From Bacteroidota bacterium (GTDB taxonomy: Bacteria > Bacteroidota > Bacteroidia > M30B66), in assembly GCA_027483445.1 (NCBI GenBank), contig JAIXUS010000064.1, forward strand, positions 1-64,000: a DNA stretch of 64,000 nucleotides, read 5' to 3'. Shown here piece after piece: positions 1-64,000 of the stretch. Numbering within the stretch: position 1 is the first letter of the stretch; every line of letters begins with the position of its first letter. Under the pieces are notes generated by a model. It worked only from the letters and a program-made list of their open reading frames with translations, did no database searches and was not told where the DNA came from. Made by a program: the position numbers and the translations under genes.

Positions 1-54
1 CTTAGCAAAGAAAAACCTTCAAACCCTTAGTTTAAAGATTATCACAAAAAAAAC

Positions 55-113
55 AGCCTCCATTTTGTCCATTAGAGACAAACGTCTCTTTGGTAGCCTC
101 CATTTTGTCTATT
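55..113. repeat. Short imperfect direct repeat around an inverted pair
   Basis: AGCCTCCATTTTGTCCATTA at 55-74 recurs at 94-113 with one mismatch. Between them lies GAGAC-AAAC-GTCTC (75-88 region), a 5-bp inverted pair. The arrangement sits at the 3' end of the small minus-strand ORF and could be a decayed terminator or a recombination scar. Confidence 0.5.
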
Positions 114-239
114 ACTCCTAAATTCCTGATCTAAGTTTTCTCCATTTCCATATGCGATTTTAGGAATTGCATATTTCTTAAGAAAATCACGCAATTTGTC
201 TTCTTTTGTGATTTTTTTGGTAAAACTGAATAGTCCCAT
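72..239 (-). CDS. Doubtful small ORF, 55 aa
   Basis: On the minus strand an ATG at 239 opens a 55-aa frame that begins MGLFSFTKKITKEDKLRDFL and stops at 72-74. The first 40 residues look like a natural soluble N-terminus (Lys/Asp/Glu rich). The last codons run into one copy of a short direct repeat (55-113) and a GAGAC/GTCTC inverted pair, so it may be the 5' remnant of a longer gene. No family is recognised. The 60 bases upstream are AT-rich and hold a GTTATAGGCAAC string (see findings). It is equally possible that it is not expressed. Confidence 0.25.
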   Translation of the reverse strand: MGLFSFTKKITKEDKLRDFLKKYAIPKIAYGNGENLDQEFRSNRQNGGYQRDVCL

Positions 240-540
240 GGTTTTAGTTGTATTATTTGTTTGAAATTGAGTTGCCTATAACATGCGCATTACTGCACCT
301 TTGTTCATGTTTTCTTTTTTAATCCGTCGAAATATATTGAATGTTTTAATAAATCATTTATATACATTCTCTATTATTAGTCTATTTTGTTGCTAATCAT
401 CGAATTATAGTTATTTTTTCGTTTCCTTTCGAACAGAAGTATTCCCTTTTTGCTGAATCTTGCGGGTTTTTCGTTAATAGCGCGCCACCCTTAACTTGTA
501 TATTCCCAGCGTGTTATTGATGTATTCCCCAATAAACCCA
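240..540. other. AT-rich intergenic stretch
   Basis: No convincing coding frame in about 300 bases of strongly AT-rich sequence. The only structure noted is GTTATAGGCAAC on the minus strand near 268-281, preceded by CGCATG, which resembles the border of the restriction cassette at 18830-18850. From about 480 the composition shifts to the GC-rich dispersed repeat that follows. Confidence 0.4.
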
Positions 541-674
541 GCGCCAGCAATTGGAGCGGATACCCCGCAGGCCCCAGGAGCGGAGCGCAAGGGGGCTGAG
601 GAGTAGGAACGGAATTGCAGTGCCCCTTGAATAAGGCTTAAATGGTAAGGAAAGCTGAGGCGGGCAGGCGCCCC
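541..674 (-). repeat. Dispersed intergenic element, copy 1
   Basis: GC-rich block that carries GCGCCAGC (541-548), AGCGGATACCCCGC (555-568), an imperfect palindrome built on GCCCC/GGGGC around 570-598, a GCAGTGCCCC end (617-626) and GGGCAGGCGCCCC (662-674). The same marks recur in the same order near 19117-19307, and in inverse order at 12537-12654 and 60820-60904. It lies just past the 3' end of the minus-strand adhesin operon, so it may act as that operon's terminator. Confidence 0.55.
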
Positions 675-701
675 AATACTCGAAAAACCGGGGAGAAAGC
701 C

Positions 702-1172
702 TTAGGCAATGTTTGTTTTGTTTGCTTTGCTTGCGCGGGTTTTGCCCTCGGTAGAGAGGGCCATTTTGGCCTTGCGCGTAAAATTTTTGATGTACTCGAT
801 TTTGCGAAAGCGCAGGGCCGACCAGTCTTCGTTAATGGCTACCTGGCGCACGGGTTCGAGCTTGTATGCGCCTAAAATGGCCCAGCCGGTGTCGCGGTTA
901 AAATCGCAGGTGTACCGTTTGGAGCTCTGCTTGGGGTAGGCAATCCACAAAATGGCGTCTCCCTCGAGCATGCCGGCAATGTGGGGTATGAGTTCGTTTA
1001 GCTCGGCCTGTTGGGTGGCGAAAATGAGCGCAAACCCGATTGGATTAAAGCCATCGTACAGGGTGTTTATGCGGCACGGCGCCTCGTGCATTACCGGAAG
1101 CAGTTCGGGCGGGGCATTGAGCACCCAGATTTCGTCTTCGTGCTTGTGGTTGAGTTTTTTCCAGAGTTCCAT
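702..1172 (-). CDS. Conserved hypothetical protein, DUF3052-like, 156 aa
   Basis: A soluble protein without signal peptide or membrane segment. The core (MELWKKL ... DAILWIAYPK ... GWAILGAYKLEPVRQVAINEDWSALRFRKIEYI) has the order and spacing I associate with DUF3052-type proteins of unknown function; the assignment rests on memory of the pattern only. The C-terminus (about 25 residues) is Lys/Ala/Thr rich and probably disordered. It is the last gene of the minus-strand run, 23 bp after the PorP/SprF gene. Nothing in the sequence ties it functionally to the adhesin genes upstream, and it may simply be co-transcribed. Confidence 0.6.
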   Translation of the reverse strand: MELWKKLNHKHEDEIWVLNAPPELLPVMHEAPCRINTLYDGFNPIGFALIFATQQAELNELIPHIAGMLEGDAILWIAYPKQSSKRYTCDFNRDTGWAILGAYKLEPVRQVAINEDWSALRFRKIEYIKNFTRKAKMALSTEGKTRASKANKTNIA

Positions 1173-1195
1173 GGCTTTGTGTGGGATTGTATACC

Positions 1196-2224
1196 TTAAC
1201 GTAACCGCACCGATTTACCGAAGGCTGAGGCATCGCCGCGGTAGCGAATGCTCAATTCGAACCCTCCGCGCCCATTGGTGGCCGGACGTAAGGTGCTTAA
1301 ATTGGCGTCGTAGCTAAACCCAAAACCCCAGGGGCCAAGCTCGATCAGCGACGACACTATAACGGCATCATTCCAACGGTAAAAGGCTCCTAAATAAACA
1401 CCCACATTTTCGAACGCGCCCGAATATTTCGACTCCGACAGTACATCGTACCTTAGCATGCTTCCGAACAAAACTTGCCGGTTGGGTCCTTGAAAATAGG
1501 CAACCCAGCCGGGATTTAAGGCCAGTTTACTATTGGGTAAGCTCACCAGAAAGTGCCCATGGAAAACCCAACGGGTCATCAGGCGCTCGCCGGTATTGTT
1601 AAACGAATAATTGGGGCGGTTAAAATGGTACATCGACACGCCCACATGGCCTCTGTTGTAGTTGTTGCCCTGCACCCTGTTACGCCCCGAATTGTTGTCG
1701 TACGACCACAAAAGGCCTCCCGAAAAGTCGGGATATAAAAAGCTTGGGTTTCCGATAAGCTCGCCCGAAGCCACCTGCCCGTTAAAACCGGTTTCGGTGT
1801 ATTGACTGCCCCATTGAAGGTCGCCAAAATCAATTCGCCGTTGCCCGAGACCTCCTTGTAAGCCGAGGCCAAGCCTGTGGTATTTGCTGATGTTCACGTG
1901 GGCTGCCAGCGTTAAATTGATAACGGTGGTGCGCAAAAGTCCGTCGCCACTTTGGTCGTAATACATTTGCAGCCCACCTGCCAGAAAGTTTCGCTGCTTT
2001 TTTGTTCCAAACCGGCTGTGGGCTTGAAAAGCATAGGTCTGATACGGTATGGTGATGCTCCTCCACTGCGACCGATAATTGAGGCTGGCTTCCGATCGGC
2101 CGGAAATGCCCGCCAGGGCCGGGTTCTGGCTCAGGGGCGCCATGAAAAACTGCGAAAAGTGAATGTCCTGTGCTTTCGTAAAAGCAGAGAGGCATACCAG
2201 CAGGAGTATCAGTCTTGTTTTCAT
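1196..2224 (-). CDS. PorP/SprF family type IX secretion-associated outer-membrane protein
   Basis: 342-aa protein with signal peptide (MKTRLILLLVCLSAFTKAQ) followed by the family hallmark DIHFSQFFMAPLSQNPALAGISG and NYRSQWRSI. The rest alternates aromatic and polar residues like a beta-barrel and ends in RYRGDASAFGKSVRLR. In Flavobacteria, SprF/PorP proteins help a partner T9SS adhesin, usually encoded just upstream, to reach or anchor at the surface. Here the partner is the type B sorting-domain protein whose stop codon is only 2 bp upstream. An ATG further upstream (2350) is in frame but would overlap that neighbour by 120 bp and has no signal peptide, so I chose 2224. Confidence 0.9.
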   Translation of the reverse strand: MKTRLILLLVCLSAFTKAQDIHFSQFFMAPLSQNPALAGISGRSEASLNYRSQWRSITIPYQTYAFQAHSRFGTKKQRNFLAGGLQMYYDQSGDGLLRTTVINLTLAAHVNISKYHRLGLGLQGGLGQRRIDFGDLQWGSQYTETGFNGQVASGELIGNPSFLYPDFSGGLLWSYDNNSGRNRVQGNNYNRGHVGVSMYHFNRPNYSFNNTGERLMTRWVFHGHFLVSLPNSKLALNPGWVAYFQGPNRQVLFGSMLRYDVLSESKYSGAFENVGVYLGAFYRWNDAVIVSSLIELGPWGFGFSYDANLSTLRPATNGRGGFELSIRYRGDASAFGKSVRLR

Positions 2225-2226
2225 GG

Positions 2227-4329
2227 TTAGCGAATGAGGGTTAAATTGCCTTGTCGGCTGAGGCTTTCGCCGGTAATGAGTTGAGCTTCGAGATAAAACA
2301 CGTACACACCGGTGTTTAAGGCCTGACCTCTGAATTGGCCATCCCAACAATCGCCCGGATTCCTGCTTTCATACACCTTCTCGCCCCAGCGGTTAAACAC
2401 CGATAAGGTCATGGTACTCACACAGCTTGCGCCGTAGAGCCTGAAACAGTTGTTCTCGCTGTGGCCCGATTCGTCGGGAGCGAAAACGTTGGGTACAAAC
2501 AAGCCTGCACAAAGGGTATCTACCGTAATTTCTACGCAATCGCTGGCCATGCAGCCGTAGGTGTTCACGGCAGTAAGGCAGTAGGTTTGACTTTGTGGTG
2601 TGTTCGACAGTGGATCGAGACAGTCGATGCAGCTTAGAAACTGGGTGGGTTGCCAAAGCACTTCGGCATTGGCGCTGGCTTGCAGATTGGCCGTTCCACC
2701 AAAATAAATCGTGGTGTCGGCCCCGGCATCGACCACCGGCAAAGGCCTCACCAATACTGCCACTTGCGCGGTGTCGGAACAGGCGCCGTTGGATACATTT
2801 ACCGAAACAAAACTGCTTCCGCCGGGCATGTATTGAAGGGTATCGTTTGCCGTACCGTCGCTCCAAACATAAGTGCCTCCTCCTCCGGCAATCAGGGTGA
2901 GGGTTTCGCCCTGGCATAGCGTGGTGTCGCCACTGATGCTCGCCACCACCTCGGGCAGCACGCTCAAGTTAGCCGAAGTGCTGCTTTGGCAGGGCCCCGT
3001 GCTCGCCAGGAGCTGGAGGGTAATTGAGCTGTCGGCCGGCAGCCAGAAGCTTTCACAGGTGTCGCAGGGCAAACCGCTGTTTACCCACAAATAGCTTTCG
3101 GCTCCGCTAACACTCACCAGTACGCTGTCGCCTCCACATACCGGGTTTTGGCTTAAGGTAATTTGGGCTTGTGGGGATGGCAAAACGGTAACCGTTACCG
3201 TGTCCGAATCGCTGCAAGCTCCCGTAAATCCTACAACAACATAATTGGTGCTTTGGGTGGGCGATGCCATCACGGTACTTGTGGTGGAGTCGCTCAAACT
3301 GCCGGCCGGCGACCAGAAGAAGTTCTCCGCGCCCTGAACGCTGAGCGCGATGCTTTGTCCGCCGCAAATGCTGGAATCTGGGCTCAAGGTCAAACTGATG
3401 GGCTGATCCACATCCAGCGTAACCACCACCACCGAATCGCAACCGCCGGCACCGGGCAATGTATCGGTATAAACACCGGGATTGCTCACCACTTCGCCCC
3501 AGGGCAAGGTAAACTGATCTCCGGCGCAAAACCGAAGGCTCAGGTTGCTTTGCAGTGTTGGTATGAGGCTAATTGTTGTGGTGATGACCGAGTCGCAGCC
3601 TGTGGCCGAACTTAAGGTTACCGGATACACGCCGGCCACATTCACTACAACGCCATTGGCTAAGGTGTACGATGAACCTTCACAAATACTCACACTTTGG
3701 TTCACCGAAATTTGAGGCAATACACTCAAATTGAGGGTCACCACCGAGTCGCAACCACTCACCGTGCTCAGCGTAAGGGTGTAAGTGCCGGCCGAGGTAT
3801 AACTGCTTCCATTCCAGCTGTAAGGCAGCTGCGCCGGGCAAACCGACACATTTTCGGTCGCGCTCAGGTTGGGCAGCACACTCAAATTGAGGGTCACCAC
3901 CGAGTCGCAACCACCGGCTGTGCTCAGCGTAACGGTGTAATTGCCGGCCGAGGAATAACTGTTTCCATTCCAGCTGTAAGGCAGCTGCGCCGGACAAACC
4001 GACACATTTTCGGTCGCACTCAGGTTGGGCAGAATGGCGATCCACAGTAAAACAGGGTCTCCTGCGCAGCCTTCACTACTCGTTTCCGTTACCTGAAGCT
4101 GGTAAAGCCCCGGTACGGTGGTCCATTGAATTTGAGTGGAATCGTTGCCCTGACCGCTCAACACCGTTCCATTGCCTTGTGTATTCCACAAAAATGTACT
4201 TCCCGCCATACCCACCACGTGGTAATTCCCCACGGTATTGCCCACGCAAAGGCTGTCGGTTTGGGCACTTAGGCTCAAACCGAAGCCCTGCAGCAGGACA
4301 ATCAGGAGAAATGTGTGTAGGCGGTTCAC
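2227..4329 (-). CDS. Secreted adhesin-like protein with gliding-motility type (type B) C-terminal sorting domain
   Basis: 700 aa. Signal peptide about 1-22 (LLIVLLQGFGLSLSAQ). The body is a row of PKD/Ig-like modules. Two neighbouring ones, at about residues 100-210, are near-identical (SATENVSVCPAQLPYSWNG ... AGGCDSVVTLNLSVLP), pointing to recent duplication. Each module carries a conserved Cys-Asp-Ser motif. The C-terminus (NVFAPDESGHSENNCFRLYG ... FNRWGEKVYES ... WDGQFRGQALNTGVYVFYLEA) is a CHU_C/gliding-motility-associated domain, the T9SS type B signal. It lies directly upstream of the PorP/SprF gene, the usual pairing for this sorting class, and 15 bp after the repeat protein. Likely a cell-surface adhesin; its ligand is unknown. 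Confidence 0.85.
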   Translation of the reverse strand: MNRLHTFLLIVLLQGFGLSLSAQTDSLCVGNTVGNYHVVGMAGSTFLWNTQGNGTVLSGQGNDSTQIQWTTVPGLYQLQVTETSSEGCAGDPVLLWIAILPNLSATENVSVCPAQLPYSWNGNSYSSAGNYTVTLSTAGGCDSVVTLNLSVLPNLSATENVSVCPAQLPYSWNGSSYTSAGTYTLTLSTVSGCDSVVTLNLSVLPQISVNQSVSICEGSSYTLANGVVVNVAGVYPVTLSSATGCDSVITTTISLIPTLQSNLSLRFCAGDQFTLPWGEVVSNPGVYTDTLPGAGGCDSVVVVTLDVDQPISLTLSPDSSICGGQSIALSVQGAENFFWSPAGSLSDSTTSTVMASPTQSTNYVVVGFTGACSDSDTVTVTVLPSPQAQITLSQNPVCGGDSVLVSVSGAESYLWVNSGLPCDTCESFWLPADSSITLQLLASTGPCQSSTSANLSVLPEVVASISGDTTLCQGETLTLIAGGGGTYVWSDGTANDTLQYMPGGSSFVSVNVSNGACSDTAQVAVLVRPLPVVDAGADTTIYFGGTANLQASANAEVLWQPTQFLSCIDCLDPLSNTPQSQTYCLTAVNTYGCMASDCVEITVDTLCAGLFVPNVFAPDESGHSENNCFRLYGASCVSTMTLSVFNRWGEKVYESRNPGDCWDGQFRGQALNTGVYVFYLEAQLITGESLSRQGNLTLIR

Positions 4330-4344
4330 CGTTGGCTCAAGGCA

Positions 4345-7122
4345 TTAATCGTGGAAAATAGGCGATGTACTGGGTCTTGGATTTACCGTTACCTGCACCG
4401 TGTTGCTTGCCTGGCAGCCATTTCCGTCGGTTCCGGTTACGGTGTAAGTGATGGTGCTGCCTGGGTTTGCAGTAACTGTTGCACCTACGGTGGATGACAA
4501 TCCGCTACCCGGAGACCAAACGTAACTACTTGCACCTGAGGTGTTCAGTGTAGTGTTGTCGCCTTCGCAGATGCTCACGTTGGCACTGGCATTTACGGTT
4601 GGAAGTGGATTTTCGGTAAGCGTAACGGCCGCTCGGGTTGAGCTCACGCAGTTGGTAAGGTTATCAACGGCCTCCGCATAATAAGTACCCGGCGCGGTGG
4701 GCACAAAACTGGTTCCGCTGCCCAGCAAGTTTCCACCGCTTGGCGCATCATACCAGTTGATGGTAATTCCCCCACCCACACTGGCGGTAAGGGCCGGAAT
4801 CGGACTGCTGCCCGCACAGTATGAAGCGCCGGTTCCAATTGGAGGAGCTACAGGCGGACAGTTGCAGTTCGGGGCATTTACGCTGAGCGTATTGCTACAG
4901 CTACCGTCATCCACCGTTAAGGTGATATTACTACCCGCCGGAACACCACTCACCGTCCAGTTGTTTCCACCTGAATTGGTGGCCGTACCGGCTGATGTGC
5001 TTAGGGTTCCTGCGCTTACCGTAACATTCACCGACCAGGTTAACAAGTCGGGCGCGCAGCTCGCCGATCCGTTCAGGCTAATGCTTGGCAAGGGATTGAC
5101 CGTAATGGTGAGGCTGGCCGTGCTTGCACACTGTCCTGCCGATGGCGTAAACGTGTAAGTGGTGGTGGCGGTGTTGTTGAGCGCCGGGCTCCACGTACCG
5201 GTGATGCCATTTGTAGAAGTAAGTGGCAGGGCAGCTAAGCTTGCACCTGAGCAGATGGCTGCTATAGGCGTGAATGTGGGCGTTACCGGAGCATTAACCG
5301 TAATGGTGAGGCTTGCTGTGGTGGCGCATTGCCCGCCCGATGGGGTAAATGTGTAGGTTGTAGTGGCTAAGTTGTTGATGGCCGGCGACCATGTTCCGCT
5401 AAAGCCATTGTTCGAGGTGAGCGGTAAAGTGGCCAATGGTGCGCCCTCGCAAATCGCAGCCACAGGATCGAAGCTTGGAGTTTGAGGCGCATTGACCGTA
5501 ATGGTGAGGGTGGTGGTGCTTGCGCACTGACCGGCATTGGGTGTAAAGGTGTAAGTGGTTGTGGCCGTATTGTTTAGCGCCGGACTCCAGCTTCCTGTAA
5601 TGCCGTTGTTCGAGGTAGTGGGCAAGGCCGCGAGGCTGCCACCGGAACAAATTGGCGCCACCGCATCGAAGCTTGGCACCGTAGACGAATTCACAGTAAC
5701 ACTCAAACTGCCTGCAGCAGCACATTGATTGGCATCGGGCGTAAAGGTGTACACGGTGTTGCCTGCTGCAGCAGTGTTAATCGTTGCAGGACTCCAGGTT
5801 CCGGTTGCGCCTTCCAACGAGCTCGCAGGCAGCGAAGGTGCCGGATCGCCTACACACAATGCCGGAATTGCATTGAAGCTCGAGGTGTTGGGTGCTGTAA
5901 TGTTGATGCTGAAAGTAATCGGTAAGGCACACTGTCCGGGGTCGGGCGTAAACGTGTAGTTTGTAGAACCCACAGAAGCTGTACTTATCACTGCCGGGCT
6001 CCAGGTACCGGTAAAGCCTTGTAGCGGAGCAGCCGGTAGTGCGGGTGGAGTCGTGCCTTGACAAAGCGATGCCGGGATTCCCACAAACGATGGATTTTGA
6101 GAAGCCGGATTCACGGTTATGCTGGTAGAAAGTGGCAGGGCGCACTGACCAGGATCAGGAGTAAAGGTGTAGATTGTTGTGCCCGAAGTTGCTGTATTCA
6201 CTGTATTTGATGGGCTCCAGCTTCCGGTAAAGCCCTGTTGTGAGCTCGACGGCAAAACCGGTGCACTTGCTCCAATGCAGAGCGTGGTAGGAAGACCAAC
6301 AAACAAGGGGTTTTGTGTTGCCGGGTTGATCGTCACATTGAGGTTAACCGGCGAAGCGCACTGTCCGGGATTGGGTGTGAATGTGTAAGCAGTGGTTCCG
6401 GCAGTTGCCGTGTTTACAGTGGAAGGACTCCAAGTTCCGCTAATTCCATTTACTGAAGTGCCGGGCAAGGTTGGGGCTGCTGCTCCAACACACACAGGCG
6501 TAATGGCCGTAAATGTGGGAACAATGGTGTTGGTAATCACAACAGAGATTGTAGCCGGATTCGCACACTGTCCGGCATCGGGCGTGAAGGTGTAGTTAAA
6601 GCTTCCCGGGGCTGCCGTATTGATGGTTGAAGGCGACCACGTGCCGGTAATGCCTTCTATTGAGCTCAAAGGGAGCGCAGGAGGAGTACTTCCCGAACAC
6701 AAAGGCCCGATGGGTGCAAATGTGGGGGTTTCGAGCGGTGTAATCTGAATTTGCAGCTCTACCGCTGTACCCTGGCATCCATCGGCGGAGGTTTCTATCA
6801 CCTGCAAGGTGTAGTTGCCCGGCGGCGAAGCACCCCAGTCGATCTGCACCCGATTGGTGCTTCCCAAAGGCGCTGTCCACGCCACCACAGGCCCTTGATT
6901 GGGCGTAATGGTTCCGGCGAAAGGTCCCGCAGTAACCGACCATGCATACGTGGAGCCTGTAGAGCCGCCTCCACTGTTTTCTCCGGGATCGACCCGGTAA
7001 AACTTAATGTCGCCCTCGCAAATGACATCCGGCTGGGCCGAATTGTTTTCCTGAGCGCGCAACTGGGGTAAGAGGAAAATCCCCATCACCATCCAAATTA
7101 ACCATACGTAGCGTTTCTTCAT
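4345..7122 (-). CDS. Secreted protein with eight tandem ~68-aa repeats
   Basis: 925 aa starting at MKKRYVWLIWMVMGIFLLPQ with a clear signal peptide; the earlier in-frame ATG at 7206 would overlap the upstream gene and lacks one. Residues about 140-660 hold eight copies of a module with the pattern PxF...CxG...LP..S..G.TGxWSP...NTA....YTFTP..GQCA....ITVN; modules 6-8 are most alike. Two further Ig-like domains follow. It ends PRPSTSPIFHD and has neither a type A nor a type B T9SS sorting domain. The upstream protein ends with a ninth copy of the same module and a nearly identical tail (GTGTILHD). Probably part of a surface complex with its operon neighbours (inference). Confidence 0.8.
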   Translation of the reverse strand: MKKRYVWLIWMVMGIFLLPQLRAQENNSAQPDVICEGDIKFYRVDPGENSGGGSTGSTYAWSVTAGPFAGTITPNQGPVVAWTAPLGSTNRVQIDWGASPPGNYTLQVIETSADGCQGTAVELQIQITPLETPTFAPIGPLCSGSTPPALPLSSIEGITGTWSPSTINTAAPGSFNYTFTPDAGQCANPATISVVITNTIVPTFTAITPVCVGAAAPTLPGTSVNGISGTWSPSTVNTATAGTTAYTFTPNPGQCASPVNLNVTINPATQNPLFVGLPTTLCIGASAPVLPSSSQQGFTGSWSPSNTVNTATSGTTIYTFTPDPGQCALPLSTSITVNPASQNPSFVGIPASLCQGTTPPALPAAPLQGFTGTWSPAVISTASVGSTNYTFTPDPGQCALPITFSINITAPNTSSFNAIPALCVGDPAPSLPASSLEGATGTWSPATINTAAAGNTVYTFTPDANQCAAAGSLSVTVNSSTVPSFDAVAPICSGGSLAALPTTSNNGITGSWSPALNNTATTTYTFTPNAGQCASTTTLTITVNAPQTPSFDPVAAICEGAPLATLPLTSNNGFSGTWSPAINNLATTTYTFTPSGGQCATTASLTITVNAPVTPTFTPIAAICSGASLAALPLTSTNGITGTWSPALNNTATTTYTFTPSAGQCASTASLTITVNPLPSISLNGSASCAPDLLTWSVNVTVSAGTLSTSAGTATNSGGNNWTVSGVPAGSNITLTVDDGSCSNTLSVNAPNCNCPPVAPPIGTGASYCAGSSPIPALTASVGGGITINWYDAPSGGNLLGSGTSFVPTAPGTYYAEAVDNLTNCVSSTRAAVTLTENPLPTVNASANVSICEGDNTTLNTSGASSYVWSPGSGLSSTVGATVTANPGSTITYTVTGTDGNGCQASNTVQVTVNPRPSTSPIFHD

Positions 7123-7133
7123 AGCGTGTTGGT

Positions 7134-10097
7134 TTAATCGTGTAAAATAGTTCCGGTGCCCGGCAATGGGTTTACCGTAATTGTAAGTGTTTGATTGGTC
7201 GCACATTGGCCCGCGTTAGGCGTAAATGTGTAAGTTGTTGTTGAGGTATTGTTCAAGGCCGGACTCCAGCTTCCCACAATGCCGTTGCCCGAAGTGGTGG
7301 GCAAGGGCAAAATACTTTCTCCGGTGCAAATCGGTGCCGGTGTTACAAAATTGGGCGTCACCGGATTGGTTACTGTAACGCAGGTTTGACTTTCGCAATC
7401 GGCACTTAAGAAATAGCTTACAGGGTTGGGACTTGCTGCTCCAAAATTGATGGCTCCGTTGCCGTAATTGTTCTCTCCATTGCCCGCTGGCGTTATGAAT
7501 TGATTGCTCACAAAAGTGGGGATTCCAAAACCGGGATCATTCACCAACATGGCAAAAACAGCGACGGACGTTCCCGGATTTCCAAGACGCGACAAGGGCA
7601 AGCCGAATTCATATCCGGCCAACAGGTTGCCGCTGCCTCCATTGCTTTGGTAACCTAATACCGGCGAAGATCCTGTTTGACCCAGAAATACGCTGGTATT
7701 GCTGGCCATTCGGTATAAATCGAAAAAGCCGATTCCGAACGCTTGATTCATCGCCAAAATGTAATCGGGCTCAAAACCGGGATCGAATTGAATTCCGCTG
7801 TTGAGGTTTTCTACCGAAAAATAGGGCGCATTCGTGCGGTTTGTCCAACCTGAAAGCGAATTGAAGCCACCGGGCTCAGAATCGATGAACAGCAAGAAGC
7901 GATTGTTGCTGCCATCCTGCGTTTGCCCGGCAAGCGCGCCAAAAAGGTAGCCCGACATATTTTTGAGATATAAAGCATCGAGGTTGTTGCTTCCACCGAA
8001 GCCGCTCAAAGGCCCGTTTGCTGAGGTTGCCAGCGGCGCTCCCCATTCGGCTTCTGTAATCTGCCCGTTGAAGGTAAATGGCGGAACCGGGTAGGAAATC
8101 GCGCATACCTGGTCGCCAGCCACTACTGAGCCCGACGTCCAACTGTTATCGCTCGACGGCGCCTGAACCTCCACACCATTCAGGTTGAAGCTTGTCCATG
8201 CTGAACCGGAACTCACAAACTCGATGGCGGTACCCGGGCAGGGTAGGGCAGGACTTAAAATCGGGGCACCGGGCAATGACGTAATTTGAACGGTATTGGT
8301 GGCCGTTTGCGGCGGACAAGCTCCAACTGCCGGTGCGGTATACGTTACCGTGTATGTTCCGGGAGTGCTCGAAGAGGGCAAAATGGCTCCCGTAGCTGCG
8401 TTGATGGAAAGTCCTGACGGGCTGGCACTGTAAAGTCCACCCGCTACCCCCTGCAAATTTACAACCTGTGTGGTGTTCTGATTCACACAGAAGGGAGCGT
8501 TGTAGCTAATGCTCAATGGCGTAGCGGTTTGAATGCTCACCAGAACATCATCGCTCGCCGTGCAACCCAATCCATCGGTGACCACCAGGGTGTAAGTTGT
8601 GTTTGAGGAAGGCGAAACCACCGGATTGGCGCTCGATTGGCCACTTTGGATTCCGGCTGCGGGCGTCCAGGCGTAGGTGTATGAGCCGGAGCCTCCACTT
8701 GCGGCTGGACTTCCACCGAGGGTAACCGTTTGTCCGGTAGTGCAAATCACACGGTCGAGGCCGGCATTGGCAACGATAGAGGTGCTCAGATTGGCATTGG
8801 CGCAACCGACGCTGCTTGTATTCCCACATAAATCGCTTATGCCTCCAGCTGCATTGCTGAGGCAAACTTCATAATTGCCCGACTGTAACAAGGGTGCTGA
8901 TACAGTTAATACTGCATTTTGGGTAAACTGTATGCCCGCACCAGTGCACGAAAGTGCGTTTACTGCGGTTATGGTGTAAGGGCCACCCGGGCCACTCAGT
9001 GTGAAATCTCCCGCTTGCAAGGAGCTGCACAAGGTGGGCTCGGAGAAGTTTACGGTAACTTGCGTGCTACCACAGGTTGGCGCCACAAGCGATTCCAGCA
9101 AGGGCGCTGAGTTGTCGAATAAGGTTGCTGTGGAGGGCGATAAATCGAGATAATAACCGCCTTGCGAAGCCGAGAAGTTCGAAACCACCAATGCATACGT
9201 GTTGCCGGCAACCACCGGAATGCTGGCATTAAATGCGGAGCCGAATTCACCCTGATTGCTACCGAAACCAAAATAGGGAGTCCCGGAGATAGCCCCGGTT
9301 TGCCCGGCCCAGGTGCCGACATCTGCTGAGAAATTACAGGAAACTTCAGGACTTACCCCTGAGCTGATGCCCGAACAGCCGCCATTGCTAATGTCGTATA
9401 CCGCCCAGTCGTAGTCGTCGGCGCTGAAATTGGGCGTAATCACAAAAGAGAGGTTACCGCTATTTTGGGCGGTAAACACATACCATGAATTGTTAAGCTC
9501 ACCAAATGCAAGGCAGGAGCCACCCGGTACGATATTGCTACCGTTGTTGCCAGAATACGCAAAGGGCTGATAGTACTGCTCTTCGCAAACCGGAATGGCC
9601 CCATTACAATCCTGTTGACTGGTATTGGAAGGTATTGGGCAGGGTTGGCATGTAATTGCCGAATTCCAACCCTGATCGTTGAAGAATAAATCACTCGAAA
9701 ATACAAACGTCAAACAACCCGTGGCAGAGGCTACCGGAAAGGGGGCTGGAAAAGGGCCACCAGCTATTGAAAACATGTAGTTTGCTGGCGTAGCAGGGGC
9801 ACCATCATGCACATCAAGAAAGTCAAATGCAACTCCTAGGAAGATGTCATTTACCTGAAAGCTGCTGAAATCCACCATGATACATTGCCCCGGCTGGTCT
9901 GCACAAAAGGTGTAGCTGCAATTGTTATTGTTGGTGTAGTTGCCCGATGGCCCACCCGAATCAAAAAAACTCCCGCTACACGTGTTCACACTTTCGTTGC
10001 TGCCAGGCTGGCACATGGTATACACCTGCGCCATCAATTCCGAATCCGCCTCAATCCAAATCAAGAACAACAACAGCCAAAGCCCCTTCTTCATCAT
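7134..10097 (-). CDS. Large secreted protein with N-terminal CUB-like domain and adhesin modules
   Basis: 987 aa. Signal peptide about 1-23. Residues about 35-150 look like a CUB domain (CSGSFFDSGGPSGNY, then DFLDVHDG and a Cys-ending strand). Residues about 165-330 contain NNSWYVFTAQNSGNLSFVI and DYDWAVYDISNGGC, a module shared with the secreted protein at 60918-63161. Then come Ig-like/PKD domains (YTYAWTPAAGI), a region of about 200 aa that may bind ligand (ITEAEWGAPLA ... LDALYLKN), and one copy of the ~68-aa module abundant in the next gene. It ends PLPGTGTILHD without a recognised T9SS sorting domain. Its ATG overlaps the upstream stop as ATGA, indicating coupled translation. Confidence 0.8.
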   Translation of the reverse strand: MMKKGLWLLLFLIWIEADSELMAQVYTMCQPGSNESVNTCSGSFFDSGGPSGNYTNNNNCSYTFCADQPGQCIMVDFSSFQVNDIFLGVAFDFLDVHDGAPATPANYMFSIAGGPFPAPFPVASATGCLTFVFSSDLFFNDQGWNSAITCQPCPIPSNTSQQDCNGAIPVCEEQYYQPFAYSGNNGSNIVPGGSCLAFGELNNSWYVFTAQNSGNLSFVITPNFSADDYDWAVYDISNGGCSGISSGVSPEVSCNFSADVGTWAGQTGAISGTPYFGFGSNQGEFGSAFNASIPVVAGNTYALVVSNFSASQGGYYLDLSPSTATLFDNSAPLLESLVAPTCGSTQVTVNFSEPTLCSSLQAGDFTLSGPGGPYTITAVNALSCTGAGIQFTQNAVLTVSAPLLQSGNYEVCLSNAAGGISDLCGNTSSVGCANANLSTSIVANAGLDRVICTTGQTVTLGGSPAASGGSGSYTYAWTPAAGIQSGQSSANPVVSPSSNTTYTLVVTDGLGCTASDDVLVSIQTATPLSISYNAPFCVNQNTTQVVNLQGVAGGLYSASPSGLSINAATGAILPSSSTPGTYTVTYTAPAVGACPPQTATNTVQITSLPGAPILSPALPCPGTAIEFVSSGSAWTSFNLNGVEVQAPSSDNSWTSGSVVAGDQVCAISYPVPPFTFNGQITEAEWGAPLATSANGPLSGFGGSNNLDALYLKNMSGYLFGALAGQTQDGSNNRFLLFIDSEPGGFNSLSGWTNRTNAPYFSVENLNSGIQFDPGFEPDYILAMNQAFGIGFFDLYRMASNTSVFLGQTGSSPVLGYQSNGGSGNLLAGYEFGLPLSRLGNPGTSVAVFAMLVNDPGFGIPTFVSNQFITPAGNGENNYGNGAINFGAASPNPVSYFLSADCESQTCVTVTNPVTPNFVTPAPICTGESILPLPTTSGNGIVGSWSPALNNTSTTTYTFTPNAGQCATNQTLTITVNPLPGTGTILHD

Positions 10098-10582
10098 TTA
10101 AATTCAGCCTTTAGTCGTTGAAAATCAATGGGGTTCAATAGGTAAACATCAGCGGCTTGCTCCGTTTGTACTTCTTTCCCTTTGCCGGCATTCGTTCGGG
10201 GCGACCTGAATTCGCGCTGAACTTTAAGCCCTTGCTCAGCACCATGGAAAAGGGTTCGCTCTCCGGATTTTTCCCGGGCAGAAAGTTGACGAATCTGCGT
10301 GTAATTGAGCATCACCGAATCGCGCTGCTGTTCACGCGCCGAACGCAGGCTGTTTGGATTCTGCTTTAACCAGGCCGCTGTAGAGTCGGCATACCGTCGG
10401 ATTTCTGTCGAATCGAATGCCGCTCCTTTGGGAATCATTGGAAAACCTTTGCCTTGCACCTCATAAAACACCGCATACCGCTTGGTTGGATGTATGCTCG
10501 TTCGCTGCTGGGCAATGCAGGCCTCTCCCGCCAACAAGAGCGAGATCATCAATAAAAAGCTTCTGAAAAGCCGGTAATTCAC
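10094..10582 (-). CDS. Small secreted hypothetical protein, first gene of the adhesin operon
   Basis: 162 aa with an N-terminal signal peptide (LLMISLLLAGEACIAQQ). It could be a lipoprotein (Cys near residue 22), but the residues before that Cys fit a lipobox poorly and cleavage after the Ala at IA-QQ is more likely. The mature part is charged and rich in Gln/Arg/Ser, with a helical stretch (EIRRYADSTAAWLKQNPNSLRSAREQQRD). No family recognised. Its stop overlaps the ATG of the CUB-domain protein. The six minus-strand genes down to 702 are close or overlapping and probably form one transcript starting here. Confidence 0.65.
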   Translation of the reverse strand: MNYRLFRSFLLMISLLLAGEACIAQQRTSIHPTKRYAVFYEVQGKGFPMIPKGAAFDSTEIRRYADSTAAWLKQNPNSLRSAREQQRDSVMLNYTQIRQLSAREKSGERTLFHGAEQGLKVQREFRSPRTNAGKGKEVQTEQAADVYLLNPIDFQRLKAEFK

Positions 10583-10988
10583 AGGTCGGAATTGGTATTT
10601 GAAGGTTTAATTAGGGCAAAAAAGAGCTGGCCCGTTCAAAAAACCGGAGTTGTACGTGTAAGAAAACAATTGGAATTCAGGCGCTTAGTCCTGAGAGAAT
10701 GAACCCCAATCGGGGTTAAAAAAAGTACAGTTTAATCATAGGCGCGTAAAGCGTGCGTGGGGATGCACAGAGTCTGAAGGTGTGAATTAGCGTTTGTTGA
10801 TGGCAATATAGAACACCTATTTTACAATGTCAATAGGAAAGTTTCTCATTCTGTGTTGAAAGCAATCAGTTTCACGTTCAGTATGCCCGTCAAACCACCC
10901 GCTACAGGTAGTTTTCAACAGCCGATTTTTCCGATGCCATACAGAACTTGTTGTCAAAACACTCATCAATCCGAACTACCTTCGTTGC
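10583..10988. promoter_or_regulatory. Divergent intergenic region between adhesin operon and delta-60 gene
   Basis: About 400 bases without a coding frame between two outward-reading transcripts. On the plus strand TACCTTCG (10976-10983, seven of eight to TAnnTTTG) lies just before the ATG at 10989, with TTG about 23 bases upstream. No comparable box stands out on the minus strand. No palindrome suggesting shared control was found. Confidence 0.35.
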
Positions 10989-12512
10989 ATGATCCGAAAT
11001 GCCTTTATATCAGCTTTATGCATGCTGCTTGCCGTTTCAGTCGAAGCGCAGATGCTCATGGCCGATCCTGATTTTGGGGATAACGGACAAATTCAATACG
11101 ACTGGGGCTTCGATCTCGTGCACAAAGTCAAAGTGCAGCCCGATCAGCATATTCTTATCGCATCAACCGGCGGTTCGGCCAACAATACCGACTTTGCCAT
11201 CACCCGCCTAAAACCCGATGGCGACATCGACCAGGACTTCGGTCTTTCCGGTCGGGTGGAAACCGATTTAGGAGCATTCGAAAAGGCCACCGACCTTATG
11301 CTGCAGCCCGATGGCCGAATTCTAGCCTGCGGACTCTCCTCCTTGAACAGCGGCAGCATTGTGGTTGCTCGCATGCTTGCAGATGGCACTCCCGATAGCA
11401 CTTTTGCGATCAATGGCTTTCGGCTGTTTAGCTTGCCGGGCCTCAACATTACTTCCTCGTTGGTTGAAATGGCGGCCGACAACGCGCTGGGCGTTTACAT
11501 TGCCTTTCAGGCGTTTATTTCAGGTAGCCAAAAACTCTGCATTTTGCATTGTTCAGCAAGCGGCAATGTTGAGCCCTGGGGAAACCAGCCATTGCTACAA
11601 CTCCCAATTACCGGCGAAACGGATGGTTTTGAGCGTTGTATAGCCACCGATTCCGATGGGAAGATTTGGTTGGCCTACGCTGAGTTTCTGAATAACCAAA
11701 CCATTTGGCGCGTTTTGAAGCTCAATCAGGATGGCTCAGCGGTTTCAGGATTTGAAAACATTTCCTTTTCGCCTTCCACATTTCCCGGAACAATTCGCGA
11801 AATAATTTTAAGGCCTCAAGGCGGAATTACCCTGTGTGGTTATGCCGAACAAGGCAGCGGAACTGAATCGCTGATTATGGTGCAACTCAATGCCGACGGT
11901 AGTTTAAACAATACGTTTGGCCTGGGTGGTGTTTTAGCAGGTTCGCCCGGATTTGGATTGAAAGCAGTTTCGGCCATTCAGCAGAGTGATGCCTCGTTTT
12001 TACTCTGTGGAATCTCCGGTAGCAATGGATTTGCGCTTCGGAAAGTAAGTGAAAATGGGCAGCCCGATTTGAATTTTGGCAACAATGGGTTATTTTATTT
12101 AAATGCCGAAAATGCCGAATCTACCTCGCTGGTTGTGGCTCCGGGCGATACCTCGCTCATTGTTGGTGGCTCTGAGTTTTTAGCGTTAAATCCCGATATA
12201 CACATACATAAATTTAAAATTAAAAGTACACCCTCGAATATTGAATTACCGCTTTCCAATCAATTGCTGTTTTACCCCAATCCATCCAACGGAACACTGT
12301 ATCTTTTCGAATCCAAACGTCCTGCTATTCGAACGATTCAGCTATACAATGCACAATTGGCGCATATCGCAGAAATTGTGTGTACTGAAGAAACCCACAT
12401 AATTAATTTACCCGAAATTCCCACCGGTCTGTATTTCCTGCATTTCAATACACGCGAAGGCCAAATTGTAACGAAGTACATGCATATCAATGCAAACCCG
12501 ACCTATCACTAA
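10989..12512 (+). CDS. Delta-60 repeat protein with type A T9SS sorting domain
   Basis: 507 aa. Signal peptide MIRNAFISALCMLLAVSVEAQ. The body has repeated delta-60 (beta-propeller-like) units: DxxFGxxGxxxxD...  VxVQPDxxILxxxG ... xxxRLxxDGxxDxxFG (DPDFGDNGQ, DQDFGLSGR, DSTFAINGF, NNTFGLGGV, DLNFGNNGL). The C-terminal about 80 residues (LLFYPNPSNGTLYLFES ... IPTGLYFLHFN ... QIVTKYMHI) form a type A sorting domain, so the protein is exported by T9SS and likely attached to the surface or released. The function of delta-60 proteins is unknown. It stands alone, divergent from the adhesin operon. Confidence 0.9.
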   Translation: MIRNAFISALCMLLAVSVEAQMLMADPDFGDNGQIQYDWGFDLVHKVKVQPDQHILIASTGGSANNTDFAITRLKPDGDIDQDFGLSGRVETDLGAFEKATDLMLQPDGRILACGLSSLNSGSIVVARMLADGTPDSTFAINGFRLFSLPGLNITSSLVEMAADNALGVYIAFQAFISGSQKLCILHCSASGNVEPWGNQPLLQLPITGETDGFERCIATDSDGKIWLAYAEFLNNQTIWRVLKLNQDGSAVSGFENISFSPSTFPGTIREIILRPQGGITLCGYAEQGSGTESLIMVQLNADGSLNNTFGLGGVLAGSPGFGLKAVSAIQQSDASFLLCGISGSNGFALRKVSENGQPDLNFGNNGLFYLNAENAESTSLVVAPGDTSLIVGGSEFLALNPDIHIHKFKIKSTPSNIELPLSNQLLFYPNPSNGTLYLFESKRPAIRTIQLYNAQLAHIAEIVCTEETHIINLPEIPTGLYFLHFNTREGQIVTKYMHINANPTYH

Positions 12513-12536
12513 TTTTCACGGATTTTTTGAGGAGTT

Positions 12537-12654
12537 GGGCGCCTGCCCGAATTAAACTCCAACTTTACTTTGGCTCTTTCGGCGGGCACCGGGCTTTACG
12601 CCTATAGTCCCGCTGCCTAGCGTTGCGGGAGCTGCCGGCTTCAATCCCTTGCGC
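12537..12654 (+). repeat. Dispersed intergenic element, copy 2
   Basis: Begins GGGCGCCTGCCC (12537-12548), then GGGCACCGGGCTTTACG (12584-12600), a hairpin TCCCGC...GCGGGA (12608-12630) and CTTCAATCCCTTGCGC (12639-12654). The same order is seen at 60820-60904 and, reverse-complemented, at 541-674 and 19117-19307. It lies directly after the delta-60 gene and could end that transcript. Confidence 0.55.
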
Positions 12655-12670
12655 TTATCACCTCCGTTCT

Positions 12671-12975
12671 GCCGTAAAGTGTCGTCCTCCGAAATTCAGA
12701 GCGAGAGCTGAGATTGAGAGTGATTTACTGTTTTAATCGAGATTTACCTTCCACCTATAAACCCCGTTATACCGTAAAGTGTCGTCCCTCGAAATTCAGA
12801 GCGGGAGCGGAGAGTGATTTACTGTTTTAATCGAGATTTACCTTCCACCTGTAAACCCCGTTATACCGTAAAGTATCGTCCCTCGAAATTCAGAGCTAGA
12901 GCGGAGAGTGATTTACTGTTTTAATCGAGATTTACCTTCCACCTATAAACCCCGTTATACCGTAAAGTGTCGTCT
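12671..12975 (+). repeat. Tandem repeat, three copies of 94-100 bp plus a partial fourth
   Basis: Units 12671-12770 (100 bp, with a 6-bp insertion), 12771-12864 (94 bp), 12865-12958 (94 bp) and a partial copy from 12959. Each starts (A/G)CCGTAAAGT(G/A)TCGTC and ends CACCT(A/G)TAAACCCCGTTAT. Copies differ at only a few positions. None encodes a continuous frame through the array. The units are too long and lack spacers, so this is not a CRISPR. The partial copy runs into a purine-rich CTCTCTC/GAGAGAG hairpin (12974-13000). Confidence 0.9.
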
Positions 12976-13027
12976 CTCTCCCGCGGAGAGAGAGGCGAGA
13001 GAGAGGTAAGGAATAGCAGCATATTTC

Positions 13028-13486
13028 TTAGTTATCCGGAACCCTTGTAGAATGCAGCATATCGAGCTTCCACCCATTTTCGGTCAATACGGCTGTTGCG
13101 CTCTCCAGCCAATGTGCTTTTCGGGTTATTTTGCCTTCGGTGGAGAATGTCGCGTAGTTTTGGTAGGCAACCCAGGCCGTTCCCTTTCCAACTTTTATAT
13201 CGATAATTTCGATGGTATTTACGCGTGTTAAATTCGCCATTCGAAGTTTGGCCTTATTCAAATAATTGGCAATCGTATCGTTGTTCCAAATTTCGCCGTG
13301 TTCCAACAGAAGGAAGTCCTTTGTATAGTATTTATCAATATTCTTTGCATTCAGTTCAGACCAAATTTCATCAAACGACTGCACGATCAAGCGCTTAATC
13401 TGCTCTTTGTCTGCCTCAACAGCGCTTTGTCCAAACATGTTTGTGGCGAAAAACAGCAGTAAAGTAAAGGTTTTGAGGGTTTTCAT
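13028..13486 (-). CDS. Secreted NTF2-like (SnoaL/DUF4440-type) protein, 152 aa
   Basis: Signal peptide MKTLKTFTLLLFFATNMFGQ. The mature part has the NTF2-like cone-fold pattern: a first helix (DKEQIKRLIVQSFDEIWSELNAKNIDKYYTKDFLLLEHGEIW) and alternating strands (VNTIEIIDIKVGKGTAWVAYQNYATFS ... KAHWLESATAVLTENGWKLDMLHSTRV). Members bind small hydrophobic ligands or have unknown roles; no catalytic assignment is possible here. It is read in the same direction as the defence cassette but about 200 bp beyond it, on the far side of the attC-like border, so it is probably unrelated to it. No clear promoter was seen. Confidence 0.75.
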   Translation of the reverse strand: MKTLKTFTLLLFFATNMFGQSAVEADKEQIKRLIVQSFDEIWSELNAKNIDKYYTKDFLLLEHGEIWNNDTIANYLNKAKLRMANLTRVNTIEIIDIKVGKGTAWVAYQNYATFSTEGKITRKAHWLESATAVLTENGWKLDMLHSTRVPDN

Positions 13487-13526
13487 TTTTTTTGGGGTTT
13501 CGTTGCTACTTAAGGCGATTGAGGTA

Positions 13527-13660
13527 GAACGTTGTTAGGTGCTGCCCTTCTGTCTTTCATCCTGATTGTCTGTTGGTTGTGCGGTGAGACAGACACACTC
13601 TTTGCCAAGTTTTGGTCTGAGCGTTGGCTGGTGCGACTTGGCAATGTGTGTGGCTGTGAA
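13527..13660 (-). other. Downstream border of the defence cassette: attC-like heptamer and hairpin
   Basis: Just past the Shedu stop, the minus strand holds ACACAC...GCCAAG and CTTGGC...GTGTGT arms (plus-strand 13592-13660), then GCAGCACCTAACAACG (13531-13546). ACCTAAC fits the RYYYAAC heptamer of integron attC sites. No matching GTTAGGT partner at attC distance was found before the next gene, so at most one half site is present. The remaining sequence between 13487 and 13683 has no gene. Confidence 0.35.
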
Positions 13661-13683
13661 GCGTTGGCTTTGGTATCATTAGT

Positions 13684-14940
13684 TTATACTTTTAAAACAT
13701 TTGATTTAAAAAATTCAGTTTCTAAGTCAAACCAATCTTTAGGCAACTTGTCAGGAAACACAATATGAAATGCTCTTTCAAACAGCTCGTCATATGTTAC
13801 TATTTCAATATTTCTTGAATCCCTTCTCATTCTCTCAAAGCAGTCAGTCTTCATATCAAATTCAGAATTTCTGATGTGAGGAAATTCTTCGTTTCTGTTA
13901 CCAATTATCAAAACTGCTTTTGGGTCTAAAATTCTGTTTTTCTTAGTGTCAATTAAATTGCCGTTTTCATCTTTTATGTCTTTGTATTCTGTTATTTCAC
14001 TTCGTTGTGATAAAGCTTGGCTATATGCTTCGATAAAGTCTTCTGAAAAGTCCCAAGTATTTGCTCTTGATTTCGTAGATTTTTTCTCTTTGAAAATTTT
14101 AGTTCTACTTGTCTTTAACTCAATTAAGGTTGTAAAATAAGATATGCCTAACAAGTCCACTTCAGGACTGCCAACACCTTTTGAATCTTCATATCCTACT
14201 TTCTGTTTTGAAAGTAAATCACGAATGAACTTTATGTCAATATTTAAACCAATAATCCAATCGTTTGATTTTAAAAAATGATGCCAAATTGCTTCTTCTC
14301 CCTGTTCTTTGATTGAGTGCTTTTTTCTGTAAGATTCAAATGCCTTAACACCATCTTTATTACCGAGGTCTTTTAGAAAAGCATAAAACCAATGAATTGC
14401 ATTTCTACGATGCGGCAATAAAAGTTCTTTTATTTCTTGTTTTGATAGTCTTATTGATTCTGAGAGAGCCGTCAATTCTTTTACTTTTTCAGCCTGAACT
14501 TTTGTTTTAAAATCAACCAAGTAAGAATCAAAACTTACAGCTTGATATTTTGAATGAAAATCGCCTAAGTCAACCAACTCTTTAAATCCTTGCAGAAAGT
14601 GTATTACCTTCCAAAAAGCCCTGGCTTCATCTCCATCTGAAAATCTAATGATTACATCATTTCCTTTCGATTTACTTGGTTCACCACTATCCGTTTCCTT
14701 TCTAAACTCAAGACGAGGAAGATATTTGCCGTCTTGTTTTGACCGATAAAATGAAACTCTTAGAATGGTTATTGCATTTTTCTTTTTTATCAGAATGAAG
14801 CCACCAATAATGTTTTCTTTATCATAGACAAAGCAATTATCCTTTGAATAGTTTTCTTTAATAACCAATGTGTCAATATCACGTTCTTTGATATCGAAAA
14901 GATTCGAGAATGGATTATTTATGTTTGATGTTCTCGACAT
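13684..14940 (-). CDS. Shedu-family (DUF4263) defence nuclease
   Basis: 418 aa. Residues about 1-160 form a variable N-terminal region. Residues about 210-395 match the Shedu nuclease core: GEEAIWHHFLKSNDWIIG (Glu216/217), SPEVDLLGI (Asp262), LIELKTS (Glu274, Lys276), DFIEAYSQALSQ (Gln308), PKAVLIIGNRNEEF and RDSRNIEIVTYDELFERA. This is a PD-(D/E)xK arrangement; Shedu proteins protect against phages by nucleic-acid cleavage. The ATG overlaps the stop of the type IIG enzyme in TAATG, so the two are translated from one mRNA. Coupling of a Shedu nuclease to a type IIG enzyme suggests a joint defence unit in which methylation might mark self (inference). AT-rich compared with neighbours. Confidence 0.85.
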   Translation of the reverse strand: MSRTSNINNPFSNLFDIKERDIDTLVIKENYSKDNCFVYDKENIIGGFILIKKKNAITILRVSFYRSKQDGKYLPRLEFRKETDSGEPSKSKGNDVIIRFSDGDEARAFWKVIHFLQGFKELVDLGDFHSKYQAVSFDSYLVDFKTKVQAEKVKELTALSESIRLSKQEIKELLLPHRRNAIHWFYAFLKDLGNKDGVKAFESYRKKHSIKEQGEEAIWHHFLKSNDWIIGLNIDIKFIRDLLSKQKVGYEDSKGVGSPEVDLLGISYFTTLIELKTSRTKIFKEKKSTKSRANTWDFSEDFIEAYSQALSQRSEITEYKDIKDENGNLIDTKKNRILDPKAVLIIGNRNEEFPHIRNSEFDMKTDCFERMRRDSRNIEIVTYDELFERAFHIVFPDKLPKDWFDLETEFFKSNVLKV

Positions 14941-17900
14941 TATGCTTCAATAATTTTAATTTCTTCTTCCGTCAACTCATAAAGTTGATAAACCAATTGG
15001 TCTATTTGGTTTACTAAATCGGTGGTGTCTGCTGAGGGGTCAACTTCTTTTTTTGTTAAGATTTCATTGACCTTCATTTCAAGTTCATATGTTAATTGAT
15101 TTTTGACATTTGGAACAGCAAACTGTTGAATATCTCGAATCATAATTTGGGGGAAAGTATCTTCATCAGTTATTTGAAACTTCTTTCGGAAATACCAACC
15201 AATAAATTTTGAATTAAGTATACCTAACAATGCTTTATAACTGATTTTGGCTTTATCTTTCTTCAATTTCAAAACAAACAAAAGTGTATTGCAGTATGAA
15301 GTGTAAGAAGTGTAATTAGCAATTAAGGTTTTTCCCGTGATTTTCCGAATAAGAATTTTTTCTCCTTCATATTTTTCAGGCACTCTTGGCTCAGCTAGCC
15401 ACGGACCGTAATGTATCCAGTTATTTTCTTTCCACAATAAAGAGTAGTAACCAATATCCTTTCCATCAAAAAAAGGGAGCCATTCTTTTGTTTTTCTAAC
15501 ATTTGAAGTAAACGGTTTTGAATCTCTAATTTCAGGCGTTTGTGCGGGTTTGCCTTTCCCAACTTGATAAACTTTAATTCCGTAGAAAATTTCAGAGAAA
15601 GATTCTGCCAAAGGAAACTTTTTATCAATCCTGGAAATAATATCTAGTTCGTTTGAATTACTTTGAAGGTTAAAGCTATTAGATTCATACCAAACTTTAC
15701 TGTTGATTAAAAAACTACGAGTAGGATTTTCTAAACTTTGGATAAGATTTTTCTTCTCAAAAGCATTTACTAAAACATCTGATTTATTGTAATCTTCATT
15801 TGAAATTTCTTTTTGGAAGAATAACAAAATCGTATCAACAGTAGCATCTGTAAATACATTTGAAGGTAGTAAAGTCAATTCGTAAACTTTTGTGTTTTTC
15901 AACACATACCTTCGTGTTGCATCTGTAAATCCGAGATTAAGTATTGTGTCAGGAATGATAAAACTAAAGTGTCCAGCTTTATTCAACACCGTAATTGCTC
16001 GTTCTATAAACAAGGTATAGCTTTCCCCACGCAGATTAAATGTGTCAAATAAATTACCATAAAACTTTCCATTTTCCTTATTAAAGTTCACACCATAAGG
16101 CGGATTTCCTATAACCACATCAAAGCCCACGAAATCGCCATCATCATTCAACACTTCGGGAAATTCAAAACGCCATTCAAAAGCGTTTTCAAAAATCTTG
16201 TTGGCTTTTATTTCTTCAATTTTGGAATTTAAAAGTTCAATTTCTTTTTCCAGTTTGGTTTGTGCTGCTTTACGTTTTTTGTTTAAATCTTTTTCTTCTT
16301 TTCCATATGGTGTATCAGGTTCGAATAAAAATGTGCCAGTAAAACGATGGTACAATTCATTAGCAAGTTTATCTAAACGTTTTTTAAGTGGGTCGTTCAT
16401 TCTAATTTCACTAGAAAAACTTTGCTTGATTTCAAGAATTAGTTTTTCCATTGCTCGCTTTTGCTCCTTATTCTTAGCATTTCGATAAGTAGACACAGCA
16501 TCACGATAGCTATCAATCGTCCACTTACTTTTTTTCAAGGCTTGTTTCAGGTCTGCATCAATGGCAAAACGGCTCACTAAAGAGTTTCCGCATTTTATGT
16601 TGATGTCAATATTCGGTAGGGTTTCAAGTTCTGTGCTGTTTTTGTAGTAAGCATTTTTCAAAAGCTCAATCCATAAACGCAAACGACAAATATTTACCGA
16701 ATTGGAATTGATGTCCACACCGAAAAGGCAGTTTTCAATAATGGTTTGCTTTTCGTGGAATAGCGTTTCCTGTATGCGTTGGCTTTCTTTGTTGCTAGGG
16801 TTGTATTCAAAAAGTTCTCCTTCTTCGTCTGTTACAATCAGTTCATCATTCACCACTTCTACCTGATATTCTTTAAGGCGTTTGCCGTCACGGTCTTGCA
16901 GAATTTTTAAGTCGTTTTTAACGGCAACCATTTCATTGAGCGCCGAAACTAAAAAGTGTCCTGAACCAACGGCAGGGTCGCAAATTTTGATGCTGTTTAC
17001 AATTTTGTTGGCTTCTTTTCGGTCGTCAATTTTGTCGTAAAGTTCTTCAATGCTTGTGCAGTTCCATTTTTTTGTTTCGTTGAATTTCTGTACAACTGCT
17101 TTACGAATAGTTTCACGGCACATATACATTGTGATGAAACCGGGAGTGAAAAATGAACCGTCTTTGTAGCCGTTTATTTTCTCGAAAATTAATCCAAGAA
17201 CCGAAGCGTTAATCAGCGTTTTGTTGTCTTCTTGAATTTCTTCTCCGCCTTCTGCTCCAAAGTCGTAAGCATCTAGAAACTCAAAGAGATATTCAAGCGT
17301 GGTTAAATTTCCTGTTCGCTTTTTTCCTTGTTTGTCTTTGAGAACGGTAGAAGAAATGACTGGAATAGTTTTATCGTCTTTCAGGTTGCTGATAAACAAA
17401 GTAACCTGCTCAATGTCGGTCGGCTCGAAAAGCGAAGAATTGAGATAAGGAACTTTCTCGAAAATCTTTTTTACATCTTCGTTTCGGTCGTCATACTTGC
17501 GTGCCAACACCTGAAAAAACAAGCTGTTCAGGTCGTCATAATTCTTGATTTTGTCAAGGTTGAGAAACGAATACGATTTGTCGCCTTTGTGATAGGTGAT
17601 GAGTTGGGCTTCCAACAACTTCAAAAACAAAATGCGGTTTATCCAAGTAATCGAAAGTTCAAGAGCAACATTAAATAGTCGTTCTTGTTGGGTGTTGCCG
17701 AATTGGTTTGGTTTTTCAAGTCGGCTCAATTTATCTAAGCTGTCAAGTTGAATAATTGCATCTTCGAGAAGAGTTCCTGTGTGTCGTTCACCTGCTTTGT
17801 GTCGTTCAATCAGTTTTTTGCTTCCTTCTTTGGTTTCTGTTAAGCCGATAATGTGCAACAACTCGCTGTAAAAGCGTTTGTCAAGGCTGTTGCTGTCGTT

Positions 17901-18623
17901 GGTGAATGGAAGTTTTAAAAGATGTTCTGGCGAAAGCAGTTTGAATAGAGCAATCAGCGAATTATCGTCTGCTTTGTCGGTATTGCGTAAAGGTTTTTGA
18001 AAATCCTGAATGTTGAAGTAAGTAAACTCAATTTCAGAAGTGATGCTGTCAATAAATGGTTCGGCAACTTGCTTGTAGAAAAAGTCAGTTTTGGTGTCTG
18101 CCAAACGACCTGCTTCAAAGTCGTTGAATTGCTTTACAAGATTTTTGTTTTGTGCAAAAAGTCTGTCGAATAGGGTAGCGTCAAAAATGAACCATTCGTT
18201 AATGTTGGTCGCCACCAAATGTTTTACTTCAAGGTTTTTGTGTGTAATTCTCTCTCGTAAATAATACAATACCAATTCCTGAAATGCTTTTGCATTCAGT
18301 TTTTTGGTTGTAATCATTTCCGATTTGTTGGTTGGTTTTTTCGCTTCGAGAATTACGCCAACTGTCGAGTTCGCATTTTGTCCGTTATGAATAACAAGGT
18401 CGTTTCGACCTTTGGTATTTATAAAATGGTTTGGGTCGTAATAGGTTTTCTTTAAAAAGTCAATTACAAGGTTTTTATGAAATTCTTCGCTTTCGGTGTC
18501 ATTTGTCCTGTCGAGTAAAGTAATGAGATTGGTCTTGAAACCTTCAATTTCAGTCCTGTTCGGTTTTACTTTTAAAAAGGCTTTGTTTAGTGCCTTTCTG
18601 GGTTTCAATTCTTTTAATTCCAT
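14940..18623 (-). CDS. Type IIG (Eco57I-like) restriction endonuclease/adenine methyltransferase
   Basis: 1227 aa in one chain. N-terminal PD-(D/E)xK nuclease: GRNDLVIHN with Asp75 and VILEAKKP with Glu93/Lys95. Residues about 440-900 are the gamma-class N6-adenine methyltransferase: SAM motif DPAVGSGHF near 546 and catalytic NPPYG near 839, with FNLRGESYTLFIERAITVL following. Residues about 1000-1190 look like a TaqI-like target-recognition domain (WLPFFDGKDIGYY ... RKITGKTLIANYTSY ... LLGILNSKFIGWYFRKKF). The length fits type IIG enzymes that cut and methylate with one polypeptide. It is the first gene of the cassette, followed with a 1-bp overlap by Shedu. Low GC and border hairpins suggest horizontal transfer. 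All key motifs are intact. Confidence 0.9.
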   Translation of the reverse strand: MELKELKPRKALNKAFLKVKPNRTEIEGFKTNLITLLDRTNDTESEEFHKNLVIDFLKKTYYDPNHFINTKGRNDLVIHNGQNANSTVGVILEAKKPTNKSEMITTKKLNAKAFQELVLYYLRERITHKNLEVKHLVATNINEWFIFDATLFDRLFAQNKNLVKQFNDFEAGRLADTKTDFFYKQVAEPFIDSITSEIEFTYFNIQDFQKPLRNTDKADDNSLIALFKLLSPEHLLKLPFTNDSNSLDKRFYSELLHIIGLTETKEGSKKLIERHKAGERHTGTLLEDAIIQLDSLDKLSRLEKPNQFGNTQQERLFNVALELSITWINRILFLKLLEAQLITYHKGDKSYSFLNLDKIKNYDDLNSLFFQVLARKYDDRNEDVKKIFEKVPYLNSSLFEPTDIEQVTLFISNLKDDKTIPVISSTVLKDKQGKKRTGNLTTLEYLFEFLDAYDFGAEGGEEIQEDNKTLINASVLGLIFEKINGYKDGSFFTPGFITMYMCRETIRKAVVQKFNETKKWNCTSIEELYDKIDDRKEANKIVNSIKICDPAVGSGHFLVSALNEMVAVKNDLKILQDRDGKRLKEYQVEVVNDELIVTDEEGELFEYNPSNKESQRIQETLFHEKQTIIENCLFGVDINSNSVNICRLRLWIELLKNAYYKNSTELETLPNIDINIKCGNSLVSRFAIDADLKQALKKSKWTIDSYRDAVSTYRNAKNKEQKRAMEKLILEIKQSFSSEIRMNDPLKKRLDKLANELYHRFTGTFLFEPDTPYGKEEKDLNKKRKAAQTKLEKEIELLNSKIEEIKANKIFENAFEWRFEFPEVLNDDGDFVGFDVVIGNPPYGVNFNKENGKFYGNLFDTFNLRGESYTLFIERAITVLNKAGHFSFIIPDTILNLGFTDATRRYVLKNTKVYELTLLPSNVFTDATVDTILLFFQKEISNEDYNKSDVLVNAFEKKNLIQSLENPTRSFLINSKVWYESNSFNLQSNSNELDIISRIDKKFPLAESFSEIFYGIKVYQVGKGKPAQTPEIRDSKPFTSNVRKTKEWLPFFDGKDIGYYSLLWKENNWIHYGPWLAEPRVPEKYEGEKILIRKITGKTLIANYTSYTSYCNTLLFVLKLKKDKAKISYKALLGILNSKFIGWYFRKKFQITDEDTFPQIMIRDIQQFAVPNVKNQLTYELEMKVNEILTKKEVDPSADTTDLVNQIDQLVYQLYELTEEEIKIIEA

Positions 18624-18698
18624 CTACAATTTTATATTCTTTTTTCAGTCGGTTAAGATAAGTTTTAATGTCGAAACGATGTCAGTGCGTTGGTAAAA

Positions 18699-18764
18699 AA
18701 AATGGCTCTTTTGGTTTTGCGAAGGGATGGCTTGTGTGTCGGGCAAAACCAAATGTGCCATTTT
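18699..18764. repeat. Long inverted repeat upstream of the restriction gene
   Basis: Two 22-base arms (18699-18720 and 18743-18764) match at 20 of 22 positions when one is reverse-complemented; the loop is 22 bases. The arms include TGGTTTTGC/GCAAAACCA. It lies in the cassette leader between the attC-like border (about 18830-18850) and the ATG at 18623. Such a strong hairpin could be an attC-like folded site, a transcript-control element or a MITE remnant. Confidence 0.8.
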
Positions 18765-18824
18765 GTGCGGTTGGCTTTTCGGGTCGTTTTTCTGTCGGTT
18801 TGATGTTGCTCTGTCGGTCGCCAT

Positions 18825-18852
18825 AGGGTTGCAGCTAACTAGCCAACATGCG
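18825..18852 (-). other. Upstream border of the defence cassette: attC-like heptamer
   Basis: On the minus strand CGCATGTTGGCTAGTTAGCTGC precedes the cassette leader; read in two parts, CGCATGTTGG and GTTAGCTGC. GTTAGCT is one base away from the attC GTTRRRY consensus, and the following TGC is common in attC ends. Its position before the first gene, with RYYYAAC after the last, is the order expected for an integron cassette. A complete folded attC could not be reconstructed. Confidence 0.3.
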
Positions 18853-19116
18853 AAAGTCCCTTCCCTATTTTCCCATTTAGTTTTAATTCTCTAAATGTAA
18901 CAACTCTAATTAAAACAAACAACACCTTTACTATCTCAGCAAGTTTTAAATTACTTGTTTGTGAATAGTATTTGCCTTTCAACCCTTGTATGGTTAAAAG
19001 GAGTAGCGCCAAAGAACCTTTCTCTCTCGAAATAGTTGTTTTTGAGTGATCTTTGTTCTGTAATGGGTTTGCTAAATTTTAATCGCAAAGCCACGGGGCT
19101 GTGTTTGAGAATTAAA

Positions 19117-19307
19117 GCGCCAGCGGGTGTAGCGGATACCCCGCGAAACAGAGTGAGTGTGGGAGTGAGAGCGGGAGAGTGTGTGTGTGGGTGCGGGAGT
19201 GAGTGTGAACGCGCGTTGGTGGCTCTGTTTTGCGGAGTATGAGCGAAACACGCGGTGCCCGGCGATATAGCATCAGCCAACCGAAATGATCAGCGAGGCA
19301 GGCGCCC
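19117..19307 (-). repeat. Dispersed intergenic element, copy 3, with GT/GA-rich insert
   Basis: GCGCCAGC (19117-19124), AGCGGATACCCCGC (19131-19144), GCGGTGCCCGGCG (19252-19264) and GAGGCAGGCGCCC (19295-19307) repeat the marks of copy 1. The middle is expanded by a low-complexity GAGTGTG-type tract (about 19150-19210) and closed by an AACAGAG/CTCTGTT inverted pair. The stretch 18853-19116 before it is AT-rich and shows nothing else recognisable. Confidence 0.5.
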
Positions 19308-19366
19308 AAATCGCCTTTATGAAGCCTGTCGCCCTAAGCTTTGGAACGCTGGTTGGGCGGCTTCTT

Positions 19367-19622
19367 TAAATAGGGCTTACTGAAAAAGTCAGAAATGCAG
19401 CAGATGTGAGGCGACTAGGCGAAGCTGTATATTGAATACTGCGAGCCGCGGGCAACGAAGCAGATGATGTATTTCTGACTAACGAAATGTTTTAGACATA
19501 AAAAAATCGTCCGCAAAGATATCGAGAAAATAGGGCTCAAAACCGTGCATATGAATGGGGGCAAACAGATGCTAAAGCACTTATAACAAATTTATTGAGT
19601 GTTTTTCAGTAGGTCCTAAATA
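19367..19622. mobile_element. 244-bp deleted insertion sequence with terminal repeats and 6-bp target duplication
   Basis: Ends GGGCTTACTGAAAAA (19373-19387) and, inverted, GGACCTACTGAAAAA (19602-19616) match at 13 of 15. Both are flanked by TAAATA (19367-19372 and 19617-19622), a perfect target duplication. Inside, a frame from about 19478 to 19586 ends IGLKTVHMNGGKQMLKHL-stop, like the tail of a transposase, and GTCAGAAAT/ATTTCTGAC (9 bp) frames an upstream hairpin. This is a full IS reduced by internal deletion, or a MITE. I do not assign a family. The right end lies in the aroQ stop codon. Confidence 0.85.
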
Positions 19623-20035
19623 AAATACAATACGCCCAACCGGTAACTCTCCAGGCCGAAGCCCGAAATGATGCCCATCGAATGTGGCGCAATAAAGCTG
19701 TTGTGTCGGAAGGCCTCACGGGCAAAAATATTGCTGATGTGCACTTCGACCACCGGTGCGGTAATGGCCGCAATGGCATCGCCAATGGCTACCGATGTGT
19801 GGGTAAAACCTCCGGCGTTGATGAGCAGCCCGTCGGCCTTGAAGCCCATTTCCTGAATGTTGTTGATCAGCTCTCCCTCTACATTGCTTTGGTAAAAGGT
19901 GATGTTGAGCTTGGGAAATTGCATTCTGAGCGACTCTAAATACTCGTCGAAGGGCACTGAACCGTAAATTTCAGTTTCTCTTTTGCCCAGAAGATTTAAA
20001 TTCGGACCGTTAATAATGTGGATGTGCTTACGCAT
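19616..20035 (-). CDS. aroQ: 3-dehydroquinate dehydratase, type II
   Basis: 139 aa, typical for the dodecameric type II enzyme, which dehydrates 3-dehydroquinate to 3-dehydroshikimate in the shikimate pathway in the cytosol. Visible motifs: HIINGPNLNLLGKRE with Arg19, catalytic Tyr24 (YG), QSNVEGELINNIQ, INAGGFTHTSVAI with Asn73 and His79, and VEVHISN with His99 followed by Arg110. I start at MRKHIH (20035) because the family begins directly before the NGPN loop; an ATG six codons earlier is possible. The terminal repeat of the deleted IS supplies the last base of its TAG stop. Divergent from xerD with 23 bp between. Confidence 0.95.
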   Translation of the reverse strand: MRKHIHIINGPNLNLLGKRETEIYGSVPFDEYLESLRMQFPKLNITFYQSNVEGELINNIQEMGFKADGLLINAGGFTHTSVAIGDAIAAITAPVVEVHISNIFAREAFRHNSFIAPHSMGIISGFGLESYRLGVLYFI

Positions 20036-20058
20036 AAGGCCGTGAAAATACAACAGAA

Positions 20059-20958
20059 ATGGACTGGAAAACAGCGCTTCGGGGTTTCAGGATGCATTTA
20101 AAGCTCGAAAAGTCGCTATCACCCCATTCTCTAGCGGCCTACGAAAACGATGTGTCTAAGCTTCAGGCCTTTCTCGAAACACACGGAATTTCGAAAGAAC
20201 CCGCCCTTGTGAGTCCCGACGAATTGCGCGGCCTCCTCCAGTGGTGCGTCGAGTTAGGCATGCAGGCTCGTTCGCAGGCCCGTATGATCTCAGGGCTCAG
20301 GGCTTTTTACCGCTACCTTTTGCTCGAAAATGCTCTCCAAACCGACCCTACAGAACAACTCGATGCGCCACGGCTCGGGCGAAAGCTGCCTGTTGTGCTC
20401 GAGGTAGAAGAAATCGACGCCATGATTGCCTGCATCGACCGCAGCAAGCCCGAAGGAGAGCGAAATGTTTTATTGCTGGAAACGCTTTTTAGCTGTGGCC
20501 TCAGGGTTTCTGAACTGGTAAACCTTAAGCTATCCGACATCTCGCCCGATCAAGGCCTCATTCGGGTTATTGGAAAAGGCAACAAGCAGCGTTTAGTGCC
20601 CCTGCCCGAGTTTTTGGCCGACTTTATTCGCCGCTTTACCTTGCATAGTCGCTCACAGGGTAAAATTGCCCAGGGGGCGGATGACTTTCTCTTCCTCAAT
20701 CGCAATGGTAAACCGCTATCGCGGGTGATGGTTTTTCTGCTCGTGAAAGAGCTCGCCGCCAAAGCCGGAATCCGCAAGAGCATTAGTCCGCATACCTTCC
20801 GCCACTCCTTCGCCACCTCGCTTGTAGAAGGCGGTGCCGACCTTAGGGCTGTTCAGGAAATGCTTGGACATGAGAGCATTACAACCACCGAGATTTACAC
20901 ACACCTCGATCGGGATTACTTGCGGCAGGTAATCCGCGACTACCATCCTCGCGCTTGA
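20059..20958 (+). CDS. xerD: Site-specific tyrosine recombinase XerC/XerD
   Basis: 299 aa, the usual Xer length. N-terminal SAM-like core-binding domain (about 1-90: LEKSLSPHSLAAYENDVSKL) and C-terminal catalytic domain. Catalytic residues: Arg149 (GLRVSEL), Lys173 (GKGNKQR), His245 and Arg248 (SPHTFRHSFAT), His271 (GHESITTTEIYTH) and Tyr280. Xer recombinases resolve chromosome dimers at dif in the FtsK-dependent pathway. Bacteroidota usually have a XerC/XerD pair, and sequence alone does not tell which this is, although the FRHSFATSLVEGGADLRAVQEMLGH stretch resembles XerD. The chromosomal setting beside aroQ fits a housekeeping copy rather than a phage integrase. Confidence 0.9.
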   Translation: MDWKTALRGFRMHLKLEKSLSPHSLAAYENDVSKLQAFLETHGISKEPALVSPDELRGLLQWCVELGMQARSQARMISGLRAFYRYLLLENALQTDPTEQLDAPRLGRKLPVVLEVEEIDAMIACIDRSKPEGERNVLLLETLFSCGLRVSELVNLKLSDISPDQGLIRVIGKGNKQRLVPLPEFLADFIRRFTLHSRSQGKIAQGADDFLFLNRNGKPLSRVMVFLLVKELAAKAGIRKSISPHTFRHSFATSLVEGGADLRAVQEMLGHESITTTEIYTHLDRDYLRQVIRDYHPRA

Positions 20959-21054
20959 AGTTTGGGCGACAAGCTCAATTTTCTGTAAGCAACATGGCAT
21001 ACGAACAATGACCATTGAAGGCGTTATCTCGAAAACCCTTCAATATCAACCGCC

Positions 21055-21861
21055 ATGAAACAGCACATTCCCGGTTTTGATGACATCGTGTTCGAGCATC
21101 GGAACAAAAGCTATGGAGCGTATGCCCTCCGCCGACAGTACGATAGCCGCATTATTGGCGGTTTTGTATCGGCGCTGATTCTTTTCTTTGGTCTGCCCGT
21201 TTACCTGCATTTCAGAGCCGTTAGTCAGGTGCAGGGCTTTGTGGATGACGGATTGCGGGAGCTGTCGAATCCGGAGGTGATTTATGAATTCAACAAGCAA
21301 CCCTCCGAACCCAAGTCAAAGGCCGCTGCTCCGGCCGGTACCGAAAAGAGGAACGATGGAGAACTCCCGCCCGAGGTGAGCAAAGACCCTCAGCCCGCTG
21401 TGAGCCAGGTAGATTCTACGGTTTTCAACGAGAACCCCGCCGGTAGCAGCGGTCAGCCTTCAGGTTCGACCACCGGAAGCGGCGCCCGGGGCAGTGGTGG
21501 AGATGGCGTAGACTCGACCGCCGGAAGTGGTTCGGGTGGCAGCGGACCCATAGACATTGCCGAGGTGATGCCTGAGTTTCCGGGAGGAGAAAGCGCCCTT
21601 TTTCAGTTTTTGAAGCGTAAACTGAGGTTTCCCCGTGGGGCCATGGAGCAAAATCGGGAGGCCACCGTGTATGTGTCGTTTGTAGTTTACCCCAATGGTA
21701 CGATTGGTGAGATTGAATCGATTCAGCCTGTGGGCTTTGGGTTCGATGAGGAGGTGGTGAGAGTAGTACAATTGATGCCTCGCTGGCAACCCGGAAAGGT
21801 GGGCGGCCGCAACGTTGCAGTGCGTTACAAGCTCCCGGTTCGGTTCAGGCTGAATCGCTAA
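21055..21861 (+). CDS. TonB-family energy transducer
   Basis: 268 aa. Short cytoplasmic N-terminus (IVFEHRNKSYGAYALRRQYDSRI, typical of Bacteroidota TonB), one membrane segment at about 34-54, then a Pro/Ser/Gly-rich periplasmic linker (about 80-170) and a C-terminal TonB domain (EFPGGESALFQFLKRKLRFP ... ATVYVSFVVYPNGTIGEIESIQPVGFGFDEEVVRVVQLMPRWQPG ... RYKLPVRFRL). It would transmit proton-motive force from ExbB/ExbD to outer-membrane transporters. No exbBD lies in the window. A strong hairpin terminator follows. Confidence 0.92.
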   Translation: MKQHIPGFDDIVFEHRNKSYGAYALRRQYDSRIIGGFVSALILFFGLPVYLHFRAVSQVQGFVDDGLRELSNPEVIYEFNKQPSEPKSKAAAPAGTEKRNDGELPPEVSKDPQPAVSQVDSTVFNENPAGSSGQPSGSTTGSGARGSGGDGVDSTAGSGSGGSGPIDIAEVMPEFPGGESALFQFLKRKLRFPRGAMEQNREATVYVSFVVYPNGTIGEIESIQPVGFGFDEEVVRVVQLMPRWQPGKVGGRNVAVRYKLPVRFRLNR

Positions 21862-21864
21862 TAA

Positions 21865-21906
21865 AAAAGAAGGGCTTTGCGTGTTTGCAAAGCCCTTCTT
21901 TTTTTG
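21865..21906. terminator. Bidirectional intrinsic terminator
   Basis: GAAGGGCTTTGC (21869-21880) and GCAAAGCCCTTC (21887-21898) form a 12-bp perfect stem with loop GTGTTT. A-run on the left and T-run on the right make it work for both tonB (plus) and the convergent pterin dehydratase gene (minus). Confidence 0.95.
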
Positions 21907-21920
21907 GGTAAATCTTAAAC

Positions 21921-22169
21921 TTAGGCCGCTACCGTGGTTTTGTAAACCTGATCAATTTTTTCGGCCAGATGCTTGTCTTTTTCTGTAATTGAATTCTCCT
22001 CGTCGTGCGTGTAGAGAAAGATCTCCACCTTGTTGTACACGTTCCGAATTTCCGGATGATGATTCGCTCTTTCTGCAATCAACGCCACTTTGGTGATGAA
22101 TGCAAAAGCCTCCACAAAATTGCGAAATTCGTAGTGTCTGTAAAGTTTTCCGTCAGTTGTGCTCCACAT
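21921..22169 (-). CDS. phhB: Pterin-4a-carbinolamine dehydratase
   Basis: 82 aa, near the small end for the family. The signature NHHPEIRNVYNKVEIFLYTHD and a final ITEKDKHLAEKIDQVY are present. It dehydrates 4a-hydroxytetrahydrobiopterin formed by phenylalanine hydroxylase; in bacteria without that pathway it may have another pterin role. No hydroxylase gene is in the window. On the minus strand TAAATTTG (22192-22199) is a good -7 box 22 bases before the ATG. Ends at a shared terminator with tonB. Confidence 0.88.
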   Translation of the reverse strand: MWSTTDGKLYRHYEFRNFVEAFAFITKVALIAERANHHPEIRNVYNKVEIFLYTHDEENSITEKDKHLAEKIDQVYKTTVAA

Positions 22170-22191
22170 GGTAGTTGTATTTGCAAGAGGG

Positions 22192-22199
22192 CAAATTTA
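22192..22199 (-). promoter_or_regulatory. Bacteroidota-type -7 box of phhB
   Basis: TAAATTTG on the minus strand fits TAnnTTTG exactly, 22 bases upstream of the ATG at 22169. A convincing -33 TTG is not visible at the usual distance. Confidence 0.4.
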
Positions 22200-22243
22200 C
22201 GGCTAATGCCTTACGAGCGTGTTAAAAATTGCTAAATTTCGAC

Positions 22244-24163
22244 ATGTATTTTTCCCTGTGTAGCCTTAAACCGTTGTTATTGCTGTGGGTAATTGTTTTT
22301 TTTACACTAAGTGCGGGGGCGCAGATTGAGTGTTCACACCTACGCAGGGCTTGTTTCGGCGAAACCCTTAGGGCGGCCGAAGCCGGTTCTGATGAAGATA
22401 TTCACTACCTCCATGCTTTGTGGGAGATAGACCCTTCTGTGCGGGCCATTCGCGGTGAGATTCGGTACGGAGTTACGCTGTTGAATGCGTCTTACGATAG
22501 CCTGAGGCTGCAGCTTTCACCATCATTGACAGTTGATTCAGTGAAGCTGAATGCTGAACTTTTGCCTTGGAATCATGCAGGCCGCCAATTGCAGATTGCG
22601 ATAAATCCGCAGGTTTTTGGAAGCCAATTCGAGCTGAGTATCTTTTATCACGGAGAGCCGGGAAGCAGCGGTTTCGGTTCTTTCGTACAAAGCCAAACGC
22701 CCGAGGGTTTTCCCATCGTTTGGACACTCTCGCAGCCTGATGGAGCGGCCGACTGGTGGCCGGTAAAGCCGGGTTTATCAGATAAAATTGATTCGAGTCT
22801 CTATGAAATTCGCATTCCGCCGGGCAACAAGGCCGCCTGCAATGGTAAGTTGCTAGGCGTCGACACCCTAGCCGATGCTTTAGTGTATCGCTGGAAGCAT
22901 AGTTATCCGGTTGCGCCTTACCTCATTGCTGTGGCGGTAACGGCCTATGATGAAATCCGATCTATGGTTCCGCTTAGCGAAGGGGAGGTTGAGTTGCTCA
23001 ACTATTGCTACCCTTCGAAACGCGGTGAGTGGGAATGGCAGCAAAACGAGGTGAGGGCGATGTTTCAGTATTTCGACAGTCTTTTTGTGCCTTATCCATT
23101 TAGCCGGGAGAAATACGGTCATGCTCAGTTTGGATGGGGTGGAGGTATGGAGCATCAAACCATGAGTTTTATGGCCGATTTGGGTCCCTGGCTTACCTCT
23201 CACGAGTTGGCGCATCAATGGTTTGGGAATTTGATTACTTGCCACAGTTGGACCGACATTTGGCTCAACGAGGGCTTTGCGACCTGGGCAACCGGGTTGT
23301 TTTTTGAGCGCTTCAATCCTTTGCAATTCTACTTCTGGAAGCGCAACAACATTCTGGAAATAATTTCAAAGCCAAATGGCTCTGTGATGGTGGATGATAC
23401 CACACTGGTGTCGCGGATTTTCGATGGCCGATTGAGTTACTACAAAGGAGCAATGGTCTTACACATGCTTCGCAAGCGGGTAGGCGAGGAAGTGTTTTGG
23501 ATGGCTTGTCGCAATTACCTAAACGACCCGTCATTGCGATTTGGCTTTTCCACTACCGATCAGTTCAGAGCGCACATGGAGGCAGTTTATGGCGCGTCGC
23601 TAGAGCCGTTTTTTGAGGCATGGATTGAGTTGGAAGGACATCCAAAGGTATTGGTGGAATGGCGGAATGAAGAGGCATCGGTTCGGTTTAGGTTGCGTCA
23701 GCGCCCCTCGGCAGAGAACGGAGTGGTGTTTCCATTAAGCCTAAAAATTAGAATGAAGGGCGATGGTTTGGAAAAAGACACATTGGTTTTCTTCGATTCC
23801 GAGAGTGTAGAATTCAGTCATTCTGTAGCTTCGGTCATCGATTCCATTGAGCTGGACCCGGAGTCGGACATGGTGGCTGATTTTGAATTGGGACGGCTAA
23901 GTGCTGAGTTCTCGGGGCATGTTCTGTATCCGAATCCATCGAGCGATGAAGTAGTTTGGTATGATGTTTCATTCCCTTTACAGCCCGTTTCGGCCAAAAT
24001 CTACGACTTGAGCGGACGGGAATTGCCGGTGGATGTTCCGGTGATTTTTGAAAGTGGTCGGCTTGGATTTAGGGTTTCCGGTCTTTCTAATGGCCTGTAT
24101 ATTATGCGTTTAGGCATGGGTGGCGAAAGTGTAACACTGCCCCTTGTACGGGTTGGAATTTAA
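22244..24163 (+). CDS. Secreted M1-family metallopeptidase with T9SS sorting domain
   Basis: 639 aa. A TTG at 22229 is in frame, but ATG at 22244 puts the signal peptide (LLLLWVIVFFTLSAGAQ) in the normal place. The N-terminal beta domain is followed by the GGGMEHQTMS substrate-binding motif and zinc site SHELAHQWFGNLITCHSWTDIWLNEGFATWA (HExxH, with Glu 19 residues downstream), as in aminopeptidase N-type enzymes. A catalytic Tyr probably lies in GRLSYYKGAMVLHML. The last 80 residues (HVLYPNPSSDEVVWYDV ... IYDLSGREL ... LSNGLYIMRLG) are a type A T9SS signal, so the enzyme works outside the cell, presumably trimming peptides for uptake. Confidence 0.92.
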   Translation: MYFSLCSLKPLLLLWVIVFFTLSAGAQIECSHLRRACFGETLRAAEAGSDEDIHYLHALWEIDPSVRAIRGEIRYGVTLLNASYDSLRLQLSPSLTVDSVKLNAELLPWNHAGRQLQIAINPQVFGSQFELSIFYHGEPGSSGFGSFVQSQTPEGFPIVWTLSQPDGAADWWPVKPGLSDKIDSSLYEIRIPPGNKAACNGKLLGVDTLADALVYRWKHSYPVAPYLIAVAVTAYDEIRSMVPLSEGEVELLNYCYPSKRGEWEWQQNEVRAMFQYFDSLFVPYPFSREKYGHAQFGWGGGMEHQTMSFMADLGPWLTSHELAHQWFGNLITCHSWTDIWLNEGFATWATGLFFERFNPLQFYFWKRNNILEIISKPNGSVMVDDTTLVSRIFDGRLSYYKGAMVLHMLRKRVGEEVFWMACRNYLNDPSLRFGFSTTDQFRAHMEAVYGASLEPFFEAWIELEGHPKVLVEWRNEEASVRFRLRQRPSAENGVVFPLSLKIRMKGDGLEKDTLVFFDSESVEFSHSVASVIDSIELDPESDMVADFELGRLSAEFSGHVLYPNPSSDEVVWYDVSFPLQPVSAKIYDLSGRELPVDVPVIFESGRLGFRVSGLSNGLYIMRLGMGGESVTLPLVRVGI

Positions 24164-24611
24164 CCCGTGTGGAGATTTTCCCCTACTTTTTTTTGATGTA
24201 AGAAAAATCGTACTTTTGCTTCGTGAAGTAAATATGCGCTGTTAGTGATTTGTGATTTTGTTCTTGCATTTGCTTGTAAATCAATTCGAAATTCGTGTTG
24301 ACTATTGCTGGGAATGCAAAAAGACAGTTGATCGTTTCAGAAAAGAGCATGTTATAAATGTAATTAATTCGTAAATAATTATCAAAATGGCAAAAACTCT
24401 TACTCCTCGCTCCTTGTTTTTGATAACCTTCAAAACGAAGTCGCGTTTAAGGTCAACGGTTAATCTTATTGAATGTATAAAAATGTACACTCTCCAAAAA
24501 TTCTTCGCAAATAGTCCTCCACAGGTGGGCTTAATACCTGTGCATTCGTTTCCGACGCAACGACGATCGAGAGACGGACTATTGCTTTTTCCTTCTGTAA
24601 ACAATCACACC
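24164..24611 (+). promoter_or_regulatory. Long leader and promoter region of the giant surface protein gene
   Basis: About 450 bases between the peptidase and the giant gene. TACTTTTG at 24211-24218 fits TAnnTTTG, with TTTG at 24192-24195 (spacer 15, a little short). If used, the mRNA leader would be near 390 bases, unusually long. An open frame continues upstream of 24612 to 24387, but it encodes Arg/Lys-rich sequence without signal-peptide character, so it is more likely leader than protein. Confidence 0.35.
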
Positions 24612-27600
24612 ATGTATACATTTTTATTCAACCAAAAATGGATAGGTCGCAGTTTAATGCTTCTCGTCCTGATGTTGTTTGGATTCACTCAAGCCAACGC
24701 CCAAGTGGTGAACTATACCACTACAGGAACCTCCTGGGTCAGTGCGAGCTTTTCGCCAAACGGGTTGCCTGATGCCGACGATAATGTGACAATTACCTCG
24801 GCCATGGTTGCTCCAACTTCGGCGGTTAGTGTTGGCAGTCTGACGATCAACAGCGGTTTTTCCTTAACACTAAACTCCGGCAACTTCACGGTGAATGGAG
24901 CAACGCAGGTGAATGGTACGCTAACCGACAACAACAATGCAGGAACCAATACCTTTAATGGTACTTTCACTGTTGCGAGCGGCGGGAACTTTACGGTTAC
25001 CACCACCTCACCTATACAATTTGGAGGCAACATTACCAATCAGGGAACATTTAACCGCTCTGGCACTGCATCAATCACTTTCCTGAACTCACTCTCTTTG
25101 AACGGAACGGGTACTATCGCTTTGGGAGGTGGTACCATTACTGTTGCAGCTGATCGCGTGGTTACCAACAATGCCACCGTTACGCTAAATACTTTAAATG
25201 GTGGAAACAGCGCTTCAACATGGACAAACGGAAATGCTTCGGCACTCACCGTAGCTTCAGGTACGCCAATGTCGTTGGGTATCCTTGATGCAGGTTCATT
25301 TCCGAACCTTGTTACTTATTCAGCCGCCGGAAATCAAACATTGAAGAGTGCTGCATACCATAACTTGGCCATTAGCGGAAACTCTGGAAGCAAGTCGGTG
25401 CCCTCAATCATTGTACGTGGAAATCTCGCTTCAAATATTGTTTCTCCGGGCAACCTTGCATTTCAAGCAGGAGCTACATTAACCTTCGAAGAAAGCAACT
25501 TTGCCACCTTCGCGCTTAACGGATTAGCCAACCCTACATTCCAAAATGTGGTTATCAACAAACCCGGTGGAACACTCCAATACAATACCGGGGCTTCCAG
25601 CCTCACGCATATTTTTTCTACCTTAACTGTTGCATCGGGAGAGTTTAATTTAGGGACCAACAGTACAACCATACGTGTCGATGGCAATTTGGGGGGTATC
25701 GGAACGATTCACATGGGCAATACCGCCGGCAACGTTTTACGCTTGCGCGGTAGTAGCAATGCAATCGGTACTCTTGCCGGAACTTCAGGAACTGTCGATT
25801 ACAATGCGAATGGAACACAGTCAATATTCTCCTCAAATAATTACCAGACGCTCCTCATTTCGGGAACAGGTTTAAAGACCCTTTCGGGGGATGTATCTGT
25901 TTTGAACACGATGAACGTTTCTGTGAATGCTTTGGTAAGCTTAGGCGCATCAAACCTCAGAATCGGGCCGAATGCCACGTTACAAGGTTCCTTTAGCGCT
26001 TCACGATATTTCATTACTGATGGTAGTGGTTCACTCATCAAAGAAGGAGATGCGGTAACAGATTTCAGAGCACCCAATATGCCGGGTACCGATGGAACTT
26101 ATCCGGTGGGAACCTCAGGCGGATTGTACAATCCATTCATTATCACCTCACTCTCAGCAACTGTTACGGGCAATGGAGCCATCTCGGTTCGCGCAGTCCC
26201 TACCCGTCAGCCCAACGTACCTTACTTTAACAACGCACTCACCAAATATTGGGATATTGTAACCACTAACTTGTCGTCTATTACGGCGAATGCCAACTTT
26301 CAGTATTTAGGTGCAGAGGTAATCGGACCTCCAGGCAGCCAGTTGAATTATGTTCCAAGAGTTTGGAATGGCTCAGCATTGGTTCCTCCAACCGGAGCGT
26401 CCTCCTCGGGTATTAATCCATTCCTGACGGTGGGAACAAACTTCCTCACAGGTCAGTGGACAGCCTTAGACCCGCAAGTAAGAACTATTCTATACTCCTA
26501 CCAGTCTGGCGATTGGGCCGACCCTAATACTTGGACAATCGACCCTTCGGGAAGTACCTTGGTAAGTCCTGTTGTTCCCAGCTCGGGCGACAATATTGTT
26601 ATTCTTCCCGGAAGAACTGTTACGACCTCGGTGAGCAGAACTGTGAGCTCTGTTATTCTTGAGAATGGAGCTACGCTTGACTTTGGAACTACAACTGGAA
26701 ATAGTATTGGAGCAATCTCTGGCGAAGGAACCTTGCGTATCTCAGCCTTGGTGAGTCCTGTTACCTTGCCTACTGGAACATTCACCAATTTCGTAGCTCC
26801 AAACGGAGGAACTATCGAATACTATAACCTTCCTGCAACTTCGGTGCTTCCAAGCATCGCCACCTACAATAACTTACGCATTACCAATTCTACAGGCACT
26901 TCGTTCAATGCTCAAGTAAATGCAGGTGCTACCATTAATGGAAATCTCACGATTAGCCGCACAGGTTCAGGTGATGCTAATTTCCTTTTTGGTACCGGCA
27001 ACAATACTTACTCCGTGGGGGGCAACGTATTCATTGGTGCTGGTTGTCGTTTAGGAATTGCTAGCACTAACTCTCACAATTTCTCTATCAATGGTAACCT
27101 CACCGTTAATGGTCAGATTGTGCTGCAAAATGGTGCTGCGCACACGGCAACTGCTGGTCGCGCAACGCTCACTTTCCGCGGAGCAACAACAAACAATGTA
27201 GCCAGTATTGCAGCGGGTGCAACTGCCACCTTCTTCGATTTCTTCGTGGATAAAAACGATGGCTTTGAGCTTTTCGTTGACGCATCACCAACCTCTACTG
27301 TAAACTTCTGGGGCGCAGGTATAGGTGTTGAGCCCATCAACGGTATTCTGCGACTTGGACCTAACATCACAGTTCCACGTTTAGGTCAAAACGATGGAGG
27401 AAACTACAATTTGGGAAGCTCAACGCGTTTACCCGTTTTATGGATCGACGGAGCCAATGTTACTGATGGAGGTACCGGTGGAGCTATCGTTCCTTATGGA
27501 ACTCTAAGAATAACTGCCGGTTCACTTACCTGCACCAACGGACAACGTTCTGTGGTACTTAGGGAATCAGGAACCTTCCAGATTGATGGCGGAACTGTAA

Positions 27601-30600
27601 ATATGGGATTGTTTAGAACCTCAAATCAGCTTTCGATTGGTGTTCACCGTGGGTCATTTATTATGAACGGCGGTGTTATGAACCTCGATGGTAACTCCTC
27701 ATTGAGTGGCGATTATGCGATTTTCTCGATAGCTTATGCCGACAATGGTTTCCGAATGAGTGGTGGTACGATTAACATTTCCCGCCCCGGAACCAGTGGT
27801 GGTGGATTAATGATTGGTTCAAACGCCCTGAACTATAATGTTACCGGCGGAACCATCAATCTGAACGTTACAGGAAACTTCAACTTCGACATTTCTACCA
27901 GGGCTCCGCTATGGAACTTGAATGTAGCCCGCACAGTTGCAGGTACCGGTCAGGCCCGAATCAGCACCATTAACTTTAACGATGGTTCGGCCAACTCTTT
28001 GACTGCACAGCCACTTGTTGTTCTGAATAACTTCAATTTGAATGGTCCATCGGCATTTACGTTTAATGCCAACGGAAACAATGTTGAAGTGAAAGGGAAT
28101 TTTAACATTAACACGGGAATCTCCTATGCTTCGGGCGCCAATACTTTGATATTTAGCGGAAACTCAGCTCAGGTATTCACGGTAGATGGAACATTAACCG
28201 GTGGTTTGAATAATTTAACTGTAAACAAAGGCGGTGTGAGCGTGCTTACCATAGCCGGTTCGGCATCTACAATTAGTGCTGTTGGTGGTTTAAACTTGCT
28301 CACAGGTATTCTTGATGATGGTGGTAAAACACTCAGCTTTGGAGGCAATGTAATCAACAACTCCAGCCACATTGGTACCGGACGAATTACATTGAACGGA
28401 ACCAGTCCTCAAACGATTGGTGGAAACGGAACCGGAACCTTCCAGAACCTCGAGATTGCCTCAACAGCAGGCGCCGTTGGATCGGTAGGTGTTACGGCAA
28501 CCAATACTGTAAGGGTAAATGGCAACCTGAATATCGCTACAGATCGTTTGTTCTCAATTGGCATTTTCCGGTTAAGGTTGCAAGCTGCTTCTGCCATCAC
28601 GGCTGTGCCGGGCGCATTTTCGAACAACCGTTACATTCGCACCGCAGGCTTTTTGTCTGACGGTGGTATTGTGAAGACCTACAGCAATACTGCAGCATTC
28701 CTGTTCCCATTTGGTACAGCCTTCGCCGGGTACACCCCAGCTACAATTCAGTTCTCTGCTGCGCCATCTGCATGGGGTACATTAAACATCCGTCCGGTGG
28801 CCTCCCGTCAGCTGTATGTTACCGACCCCGATTGTTACGAGTATTACTGGAAAATTGGAAGCACCGGGTTTAGCGGTATTCCGGCAAACTCAGTGAACCA
28901 TACATTTAACTATGGTAACCTGGCCGATAATGTGAATTACATACCGGCATATTACAACTTCCAAAACATTGCCTACACCACCATAAACGATGTTAATCAA
29001 GTGGTTGAGGCCAGCAATAATATCCTATTTACTGGAGTGAGTTATGTAAACGGCGACTTTACTGCAGGTTCTCCAGCGGCATTCGGAATTGTTGTTCCTT
29101 TCTACAGCCGCGCAAATGGTCTTTGGAACTCACCTACAACATGGTCAAATGTTGCCTTTGGCGGTCCTCCGGCCTCAAGCATTCCTTCTGCATCAACGCC
29201 TGTTTATATTGGTGATGGCGTATCGTTCTTCCACACAGTAAATGTGAATCAGAATAATACCTTCTCAGGTTCATTGATTATTGATGCCGGTTCAACGCTG
29301 AATGTTGGGTCTACGACCGGACATAATTTTGGGGCACTTCCTTTCGCAACAGCCGGTGGTGCCGGGCGATTAAGGATATCTTCATCAACTCCTACGGCAG
29401 AATTCCCGGGTGGCGACTTCGGTATTTTCTTCACAGAAGAAGGAGGTACAACAGAATATTACACTACCGGAACAGATTTTAGCATTCCGACGGTTACGGC
29501 GGCACCCACAAACATGAACATTGTGAGCTATCGTAATTTGGTGGTTAATCCTTTGGGAACCAATACCGTCACCTTGCCCAATAGCAACCTTGAGATTTTT
29601 GAAAACTTCGAGCAAACGGGTGCTAGTTCTACTTTAGTAAATAATGCAGCAAGCCGCACGATGAACGTTCGTGGAAACATGAATGTAACTGGAGGTACGC
29701 TCCAATTTAGAGCAGGTGCCAATCAAAACTTTGTGTTGGCCAACGACTTAAATGTGAGTGCAGGTGCCTCGATATTGGTTGAGAATGCCGGAAGCGCTGT
29801 ACACACTATGAGCATCAATGGAAACTTAACCAACAATGGGTTAATCGACTTCAATGAGGCCAGTGATGTAAACCTGAGCTTTGTTGGAAATGTTGACCGC
29901 GGAATCACAGGCTTGACCGGAACTGCCGTTACCCGCTTGAGCGGATTGACCATCGATAAGGGTGTAGGGCAAGGAACTGTGTTCACCATCAATGTTGCTG
30001 GAACTTTAACGGCTCCAACCAACAATTGGTTGAATTTGCTCAATGGTACACTGCGCCTTGCAAAGTCAGCTAACCTAACGCTCACCGATCAGGCTGGAGC
30101 GAACTTCCTGATTCCTCAAACCTCAGCCTTCATTGTTGACCACCCAAGTGCAGTTGTGAATGTAGGAATGGCAAACTCAAACAATGCCGACCTATTGCTT
30201 GCCGGACGCTTGAGCATCTTGCAAGGTGTTGTGAATGTTGGTGATCAAATCAACGATACGCACAACGACCTTGAATACGCTTCTACCGGAAATCCTGAAT
30301 TACGCATTGAAGGTAATGGTGTATTGAACGTGAACGGACAGATTCGTCGTTCGGTGTTGAACCTACTTGGTGCGCTAACTTACACTCAGCGTGACAACTC
30401 AACCGTTTTAGTTCGAGGCCGAAACCCGGGCTTAACGCAAAACACCAACCACCAACGGGCGAAATTCGAAGTTGTTGGTCAGGGAAGCTCTTTCACTATG
30501 GAAGACGATGCTTTACTGATTGTTGATAGAACAGGTGTGGCCAGCGGTGCATTTGGTGACTTCCGTCTTGAGCCAGAAACTGTAAATATTTCAGGAGGTG

Positions 30601-33600
30601 AGATTCGTATCGGAACCGGGTCGACCGTAACAGGTTCTCAGTTCATCTTCGCAGCCCAGCCATCGTTATGGAACCTTACTGTTGATGGCACCTTCACCTC
30701 AAAAAACCTCACAATCGCCGATTATCCGCTAACGGTAAACCGCAATTTGAGTGTTTTAGGAGGCTCCGTATTTAACGCTGCTGGTCTTAGTGTGAACATC
30801 GGAGGTAATCTCGTGAATGAGAATTCTGTATCGACACCTGGTGTTACATTCGGTGGTTTCCGTCCGGCAACGGCCACTCAAACCACCACATTCTTCGGTA
30901 ATACTGCTACTCAGTTTATTACCGGGGCATCAGGTAACCTAACCAACTTTGCTAACCTTGTTATCAGTAATCCAGCACCTACAGCTGTATTGAACCTATC
31001 GGCCAATTCGAATATCCGTGTTGAAGGGCAGTTACAGCTTATAGATGGCGATATGGATATGGGTACCAGCACCGCAACGGTTCGAGGTAACATCTTAAAT
31101 AATGGAACGATTACCAATGGCTCCGGATCTTTCCTGATTGCTAACGGAACATCGGTGCAGGACATTACAGGTGATGGTAGTGGTGTTTTTGGTAACCTCG
31201 AAATTAACAACAGTGCCGGCGCAGAGCTTAAAGCTGCGATTGCCGTGAATGGTGAGCTTCGATTGACAAATGGCTTGTTCTACATTAACAACCACCTGCT
31301 TACAATTGGTGAACTCGGCACCATTACCGGTGCATTCAGCCCAAGCCGTATGATCCGTGTAAATGGCGTATTGAGTGATGGCGGTATTCGTAAGTTCTTC
31401 CCCGCAGGTCCTCAAAATGTACTCCTTCCATTCGGGGTAACCTTGAAGTACACTCCTGCGCGCATCAATGTTACTTCCAACTCAACGGCAGGTTCGGTTA
31501 CAGTAAAACCGGTGAATACACGTCACCCGGCTACCACCGATCCACTTCCTAAGGAATTGCTTTACTACTGGAACACTTCATCAACCGGGTTCTCTCCATC
31601 GACTGTTGTAACGCACACTTACACCTATTTGCCAAGTGATGCCAGCAATGGAAACGAATCTGCTTATGTGGCCGGTCGTTACTTCAACAATGTTTGGACC
31701 CCACAGTTTGGTATTCCAGGCACTGTAAACCCAGCGTCCGACAACATTACGATTTCGGGTGTTAACTATTTTGATGGCGATTTTACCGCCGGTGAGCCTT
31801 CAGAATTCGACCAGCTATTGGTATTCTACAGCCGCGTAACTGCGGGCGACTGGAATACTCCATCTTCATGGTCTGTTGACCCTGTGCTTCAGCATAACGG
31901 AGCGCCATCTGTAACGGCACCTTCGTTCAATTCTGTGGTAATTGCTCCAACGCATACCATTACTGCAACAACCAACAGCTTGAATGCTCCAACCTCTGAG
32001 ATTAATGGTACACTGAATTTGAACAATACATTCGGACATAACTTTGGAACTGTAACCGGTACCGGTACAATCCGAATGACCCCGAATGCCTCGAATCAGT
32101 TTATCTTCCCGGGTGGTAACCTTTCTACCTTCTTAAGTACAGCAGGCGGAACCATTGAGTATAACTCAGCCGGAACGGCGACACTTCCTTCTCAGTCGAC
32201 TTACAACAACCTGAATTTCACAGGCTTAGGCACAAAGAACCTTTCGGTGGTTGATGTTCAAATCAATGGTAACCTTACCATTCAGTCTGGTGCTGTTGTG
32301 AACTTAAGTAACCGCAACATCAACCTTCGCGGTAACTTTACGAATGTTCCAGGTGTATCTGGATTCGCGGCCGGTACTGGTGTGTTCACCCTAAGCGGTG
32401 GAGCTCAAGCCATCAACAATGCTGTTCAGTTCTCTAATTTGTCGATCAATGGAGCTGGCATAAAGCAATTGAATGCATCTATTGCTGTTACCAGTTCGCT
32501 AACCTTGAGTTCTGGTATCATCTCAACTGGTGCGAATGCAATCTCTTTGTTGTCGAATGCCTCTGTAACCGGTGGCTCGGCAGCATCTCACGTGAATGGT
32601 AATTTGCAGAAGGGAATTGCATCAGCTACATCATCGAAATTCTTCGAAGTTGGTGACGGATCAAGTTACGCTCCTGTTAATGTGAGCTTTACCGGTTCAA
32701 CCAACTCGGCAGGTAGTTTAACTGTTCGGACAACTGTGGGTGACCATCCAGATGTTGGAAGCTCGCTGCTCGACCCGGCTCGTTCGGTGAATCGCTTCTA
32801 CAGCATCGTAAACATTGGTGTTGTTGGATTTAGCAGTGCTGCGGCAACCTTTAACTTTAATTCATCTGACCTTGATGGATCCGTGAACACCAATAGCTTG
32901 TCAATCGGACGGTATAACGGTGTTACATGGGATTCACCTACAGTTGGGTTAAGAACGCCTACCTCGACTCAAGTGACCGGCCTGACCAGCTTTGGTGAAT
33001 TCCAGGTTGCTGAAGAGTTTTCGGGTGGTTTGGTTTGGAATGGTTCTACCAGCTCCGACTGGAACAATCCGGCAAACTGGACGCCTAACGTAGTCCCTTC
33101 GGTTTCTGACGATATTCAGATTTTGACTGGAACATTCGCTCCATCATTCCTTACACCGGGTAATGGATTCTGCCGCAACATCTCATTTACTCCAGGTGCT
33201 TCAATTACCGTTCCTTCGGGTTATGAGCTTACCGTATCTGGTAATTGGGTGGGTGCCAATACCATTGTGAGTGGTTCAGGAAGAGTTGTATTTAACTCAG
33301 CCTCAGCTGTACACTCTGGTAATACTACCTTTAGAGGGGTTCTTTCAGTAACCAATGGAGCCAGCCTTGCAACAGGCGATGGTATCACAATCGATAACAA
33401 TGCCTCTTTGATGCATGGAGCCGGAACACCTGGTGGTGGCGGAACTGTGACCGGTCGTGTTAACGTACGCCGCACAGGATCTAGCAGCTTGAATATTTAC
33501 AATTACTGGTCTTCGCCAATTTCAAATGGTTCTGTAAACTCTTTGGGTCAAAATCGATTCCAGTACAGCCCTTCAGCAGCCACTGGAACCGATGTTGAAG

Positions 33601-35246
33601 GTCTTCGTGCCGGTTGGCAAAGTGCCAGCGGAGCTATGACAGTTGGACGTGGCTACATCGCAACAGCCTCTAATACCGCCAACTTCAACGGCTTTGCAAA
33701 CAATGGTTCGCTTAGCTATGGCCCAATGGTGAATGGTTCCTTTACTAGCTTTAACTTGATTGGAAACCCTTATCCAAGTGCACTTTCAGCCAGCGCCTTC
33801 GTAGCTGCAAATCCTCAAATTGGCGGTTCCGCACTGTATTTCTGGGATGACGACGGATCTTCCGGTACCGATTACGATGCTGCTGAAGACTATGCCATAT
33901 GGAATAACGTTGGATTTGTTTCAGGCCCTAACAGTGGTTTGACCTTCAACGGTAACATTGCTTCTTGTCAAGGTTTCTTCATCGACGCGCAAAACACCAA
34001 CTCGGTGCAATTTAACAACTCGATGAGAACCACTTCGAACAGCGCGTTCTTCTCAACCGAGCCAATCGAGCGTTTCTGGTTAAGTGTAACCACAGAAGGC
34101 AATCATTACAATGAAACATTGATTGCTTTCCGTCCCGACGCTACTGATGGAATCGATAATCAGTACGATGCCCGTAAGATGCGTGGTAACGAGAACATTG
34201 CCTTCTACTCAAAGGCTGATGGCGAAGATTTAGCTATACAAGCGATTTCTTTGTTAAGCAACGATAAAATTGTTGGTCTAGGTCTTGAAGCCGCCGCAAG
34301 CGGACCTCAGACTCTTCGACTGAAGCATGTAGATAACATCGAGGAATCTGTTCAGATTATTCTGGAAGACACAAAGTTGGGGGTATTCCAAAACCTGCGC
34401 AACAATCCTAACTACAACTACGTGTACGACACTCAGTATGATGTGAATCGCTTCCGACTGCACCTCAAGCCTTCGGTGTTCATCTCTTCGACTACGGAAA
34501 GCTGTGTTCAGAACGATGCAACAATCACCATTCACAGCCCGTCATCCACAGCGTGGTCTTATAATGTGACTAACGAGCAGGGTATTTCTGTGGCTCAGGA
34601 ACAATCGTTTAGCGGAACCGCGCAAATAAACAACCTCAGCGGTGGCAATTACTTTATAATGTTGAGTAATGCATTTGGAAGTGTGCTGCAACGCGAAGTG
34701 GTTGTGCCTTCTGGTAGTCCGGTAACTGCTGCCATTACTGCCAATACGAATACGGCTGATGCTTTGGAAGCACCGGTTCAGTTTACGGCTAACGTGGCCG
34801 GGGCTACCGACTTCACTTGGGATTTTGGTGATGGGTCGATCGTAACTGGATCACTTAACCCCGCGCATACCTACGCTGAACCTGGCGTGTACACTGTTAC
34901 CTTTATCGCCTCTAACGCAAACTGTATGGAAGTGAAAACCATGCAGATTACAGTAAGAGCGAACCCAACCGGTATCAGTGCCATCGACAAGCAAAGCTTC
35001 CGAATTTACCCGAATCCGGTTAGCAGTGTGGCTATGGTGCAGTTGAATATGCCTGAGCGTGAGTCGAATCTGACCGTAAACGTGCTCGATGCAGCCGGCC
35101 GCCTGGTGTTAACCCGCGTTTTTGAGAATGTGGATAAGAAAGCCAGTCTTGAACTTGAAGTGAATGGGCTTGAAGCCGGAGTTTACCAAGTGTTGGTAAA
35201 TGGCAGCAAGTTCAGTACAACAGGACGCATTACGAAGGCTGAGTAA
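24612..35246 (+). CDS. Giant (3544 aa) modular T9SS surface protein
   Basis: I start at MYTFLFNQKWIGRS (24612), which gives a clean signal peptide ending QANAQ; an ATG at 24387 would put it 75 residues inside. The body is Gly/Asn/Thr/Ser-rich beta-solenoid-like sequence (xNGNLTxxxG, GGTIEYN, TFxGNxxQ). Four modules begin with a W-rich motif, near residues 625, 1495, 2403 and 2809 (SGDWADPNTWT, NGLWNSPTTWS, AGDWNTPSSWS, SSDWNNPANWT), each followed by a GDNIVIL-like strand. A PKD domain (FTWDFGDGS) sits near 3400 and a type A sorting domain (FRIYPNPVSS to the end) near 3463. Probably a long surface adhesin or S-layer-like fibre. It is single-gene, with a terminator right behind. Confidence 0.88.
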   Translation: MYTFLFNQKWIGRSLMLLVLMLFGFTQANAQVVNYTTTGTSWVSASFSPNGLPDADDNVTITSAMVAPTSAVSVGSLTINSGFSLTLNSGNFTVNGATQVNGTLTDNNNAGTNTFNGTFTVASGGNFTVTTTSPIQFGGNITNQGTFNRSGTASITFLNSLSLNGTGTIALGGGTITVAADRVVTNNATVTLNTLNGGNSASTWTNGNASALTVASGTPMSLGILDAGSFPNLVTYSAAGNQTLKSAAYHNLAISGNSGSKSVPSIIVRGNLASNIVSPGNLAFQAGATLTFEESNFATFALNGLANPTFQNVVINKPGGTLQYNTGASSLTHIFSTLTVASGEFNLGTNSTTIRVDGNLGGIGTIHMGNTAGNVLRLRGSSNAIGTLAGTSGTVDYNANGTQSIFSSNNYQTLLISGTGLKTLSGDVSVLNTMNVSVNALVSLGASNLRIGPNATLQGSFSASRYFITDGSGSLIKEGDAVTDFRAPNMPGTDGTYPVGTSGGLYNPFIITSLSATVTGNGAISVRAVPTRQPNVPYFNNALTKYWDIVTTNLSSITANANFQYLGAEVIGPPGSQLNYVPRVWNGSALVPPTGASSSGINPFLTVGTNFLTGQWTALDPQVRTILYSYQSGDWADPNTWTIDPSGSTLVSPVVPSSGDNIVILPGRTVTTSVSRTVSSVILENGATLDFGTTTGNSIGAISGEGTLRISALVSPVTLPTGTFTNFVAPNGGTIEYYNLPATSVLPSIATYNNLRITNSTGTSFNAQVNAGATINGNLTISRTGSGDANFLFGTGNNTYSVGGNVFIGAGCRLGIASTNSHNFSINGNLTVNGQIVLQNGAAHTATAGRATLTFRGATTNNVASIAAGATATFFDFFVDKNDGFELFVDASPTSTVNFWGAGIGVEPINGILRLGPNITVPRLGQNDGGNYNLGSSTRLPVLWIDGANVTDGGTGGAIVPYGTLRITAGSLTCTNGQRSVVLRESGTFQIDGGTVNMGLFRTSNQLSIGVHRGSFIMNGGVMNLDGNSSLSGDYAIFSIAYADNGFRMSGGTINISRPGTSGGGLMIGSNALNYNVTGGTINLNVTGNFNFDISTRAPLWNLNVARTVAGTGQARISTINFNDGSANSLTAQPLVVLNNFNLNGPSAFTFNANGNNVEVKGNFNINTGISYASGANTLIFSGNSAQVFTVDGTLTGGLNNLTVNKGGVSVLTIAGSASTISAVGGLNLLTGILDDGGKTLSFGGNVINNSSHIGTGRITLNGTSPQTIGGNGTGTFQNLEIASTAGAVGSVGVTATNTVRVNGNLNIATDRLFSIGIFRLRLQAASAITAVPGAFSNNRYIRTAGFLSDGGIVKTYSNTAAFLFPFGTAFAGYTPATIQFSAAPSAWGTLNIRPVASRQLYVTDPDCYEYYWKIGSTGFSGIPANSVNHTFNYGNLADNVNYIPAYYNFQNIAYTTINDVNQVVEASNNILFTGVSYVNGDFTAGSPAAFGIVVPFYSRANGLWNSPTTWSNVAFGGPPASSIPSASTPVYIGDGVSFFHTVNVNQNNTFSGSLIIDAGSTLNVGSTTGHNFGALPFATAGGAGRLRISSSTPTAEFPGGDFGIFFTEEGGTTEYYTTGTDFSIPTVTAAPTNMNIVSYRNLVVNPLGTNTVTLPNSNLEIFENFEQTGASSTLVNNAASRTMNVRGNMNVTGGTLQFRAGANQNFVLANDLNVSAGASILVENAGSAVHTMSINGNLTNNGLIDFNEASDVNLSFVGNVDRGITGLTGTAVTRLSGLTIDKGVGQGTVFTINVAGTLTAPTNNWLNLLNGTLRLAKSANLTLTDQAGANFLIPQTSAFIVDHPSAVVNVGMANSNNADLLLAGRLSILQGVVNVGDQINDTHNDLEYASTGNPELRIEGNGVLNVNGQIRRSVLNLLGALTYTQRDNSTVLVRGRNPGLTQNTNHQRAKFEVVGQGSSFTMEDDALLIVDRTGVASGAFGDFRLEPETVNISGGEIRIGTGSTVTGSQFIFAAQPSLWNLTVDGTFTSKNLTIADYPLTVNRNLSVLGGSVFNAAGLSVNIGGNLVNENSVSTPGVTFGGFRPATATQTTTFFGNTATQFITGASGNLTNFANLVISNPAPTAVLNLSANSNIRVEGQLQLIDGDMDMGTSTATVRGNILNNGTITNGSGSFLIANGTSVQDITGDGSGVFGNLEINNSAGAELKAAIAVNGELRLTNGLFYINNHLLTIGELGTITGAFSPSRMIRVNGVLSDGGIRKFFPAGPQNVLLPFGVTLKYTPARINVTSNSTAGSVTVKPVNTRHPATTDPLPKELLYYWNTSSTGFSPSTVVTHTYTYLPSDASNGNESAYVAGRYFNNVWTPQFGIPGTVNPASDNITISGVNYFDGDFTAGEPSEFDQLLVFYSRVTAGDWNTPSSWSVDPVLQHNGAPSVTAPSFNSVVIAPTHTITATTNSLNAPTSEINGTLNLNNTFGHNFGTVTGTGTIRMTPNASNQFIFPGGNLSTFLSTAGGTIEYNSAGTATLPSQSTYNNLNFTGLGTKNLSVVDVQINGNLTIQSGAVVNLSNRNINLRGNFTNVPGVSGFAAGTGVFTLSGGAQAINNAVQFSNLSINGAGIKQLNASIAVTSSLTLSSGIISTGANAISLLSNASVTGGSAASHVNGNLQKGIASATSSKFFEVGDGSSYAPVNVSFTGSTNSAGSLTVRTTVGDHPDVGSSLLDPARSVNRFYSIVNIGVVGFSSAAATFNFNSSDLDGSVNTNSLSIGRYNGVTWDSPTVGLRTPTSTQVTGLTSFGEFQVAEEFSGGLVWNGSTSSDWNNPANWTPNVVPSVSDDIQILTGTFAPSFLTPGNGFCRNISFTPGASITVPSGYELTVSGNWVGANTIVSGSGRVVFNSASAVHSGNTTFRGVLSVTNGASLATGDGITIDNNASLMHGAGTPGGGGTVTGRVNVRRTGSSSLNIYNYWSSPISNGSVNSLGQNRFQYSPSAATGTDVEGLRAGWQSASGAMTVGRGYIATASNTANFNGFANNGSLSYGPMVNGSFTSFNLIGNPYPSALSASAFVAANPQIGGSALYFWDDDGSSGTDYDAAEDYAIWNNVGFVSGPNSGLTFNGNIASCQGFFIDAQNTNSVQFNNSMRTTSNSAFFSTEPIERFWLSVTTEGNHYNETLIAFRPDATDGIDNQYDARKMRGNENIAFYSKADGEDLAIQAISLLSNDKIVGLGLEAAASGPQTLRLKHVDNIEESVQIILEDTKLGVFQNLRNNPNYNYVYDTQYDVNRFRLHLKPSVFISSTTESCVQNDATITIHSPSSTAWSYNVTNEQGISVAQEQSFSGTAQINNLSGGNYFIMLSNAFGSVLQREVVVPSGSPVTAAITANTNTADALEAPVQFTANVAGATDFTWDFGDGSIVTGSLNPAHTYAEPGVYTVTFIASNANCMEVKTMQITVRANPTGISAIDKQSFRIYPNPVSSVAMVQLNMPERESNLTVNVLDAAGRLVLTRVFENVDKKASLELEVNGLEAGVYQVLVNGSKFSTTGRITKAE

Positions 35247-35268
35247 TTCTCATACCGAAAATTAACCG

Positions 35269-35303
35269 AAGGGGGCTCTTTCTAACGAATGAGCCCCTTT
35301 TTC
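35269..35303 (+). terminator. Intrinsic terminator of the giant gene
   Basis: GGGGCTC (35272-35278) pairs with GAGCCCC (35291-35297), loop about 12 bases, followed by TTTTTC. It lies 23 bases after the stop codon. Confidence 0.9.
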
Positions 35304-35661
35304 TTTAGCAGAAAGCTGAAGGATTTTATTTTCGCGTTCCATCACCTGCTATAGCCAGCAATTGTATGGGCTGTGTTTAAGCTTAAATTTCAATCAATTG
35401 GGCTTTCTGAAAAGCACTCAATCTTATCATTCATAGTGCTTTAGCCAATACTTGAATGGAATTGATTGTAAGGGTCTCTCATGGCGATTCGAAAATTCAA
35501 GTACTGTTGAATTCATGAAGTCACATTTTTCGGGAATCAAAAATTCAGCATTGGCTTCGTTGCCTGAGGCTCGAAGAATTCAATTCAAGCTAAGCTGTGA
35601 ATTGTTGCTCCAGCTCTCTATTTTATCTATTGTTTCCGGAAACTTTGGATATTAATGAAGG
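35304..35661. other. Intergenic stretch without a supported gene
   Basis: About 360 bases between convergent genes. A 67-codon plus-strand frame (35452-35655) has no recognisable family, signal peptide or promoter and is judged non-coding. No hairpin with T-run for the minus-strand regulator gene was seen. Confidence 0.4.
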
Positions 35662-37491
35662 CTAAAATTTCTTCACGAATTCATCTAAACTGGCTTCTTC
35701 TGATAGCTCGAGCTTCTTTTTCAATCGATACTTTGTTTTTCTCACACTGTCCATGGAAATACCCAGCATTTGCGAAATCTCTCTGGAGTCGGAATTCAGT
35801 CGAATTAGCATGAACAAGCGTTGCTCTGCCGCAGTAATGTCGGGGTAGGATTCTCTGAGCTTCTGTATAATCCCCGGATAAACATTGTCGAAGTACTTTT
35901 TGAACCGCATCCAGTCATCCTCCGTAAGGATTTTAAACCCAAACAGCGATTCAATATTTTCAGGTTGAGGTTGATCAGTACTTGTCTCATCAACCAAGAC
36001 CGTATTATGCTGCCGTTGTGAGAGATTTTCCTCCAGTGTTTTAATCTGCTGCGACTTTTCTTTGAGGGTGCTTACATAATCAGTCAGTTGTTGCTTGTGA
36101 AAGTCAAGCTCATGTTGAACTTTTTCAAATTCTGCTTTCTGGAGTCTTTCCTCGAGCTTTCTTTTTTCTTCCTTTCTGCGATTCCTGGTGATGAGTAACA
36201 AGCCCGTAATCAAGATAATCGATAGGATTGAGATGATTATGGTTGTAAGAATCCAAATCCAGTTTTCTTTGTGTTTTTCGGCCAATTTTGAGGCCTGAAG
36301 TTCGTTTTCCTTCTTCTGTGTTTCATACTGAATCTGGATTTCATCAATCGCCTTTTTGTTTTCAAGATTGAATATTGAATCAGAAACGGCTTGCTTCTTT
36401 TTCAAATAAGCACTGGCTAGTTTAAAGTCGTTTCTTCGCTCTGCAATTTGGGCTAGGCGAGAAAATGTCCTTACCGTGATTTGTCCCTGCATCTTTCGCT
36501 GTTCATTGATGGCCAACGAGCGCAACAATAAATCCTCACTCTCATTTAAATTGCCGGTTTCCATTTCGCAAACACCAATATTATACAGCTGAATAGGTGT
36601 TTGTAAACTGTCGCCAGTTGAATCGGTGAGCGCTTTCGATTTGAGTAGCCAGCTTTTGGCTCCCTGAAAGTTGCCTGTACTCATCTCACTCACCGCCATA
36701 TTGTTGTAAGTTTGAGCGATTCCTTCAGAATAGCTTTCGTCTTCAAACGACTTCAAAGCCAATAGGTTGTAATACCTAAACTGAGAAATGTCTCCTTTGA
36801 TTTGATACATTTCTCCAAACGTTAAGTAGGTACTTGCAAGGGCAATTTTTGAAGGCTGCTTTTTGTAGTAGTCTAGGCACCCAAGAAGGATTTTCTCTGC
36901 CTTCTCAAAATTGTTCTGACGATAATTCACAGACGCTATTTCGCGCAAGGTGGCAAACATGCCTGCAGAATCCTTTAACGATTCATACAGCTTCAGAGCC
37001 TTAACGTGAGTCCTGTTGGCTTCTACAAAGTCGCCAAGGTATATTTGAGTAGCCCCTAGCCAGTTTAATGTATGCCCAACTGAAGCTGAATCTTTGTTTT
37101 GTAGCATCTTTTGTACAGAGCTACTAAAAGATTTTTGAGCTTTTTCAAAGGCGCCGGCTCTAACAGCTAATTCACCTTCCCATAAATCCCAGTACCCGGA
37201 TTCTTCGGCCTCTGTTTTGAAATGTCTGTAGTAAATCCGACTAAGTCTTTCAAATTCCTCTGCTGAAATAAACTCAATCGAAGCGCTTAGGGCTCTCCTC
37301 AGAAACGAATCAGCCTGTGATCTTGATTCAAACGTTGTTTTTGAGTGGATGGAAGTGTCAACCCTTGCCAATTCTACAATAATGTAACTTGCCGAATCGG
37401 GAACGTCGGCTCCATGGCCTTGTTCCTCTGAATGCTGCCCACATCCTGTACTAATGGCAATCGCCGCGAAAACTGTCCAGATCCTCCACAT
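35662..37491 (-). CDS. TPR membrane protein with C-terminal LuxR-type helix-turn-helix
   Basis: 609 aa. N-terminal hydrophobic stretch ending in GCGQ, a possible signal peptide or weak lipobox. Residues about 80-360 are TPR repeats (HTLNWLGATQIYLGDF, ASTYLTFGEMYQIKGD, AQTYNNMAVSEMSTGNF, IQLYNIGVCEMETGNL). A membrane helix lies at about 418-440 (WILTTIIISILSIILITGLLL), followed by a coiled coil of about 90 residues. The C-terminus (DITAAEQRLFMLIRLNSDSREISQMLGISMDSVRKTKYRLKKKL) is a GerE/LuxR DNA-binding helix-turn-helix. The layout suggests a one-protein sensor: periplasmic TPRs, one membrane pass and a cytoplasmic DNA-binding domain. Its target genes are unknown. Confidence 0.82.
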   Translation of the reverse strand: MWRIWTVFAAIAISTGCGQHSEEQGHGADVPDSASYIIVELARVDTSIHSKTTFESRSQADSFLRRALSASIEFISAEEFERLSRIYYRHFKTEAEESGYWDLWEGELAVRAGAFEKAQKSFSSSVQKMLQNKDSASVGHTLNWLGATQIYLGDFVEANRTHVKALKLYESLKDSAGMFATLREIASVNYRQNNFEKAEKILLGCLDYYKKQPSKIALASTYLTFGEMYQIKGDISQFRYYNLLALKSFEDESYSEGIAQTYNNMAVSEMSTGNFQGAKSWLLKSKALTDSTGDSLQTPIQLYNIGVCEMETGNLNESEDLLLRSLAINEQRKMQGQITVRTFSRLAQIAERRNDFKLASAYLKKKQAVSDSIFNLENKKAIDEIQIQYETQKKENELQASKLAEKHKENWIWILTTIIISILSIILITGLLLITRNRRKEEKRKLEERLQKAEFEKVQHELDFHKQQLTDYVSTLKEKSQQIKTLEENLSQRQHNTVLVDETSTDQPQPENIESLFGFKILTEDDWMRFKKYFDNVYPGIIQKLRESYPDITAAEQRLFMLIRLNSDSREISQMLGISMDSVRKTKYRLKKKLELSEEASLDEFVKKF

Positions 37492-38132
37492 ACTCTAATT
37501 GGCAAATTTGTAAAATAGGTGAATACCTTCACTAAATGCCATAGAAACTTATTGACAAATTAGCTGAGTGTCAAAATTACATTTTAAGGCGATCACTTGC
37601 TCAGGATAATGTTTGGAACTCATTAAACTGATTTTTTAAACAATAGATAATCAATTAACTGTGGATTTTGTCAACGGTGTTGTCTACGCTCAGAAAATCA
37701 CTTTTGTCCTCCAAAGTGTACGTGATTGAGGGGCGTGTCGCAAAGTTTAACTCCGTAACCTTGTAATGGGTAATAACCCATCACAAACACACCTGTTTTT
37801 ATATCTGAGGCGAACCGCCCTTCTCCAAACCAAATGGCCGAAGGGCGGTTTGATTTTTAACCAATGCCGTGCAACTGAACTGTTATAGTGGCCCTTACCC
37901 AAAAGTCTGGAAAATGTGTTGAGCCACTTCCGCTTACTTTTTGCGGGCTACAACCAGCACTTGCTTTTGTCATCTGTAAACACAAAAAATCTACTCTCCC
38001 GAGATCTTTATACGTCTGCTCAATTGAGGTTTGGGTAGCGGTGAATATGGCTGCCCTAAACCTTTATTAATGAAAGATTTTCACAGGCAATAGGTCTTAA
38101 CACCTATTCTGATTTTCGTTATTCAGCAAAAC
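37492..38132. other. 640-base intergenic region with hairpins; candidate small RNA
   Basis: Two minus-strand genes flank it, yet it holds plus-oriented structures. A stem TTGTAATGGGT/ACCCATCACAA (37761-37786, one mismatch) is followed by a T-run at 37796, and a strong terminator-like hairpin lies at 37813-37857. CACTTTTG (37699-37706) resembles a -7 box, which would give an RNA of about 140 nt. No coding frame in it is convincing. Confidence 0.3.
37813..37857 (+). terminator. Plus-strand intrinsic terminator-like hairpin
   Basis: AACCGCCCTTC (37813-37823) and GAAGGGCGGTT (37840-37850) pair perfectly over 11 bp with a 16-base loop, followed by TGATTTTT. The T-run lies only on the plus side, so it would end a plus-strand transcript, for which no gene is annotated upstream. 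Confidence 0.7.
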
Positions 38133-38609
38133 TCAACGCAAGAGTTGAATCAACTCATTTTCGTTTGGTGTCCAGCTGCCTGTTTTTGAAAATACGATTT
38201 CTCCTTTCGGATTGTAAACCAATACTGTTGGAAGGGTGTACACCCCATATTCCTTGAACGCTCTGTCTAATCGGTATAGCATTGGTTTTTCCAGGGTCTC
38301 TTCGAAATACTTAAGGGAACTTAATTTTTCGTCACTTAACAGGTAAAATCCAATATTTTGCTTTTCCATAAAGGGCATCAGACCAACCCAATGTGGCAGT
38401 TCGCGCCGACAGTCGATGCACCACGTGGCAAAAAACTGGAAGATATAGAGCGAACGGTTTTCTTGTTGAGGTTGAAAGGGCAGACCATTGAGTTGTTGAG
38501 CTTGAATGCCTTGCCACTCTAAGCTGGGAGCTACTCGGTATCGCTGGTAAATGAAGATTCCTGCGGCAATTACTAAGGCCACAGCAATCCATTTGCGTTT
38601 CCGGCTCAT
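38133..38609 (-). CDS. Membrane-anchored thioredoxin-like (TlpA-type) protein
   Basis: 158 aa. One N-terminal membrane helix (about 6-22) places the domain in the periplasm. Thioredoxin fold with active site WCIDC (Cys64, Cys67) after FQFFATW, and the cis-Pro loop [15 protein letters not shown]. Likely a disulfide reductase or isomerase of the TlpA/ResA kind; the partner is unknown. Its ATG overlaps the stop of... the downstream rocD reads the same way: the rocD TGA (38606-38608) overlaps this ATG (38607-38609), so rocD is upstream and the two are coupled. That linkage of an amino-acid enzyme with a thioredoxin is unusual. Confidence 0.85.
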
Positions 38610-39850
38610 CCTTTTAAGCTTTGCGCAATAATGTCGATGCAGGCATCCATTTGCTCATGATTTATCACCAATGGTGGTGCAAAACGGATGATATCGCCAT
38701 GGGTCGGTTTGGCCAGTAAGCCATTGTGCATCATACGAATACATATGTCCCAGGCACTTACTCCATCACGCTCATCAATCACAATCGCGTTGAGTAAACC
38801 TTTGCCACGAATGGTCTTGATCTTCGGGGAGTTTATAGCCTTTAGTCCTGCACGAAGTTGCTCCCCGCGAATTCGCGCATTCTCTGCGAGTCGCTCATCA
38901 CGAACCACTTCTAATGCCTCCTTTGCAATGTGACAAGCCAGTGGGTTGCCCCCAAAAGTGCTTCCGTGTTCGCCCGGCTTAATGGTAAGCATAACTTCAT
39001 GACTGCTCAAAACCACCGAAACCGGATAAAATCCGCCCGAAAGGGCCTTGCCCAAAATGAGCACATCCGGTTTAACTCCTTCGTGGCAACAGGCAAGCAG
39101 TTGTCCCGTTCGGGCAATGCCTGTTTGAATTTCGTCGGCAATCATCAACACATTGTATTGCGTGCAAAGCAATCGCACCGCAGCAATATAACCGGCATCC
39201 GGAACATTCACTCCAGCTTCGCCCTGAATCGGTTCGAATAAAAATCCGGCTACGTGCGGATGGGCAATTGCAGCCTCTAAAGCCTGAAGGTCGTTATACG
39301 GAATCACCTCAAAACCAGGCGTAAATGGGCCAAATTCTCGCCTTGAGTCTGGATCTGTAGAGGCTGAAACTATCGAAATGGTCCGACCGTGGAAGTTCTG
39401 ACTGCAAACTACAATCTTCGCCTGATTTTCAGGAACACCCTTCACTTGATAGGCCCATTTTCTGGCCAGCTTAAGAGCCGTTTCGACTCCTTCGGCACCG
39501 GTGTTCATCGGTAAAACGCGTTCGAATCCAAAATAAGCCGTTACGTACTCGGAAAACTCCGCAAATTCGCGATTGTGAAAAGCCCTGGAGGTTAAGGTAA
39601 TTTTTGAGGCCTGTTTGTAAAGGGCCTTTAAAATTCTTGGATGACAATGTCCTTGATTTACAGCCGAATAGGCTGAAAGGAAGTCGAAATACCTTTTGCC
39701 CTCAACATCCCAAACAAAGATACCTTCGCCACGTTCGAGCACAACAGGCAAGGGGTGGTAGTTGTGCGCCGAATGCGCCTCCTCGCGGGCAATGAAATCG
39801 GCATTGCTGTTGGCAACGATGTGGTCTGTAAAGGATGATGTAGAATGCAT
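38606..39850 (-). CDS. rocD: Ornithine aminotransferase
   Basis: 414 aa, class III PLP-dependent aminotransferase. It moves the delta-amino group of ornithine to 2-oxoglutarate, giving glutamate semialdehyde (arginine/proline interconversion). Motifs: [62 protein letters not shown], the Asp of [20 protein letters not shown] with the PLP lysine, and [13 protein letters not shown]. The open frame extends to 40258, but that part overlaps rlmD on the other strand and lacks homology to the family; start at MHSTSS (39850). A good -7 box, TACCTTTG (39872-39879 minus), is just upstream. Confidence 0.93.
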
Positions 39851-39871
39851 AAACGTGCTGATAATGCTTCG

Positions 39872-39879
39872 CAAAGGTA
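39872..39879 (-). promoter_or_regulatory. -7 box of rocD
   Basis: TACCTTTG on the minus strand fits TAnnTTTG and lies 21 bases upstream of the rocD ATG. It supports the start at 39850 rather than the longer frame. The -33 element is not clear. Confidence 0.45.
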
Positions 39880-39922
39880 GCTTTTTAGCGCAATTCCGTA
39901 GTTTTTGCTGAACTTGCGCCCA

Positions 39923-41326
39923 ATGAGAAAACACGATAAACCAATTCAGGTTTTGCCTGAACTGCAAATTACCGCTCTTTCGTCTGATGGCAGAGGCATT
40001 GCCCGGCTGGAAGGCCTGGTTGTTTTTGTGGAGGATGCCCTTCCCGGCGATGTGATGGACGTACGCGTAACCCGAAAAAAGAGCGGTTACCGTGAGGCTG
40101 TTCCTCATCGTATTGTTCAAGAATCTCCAATGCGAATTGATGCCGCATGCGCCCACTTTGAGCTTTGCGGCGGCTGTACCTGGCAGCGAATTACCTATGC
40201 CGATCAGCTGATGCACAAGGAGAAGACTGTAATTGATGCCCTTAAGCGAATTGGCCATTTGGACTTACCCCTTCATCAGCCCATTTTGGGCGCTCCTGAG
40301 GCGTTCCACTACCGCAATAAACTCGAGTTTACTTTCTCGGCAACCCGTTGGCTTACGGCCTCCGAAATAGCCGATTCTGAGAGGATTGACCGTCGGGCCC
40401 TTGGTTTTCACATGCCTGGAAGGTTCGATAAAGTCATCCCCATTGATACCTGTTTATTGATGGATGACCTGGCCAACCAAATTCGAAATCGGGTGCGCGA
40501 CTGGGCTATGGAGGCCGATCTATCGTTTTACCATCCAATTCAGCATGTTGGATTACTTCGCAACCTGTTGCTACGGCGAAACCGTAAAGGCGAATGGATG
40601 GTGGTGATCAGTGCTACTGAAGCCAACGATGCTGTATTCAAACTTCTTGAACAACTCAAGGAGACTTTTCCCCAGGTTGTTTCGCTCATGTATGCTGTAA
40701 ACACCAAGCGCAACGACGTTTGGTACGACCTCGAAATACAGCTGTATCATGGTGAGGCCTTTTTGGTGGAGGAGATGGATGACCTTCGGTTCCGCATCGG
40801 GCCCAAGTCGTTCTACCAAACTAACCCCGAGCAAGCCCATGTGTTATACAAGAAAGTGAGGGAATTGGCCCAATTAACCGGTTCAGAGCATGTGTATGAT
40901 CTCTACACGGGAACGGGAACTATTGCCTTGTTTTTGGCTTCCATGGCCCGTAAAGTTACAGGTGTTGAATATGTGGAAGCAGCTGTTGAAGACGCCCGGC
41001 TGAATGCCTCGCTGAATGGAATTTCGCATGCGGAGTTTTTTGCGGGCGACATGAAAGATGTATTGGTACCCGGTTTTTTTGAGGGTGAAGGATATCCGGA
41101 GGTAATTATTACCGATCCACCCAGAGCAGGCATGCACAACGCTGTTTGTGAGCGTATTGTTGAAAGTGGTGCGGGGCGCGTGGTGTACGTAAGTTGTAAT
41201 CCATCTACTCAGGCGCGTGATTTGGCCTTGATGGATACCGCCTATCGGGTTACGGCTGTTCAGCCTGTCGACATGTTTCCCCAGACTACTCATGTTGAGA
41301 ATATCGTATTGTTGGAAAAACGATGA
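39923..41326 (+). CDS. rlmD: 23S rRNA (uracil-C5)-methyltransferase, RlmD/RlmCD family
   Basis: 467 aa. N-terminal TRAM domain ([30 protein letters not shown]), an iron-sulfur Cys cluster [10 protein letters not shown], and a C-terminal Rossmann methyltransferase with [15 protein letters not shown] (SAM), [11 protein letters not shown] and catalytic [15 protein letters not shown]. It methylates U1939 (or U747) of 23S rRNA in the cytosol; which position cannot be read from sequence. ATG at 39923 is chosen over TTG at 39905. The stop overlaps the next ATG as ATGA, so it is co-translated with a TPMT-like methyltransferase. Confidence 0.92.
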
Positions 41327-41922
41327 TTGAAGAACTTGAAGAGCAACCTCAAAACTTTTGGAATGCGCGCTACGAGCGTGGAGAAACCGGCTGGGACATT
41401 GGCTATCCTTCGCCCTATTTGAAGCAAATTCTCGACAGTTACTCAAACCGCGAAGCCCAAATTTTGATTCCAGGAGCCGGAAATGCGTGGGAAGCGCGTT
41501 ATGCCTGGGAAAACGGCTATGCGAACTTGTATGTTATCGACATTGCGCCTTTGGCTGTTGAATCTCTAAAGCGGGCTTGCCCTGAACATCAGCACCGGAT
41601 TCTTCTGGGCGATTTCTTTGCGCATACCGGAACCTACGATCTTATCCTGGAACAAACTTTCTTTTGTGCATTACACCCTAATCTGCGCGTGCACTACGCC
41701 CGGAAAATGGCCGAACTTCTATCGCCCAAAGGAAGCGTAGAGGGTTTGTTGTTTGCTACAGCCATGAACAGCGACAGACCACCATTTGGAGGGAACGAAG
41801 CGGAGTACAAGGCTTTGTTTTCGAATCACTTTCGCAGTGTGGAGATTCGGCCTTGCGACAATTCCATCCCGGCACGGGCCCAAAATGAGCTAAGCATAAA
41901 ACTCAGCGAGCCAATACGTTAA
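41323..41922 (+). CDS. SAM-dependent methyltransferase of the thiopurine methyltransferase (TPMT) family
   Basis: 199 aa. TPMT hallmarks: NFWNARYERGETGWDIGYPSPYL, the SAM loop ILIPGAGNAWEA, VIDIAPLAVESLKRA, YDLILEQTFFCALHPNLRVHYARKMAELL and the late DRPPFGGNEAEYKALF. Bacterial members methylate thio-, seleno- or tellurium compounds or halides; the natural substrate here cannot be told. Overlaps rlmD by 4 bases (ATGA), and its end overlaps the convergent nucleoid-associated gene by 4 bases. Confidence 0.88.
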   Translation: MIEELEEQPQNFWNARYERGETGWDIGYPSPYLKQILDSYSNREAQILIPGAGNAWEARYAWENGYANLYVIDIAPLAVESLKRACPEHQHRILLGDFFAHTGTYDLILEQTFFCALHPNLRVHYARKMAELLSPKGSVEGLLFATAMNSDRPPFGGNEAEYKALFSNHFRSVEIRPCDNSIPARAQNELSIKLSEPIR

Positions 41923-42965
41923 GACGTAGTTTCGTTATTGAAATACACCTTGTAGTAGTTCAGATTTTTCTCCTGATCGAAGCCGCGCTCAATCATATTT
42001 CGATTTCCGTGAATGTAGAGGTGGAAATTTTTGTCGAGCTTGAGTACGCTTCTAAACATGCCGGCATGCTTTTTCACCGCCTGACGGTTAATGTCGAAGG
42101 CCTCTGAAACGCTGTGGTCTACTCCCGACATTTCTACATTTTCTGCAGCATACTGTTTAAATGCATCGGCAACTTCGGGACTTCCAATCACCTCATCGGC
42201 AAATTCTTCGAGGGCGAACTGGTCTTTTTCCTTGAAGAATTTCGAAGAGCGGTTGAGCATTGCAATTTGGTCGGCCGGGGTAACTTGAAAATCTTCCGGT
42301 AACTGCTCGCGAACGTACTGCCGTGTAATATTCATGTATTGCTGGGTAAAGTGGTAGCTGTCTTCCGACACTTCCAAATCCAAAAAGGCATCGATCCAAT
42401 ACTGGGCCTCTGCAGCATTTCCATTCGTTTTGTCGACCACCAACACTTTATAGCCTTCGAGAGGATTGGCCGAGAGAATCAGACACGCTTTATCAACGCG
42501 GTCGAGGCGATAACCTCTCGACAAAATCGCATCACTCACATCGCCTTTCCACTCAACTTGCATGAATGGGTCTTCAACTTCTGCTTTCAGTATGACGATG
42601 GCATCATGCAACTCATTACTCAAATTCACTTCTCGTATTTGGGCTACCAATAAATCACCGGGCAGGATTTTAGGGTGGGTGCTTTCCTCGTAGAGCTTTT
42701 TGGCGATGGCTGCAGAAGCTTCCTCCAAACCTTGCTTGCCCTCGAAAAGCGCTTTGCAGGCATCGTACACCGGATTCCCAGACATATTAAAATGATAGAA
42801 CCCTTCCGTTTTAAAGGAATGCATTAAAAAACGCAGCAGATCGTCGTGGTGCTCGTCGGCAAATTCATGGCAGGCGGCAGATATCTGTAAAGGCTCTTCA
42901 TTGCTGGGGTTCCCAACAAAATGTACAATTAGTTTTTCGAGGATAGATTGCTGATAGCTAAGCAT
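41919..42965 (-). CDS. 37-kDa nucleoid-associated protein (NdpA/YejK family)
   Basis: 348 aa, the usual length of the family. Features: ILEKLIVHFVGN at the N-terminus, LLRFLMHSFKTEGFYHFN, HPKILPGDLLVAQIREV, a central ILKAEVEDPFMQVEWKGD ... YRLDRVDKACLIL, YWIDAFLDLEVSEDSYHFTQQYMN and the final KHAGMFRSVLKLDKNFHLYIHGNRNMIERGFDQEKNLNYYKVYF. Such proteins bind the nucleoid; their precise role is unclear. Converges tail-to-tail with the TPMT gene (4-base overlap). Confidence 0.85.
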   Translation of the reverse strand: MLSYQQSILEKLIVHFVGNPSNEEPLQISAACHEFADEHHDDLLRFLMHSFKTEGFYHFNMSGNPVYDACKALFEGKQGLEEASAAIAKKLYEESTHPKILPGDLLVAQIREVNLSNELHDAIVILKAEVEDPFMQVEWKGDVSDAILSRGYRLDRVDKACLILSANPLEGYKVLVVDKTNGNAAEAQYWIDAFLDLEVSEDSYHFTQQYMNITRQYVREQLPEDFQVTPADQIAMLNRSSKFFKEKDQFALEEFADEVIGSPEVADAFKQYAAENVEMSGVDHSVSEAFDINRQAVKKHAGMFRSVLKLDKNFHLYIHGNRNMIERGFDQEKNLNYYKVYFNNETTS

Positions 42966-43076
42966 GGGCGCAAGATACGTGAAAGCCGACCTTCGGCTGT
43001 CAATTGTTAATAATCTCTTTCAAGACGAACCATCTATTGATATTTAATACATTTAGTTTGTCCAAACCGATTCGTG

Positions 43077-45248
43077 ATGCACCTTGCATTGATTTCAACG
43101 CTATTGATTACCAGTCTTTTAGTAACCGGCTTAAGCGCCCAGACACCCGGTCAATCCAAAAGCGTTTATCTGTCGGCTACCGTGCAATCGGAGGTGCCCA
43201 GAATTCGAATAAATTGGCCTGCAAGCGGCGCTGCTTCTTCGTATTTGGTTTACCGTAAGGCAAAAAGTGAGGTGGTTTGGGGTAATGCCTTCCCTACATT
43301 ACCTGGCACAGCTACAGGTTTTGCCGATTCAACTGCTGAAGCCGGACAAGCTTATGAGTACCGGGTAATTCGAACAGGAAGTTCCACAGCGTATGGTTAT
43401 ATTTTATCGGGATTTGAGGTGCCGGCACAGCATTGGAATGGTGATGTTTTGCTTGTGCTCGACACTACGCATTTATCGACTTTTTCAAGCGAATTGGTGC
43501 AATGGAAAGAGAATAGGCGGCTAAGCAATATCAGGGTTCATTCACTAGAAATTTCTCCCACCGACCCAATTCAACAAATTAAGTCATCAATTATTGAGTA
43601 TAAAAACCTGCATCCAAATATTACCGCGCTTTTTTTATTGGGAAGAGTGCCCGTTCCGTATTCCGGAAATGTAGTTCCCGATGGGCATGTTCCTGATCAT
43701 CAAGGCGCCTGGCCGGCGGATGGCTATTACGCTGAATTGGATGGTAACTGGACCGATGTAAGTGTAAACATCACCGGCGCTACTCAGGCTCGAAATCACA
43801 ATATTCCGGGAGACGGTAAATTTGATCAAAATGCTTTTCCAGGTAACCTGGAGCTGCAAGTTGGTCGTGTTGATTTGAGCAATCTTCCAGCCCTGGGCAA
43901 TGAGGGAGTTTTGCTAAAAAAGTATTTGCAGAAAGACAATTCCTTTTATGAAGGTCGGATTCCGGTGAGGGAACGCGCATTAATCGATGATAACTTTACC
44001 GGACTGTCTGAGGGGTTTACTGCTTCAGCATGGCAAACCTTTTCATCATCAGTAGGGGTTGATAGTATTGCAACTTCCGATTACTTCACTACTATGAGAC
44101 AAGGTTCTCACCTGTGGTCTTATGGTTGCGGTCCTGGGTCGTTTACCGCAGCAAGCGGAGTGGGCAATACAAACGATTATGCCATTGATTCCCTCGAAAA
44201 CATTTTTACAATGACTTTTGGAAGCTATTTCGGTGATTGGGATAACTCAAATAATTTCCTCAGAGCAGCTCTGGGTGGGGGCTCCGTACTGGCAAATGTA
44301 TGGTCGGGAAGGCCATACTGGCATTTTCATCATATGGCCTTGGGCGAGAGTCTCGGATTTTCAGCGCTACAAAGCATGAACAACACAAGCCTTTACGACA
44401 TTAACTTATTCCCTAGAGGTATACACATGGCCTTGCATGGCGATCCAACCTTGAAAAGCCACCCACTTCCTGTGGTGAATAATGTAAATGCCAGCTTCGC
44501 AAATGGATATGCAACAATTACTTGGGATTCTTTAGACTTATCTGGTGTAGGATATTTTGTTTATCGTCGAAATGCAGATACTGACACCTTTCATTTATTG
44601 AATAATGAACCCATTGTATTGAACAGATATGAAGGCGAATGTCCAGATTATAATGGCGTTATTGAATATATGGTTCGCCCTGTTTCGCTTAAAACCGGGA
44701 ATTCAGGTTCTTATTATGCTTTGGGCACTGGCCGGAGCGATACATTAATCAGTAACCTTACACCTTTGCCTGATTTGGAAATATCCACGGTTGTGAACGA
44801 AAATACGGTAAACTTTAGTGCTCCCAATGGAGCCACTTACTACGGGTGGGATTTTGGTGATGGAACCACAGCTGACGGCCAAACCATATCTCATACCTAT
44901 CCACTCGAAAATGCAAGCTACACGGTAACTTTATTTTTATCGAACGGATGCATCGAAGGGAGCACCGAAATTGAACTCGATATTTTATTGAGTGGAATCG
45001 ATGCAGATTACGACGATAACCTTTTGATTTTTCCCAATCCAGCCAGTGATATACTTATGATTTCATCGTCTAAGTCGCTTCAAAACGCCGTCTATCATAT
45101 TTATGATGCCATGGGGCGCGAGTGCCTGGCCGGAAAATGGACAGGCGAAGGAATTGACGTCTCAACGTTAAATTCTGGCGCGTTTTCACTACTTCTTCAG
45201 TTTAGTGATGGCTCATTGACGCGTAGGAGAATTATCGTGGTTCGTTAG
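43077..45248 (+). CDS. T9SS-exported protein with gingipain (C25)-like core, PKD and sorting domain
   Basis: 723 aa; ATG at 43077 preferred over GTG at 43074. Signal peptide to LSAQ. Residues about 25-115 are Ig/Fn3-like (RINWPASGAASSYLVYRKAKS). Residues about 125-470 resemble the C25 peptidase fold: a YKNLHPNITALFLLGRVPVPYSG strand-loop, SHLWSYGCGPGSFTA, ENIFTMTFGSYFGDWDNSNNFLRAAL and the ending IHMALHGDPTLKSHPLP, like the GDP-x-L end of gingipains. Where a catalytic Cys would be expected (TMTFGSYFGD) I see Gly-Ser, so the core may be inactive. A second Fn3, PKD (YYGWDFGDGT) and type A sorting domain (LLIFPNPASDIL) follow. Confidence 0.7.
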   Translation: MHLALISTLLITSLLVTGLSAQTPGQSKSVYLSATVQSEVPRIRINWPASGAASSYLVYRKAKSEVVWGNAFPTLPGTATGFADSTAEAGQAYEYRVIRTGSSTAYGYILSGFEVPAQHWNGDVLLVLDTTHLSTFSSELVQWKENRRLSNIRVHSLEISPTDPIQQIKSSIIEYKNLHPNITALFLLGRVPVPYSGNVVPDGHVPDHQGAWPADGYYAELDGNWTDVSVNITGATQARNHNIPGDGKFDQNAFPGNLELQVGRVDLSNLPALGNEGVLLKKYLQKDNSFYEGRIPVRERALIDDNFTGLSEGFTASAWQTFSSSVGVDSIATSDYFTTMRQGSHLWSYGCGPGSFTAASGVGNTNDYAIDSLENIFTMTFGSYFGDWDNSNNFLRAALGGGSVLANVWSGRPYWHFHHMALGESLGFSALQSMNNTSLYDINLFPRGIHMALHGDPTLKSHPLPVVNNVNASFANGYATITWDSLDLSGVGYFVYRRNADTDTFHLLNNEPIVLNRYEGECPDYNGVIEYMVRPVSLKTGNSGSYYALGTGRSDTLISNLTPLPDLEISTVVNENTVNFSAPNGATYYGWDFGDGTTADGQTISHTYPLENASYTVTLFLSNGCIEGSTEIELDILLSGIDADYDDNLLIFPNPASDILMISSSKSLQNAVYHIYDAMGRECLAGKWTGEGIDVSTLNSGAFSLLLQFSDGSLTRRRIIVVR

Positions 45249-45744
45249 TCGATTGTCTTCTAAATACCATCATAAAATCATTCATAAAATAGCCATTTCC
45301 AATATCAAAATCGGCTACTTCCTCAATGGTAAATCCCTGTTTGAAATAAAAATTAATTGCCTTGTAATTCTGTCGGTTTACCTGAAGTCTGACTTTTTCA
45401 ATTGTTGGGTAGCGCTTTAGTAACTCCTTGAATGCCTGTGCACCAAATCCTCTTTTTTGAATGTTGCTCAATATGTAAAACTTATTCAAAAATAAGGTTT
45501 CATCTTTTTGTAGCTCAACCGCAACAAACCCCAAGGCTTCTTCTATGCTTTCAATGAGGTAGAATTGCTGTTTTTTCTCCTTGATTTGTTCGTTTAAGGT
45601 TTCGTAAGAATACATTTTCCCCAACATGTAATCCACTTGTTTCTGACCAATGATTGCCGGGTAATGGTCGTTCCAAATTGAAACCGCTAAGCGGTGAATT
45701 ACTTCGATATCGGCTGTTTCTGCTTTACGCAAAAGAATTTCCAT
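45232..45744 (-). CDS. GNAT-family N-acetyltransferase
   Basis: 170 aa. GNAT pattern: ILLRKAETADIEVIHRLAVSIWNDHY at the N-terminus, the beta4 strand LFLNKFYILSNIQKRGFGAQAFKELLKRY (acetyl-CoA loop, QKRGFGAQA), and VRLQVNRQNYKAINFYFKQGFTIEEV. Substrate unknown. Start at MEILL (45744); an ATG three codons earlier is also possible. It is 10 bp downstream of the LytTR regulator and may be the last gene of that operon. Its 3' end overlaps the convergent T9SS gene by 17 bases. Confidence 0.88.
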   Translation of the reverse strand: MEILLRKAETADIEVIHRLAVSIWNDHYPAIIGQKQVDYMLGKMYSYETLNEQIKEKKQQFYLIESIEEALGFVAVELQKDETLFLNKFYILSNIQKRGFGAQAFKELLKRYPTIEKVRLQVNRQNYKAINFYFKQGFTIEEVADFDIGNGYFMNDFMMVFRRQSTNEPR

Positions 45745-45754
45745 GCCGCGCAAT

Positions 45755-46525
45755 TTAAGCCCTTTCTTCCATCCAACGACGGAACTCAGCCGCTTTGTCT
45801 TTACTTACCTGAACCTGCTTTTTATCGGGAAGATTTAGAAAGAGATTAATTTTTCCCATGAAGTCGACTTCAAACTTATAGATGCATTCGGCATTCACCA
45901 GATTTTGCCGGTTTGCTCGAAAGAATAAAGAAGGGTCAACCAGCTCCTGAATTTCGTCTAAGGAGCGATATTCGGTTACAAGTTGTTTTCCTTCGCGCGT
46001 TCTCAAGAAAATAATCTCTTCTTTTTCGAAGCTACAAACCTCCTTAATACTCACAGGTACAATTGATTTTCCACTAAAGGCTAAAAAGCGGTGTTTGTAC
46101 TTTTGAATATGGGTTCCCGGAGTGTTCAGCAATTGAAGTGCTGCATAAAATTCGGGCTGAAGCGCTTTTTGCTTTATATGTTGGAGTTTCGATAAGGCCT
46201 GTCTTAGTTCTTCTCCATCAATCGGTTTTAAAAGGTAATCAATTGAATTCAGTTTGAAGGCTCTTATGGCATATTCGTCGAAAGCTGTCGTGAAAATGAT
46301 AGGAATACCCCGATCTATTTTCTCCAGGGCTTGAAAGCTGATACCGTCGCTCAATTGAATGTCGGCAAAAATTAAATCAAGAGCGGGCTGTTTGTTGAGC
46401 AGTTCCAATGTTTCCCGAACACTCGCAGTAACGCCAACAATTTCGGAATCAGGAATCAATTGTTGAATTTGCAAACTGAGGCCACGTGCGATCAACGGTT
46501 CGTCTTCGATAATGAGTATTCTCAT
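45755..46525 (-). CDS. LytTR-family response regulator
   Basis: 256 aa. Receiver domain (about 1-120): ILIIEDEPLIARG, phosphoacceptor Asp55 in LIFADIQLSDG, FTTAFDEYAIRAF and Lys in YLLKPIDGEEL. C-terminal LytTR DNA-binding domain (about 150-255): KSIVPVSIKEVCSFEKEEIIFLRTREGKQLVTEYRSLDEIQELVD and RANRQNLVNAECI. Encoded right after its probable kinase and, with it, at the end of the efflux operon. It may control that operon, but binding sites were not identified. Confidence 0.92.
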   Translation of the reverse strand: MRILIIEDEPLIARGLSLQIQQLIPDSEIVGVTASVRETLELLNKQPALDLIFADIQLSDGISFQALEKIDRGIPIIFTTAFDEYAIRAFKLNSIDYLLKPIDGEELRQALSKLQHIKQKALQPEFYAALQLLNTPGTHIQKYKHRFLAFSGKSIVPVSIKEVCSFEKEEIIFLRTREGKQLVTEYRSLDEIQELVDPSLFFRANRQNLVNAECIYKFEVDFMGKINLFLNLPDKKQVQVSKDKAAEFRRWMEERA

Positions 46526-46558
46526 GTTTCAAAAATAAGTAAAACAAAATTGAAGCGT

Positions 46559-47578
46559 TTAACATGAAATAATCGGGACTGACACACAGAAGAATTGATC
46601 TGTTTTCTCCACCAATACTTTCTTGTCACATAAAACAGAATACAACGAAACGAGCTGAGCCAAGCCTTTTTTATGACTTTCAATCAAACTGTGTTTTTGT
46701 TGCAAATTATTTTTGACCACTAAATAATCACCATTCAGATTAACTTCAATTCTTAACGGACGATCACGGTGTATTTCATTGTGCTTAATGGCATTGTCAA
46801 TCAGTAAAATGAGCGTAGCTGCAGGAATTTTCGCTTCCGGCAATGCTTCAATGTTGGGGAGGATCAATTTAAGTGATTTTTCAAATCTTATTTCCAAAAT
46901 TTCCTGATAGGACTGTAATAACTGTATTTCTTGCGCTAATGTAGCCAGCGATTGCTCAGGGTATTGCATCACATATCGGTAAACTTTAGAGAGATGATTC
47001 ACATACCGCAAGGCATCTGCCGTATTTGTTTGAATGAGTCCTTGTAAAGTTGAAAAAGAATTAAAAAGAAAGTGTGGGTTTACTTGATTCTTCAATTGAT
47101 GGTACTGCAATTGAATGGTTTCAATCTCTAATTTCTCTGCACGAATGAGGGTCTCTTTCCACTTTTTAATCAAGTAATTGCTCATCACTCCTAAGTTTAC
47201 CGCCGCGGCCATAAAGACATCGGCAACTATAATGGCTTGACTAATTGATTCTGACTGAAGTGCTGGAATATTCTTCTGAATAAAATACGCACCGATTGTT
47301 CTGATGATTAAAATAAGGCTCATTCCAACAGTCATTTGTAAAGTAACCCGGAGTGGTGTATTCTTATCAAAAGGAATGTAATGATCGAGCCAGCGATTGA
47401 TATTGCTAAAAAAACTCACCAATCCATTCAGCGTGAAAAATGTAATCATCCATACAAATACCTCTAACCAAATTGGCATAACCGGCACAAAATAAATTCG
47501 TCGTACAACCAATCCAACCGTAGCCAGGCAAGCAGTAAAAAGAAGCTGATATTTATATTTCCCGATTTTGAATTTCAT
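46559..47578 (-). CDS. LytS/YehU-type sensor histidine kinase
   Basis: 339 aa. Four hydrophobic segments in the first 150 residues (LLFTACLATVGLVV, EVFVWMITFFTLNGLVSF, LQMTVGMSLILIIRTIGAY, QAIIVADVFMAAAVNLGVM), then the His-kinase box YHQLKNQVNPHFLFNSFSTLQGLIQTN with the phosphorylated His, and a compact ATPase (LILLIDNAIKHNEIHRDRPLRIEVNLNGDYLVVKNNL). The missing large G-box is normal for this family. Its ATG overlaps the stop of the ABC ATPase gene (47575-47578), so it is made with the transporter, perhaps sensing its substrate in the membrane. Confidence 0.92.
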   Translation of the reverse strand: MKFKIGKYKYQLLFTACLATVGLVVRRIYFVPVMPIWLEVFVWMITFFTLNGLVSFFSNINRWLDHYIPFDKNTPLRVTLQMTVGMSLILIIRTIGAYFIQKNIPALQSESISQAIIVADVFMAAAVNLGVMSNYLIKKWKETLIRAEKLEIETIQLQYHQLKNQVNPHFLFNSFSTLQGLIQTNTADALRYVNHLSKVYRYVMQYPEQSLATLAQEIQLLQSYQEILEIRFEKSLKLILPNIEALPEAKIPAATLILLIDNAIKHNEIHRDRPLRIEVNLNGDYLVVKNNLQQKHSLIESHKKGLAQLVSLYSVLCDKKVLVEKTDQFFCVSVPIISC

Positions 47579-48249
47579 CGTTTCACCATTTTACCATCTT
47601 CCATTTCGATAATTCTATGACTCTTGGCCGCGAAATCTGGGTCGTGCGTTACAGTTATTATGGTTTGCTTGTTCTCCTCAGAAAGCCTCTTGAGAATATC
47701 CAATACAATGTATGTATTTGCTTTGTCGAGATTTCCTGTGGGTTCATCACCCATAATTATTGCAGGATTGTTAATTAGCGCCCTTGCAATGGCTACTCTC
47801 TGCTGCTGACCGCCAGATAGTTTTCCTGCCGATTTTCGGGCATACTCATCCATGCCTACCTGCTTTAATTTTTCGATGGCTTGATGTTCAATTTCTTCAT
47901 TGCTAAATTTACCCAACTTTAGCGCTGGAAGCATTACATTTTCCAAGGCTGAAAACTCCGGTAATAAAAAGTGAAATTGAAATACAAATCCCAGATGTTC
48001 GTTGCGAAATCGCGATAAGGCATCTTGCGACAAACCTGTTACACTCTGGTTATTTAATTCCAGTGTCCCTTCATAATCGGTGTCCATGGTTGATAGAATA
48101 TACAGCAATGTTGATTTTCCACAACCTGATTTTCCGATTAATGAGACAAACTCCCCCTTTTCAACCGAAAATTCAATATTGCTCAGTACTGCGAAAGTAC
48201 TAGGCTCATGGAAGTATTTTGTAATTTTTTGTGCGTTTACGGCAAACAT
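47575..48249 (-). CDS. ABC transporter ATP-binding protein, MacB/LolD type
   Basis: 224 aa, start at MFAVNAQK (48249), since the longer frame to 48324 would overlap the permease gene. Walker A GKSGCGKSTLL, Q-loop FVFQFHFLLPEFSALENVMLP, signature LSGGQQQRVAIARALINNPAIIMGDEPTGNLD and H-loop TVTHDPDF are intact. The ENVMLP and GNLD wording is typical of the MacB/LolD branch that powers extrusion or lipoprotein release rather than import. Partner of the permease 10 bp upstream and the periplasmic adaptor. Confidence 0.93.
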   Translation of the reverse strand: MFAVNAQKITKYFHEPSTFAVLSNIEFSVEKGEFVSLIGKSGCGKSTLLYILSTMDTDYEGTLELNNQSVTGLSQDALSRFRNEHLGFVFQFHFLLPEFSALENVMLPALKLGKFSNEEIEHQAIEKLKQVGMDEYARKSAGKLSGGQQQRVAIARALINNPAIIMGDEPTGNLDKANTYIVLDILKRLSEENKQTIITVTHDPDFAAKSHRIIEMEDGKMVKR

Positions 48250-48259
48250 GATCTGTGGT

Positions 48260-49519
48260 TTATCCTCTGATGATAGCGACTGGATCGATTTTCGAGGCTT
48301 TTCGAGACGGGAAGTAACCGGCAAACAAAGTGGTTATGAAACCGAATACAATTCCAAGTATGTAATGTATTGGTTCATAGTTTACCGGGAATGTTTCCAG
48401 CTTGATCATCTCTCTGGCTGGAAAAGGCAGCTGGTCTATTCCATAACTTAACAGCGCTCCGATGAACATCCCTAAAAATGCTCCACTTAAACCGATTATT
48501 AAACTTTGCAATAAAAATATAGAAACAATATTGCCTGCTTCAAAGCCGGTTGCTTTTAAAATGGCAATGTCTCTCATTTTGTTCACTACACTCATATTCA
48601 TGATATTGTAAATGCCAAATCCTGCAACAATGAGCATGGCCGCGGAAACTACGTAAGTGAGTGTATTTCTGATGATTTCTCCTGCTAATATCGAAGCATT
48701 GGTTTTTTTCCAGTCCTCGGCAGTGTATCCAAATAATGCCTGAATTTCTTCAGCAATGGCTGTTGATTGATTATAATCGCGAATCCGAATATTTATATCG
48801 GTGATGTAATCGGATGGTTTCCCCAAAATTTTCTGTGCTGTATTTAGCCCAACATAGCATCGTGTTTCATCTACACTCGTCATTCCGAAGGCAAAAGTGC
48901 CGACCACTTTTAGTAAGAACACACTTCCATTTGGAGCCGTTAAACTAACTCTGTCGCCCACTCCTACATTCAGTTTTAAGGCCAAATTCTCACCCAATAA
49001 AATGCCATCTTTATTAGAGCGCATTTTTTCAACCGATCCACTCTCTATTTTTTCATACAATTTATACATAGTATTTTCTCGCTCAATATCAACCCCCATC
49101 ATAACCCCACCAAATTGCAAAGAACCATTGTTAAAGAAGACTTGTGAGCTCAGTTGTGGAGCTGCATTGGTTACATAAGGCAGCTTTTGAATTTCCTGTA
49201 GAATTTGAAACCCGCTACGAATTCTATTTTGATCTGCTTTCGGCTTTTGATGATGCACAAATATTTGAGTTTTACTGGTATCATAAACGCTGGCTGATAG
49301 CGGTGTTCTTTTCGTTTTCACCGGATTGTATACATGAATATGTGGCGAACCATCTAAGGCTAAATCCATCAAATAATCATTTACCCCGGTCATGAACGAT
49401 ATCATAACAATAAACATCGAAATGCCAAAGGTTACCCCTAACATGGCTATAATGGTCTGCTTTTTCTTGGATAGCAAATGCACCAAGGCAATCTTCAGCG
49501 ATAAACGAAACGACTTCAT
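48260..49519 (-). CDS. ABC transporter permease, MacB/FtsX-type
   Basis: 419 aa. N-terminal membrane helix (IAMLGVTFGISMFIVMISFMTGV), a large periplasmic domain (about 45-290, GDRVSLTAPNGSVFLLKVVGTFAFG), then three helices (TYVVSAAMLIVAGFGIYNIMNM, IFLLQSLIIGLSGAFLGMFIGA, IHYILGIVFGFITTLFAGYFP) and the closing AGYFPSRKASKIDPVAIIRG of this permease class. Together with the separate ATPase and the adaptor it would form a tripartite exporter of a peptide, antibiotic or lipoprotein; the substrate is unknown. Starts in an ATGA overlap with the adaptor gene. Confidence 0.92.
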   Translation of the reverse strand: MKSFRLSLKIALVHLLSKKKQTIIAMLGVTFGISMFIVMISFMTGVNDYLMDLALDGSPHIHVYNPVKTKRTPLSASVYDTSKTQIFVHHQKPKADQNRIRSGFQILQEIQKLPYVTNAAPQLSSQVFFNNGSLQFGGVMMGVDIERENTMYKLYEKIESGSVEKMRSNKDGILLGENLALKLNVGVGDRVSLTAPNGSVFLLKVVGTFAFGMTSVDETRCYVGLNTAQKILGKPSDYITDINIRIRDYNQSTAIAEEIQALFGYTAEDWKKTNASILAGEIIRNTLTYVVSAAMLIVAGFGIYNIMNMSVVNKMRDIAILKATGFEAGNIVSIFLLQSLIIGLSGAFLGMFIGALLSYGIDQLPFPAREMIKLETFPVNYEPIHYILGIVFGFITTLFAGYFPSRKASKIDPVAIIRG

Positions 49520-50610
49520 GGCATTAACAATTCATCGGTTTCTAAAATTCCTGTTACTGCTTCAACCCATGACAGATCCTCGGCGCCACGTGAAATTTTT
49601 ACTTTTTGAATTTCCCCCTCCCGCCGCACATTTACTGAGTCCGAATTACTCACGAATTTTCTAGCAATACACAATACATTTTTTGATTCACGAATAACGA
49701 TGTTTGCTTCTAAATTTAGTCCGTAAACAGAGGTTTCTAAAGGCGCGGTAAACTCCGCATCAACCCTGAATGATTGTTCTGCCTTACTTAATTTTGGATA
49801 TATTTTTCGGATTTTTCCCTCTATCGTTTTGCCCGGCAAAGCATCTAATTGAATATACACTTTTTGATCATTTTTAATGCGGTTTAAGTCTGCCTCGTCA
49901 ACATTCAAACGGGCAATTATTTTCCCGCCTCCAACAAAACCAATAGCTTCATTTTGATGGATGTAATCACCAATTTTTTTATACAGTTCAATCACTTTTC
50001 CTTCAATTGCCGCGGTGATAATGCCATCATTCAATAAATTTTGATTTTGCGTAAATCGATTAATAGCGCTGTTTAATTCCAATTGCGTTGTGTTTTTTAG
50101 GACTTCAAGCTGTGCCTGCTGTGCATCAGCTTCTCTGGCTGAGGTTTCCGCTTGTAACTGGATTCTCTCCAATTCGGCTTTTGAAACAGCTCCCTCTTTA
50201 TAGAGTCCACGATATCGTTCTAGTGTTGCGGCGTCGTTTTCCTTTCGCAACCGAGCCGCCTCAGCACGCTCTTCTGCTTGTTTAAGTGCCGGACTGTTAA
50301 CTCCTGCATTTCTCTTCGCTATGCTAAGCGCCTCAGCAGAAAAAATGGTTTCACTTTCTCGGTTGGGTCCGCTGAGTTTTGCAAGCTGAGTTCCTACACT
50401 CACGCTATCTCCCTCTTCAACCATCAATTCGGTGAGGTAGCCCTGAACATTTGAAAAAATGCGGTATTCCGTTTCCGTGTAAACGTTTCCGGAGGCATAT
50501 ACAACTTCCGCGAGGTCTCTGCGAATGGGTTTTTCTGAAGTTTTTTCAGCGGGTCTGCATCCGAAAGCAAGCAATATCACCAAATATGCAGCGGTTTTTA
50601 GCCTATTCAT
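49516..50610 (-). CDS. Periplasmic adaptor (MacA/HlyD-type) lipoprotein
   Basis: 364 aa. Lipobox VILLAFGC near residue 17, so membrane-anchored by lipid. Domains: biotinyl-lipoyl half (EYRIFSNVQGYLTELMVEEGDSVSVGTQLAKL), coiled-coil hairpin about 90-190 (LKQAEERAEAARLRKENDAATLERYRGLYKEGAVSKAELERIQLQAETSAREADAQQAQLEVLKN), second lipoyl half and a beta barrel (NDQKVYIQLDALPGKTIEGKIRKIYPKLSKAEQSFRVDAEF). It would link the permease to an outer-membrane TolC-like channel, not encoded in the window. First gene of the efflux operon, facing tetR across 117 bp. Confidence 0.92.
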   Translation of the reverse strand: MNRLKTAAYLVILLAFGCRPAEKTSEKPIRRDLAEVVYASGNVYTETEYRIFSNVQGYLTELMVEEGDSVSVGTQLAKLSGPNRESETIFSAEALSIAKRNAGVNSPALKQAEERAEAARLRKENDAATLERYRGLYKEGAVSKAELERIQLQAETSAREADAQQAQLEVLKNTTQLELNSAINRFTQNQNLLNDGIITAAIEGKVIELYKKIGDYIHQNEAIGFVGGGKIIARLNVDEADLNRIKNDQKVYIQLDALPGKTIEGKIRKIYPKLSKAEQSFRVDAEFTAPLETSVYGLNLEANIVIRESKNVLCIARKFVSNSDSVNVRREGEIQKVKISRGAEDLSWVEAVTGILETDELLMP

Positions 50611-50627
50611 GTACTTTGTTTTGCTGG

Positions 50628-50659
50628 CAAAGGGAAGCAGACTTTTTCACCTATTCAAA
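50628..50659 (-). promoter_or_regulatory. Promoter candidate of the efflux operon
   Basis: On the minus strand TCCCTTTG (50628-50635, seven of eight to TAnnTTTG) and TTTG (50656-50659) are separated by 20 bases, a good -7/-33 spacing. It lies 18 bases before the adaptor ATG. The tetR side of this 117-bp gap has TACTTTTG at 50716-50723, only 5 bases before the tetR ATG. Confidence 0.45.
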
Positions 50660-50727
50660 TACCACACAACGAAGCCGAATATCTCACACCGAAATGAAGG
50701 TTTAATGCTTCCGCTTACTTTTGGAGC

Positions 50728-51306
50728 ATGGAAAGCCCAAATCGCAAAGAAGAAATCATCCAATTCGCCGCTCGTTTGTTCAGAGAGCGCGGCTATCAAG
50801 CCGTTTCCATGCGCGATCTGGCCGCGGCCATCCATATCAAGGCAGCAAGCCTCTACAATCATTTCAACGGAAAACAATCGATTCTCGAAGCCATTGTAAT
50901 CCCTACCGCTCAACAGTTTACGCAAGGAATGCTGTCAATTCGTAACGCGAAGCAATCGCCCGTTGAGCAACTGAAATCTGTGATTCAACTGCACATCACC
51001 TTAACGCTTCAAAATCCCGACGCCATGGCCTGCCTGAATAACGATTGGATTCATCTCGAAGGAGAGGCTTTTTCGAGTGTTTCCCGCATGCGGGATGACT
51101 ATGAATTAAGCTTTCGGCAAATCATCCGTGAAGGGATTGAGCAGCAACAATTTGAAGCGATCGATGAGGAAATCGTGCTGTACTCCTTCCTCTCTACGTT
51201 ACGAACATTGTATCAGTGGTATATTCGCAAAAGACCTGTAAACCAGCAAAATATGAGCAATAACATTGTCCAAGTGCTCATGCAGGGAATCATTCAAAAA
51301 GATTGA
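50728..51306 (+). CDS. TetR-family regulator, probable regulator of the paa cluster
   Basis: 192 aa. N-terminal TetR helix-turn-helix: RKEEIIQFAARLFRERGYQAVSMRDLAAAIHIKAASLYNHFNGKQSILEAIV. The C-terminal ligand domain is helical and unspecific. It lies directly before paaE on the same strand, and a perfect palindrome sits 36 bases after its stop in the paa promoter region. By analogy with other paa clusters it may sense phenylacetyl-CoA, but this is inference. A -7 box (50716-50723) so close to the ATG would give a nearly leaderless mRNA. Confidence 0.88.
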   Translation: MESPNRKEEIIQFAARLFRERGYQAVSMRDLAAAIHIKAASLYNHFNGKQSILEAIVIPTAQQFTQGMLSIRNAKQSPVEQLKSVIQLHITLTLQNPDAMACLNNDWIHLEGEAFSSVSRMRDDYELSFRQIIREGIEQQQFEAIDEEIVLYSFLSTLRTLYQWYIRKRPVNQQNMSNNIVQVLMQGIIQKD

Positions 51307-51334
51307 TTTGTAGAAAACATTTTTTCTATCTTTG
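51307..51334 (+). promoter_or_regulatory. Promoter of the paa operon
   Basis: TTTG (51307-51310) and TATCTTTG (51327-51334, perfect TAnnTTTG) with a 16-base spacer, 39 bases before the paaE ATG. The palindrome at 51343-51358 covers the expected start site. Confidence 0.65.
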
Positions 51335-51342
51335 CGTTATAG

Positions 51343-51358
51343 ACTAACAAGTGTTAGT
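51343..51358. promoter_or_regulatory. Palindromic operator candidate upstream of paaE
   Basis: ACTAACA-AG-TGTTAGT is a perfect 7-2-7 palindrome, nine bases after the -7 box, where a bound repressor would block initiation. Size and symmetry fit a TetR-family dimer, and the tetR gene is adjacent. No second copy was found upstream of tetR, the thiolase or paaZ. Confidence 0.7.
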
Positions 51359-51373
51359 TTAAGAAAAGCATCT

Positions 51374-52444
51374 ATGTCGAGGTTCTATTCATTAAGAATT
51401 GCAGAATTGCGTAAGGAAACAGACGACTGCGCGGTCATCACCTTTGATGTGCCCGACGATTGTCGCGAGGCATTCGCTTACCACCAAGGGCAATACCTCA
51501 CCCTGAAAGCCAGTATCGATGGTCAGGATGTTCGTCGGTCATACTCGCTTTGTTCCAGTCCGCTCGAAAACAAGTGGACCGTTGCCGTTAAAAAGTTGGA
51601 TGGAGGCTTATTCTCAACCTTTGCCAATACTCAGTTGCGAAAAGGAGATGTGTTGGAGGTTATGCCTCCCAACGGGAATTTCTTCGTAGAAATAAATCCT
51701 GAAAAGGCCAACAATTATGCAGCCTTCGCAGCCGGAAGCGGAATCACGCCGATACTCTCAATTCTCAAAACACATTTAGCCTCCGAGCCAAACAGCAAAT
51801 TCAAGTTGTTTTACTTGAATAGGAATGTAAAATCCATTTTGTTCAAAGAAGAAATTGAGGCGCTGAAGAACCGCTATTTCGACCGTCTTGAAGTCTTTTA
51901 TTTCCTCACCAAAGAATTTCGCGATATTCCACTCTTTAATGGTCGTTTTACCGAAGAAAAACTGGATACCATCTGTTCGCGGATAGTTGATGTTTCTAAG
52001 ACTGAAGCTGCATTTATTTGCGGACCGGAATCCATGATTTTCATGGTGCGTGATGCCTTGGAAAAAGCCGGAATGCAAAAACATAAAATTCATTTCGAAT
52101 TGTTTAATACATCCGGAGCGAAGAATTCTGAGGCTGCGAAGAAAATTGCCGAAAAGCAAGTTGAAGGAACCGATATTACCATAATCGATGGGGGTAAGGA
52201 GTTCCATTTTACCATGTCGAAAGAGTTCGACAATATTCTTGATGCAGCTTTATCGGCTGGCGCCGACCTTCCGTTTGCCTGTAAAGGCGGTGTTTGCAGC
52301 ACCTGTCGTTGTAAGGTGGTAGAAGGCACTGCGGAAATGAAAATAAATTATGCGTTGGAAGAGGCCGATGTTGCCCGAAATTTTGTGCTGAGCTGCCAGG
52401 CTGTACCAACATCCAATAAATTGGTGGTCGATTTTGATGTCTAA
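51374..52444 (+). CDS. paaE: Phenylacetyl-CoA epoxidase reductase subunit
   Basis: 356 aa; start at MSRFYSLRIAEL. It transfers electrons from NADPH to the PaaABCD epoxidase. FAD domain with RRSYSLCSSP-type motif (VRRSYSLCSS), NAD(P) domain AGSGITPILSILKTHL, and C-terminal plant-type ferredoxin with CKGGVCSTCRCKVVEG and the fourth Cys in NFVLSCQAVP. All cluster ligands are present. It precedes paaA by 21 bp, an order (E first) different from the E. coli order ABCDE. First gene after the operator, so it leads the operon. Confidence 0.95.
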   Translation: MSRFYSLRIAELRKETDDCAVITFDVPDDCREAFAYHQGQYLTLKASIDGQDVRRSYSLCSSPLENKWTVAVKKLDGGLFSTFANTQLRKGDVLEVMPPNGNFFVEINPEKANNYAAFAAGSGITPILSILKTHLASEPNSKFKLFYLNRNVKSILFKEEIEALKNRYFDRLEVFYFLTKEFRDIPLFNGRFTEEKLDTICSRIVDVSKTEAAFICGPESMIFMVRDALEKAGMQKHKIHFELFNTSGAKNSEAAKKIAEKQVEGTDITIIDGGKEFHFTMSKEFDNILDAALSAGADLPFACKGGVCSTCRCKVVEGTAEMKINYALEEADVARNFVLSCQAVPTSNKLVVDFDV

Positions 52445-52465
52445 CAAAAAATAAATCCGAAAATC

Positions 52466-53422
52466 ATGTCTGAAATGGAGATTAAATCGCTGGAAGAACG
52501 CTTCAACCAGCGTATTGCAAACGATGAGAAGATTGAGGCGAAAGATTGGATGCCGGAGAAATACCGTAAAACCCATATTCGACAAATCTCTCAGCATGCG
52601 CACAGTGAAATTGTGGGGATGCTTCCGGAAGGGAATTGGATTACTCGTTGTCCAACGCTGCGCCGAAAAGTAGCCCTGTTGGCTAAGGTGCAAGACGAAG
52701 GTGGTCACGGGCTTTATCTATATAGCGCTGCCGAAACACTTGGAATTTCCCGCGAAGAACTCATTGAGCAATTGCTTTCTGGTGAAGCCAAATATTCCTC
52801 CATCTTTAATTATCCGGCTTTAACTTGGGCAGATATGGGAGCCATCGGTTGGCTGGTTGACGGAGCCGCCATCATGAATCAGGTGGCTTTGATTAACACT
52901 TCGTATGGACCTTATTCCCGCGCTATGATTCGGATTTGTAAGGAGGAGAGTTTTCATCAACGCCAGGGCTACGAAATTATGATGGCCTTGATGAACGGAA
53001 CCCAGGACCAACGCGATATGGCCCAAGACGCATTAAACCGCTGGTGGTGGCCTTCATTAATGATGTTTGGTCCTCGTGATGCCGAATCACCAAACACAGA
53101 ACAAAGCATGCGTTGGAAGCTCAAACGAAAAACAAACGATGAACTCCGCCAGGCCTTTGTTGACCAAACAGTACCTCAGGCTGAATTGATTGGATTGCGC
53201 ATTCCCGACGATAAACTCAAATGGAATGAAGACCGCAAGCATTACGATTTCGGAGATATCGACTGGGAAGAGTTTTGGCAAGTTGTAAATGGCCACGGTC
53301 CTTGTAATAAGCAACGACTCGAGGCTCGTAGAAAAGCACACGAAGAAGGCGCATGGGTTCGCGATGCGGCAATGGCATACGCCGAAAAACAATCCAACAA
53401 ACCGTTGCGTGTAGCAGTTTAA
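52466..53422 (+). CDS. paaA: Phenylacetyl-CoA epoxidase catalytic subunit
   Basis: 318 aa, family-typical length. Diiron oxygenase subunit that forms ring-1,2-epoxyphenylacetyl-CoA together with PaaC. Ferritin-like helices with the ligand motifs [16 protein letters not shown] and [16 protein letters not shown], and [23 protein letters not shown] before them. Also [29 protein letters not shown], diagnostic for PaaA. Ends about 20 bases before paaB. Confidence 0.96.
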
Positions 53423-53443
53423 CGTACATTAAATACAACAACA

Positions 53444-53725
53444 ATGAAAGATTGGCCCCTTTGGGAAGTATTTATCCGCAGCAAGAATGGTCTTGAACAC
53501 CGTCATTGCGGAAGCCTTCACGCTGCTGATGCACAAATGGCATTGGAAAATGCACGCGATGTTTACACCAGACGCAGCGAAGGTGTGAGCATTTGGGTGG
53601 TTCCCTCCGCAATGATTACGGCTTCGCAGCCCGAAGAAAGTGCCGAATTGTTCGATCCGGCCGCCGACAAAGCCTACCGCCATCCAACGTTCTACGTTTT
53701 ACCCGACGAACTTAAGCACATGTAA
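53444..53725 (+). CDS. paaB: Phenylacetyl-CoA epoxidase subunit PaaB
   Basis: 93 aa, usual size. The small subunit that bridges PaaAC heterodimers. Sequence marks: PLWEVFIRSKNGLEHRHCGSLHAADAQMALENARDVYTRRSEGVSIWVVP and the C-terminal YRHPTFYVLPDELKHM. It has no catalytic residues of its own and was recognised from these motifs and its place between paaA and paaC. Confidence 0.95.
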   Translation: MKDWPLWEVFIRSKNGLEHRHCGSLHAADAQMALENARDVYTRRSEGVSIWVVPSAMITASQPEESAELFDPAADKAYRHPTFYVLPDELKHM

Positions 53726-53735
53726 TAATTAGCCG

Positions 53736-54488
53736 ATGAGCAAAGCATTAATTCAATATATCTGCACGGTTGCCGACAATAATTTAATTCTCGGTCAACG
53801 TCTCGGTGAACTCTGTGGGCACGGCCCGAATATCGAAACCGATATAGCACTGACCAATATTGGCCTGGATTTATTTGGGCAGGTAAGGAGTTATTTTCAA
53901 TACGCCGCAAAATTAGAAGGCGGAAATTCATCCGAAGATACCTTTGCCTTTCTCCGCAAGGAAAATGAGTATAAAAACGTATTGCTGGTAGAACAACCCA
54001 ATACAGACTTTGCATACACTATTTTGCGTCAATTTCTGTATGATGTTTACCATATCCGCTTTATGGAACATTTGCAGCAAAGCAACGACGAAACCTTAGC
54101 GGCCATTGCGGCTAAAGGAGTTAAAGAAGTAGCCTACCATGCCCGCTTTTCTGCCGATTGGGTTCGCCGATTGGGCGATGGAACTAAAGAAAGCCATCGT
54201 CGCGCACAACAAGCTTTAGACGATTTGTATACCTATACCGATGAGCTTTTTCATCATAACGAATCAGAGCTCAATCTGGTAAATGAAGGAATTGCCGTTA
54301 ATACTGCACAGTTTAAATCTGATTATTACCAAACAATACATGCAGTATTTTCCGAAGCAACCTTGCAAGTTCCCGATCAAAAGTATTTTCTAAAAGGAGG
54401 GAAAAAAGGAATCCACAGCGAACACATGGGTTACATCCTTACGGAAATGCAGTATATGCAAAGAACATATCCCAATATGCAATGGTAA
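53736..54488 (+). CDS. paaC: Phenylacetyl-CoA epoxidase structural subunit PaaC
   Basis: 250 aa. Ferritin-like partner of PaaA that stabilises it. Marks: ADNNLILGQRLGELCGHGPNIETDIALTNIGLDLFGQVRSYF, then REYxN-like KENEYKNVLLVEQPNTDFAYTILRQFLYDVYH, HLQQSNDETLAAIAAKGVKEVAYHARFSADWVRRLGDGT and the closing GKKGIHSEHMGYILTEMQYMQRTYPNMQW. Its stop overlaps the paaD start by 7 bases, so the two are translationally coupled. Confidence 0.96.
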   Translation: MSKALIQYICTVADNNLILGQRLGELCGHGPNIETDIALTNIGLDLFGQVRSYFQYAAKLEGGNSSEDTFAFLRKENEYKNVLLVEQPNTDFAYTILRQFLYDVYHIRFMEHLQQSNDETLAAIAAKGVKEVAYHARFSADWVRRLGDGTKESHRRAQQALDDLYTYTDELFHHNESELNLVNEGIAVNTAQFKSDYYQTIHAVFSEATLQVPDQKYFLKGGKKGIHSEHMGYILTEMQYMQRTYPNMQW

Positions 54489-54991
54489 TTAAACTCGAAA
54501 ATCAGGATATAGATTCTCGCTTGTTGCCTTTACTGGACGCAGTGAATGACCCTGAAATTCCGGTATTATCAGTTGTACAAATGGGCGTTGTTCGTTCGGC
54601 ATATTTTACCGCCGAGAATCAGGCCATCGTTAAAATTACACCCACTTACAGTGGCTGCCCGGCGATGGATACAATGGCTGTCGACATTAGACATGCGCTT
54701 GAAAAGGCCGGCATTCGTGCTGATGTTGAGTTGGTATTGTCGCCGGCATGGTCTACCGATTGGATAACACCTCAGGCACGCCAAAAATTGGAAGATTACG
54801 GAATTGCGCCTCCACTTTCGGCCGAGGCCGATAAAGCCGTGCTTTTGGGACAAGCAAAAATTGTCGCGTGTCCGCAATGTAAAAGCAAAAACACACGATT
54901 AATCTCCCAATTTGGCTCCACGGCCTGCAAGGCTCTTTTTCGTTGTGACGACTGCTTGGAGCCCTTTGATTACTTTAAGTGTTTGAAGTAA
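54482..54991 (+). CDS. paaD: PaaD, iron-sulfur/diiron assembly factor of the epoxidase
   Basis: 169 aa. N-terminal DUF59/MIP18-like domain (LLDAVNDPEIPVLSVVQMGVVRS ... KITPTYSGCPAMDTMAVDIRHAL). C-terminal zinc ribbon with two CxxC pairs (CPQCKSKN ... CKALFRCDDC) and a final EPFDYFKC. The protein helps maturation of the epoxidase and is needed for activity in vivo in known systems. The last Cys is close to the end, as in the family. Confidence 0.94.
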   Translation: MVIKLENQDIDSRLLPLLDAVNDPEIPVLSVVQMGVVRSAYFTAENQAIVKITPTYSGCPAMDTMAVDIRHALEKAGIRADVELVLSPAWSTDWITPQARQKLEDYGIAPPLSAEADKAVLLGQAKIVACPQCKSKNTRLISQFGSTACKALFRCDDCLEPFDYFKCLK

Positions 54992-55055
54992 AATCTGCTT
55001 TTATTTTCCTTTGTAGTGACGTTGATTTCTGTAATTTGCAGCACAATCTGCATGT

Positions 55056-55835
55056 ATGGAATTCATTCAAACTTCGATAAATCAATCTGTTGGAATTATC
55101 CGTTTAAACCGGCCCGACGTATTTAATTCCTTCAACCGCGCTATGGCCTTAGAATGTCAGCGTGCGCTGGATGACTTTTCCGGCAATCCTGAAGTTCGCT
55201 GTATTGTGATAACCGGCAACGGTAAGGCATTTTGTGCGGGGCAAGATCTGAAAGAGGTTACGACACCCGAATTGCACCCCGGCTTTTTGGCCATCCTCGA
55301 AGAACATTACAACCCAATTATCCAACGAATCCGACGAATTCCAAAACCTATTCTGGCCGCAGTGAACGGAGTTGCAGCAGGTGCCGGGGCAAATATCGCT
55401 TTAGCCTGCGACATCGTTGTGGCCTCTGAACAAGCAGCATTTATACAGGCTTTTAGTAAAATTGGACTTGTACCCGACAGCGGAGGAACCTTTTTTCTCC
55501 CTCGACTGATTGGTTTCCAAAAAGCAAGTGCATTGTGCCTTTTGGGCGATAAAGTCAGCGCTGCGGATGCTGAGAAAATGGGAATGATTTACAAAGTATT
55601 TAGTCCCGAAAATTTTGAGGAAGAATATTTGAAAATGGCTTTAATATTGGCACAAATGCCCACAAAAGCACTAGGATTGACCAAGCAATTGTTGAATGAA
55701 AGTTTAACAAATACCTTAGAGGAGCAACTACAGAGCGAAAGCGATTTTCAAATAGAAGCCAGTCAATCGTACGATTATCAGGAAGGTGTAAATGCCTTTA
55801 TTGAGAAGCGCAAACCGGAGTTCAAAGGCCAATAA
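55056..55835 (+). CDS. paaG: Enoyl-CoA hydratase/isomerase, PaaG (epoxide isomerase) type
   Basis: 259 aa crotonase-fold protein. Oxyanion residues lie in KAFCAGQDLKEV and GVAAGAGANIALACDIVVA; ITGNGKAF precedes them. The GLVPDSGGTFFLPRLIGFQKA stretch contains Asp in PDSGGT, the catalytic acid used by PaaG-type isomerases. It would isomerise the epoxide to oxepin-CoA. The family also contains PaaF (hydratase), and only one such gene is present here, so either another copy is elsewhere or this one serves both. The 64-bp gap after paaD has no clear terminator. Confidence 0.85.
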   Translation: MEFIQTSINQSVGIIRLNRPDVFNSFNRAMALECQRALDDFSGNPEVRCIVITGNGKAFCAGQDLKEVTTPELHPGFLAILEEHYNPIIQRIRRIPKPILAAVNGVAAGAGANIALACDIVVASEQAAFIQAFSKIGLVPDSGGTFFLPRLIGFQKASALCLLGDKVSAADAEKMGMIYKVFSPENFEEEYLKMALILAQMPTKALGLTKQLLNESLTNTLEEQLQSESDFQIEASQSYDYQEGVNAFIEKRKPEFKGQ

Positions 55836-55852
55836 TTCTGAATCCCCTAACG

Positions 55853-57019
55853 ATGGAAATTAAACAGGTTGCTGTAATTGGAGCCGGAACCATGGGAAGT
55901 GGAATTGCTCAGGTAGCCGCTACCGCGGGATGCAATGTGCTGCTGTATGACGCTTTTCCGCAAGCCTTGGAGCGCGCCTCCATGCAATTGAGAAATACCT
56001 TTTCTAAATTGGTGGAAAAAGGAAAATATTCTTCATCTGAAGCCCAAACAATTTTAAATCGAATCACATTCATCAATGCCCTCAATAGCTTAAAAAATGT
56101 TGAATTGATCATTGAAGCTATCATTGAGAATCTCGAAGTAAAACGTAAGCTGTTTGAAGAGTTAGAAACCATAGTTACTCCGCATTGTATCCTGGCTTCT
56201 AACACCAGCTCTCTGTCTATGGCTTCCATTGCAGCTTCCGTAAAATCATCGGGTCGGGTTGTGGGTATTCACTTTTTCAATCCTGCGCCACTCATGGCTT
56301 TGGTCGAAGTCATCCCGGCAGTACAAACACGGCCTGAAATACTTGAATTAGCCGTGAATACTATTCAATCCTGGAAGAAAACGGTGGCTGTAGCCAAAGA
56401 CACTCCAGGATTTATCGTAAACCGCGTGGCACGTCCATTTTATTCAGAAGCATTGCGGATTTATGAGGAAGGAATTGCCGATTTCTCCACGATCGATCAC
56501 GCTATGAAATCGCTCGGTGGCTTTAAAATGGGGCCATTCGAATTGATGGATTTTATCGGCAATGACGTGAATTACGCCGTTACTGAATCCGTGTTTTCTG
56601 CTTTCTATTTTGACCCGCGCTACAAACCGGCATTCACCCAGAAACGTTTAACCGAAGCCGGATTTCTTGGACGTAAGTCCGGACGCGGATATTACAACTA
56701 TGCGGAAGGTGAAGTAAGACAGGAACCGCTGCACGACGAGGCCCTACTTAAATATATTTTCAATCGAATTTTGGTCATGCTCATTAACGAAGCCGCCGAT
56801 GCGTGCCATCTGGGCGTAGCCTCAGCCCACGACATTGATCAGGCTATGCAAAAAGGCGTGAATTACCCGAAAGGGCTTTTGGCCTGGGCCGACGAACTGG
56901 GTGTCGAGTACTGTGTGCACGAATTGGATGCATTGTATCAAGAGTACCACGAAGACCGGTATCGGTGCTCCGTTTTGTTGAGAAAGCTGGCCCGTAATCA
57001 TCAACGCTTTTTCTCCTGA
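55853..57019 (+). CDS. paaH: 3-hydroxyacyl-CoA dehydrogenase (paaH type)
   Basis: 388 aa. NAD-binding VAVIGAGTMGSGIAQVAATAGCNVLLYD, catalytic His in HFFNPAPLMALVEVI, and Glu near KDTPGFIVNRVARPFYSEALRI. C-terminal dimer domain contains KMGPFELMDFIGNDVNYAVTESV; a second helical domain ends PKGLLAWADELG. It oxidises 3-hydroxyadipyl-CoA to 3-oxoadipyl-CoA in phenylacetate breakdown. The length (one and a half domains) fits the paaH/fadB2 kind. Its stop overlaps the paaI start (TGATG). Confidence 0.92.
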   Translation: MEIKQVAVIGAGTMGSGIAQVAATAGCNVLLYDAFPQALERASMQLRNTFSKLVEKGKYSSSEAQTILNRITFINALNSLKNVELIIEAIIENLEVKRKLFEELETIVTPHCILASNTSSLSMASIAASVKSSGRVVGIHFFNPAPLMALVEVIPAVQTRPEILELAVNTIQSWKKTVAVAKDTPGFIVNRVARPFYSEALRIYEEGIADFSTIDHAMKSLGGFKMGPFELMDFIGNDVNYAVTESVFSAFYFDPRYKPAFTQKRLTEAGFLGRKSGRGYYNYAEGEVRQEPLHDEALLKYIFNRILVMLINEAADACHLGVASAHDIDQAMQKGVNYPKGLLAWADELGVEYCVHELDALYQEYHEDRYRCSVLLRKLARNHQRFFS

Positions 57020-57423
57020 TGAATCCTACACAAATCGTTGAAAAGATGATGCAACACGATGCATTCAGCCAATGGTTGGGGATTCGTGTATTAGAAGCAG
57101 GCGCCGGAAAATCAGTACTCGAGATGGAGATTCGTCCCGAAATGCTCAATGGTTTTGGAATAGCGCATGGAGCAATTACCTACGCTTTGGCCGACAGTGC
57201 ATTGGCTTTTGCAGCGAACGGTCATGGCCGCCATTCGGTAAGTGTAGATACCTCCATTCATCACCTCGAGCCATTAAAACCAGGTGATATTATTCGAGCC
57301 CTAGCCCGCGAAGACGCGCTCAAAAACCGCTTTGGGTTCTACAGTATCGATATCTTCAAAAGCGAAACATTGGTGGCTCAATTTCGCGGAACGGTTTACC
57401 GAACAGAGAAAAATTGGGAATAG
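57019..57423 (+). CDS. paaI: Hydroxyphenylacetyl-CoA/phenylacetyl-CoA thioesterase PaaI
   Basis: 134 aa single hotdog-fold protein. Marks: FSQWLGIRVLEAGAGKSVLEMEIRPEMLNGFGIAHGAITYALADSALAFAANG, with Asn-Gly and Asp of the active site, and the following strand SVSVDTSIHHLEPLKPGDIIRALAREDALKNRFGFYSIDIF. It releases CoA from dead-end intermediates. Directly coupled to paaH. The next paa gene is 2.1 kb away, with a secretion cargo gene between. Confidence 0.93.
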   Translation: MNPTQIVEKMMQHDAFSQWLGIRVLEAGAGKSVLEMEIRPEMLNGFGIAHGAITYALADSALAFAANGHGRHSVSVDTSIHHLEPLKPGDIIRALAREDALKNRFGFYSIDIFKSETLVAQFRGTVYRTEKNWE

Positions 57424-57518
57424 TTTGCTTGCCATAGAAACCACACTGTTAAGGCGAGAATAAAGTGCATGGTGTATAAATTAAAATCATAAGATTTTCT
57501 TTCTTTTTCAGTTTTGAT

Positions 57519-57547
57519 TATATTTGATACGAAATTCATCAAATATA
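57519..57547. promoter_or_regulatory. 10-bp inverted repeat over a -7 box
   Basis: TATATTTGAT (57519-57528) and ATCAAATATA (57538-57547) are perfect inverse copies, 9 bases apart, just before the ATG at 57555. The left arm contains TATATTTG, a perfect TAnnTTTG box, so the palindrome could be an operator or a 5' hairpin of the next gene. Confidence 0.55.
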
Positions 57548-57554
57548 TATCATT

Positions 57555-59219
57555 ATGAGTTTGAAGCGTATACTTCTCGGTTTGGTTTTTATAGGTTTTA
57601 AAATTTCATTGATCGGTCAAGGATTGAATGTTGAATTGGGCTTTAACAATCAAATAGGTCAAACGGCTTCTCAAGTGTTGAATTATGGGGGCTACACCTA
57701 TTTTACCCGATACGAAATTCCAATCCTGTCTACTACAAATAAACATATCTTGGCAAAACATGATACTTCTGGCATGTTGCTGTGGGAGAAAGAATACGAG
57801 ATAAACGCAGAAATTATAGGATATGGAGGAATGCTTAGAACACAAACACTACACATGCATGCGGATTCTTCGGGTATTTATGTGCTTACTTATTCATTGC
57901 CCGATTGTGACGTAATGCTACCAACCGCAATTATTATTGAAAAATATAGTCATGAAGGTTTGCAATTGTGGATGTATTCTGATGTTTATGAAAGCAATGA
58001 AATTCTACCCTTTAGTTTAGACTCCGTTTCTGCATTCTCTTTAGGATTGGACAATAGATTGAACATAGGCTTAACAACCAATTCCGGTATTGAGATTCTT
58101 TCACTCCATAAATTTGATGGTGCATTTATTTCTTCTGTTATTGCCAATTTAGAAGAAATTAATTCTTTGGTTGGTTTAGAAAATGATGCTTTTTTGGTGG
58201 TTGAAAATGATAAGTTAAAGCAAGTAGATACATCGGGTAACGTGCTTTTTGAAAATACATTTAACAATCCCCTAAAATATTTGTCGGTTCATAATAATCA
58301 ATTTTATTTTATTTCAGGCGATTCGATTGTGGTTTTGGATTCATCTTTCAGTAATACTGTTTACACTACTTTACCCAATAGTCATTCTCCCCAAAAAATA
58401 AAGATTATCAATGACCAAATCTTTATATCAGCTAGCGATGGTAGCAATACATTTATTTATTCCATGCAGTCCACCTCTGAGTTTCAATTACTTCATTCAA
58501 TTCCGCATTCCGTCAACTTGAATGATTTTCTATCAATATCATTCGATCATTTGTATGACTTTGATCAATATCATGTCACATTTGTTGAGCCCTATGCGTT
58601 AACGGAATTTTCATCAATCCGTTATCTCGACTATTCGTTCAATAATAATGAACAATTTGAGCGATTTGGAACGGATGCCGGGATTGTCGATATTGAGATA
58701 ATTAACACCAGAGTAACATACTTCGAAGAGACTTTTGTAATGAGTATTTGGGTAGATGCTAAAGTATGTGTTCAGAATTTTGGTGATAATCCAATTCAGC
58801 GAATTCGAATTAACGATTTTCATTCAGCAAGTGTTTGGTGTTATTTTAATGCTTACTCTGAAGAATTTCTCGATTTGAACATTTTACCTGGTGATACAGC
58901 GTGGATTTTTTGCTCTAATTTATACACCTCCAGTTCATTCTATTCAACATCATCGAATGGGAACCCATTAAACCGTGAAATCTGTGCTTACACCTCACAC
59001 CCAAACAACATTGTAGATTTAAATGTTTCAAATGACGAAGGCTGTAAAAATCAATTTTTGGGCTTTCTTAGCTTAATCAATCCAAATGATATCGAAAAGT
59101 CGCGAAAAATATTAAAGATCGTTGATATATTGGGACGAGAAGCCAGACCATCTCAGGGAAAACTTCTATTCTATGTGTATGACGATGGCCACGTACAAAA
59201 AATTATTCATACTGAATAG
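57555..59219 (+). CDS. T9SS-exported hypothetical protein within the paa cluster
   Basis: 554 aa. N-terminal signal peptide (RILLGLVFIGFKISLIGQG). The central part has repeated Trp/Asp-containing strands (DTSGMLLWEKEYEI, YSHEGLQLWMYSDVY, HKFDGAFISSVI, DTSGNVLFENTF) like a beta-propeller. The C-terminus (KSRKILKIVDILGREARPSQGKLLFYVYDDGHVQKIIHTE) is a known short variant of the type A sorting domain (DxLGRE...YDDGxVxK). Function unknown. Base composition is more AT-rich than the paa genes around it, and it has its own promoter-like palindrome, so it looks inserted into the cluster rather than part of the pathway. Confidence 0.75.
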   Translation: MSLKRILLGLVFIGFKISLIGQGLNVELGFNNQIGQTASQVLNYGGYTYFTRYEIPILSTTNKHILAKHDTSGMLLWEKEYEINAEIIGYGGMLRTQTLHMHADSSGIYVLTYSLPDCDVMLPTAIIIEKYSHEGLQLWMYSDVYESNEILPFSLDSVSAFSLGLDNRLNIGLTTNSGIEILSLHKFDGAFISSVIANLEEINSLVGLENDAFLVVENDKLKQVDTSGNVLFENTFNNPLKYLSVHNNQFYFISGDSIVVLDSSFSNTVYTTLPNSHSPQKIKIINDQIFISASDGSNTFIYSMQSTSEFQLLHSIPHSVNLNDFLSISFDHLYDFDQYHVTFVEPYALTEFSSIRYLDYSFNNNEQFERFGTDAGIVDIEIINTRVTYFEETFVMSIWVDAKVCVQNFGDNPIQRIRINDFHSASVWCYFNAYSEEFLDLNILPGDTAWIFCSNLYTSSSFYSTSSNGNPLNREICAYTSHPNNIVDLNVSNDEGCKNQFLGFLSLINPNDIEKSRKILKIVDILGREARPSQGKLLFYVYDDGHVQKIIHTE

Positions 59220-59572
59220 TTTTTACTTTAATCACTTCCCATTGCATCGCAAATTCTCATTGAAGCAAGGCAATTAAAAGGTAAGAAGCTCGACTATTGA
59301 GAGGGGAGAATGCTGAGCTATAGATTGCAATCGAAGAACTGAACTCAACTAGGCAAATAGTGTTTCGGAGACTAACGAAACATTGAGCATTGCATTTTCA
59401 GCGATGCAAGGATTTTGAAAGCCAAGCTTTATCTTGTTGATCAAAGGCTTAAAGTATTATAAACTAAGTGATAGACTGTCTTCAAGGAAACCTCAAGTTA
59501 ATTTAAATCGCTTACTATTTTTCTTCCTACTTTTGCCGCCCGGTCAAGTCATTTTTAAATACCGGATTTCAA
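59220..59572 (+). promoter_or_regulatory. Intergenic region with thiolase promoter and a hairpin
   Basis: 350 bases without a gene. TACTTTTG (59528-59535) is a perfect TAnnTTTG box 37 bases before the thiolase ATG. TGTTTCG (59361-59367) and CGAAACA (59376-59382) form a 7-bp stem with an 8-base loop; no T-run follows, so its role is open. Frames here are short and unsupported. Confidence 0.5.
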
Positions 59573-60775
59573 ATGGAAGCATATCTCATCGACGGCATTC
59601 GCACTCCAATAGGTTCATATCAAGGTAGTTTAGCCTCAGTTCGGGCCGATGATTTAGCCGCACTGGTTATTCAAAAATTGTTGGAGAGAAACCCCAATTT
59701 GCCTCAGACCGCTATCGATGATGTGATTTTAGGCTGTGCCAACCAGGCCGGCGACGATAACCGAAATGTGGCCCGAATGGCCTTGCTGCTCGCCGGAGTG
59801 CCGTTTACAGTGCCCGGCGAAACCGTAAATCGACTTTGTGCATCCGGACTTGCTGCGATTATCAACGCATCCAATGCAATAAAAGCCGGAAATGGCGATG
59901 TTTTTTTAGCCGGTGGTGTGGAAAATATGACCCGCGGACCCATGGTTATTTCCAAGCCCAGCGCGGCTTATGGCACCGATGCCAAAATGTATGATTCCAG
60001 TTTTGGTTGGCGCTTTATCAATCCCAAAATGCAAAGTCTTTTTGGCACCGATGCGATGGGCGAAACTGCCGAAAATCTGGTTGATATTCACCAAATTTCA
60101 AGAGAAGATCAGGATAAATTCGCGCTCTGGTCGCAACAAAAAGCCGCTGCAGCACAGCAATCCGGACGATTGGCGCAAGAAATCACGCCCGCTTCTATTC
60201 CGCAACGCAAAGGTGATCCCATCATTTTTGCGGCCGATGAATTCATGAAACCCACTACAAGCTTAGAAGGTCTTTCCAAGCTTCGTCCGGCTTTCCGCAA
60301 AGAAGGTACCGTAACGGCGGGTAACGCCTCCGGCTTAAACGATGGTGCTGCGGTAACCCTTGTTGCCTCTGAAGGTGCAGTGCAGTTGTATGGGCTCAAA
60401 CCTTTGGCCCGTATCGTTTCCAGCGCTGTTGTAGGTGTTGAGCCGCGCATTATGGGCATTGGTCCGGTCGAAGCCTCAAACCGCGCTCTTTCACGAGCCG
60501 GATTAACCATGGCCGATATGGATATCATCGAGCTTAATGAAGCATTTGCCGCGCAAGTATTGGCTTGTACGCGTTCCTGGGGCTTGGCCGATAACGATCC
60601 TCGCATCAATCCAAATGGTGGAAGCATCGCCATCGGGCACCCACTCGGCGTTACCGGAGCCCGCATCGCGTGGTCGGCAGCCTTAGAATTGCAGCGCCAA
60701 AATAAGCGCTATGCCTTGGTAACCCTGTGCATTGGCGTGGGACAAGGCTACGCCGCCATACTTGAGCGCGTTTAA
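59573..60775 (+). CDS. paaJ: 3-oxoadipyl-CoA / 3-oxo-5,6-dehydrosuberyl-CoA thiolase
   Basis: 400 aa acetyl-CoA acyltransferase. Nucleophile Cys in NRLCASGLAAIINASNAIKAG, then VENMTRGPMV, EGTVTAGNASGLNDGAA, ELNEAFAAQVLAC, GGSIAIGHPLGVTGAR with the catalytic His, and CIGVGQGYA with the second catalytic Cys. AYLIDGIRTPIGSYQGSLASVRADDLAA at the start is typical of pcaF/paaJ. It would cleave the beta-keto intermediates to acetyl-CoA and succinyl-CoA (last steps). Separated from paaI by the T9SS gene, with its own promoter. Confidence 0.93.
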   Translation: MEAYLIDGIRTPIGSYQGSLASVRADDLAALVIQKLLERNPNLPQTAIDDVILGCANQAGDDNRNVARMALLLAGVPFTVPGETVNRLCASGLAAIINASNAIKAGNGDVFLAGGVENMTRGPMVISKPSAAYGTDAKMYDSSFGWRFINPKMQSLFGTDAMGETAENLVDIHQISREDQDKFALWSQQKAAAAQQSGRLAQEITPASIPQRKGDPIIFAADEFMKPTTSLEGLSKLRPAFRKEGTVTAGNASGLNDGAAVTLVASEGAVQLYGLKPLARIVSSAVVGVEPRIMGIGPVEASNRALSRAGLTMADMDIIELNEAFAAQVLACTRSWGLADNDPRINPNGGSIAIGHPLGVTGARIAWSAALELQRQNKRYALVTLCIGVGQGYAAILERV

Positions 60776-60819
60776 TTCCCAATTTCCGTTAAATCAATTT
60801 TTCTTTTGATTTATTTTTT

Positions 60820-60904
60820 GGGCGTGCCCCTTCGGGTCGGGCTTTTCGTTTCAAGCCCTTTCGGCTTCGCCTTCAGGGGCTTTCCACTCCAATCCCTCAC
60901 GCAA
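60820..60904 (+). repeat. Dispersed intergenic element, copy 4
   Basis: GGGCGTGCCCC (60820-60830), then GGGTCGGGCTTTTCG, an AAGCCC...GGGGCTT palindrome (60853-60882 region) and CCACTCCAATCCCTCACGC (60884-60902). It matches the layout of copy 2 and, inverted, copies 1 and 3. It lies between convergent genes and could act as a terminator for both. Confidence 0.6.
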
Positions 60905-60917
60905 ACCCACAATTTCC

Positions 60918-63161
60918 TTAGAATTTAATCCAACGCTCATAGAACCGCTTTTCCCCATTCAACAAAACCTCGATAAAATAACAGCCCTTTGCTAAATCAC
61001 TGCAGTTAATCGGATTCATCAAGTCTTGATTTTCGAATGTTCTGATTATTCTGCCTTCGAGATCTAAAATACGCACTTGTTTACTGAATTGGTTCCATTC
61101 TTTTTTCCATCCAATATTGATAATTCCTGTTGATGGATTAGGGAAAATTTCAATTCTTTCCTGGATCACGGAATTGGCCGATAATGGCAAAGGGTAAATC
61201 GAGTAACGGTGCACCGGGGTGTAAATCGGCTCGTTAAAATCGAAATAAATTGCAGCCTGATTGTCTATGTTATACGAAATTGGATTGTTGGGTTTTTGTT
61301 TGATTTTAAATTCAACAAAACCGATACTTTCCGCTTCATTAGCCTCCTGTGGAAGAAGGTTAATATTGTTAAAGAGAAATCTTGCCCGATTTTCATCCAA
61401 ATAAAATGTGTAAGGATGACTCGATGCTCCGGGAATGATAGTGTAAGGGTCTAAATAGCTTGTCAATGTATCTCTTATCAACACCGTAAATGCGGTATCG
61501 CTGCCTGTATTCTGGAAGCGAATTCGATAATTGATAGTTTGCTCCGGTTCTATTCGGTTTAATTCACCCAAACCGGCAGGAAAGCCCAATTTATCGTTTG
61601 GATCATAGGCGCCAATCACAGCCCCACAACCATGGTCTTTATCTAAAGAATAAAAATGGACTAGTGTATCATTTGAAGACAAACCTTCACTATTTCCCAC
61701 CTCTAGATTTTCAGTATTTCCGAATAAATCTAAAAGCGTGGCTGTAATAAATGGCGAAAAAACACTAATTTGAGTGGTTTCATTAGTATTCAGTTGAATA
61801 CCATGATTTCCAGCGATTTCTTGGAATTCAGTGTCCAGTGGATTAATGTTGTATACGTTAAGCAAATATGTATTTGCCATGTTAGCATTACCAATATTCT
61901 CAACGATTACTTTATTGTGTAATGTATCAATGCGCATTGATAATTTTAGTTCATTGTTAATTGTATCCTGACATGAATTTGGGGTAGTCATTTCAGCATC
62001 AACACAAAGTATTGTATTTAATTCAATTTCGCATTGCACTGTATCTAATACGTGAACAATAAATTCCTGAAAAGGATCTAGAGCCGGTGGGTGAAACAAG
62101 TATTCATTATTTCCCAAGCTTTCGAATGCTACGTTCGATGATAATGGATAGAAGTATTCATTTGGATAAGTTAATTTGAAATCATTGCTGCCAGGATTCA
62201 AGCTTCCTGAATTTTTTATTCTAACATGATTGTATGCCGAGAAGCAACGCCTATAAATGATTGGAATATATTCAATTTCAAATTGGGTACATAGTTCAGC
62301 ATATGTAAATGAGAAGTTTAGCTGATCAAAAATCACATTCTCAGCATTTGGTGGGAATGAAATTGCCTGTGTTAATGGGGAACATCCTTCCACGAAAGGA
62401 AATTCTATTTGTTCAATTTTAACTTCTGTCGGTGGATTTATTGCTGGAACTAACATTTTATAATTACCATTGGGCTGTGAATAACCTACACCCGCCGGTT
62501 GATTATTAGCATTGTATGCTCTAACAAAAATATCAGAAGCCGGTAATTCAATGTTATCTGTGCAATCGTTGTTGGAGTCATAAAAAACAGTTCCTATGAT
62601 TTCATTGAATGGGCCAAATTCAGCCGTAGTTCCTGCGAAATCAATTTGATATGGAGAAAGATTGCCGGAAAAGTTGTTTACTAATATCGCATAGATATGA
62701 TTTTCTTGAACTTGTATTGCCGGTTCATCTTGGGGATTGCTCCCATTATTAGGTCCGGTCGCTGAGGTAGGGAAGGTGCTTCCGCTAAAGTTGCAGCTTA
62801 ATTCAATTGATGGGTCATTATAAATTGCATCGCATCCACCGTTGCTAATATCATAAACCGCCCAATCAAAGTCGGCACTGTTGGATTCCGGAATAATCGT
62901 AAACGAAACCAAACCTGCATAGTTTACATAAAACTGAAACCAAGCGCTATTAGTCTCTCCATTATTTAAACAGGATGTCATAGGATTTACTTCATTCGGA
63001 ATCAAGCCCTGGCCTAGCGAACTGTTGTAAGTAATCGTTTGCCAATTCACCAAAGGAAGTGCATCAATGCAGTCTTTGCCCCCTTCAATTTGACTTTTTG
63101 CCGTGTAATGCACACAAATCCAAAGTGCGGCAGTAATAAGAAACCTAATGGATGTATTCAT
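60918..63161 (-). CDS. Large T9SS cargo protein with DUF7619-type repeat-like domain
   Basis: 747 aa. Signal peptide about 1-24. The N-terminal domain (NSAWFQFYVNYAGLVSFTII ... DFDWAVYDISNGGC ... LSCNFSGST) is shared with the protein at 7134-10097. Next come a carboxypeptidase-regulatory-like domain (IIGTVFYDSNNDCTDNIELPASDIFVRAY), and GAVIGAYDPNDKLGFPAGLGELNRIEPEQTINYRIRFQNTGSDTAFTVLIRDTL, a domain found only in Bacteroidota surface proteins as far as I know. The C-terminus (IEIFPNPSTGIINIGWKKEW ... DLEGRIIRTF) is a type A sorting domain. Role unknown, probably surface adhesion. It is read against the paa genes. Confidence 0.85.
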   Translation of the reverse strand: MNTSIRFLITAALWICVHYTAKSQIEGGKDCIDALPLVNWQTITYNSSLGQGLIPNEVNPMTSCLNNGETNSAWFQFYVNYAGLVSFTIIPESNSADFDWAVYDISNGGCDAIYNDPSIELSCNFSGSTFPTSATGPNNGSNPQDEPAIQVQENHIYAILVNNFSGNLSPYQIDFAGTTAEFGPFNEIIGTVFYDSNNDCTDNIELPASDIFVRAYNANNQPAGVGYSQPNGNYKMLVPAINPPTEVKIEQIEFPFVEGCSPLTQAISFPPNAENVIFDQLNFSFTYAELCTQFEIEYIPIIYRRCFSAYNHVRIKNSGSLNPGSNDFKLTYPNEYFYPLSSNVAFESLGNNEYLFHPPALDPFQEFIVHVLDTVQCEIELNTILCVDAEMTTPNSCQDTINNELKLSMRIDTLHNKVIVENIGNANMANTYLLNVYNINPLDTEFQEIAGNHGIQLNTNETTQISVFSPFITATLLDLFGNTENLEVGNSEGLSSNDTLVHFYSLDKDHGCGAVIGAYDPNDKLGFPAGLGELNRIEPEQTINYRIRFQNTGSDTAFTVLIRDTLTSYLDPYTIIPGASSHPYTFYLDENRARFLFNNINLLPQEANEAESIGFVEFKIKQKPNNPISYNIDNQAAIYFDFNEPIYTPVHRYSIYPLPLSANSVIQERIEIFPNPSTGIINIGWKKEWNQFSKQVRILDLEGRIIRTFENQDLMNPINCSDLAKGCYFIEVLLNGEKRFYERWIKF

Positions 63162-63349
63162 AATGGATTTGGATTAAGTGTCAAACCTAAAAAACATAAT
63201 TCATGTACACAAGTTAAATTTTATATACTCATCTTTCCTGTCGAATCCATAGCAACATAATCCTCATAATGGTATCGAATTCTGCTAAATTGCGGTTTGA
63301 TATTTCCCAAGTATCAAATCTTTAAAATTTTCAAAATCAAACCTTTACT

Positions 63350-64000
63350 GTGAAAATCCAAAACTATATTCTTGGTCAGTGGATCGATGGCGCCGGCGAT
63401 GGCACCCCTTTATTTGATTCGGTTACCGGTGAGCTCATTGGTCATGCCGGAACGGAAGGACTTGACTTTGCGGCCATCCTGCATTATGGTCGAACCAAAG
63501 GTGGAGAAAAACTGCGTAAAATGACCTTTCAGGAACGCGGCAATATGCTTAAAGCTTTGGCGCTGTATCTCACAAAGCGGAAAGAACAGTTCTACGAAGT
63601 TAGCTACCGAACTGGTGCCACGCGCACCGATAGCTGGATTGATATCGAAGGTGGGTTCGGGAATTTGTTTGCCAACGCCTCACTTCGAAAACTCTTTCCT
63701 AACCAAAATTATCACGTCGAAGGTGAACCAATCGACCTTTCCCGCGGTGGACGATTCATGGCGCACCATATTTTAGTACCCAAGCTGGGCGTTGCCGTGC
63801 ACATCAATGCCTTTAACTTTCCGGTTTGGGGCATGTTGGAAAAGTGTGCCGTAAACTGGATGGCCGGAGTGCCTGCCATTGTTAAACCTGCAACCTCTAC
63901 TTCATACCTCGCTGAGGCTGTAGTGCGCGAAATCATCGCCTCTAAAATTCTTCCCGAAGGCGCACTCCAATTGATTTGTGGCTCAGCAGGCGATTTGCTT
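63350..64000 (+). CDS. paaZ: PaaZ, oxepin-CoA hydrolase/aldehyde dehydrogenase, 5' part
   Basis: The open frame begins at GTG 63350 (VKIQNYILGQWIDGAGDGT) and runs off the window in frame (217 codons seen). It is the N-terminal aldehyde dehydrogenase half of PaaZ: LFDSVTGELIGHAG, MTFQERGNMLKALALYL, VSYRTGATRTDSWIDIEGG, LVPKLGVAVHINAFNFPVWGMLEKC and a nicotinamide-site Lys in PAIVKPATSTSYLAE. The full protein also has a C-terminal MaoC-like hydratase that opens the ring; this cannot be checked here. It oxidises the released aldehyde, preventing a toxic by-product. A GTG start is unusual in this window but fits the family N-terminus. Confidence 0.93.
   Translation, partial: MKIQNYILGQWIDGAGDGTPLFDSVTGELIGHAGTEGLDFAAILHYGRTKGGEKLRKMTFQERGNMLKALALYLTKRKEQFYEVSYRTGATRTDSWIDIEGGFGNLFANASLRKLFPNQNYHVEGEPIDLSRGGRFMAHHILVPKLGVAVHINAFNFPVWGMLEKCAVNWMAGVPAIVKPATSTSYLAEAVVREIIASKILPEGALQLICGSAGDLL

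Follow-up and report, generated by a model that had tools for sequence, protein, structure and literature searches.

The analysed window, a 64,000-nt stretch of a Bacteroidota contig, carries on its minus strand two overlapping open reading frames running from 18623 to 13684, which encode a 1227-aa type IIG restriction-modification enzyme followed by a 418-aa Shedu nuclease (Table 1). The stop codon TAA of the IIG gene and the ATG of the Shedu gene share one base, in agreement with the overlap read in the initial annotation, and we infer that translational coupling may link Shedu synthesis to that of the IIG enzyme. The unit forms a GC-poor island, with a GC content of 0.353 compared to 0.496 and 0.489 in the flanks.

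Table 1. Features of the IIG-Shedu unit; positions refer to the 64,000-nt window.
Feature	Position	Strand	Description
Constant block 3: right end with hairpin	13530..13680	-	78-87% nt identity where most of the length aligned; ends ACCTAAC (13534-13540), attC R''-like core
Variable block 2: cargo slot, Shedu here	13681..14940	-	no alignment to cassettes in other families
Shedu nuclease SduA, 418 aa	13684..14940	-	predicted catalytic D262, E274, K276, Q308
TAATG stop/start overlap	14938..14942	-	junction reads GAAGCATAATGTCG
Type IIG restriction-modification enzyme, 1227 aa	14940..18623	-	intact ORF; DUF7149 nuclease, DUF7814, Eco57I-type N6 methylase, TaqI_C specificity domain
Constant block 2: IIG C-terminal tail	14943..15064	-	80-92% nt identity in the same other-family copies (up to this span)
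Variable block 1: specificity (TRD) region	15065..16094	-	unrelated between close relatives
Constant block 1: left end and IIG core up to methylase motif IV	16095..18842	-	~82-87% nt identity, local pieces 75-90%, to cassettes in other families
Left end with hairpin	18624..18838	-	cassette-type boundary G/TTAGCTGC at 18839/18838

Both proteins had been named in the initial annotation, with active-site motifs read as intact, and database comparisons bear this out. The IIG protein matches DUF7149 (1e-104), DUF7814 (3e-101), Eco57I (6e-28) and TaqI_C (4e-18), as well as the PADLOC REase_MTase_IIG model (1e-251), and its motifs NDLVI (position 74), ILEAKKP (91), DPAVGSGHF (549) and NPPYG (840) have key residues that are kept across the alignment of relatives. 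Nuclease, N6 methylase and specificity domain are thus joined in one chain, as in known type IIG enzymes. The core is distantly PglX-like; with a PglX score of 92 bits against a cut-off of 500, and no PglZ or BrxC gene seen on reading the ORFs around the unit, it does not qualify as BREX. The second protein matches SduA_C at 7.2e-21 and PADLOC SduA at 1e-50, the latter model (PDLC00391) spanning residues 13-394. Its four predicted catalytic residues align with those of the solved SduA structures 8ti8 and 8ti9 (the E being replaced by A in 8ti9) and make up the D...ExK...Q signature of the SduA_C/DUF4263 nuclease domain. It shares with described Shedu proteins this C-terminal PD-(D/E)xK domain, the catalytic residues of which are conserved. 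Its N-terminal part, where Shedu proteins have a variable sensor domain, is probably of this kind; the AlphaFold model, with a pLDDT of 48.5, is too poor to class it. Whereas Shedu has been described as a single-gene system, the window Shedu, present in one copy in the source genome, is the second cistron of the IIG unit and overlaps the IIG stop, a feature of context and not of sequence.

A scan for close Shedu relatives returned eight loci (L002-L009). The same IIG-Shedu pair recurs, with a 4-bp overlap, in L002 and L003, which belong to other Bacteroidota lineages; the pairing is therefore not due to chance and extends beyond the source lineage. In L003, the IIG gene of the Shedu-bearing copy is read in two frames (1525-5148), reflecting either decay or an assembly error. 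The Shedu proteins of L005 and L006, 77 and 74% identical to that of the window, stand alone without an IIG gene; the genes beside them read as catalase-peroxidase-like in one case and short-chain dehydrogenase-like in the other. L008 and L009 also hold Shedu relatives without IIG, and contig ends interrupt the loci L004 and L007. The upstream side can be read for four of the homologues sharing 74-84% identity, and two of these four are stand-alone. The window Shedu is closer to its IIG-coupled relatives (83%) than to the stand-alone ones (74-77%).

The enzymes of these pairs differ in the part that reads the target. L002 and L003 are 95% identical in Shedu and 93% in the IIG core, but 28% in the specificity domain; over the three Shedu-bearing IIGs, the specificity domains are 22-29% identical, i.e. 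unrelated, while the Shedu proteins are 83-95% identical. This argues against a Shedu that reads one particular methylation mark, and the initial suggestion that Shedu responds to the methylation state set by its IIG partner is unlikely; we have set it aside. An AU test moreover rejects a single clade for the three Shedu-bearing IIGs (p-AU = 0.0195), although, as the IIG core may itself recombine, this does not prove a single swap event.

At the DNA level, the unit alternates between constant and variable segments with sharp borders: a constant core is followed by a specificity domain that varies, a constant tail, a cargo that again varies and a constant right end (Table 1). IIG residues 1-700 are 91-95% identical to those of eight relatives, compared to 20-28% for residues 861-1000 where these are comparable. 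The enzymes sharing 91-95% of these 700 residues, found in other families, are followed by a different coupled gene or by none. In three cargo-free copies (L072, L106 and L118), the right end lies directly or within ~20 bp 3' of the IIG stop, and in two others (L107 and L129) it comes after the cargo. In the core tree, the window falls in an 11-row clade (100/95) in which some rows have no cargo and the others carry Shedu, an ATPase, a membrane protein or an unknown protein, L002 and L003 being placed elsewhere, next to an OLD-type row.

IIG relatives are common: they occur in 38 of 395 genomes sampled across the phylum (E ≤ 1e-30) and in 33 of 395 sampled across the class (E ≤ 1e-100). Among the loci fetched, only the window has a window-type Shedu downstream. 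Flanks were taken for 60 IIG relatives; together with the window, L002 and L003, 61 loci had enough downstream sequence, and we counted as tight any same-strand ORF of ≥ 90 aa starting -25 to +45 bp from the IIG stop. Such a gene follows 33 of the 61 IIGs, with a 4-bp overlap in 11 of the 33, and is missing from 28, which counts against an exchangeable slot. Upstream, an ORF ending as close was found in 5 of 59 cases, one of them being L003's own broken IIG. The bias is strong (Fisher p 5e-8, on related genomes and mechanical gene calls) and, as it concerns only the downstream side and comes with overlapping stop/start codons, it suggests selection for co-expression. Defence genes cluster in islands anyway, and part of the neighbourhood pattern is accounted for thereby.

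Three of the 33 downstream ORFs start at a TTG codon and could be false calls; without two of them, the 31 remaining cargo proteins fall into 25 families (E 1e-4). Those with a name are Shedu, DUF4238, ApeA, another HEPN, SIR2 (Dsr1/ThsA-like), HNH_5, NucS_C, an REase-like protein, Bro-N, an OLD/AriA-like AAA protein, a 5'-nucleotidase and a HATPase with a weak SduA match. Of these, ApeA/HEPN, SIR2/Dsr1-like, HNH_5, NucS_C, OLD/AriA-like, HATPase and DUF4238 proteins are known or candidate effectors; with ~ten families lacking annotation and one 5'-nucleotidase, an effector role is not established for every cargo. L107, L110 and L129 share as cargo an unannotated protein of 225 aa (73-91% identical) whose N-terminus holds a membrane segment, and the L107 member has no Pfam or PADLOC match. 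Likewise without Pfam or PADLOC match is a 447-aa cargo in L112 (8781-10121), with a 4-bp overlap with its IIG gene. Among six plasmid-borne IIG relatives inspected, four (three Bacillota, one Actinomycetota) have no annotated tight downstream gene, an Enterococcus one has a downstream gene at +13, and a Bacteroides one ends at the record end; since most of them lack such a gene, the exchangeable slot may be mainly a Bacteroidota trait. Phage and viral collections gave no relative at the sensitivity used.

We then considered the ends of the unit. The left boundary GTTAGCT fits GTTRRRY loosely (the third R is C) and the right end finishes CACCTAAC (13534) with the core ACCTAAC, so that the unit has, within this loose fit, the G/TTRRRY-type left boundary and complementary right core of an integron cassette. 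In the window copy, boundary and core have one mismatch to each other; the core is AGCTAAC in L072, L106, L107 and L118. Of 395 genomes of the class, 45 contain the right end, where it mostly follows other genes. Beyond it, several loci carry ~132-nt attC-like hairpin blocks, beginning ...AAC and ending GTT.... A consensus fold of their alignment found no pairs, the arms not being aligned by structure, and the arms were thus tested directly: they pair better with their own partner than when swapped (24.6 versus 12.9), and in 9 of 12 cases no other partner scored higher, an effect whose size is inflated because the sites were partly picked for paired arms. Independent support for attC-like sites comes from their fixed length and from an array on contig C55 of the source genome (L203, 1883-8469), where the gene of a 593-aa tyrosine recombinase precedes a row of four attC sites alternating with three genes. 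This array is likely a chromosomal integron of that genome; the score of the recombinase lies below the TIGR02249 integron-integrase cut-off.

A model of the attC-like sites (R1), built on sequence only, finds 31 sites at E ≤ 0.01 in the source genome. An attC-like site was found after the IIG cassette of L072 and a partial one in L118, and none was recognisable in the window copy. Elsewhere, on contig C52 (L138, 4773-8369), a small HTH gene and, by reading, a C5-methylase/restriction gene pair lie between two attC-like sites, and on C37 (L139, 5027-9410) a 1383-aa membrane-type protein is preceded by a left-end-like hairpin and followed by an attC-like site. Rfam gave no match. Transposon ends with inverted repeats (GTTAGCTGC...GCAGCTAAC) had been considered and were dropped once the attC-like hairpins and the gene-attC array appeared. 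We call the unit cassette-derived.

Architecture, overlap, exchange and cassette-type ends can be read directly in the DNA of the window and its relatives. As both the target-reading part and the companion gene are exchanged, Shedu looks like a plug-in second defence and not like a dedicated partner. Our preferred reading, which we consider probable, is that of a mobile IIG restriction platform of integron-cassette type with an exchangeable, translationally coupled slot for an auxiliary effector, Shedu being the effector of the window copy. The first gene would encode a complete type IIG enzyme, constant in its core and exchangeable in its specificity domain, which as front-line restriction most likely methylates the host's DNA and cuts phage DNA that lacks the modification. 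The second would encode an auxiliary effector, likewise exchangeable, and its position behind the conserved tail of IIG would allow ribosomes finishing the IIG chain to start on it. Shedu would then most likely be made at a level matched to IIG, with its own N-terminal domain as trigger, and would add a second cut against phages that escape or inhibit IIG, or at DNA ends made by IIG. E. coli Shedu has been reported to bind and sense DNA ends (PMC12904381), and IIG-made ends could thus feed Shedu. The second-line role put forward in the initial annotation fits this scheme, in which anti-phage function, the second layer and the use of DNA ends are what we infer.

Other explanations were weighed against this platform. 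That the IIG and Shedu genes form a dedicated system, the methylation pattern of the enzyme licensing or targeting its own Shedu, could draw on the overlapping pair in three genomes and on the greater similarity among IIG-coupled Shedu proteins. Yet it is hard to reconcile with unrelated specificity domains beside near-identical Shedu proteins, with Shedu-bearing IIGs that do not form one clade, with near-identical IIG cores followed by other cargo and with stand-alone Shedu homologues, and we regard it as very improbable. The test proposed at the outset came out divided on this point: adjacent pairs do exist elsewhere, but the closest homologues of each protein also have other neighbours or none, so that the dedicated system suggested at first does not hold. 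A second alternative is a physical or guard link that does not depend on the target sequence. PrrC acts as a guard of EcoprrI, firing when a phage blocks restriction, and the cargo could similarly respond to the constant core of IIG, or to inhibition of that core. The core is indeed the common element ahead of all cargos, several of which are suicide-type effectors (HEPN, SIR2); family scans, however, found no domain common to the cargo families, and many IIG copies have no cargo, which makes physical or guard coupling rather unlikely.

Conversely, the genes may have no functional link and be independent defences packed together, sharing a cassette and a promoter. Cargo diversity, the 5'-nucleotidase, stand-alone Shedu and cassettes without cargo all speak for this, and the strong downstream-only bias with its overlapping stop/start codons speaks against it; we regard this explanation as somewhat unlikely. 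The platform can also be extended to a modular system in which the constant nuclease-methylase core has independent slots for specificity and for a coupled effector that is activated by, or guards, the core, the whole spreading between families as integron cassettes. We propose this extension only tentatively and hold it to be doubtful.

Several known systems resemble the unit in part. Type IIG enzymes, which cut DNA a set distance away from the site they methylate, usually figure as self-sufficient systems, and the window unit differs in having an exchangeable effector gene after the IIG. BREX and BREX-related systems have auxiliary and backup effectors, Shedu among them (PMC12839542); their logic and effector classes overlap with those seen here (PD-(D/E)xK including Shedu, HNH, OLD and HEPN), but the window unit has one core gene in place of many. 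VcSduA is a paraMORC3-type Shedu, with a GHKL ATPase and a Shedu nuclease, located next to a GmrSD-like enzyme (PMC12137116). The L108 cargo, a MORC-like ATPase with, by reading, a C-terminal PD...ELK motif, looks like the same type, on a weak PADLOC SduA match and motif reading only, and its direct comparison with the window Shedu was not significant; VcSduA and the GmrSD-like enzyme are nevertheless two independent systems, whereas the L108 cargo overlaps its IIG gene by 8 bp. Integron gene cassettes with defence genes share the left boundary and the CTAAC right core, the attC-like hairpins of the relatives and the gene-attC array beside a recombinase in the source genome. They differ in that the window unit consists of two presumably co-translated genes whose specificity domain and cargo are exchanged internally, and in that no attC was found in it.

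A literature search that reached only a minority of subscription papers turned up no description of such a slot, both exchangeable and coupled, behind a single type IIG gene. If the proposed platform is correct, a single-gene restriction enzyme would carry, as the fixed element, second-line defences that change from copy to copy. The position of the slot could be used for finding new effectors among the unannotated cargo families, and one could test with it whether the failure of restriction is sensed by backup effectors or whether these only share its expression.
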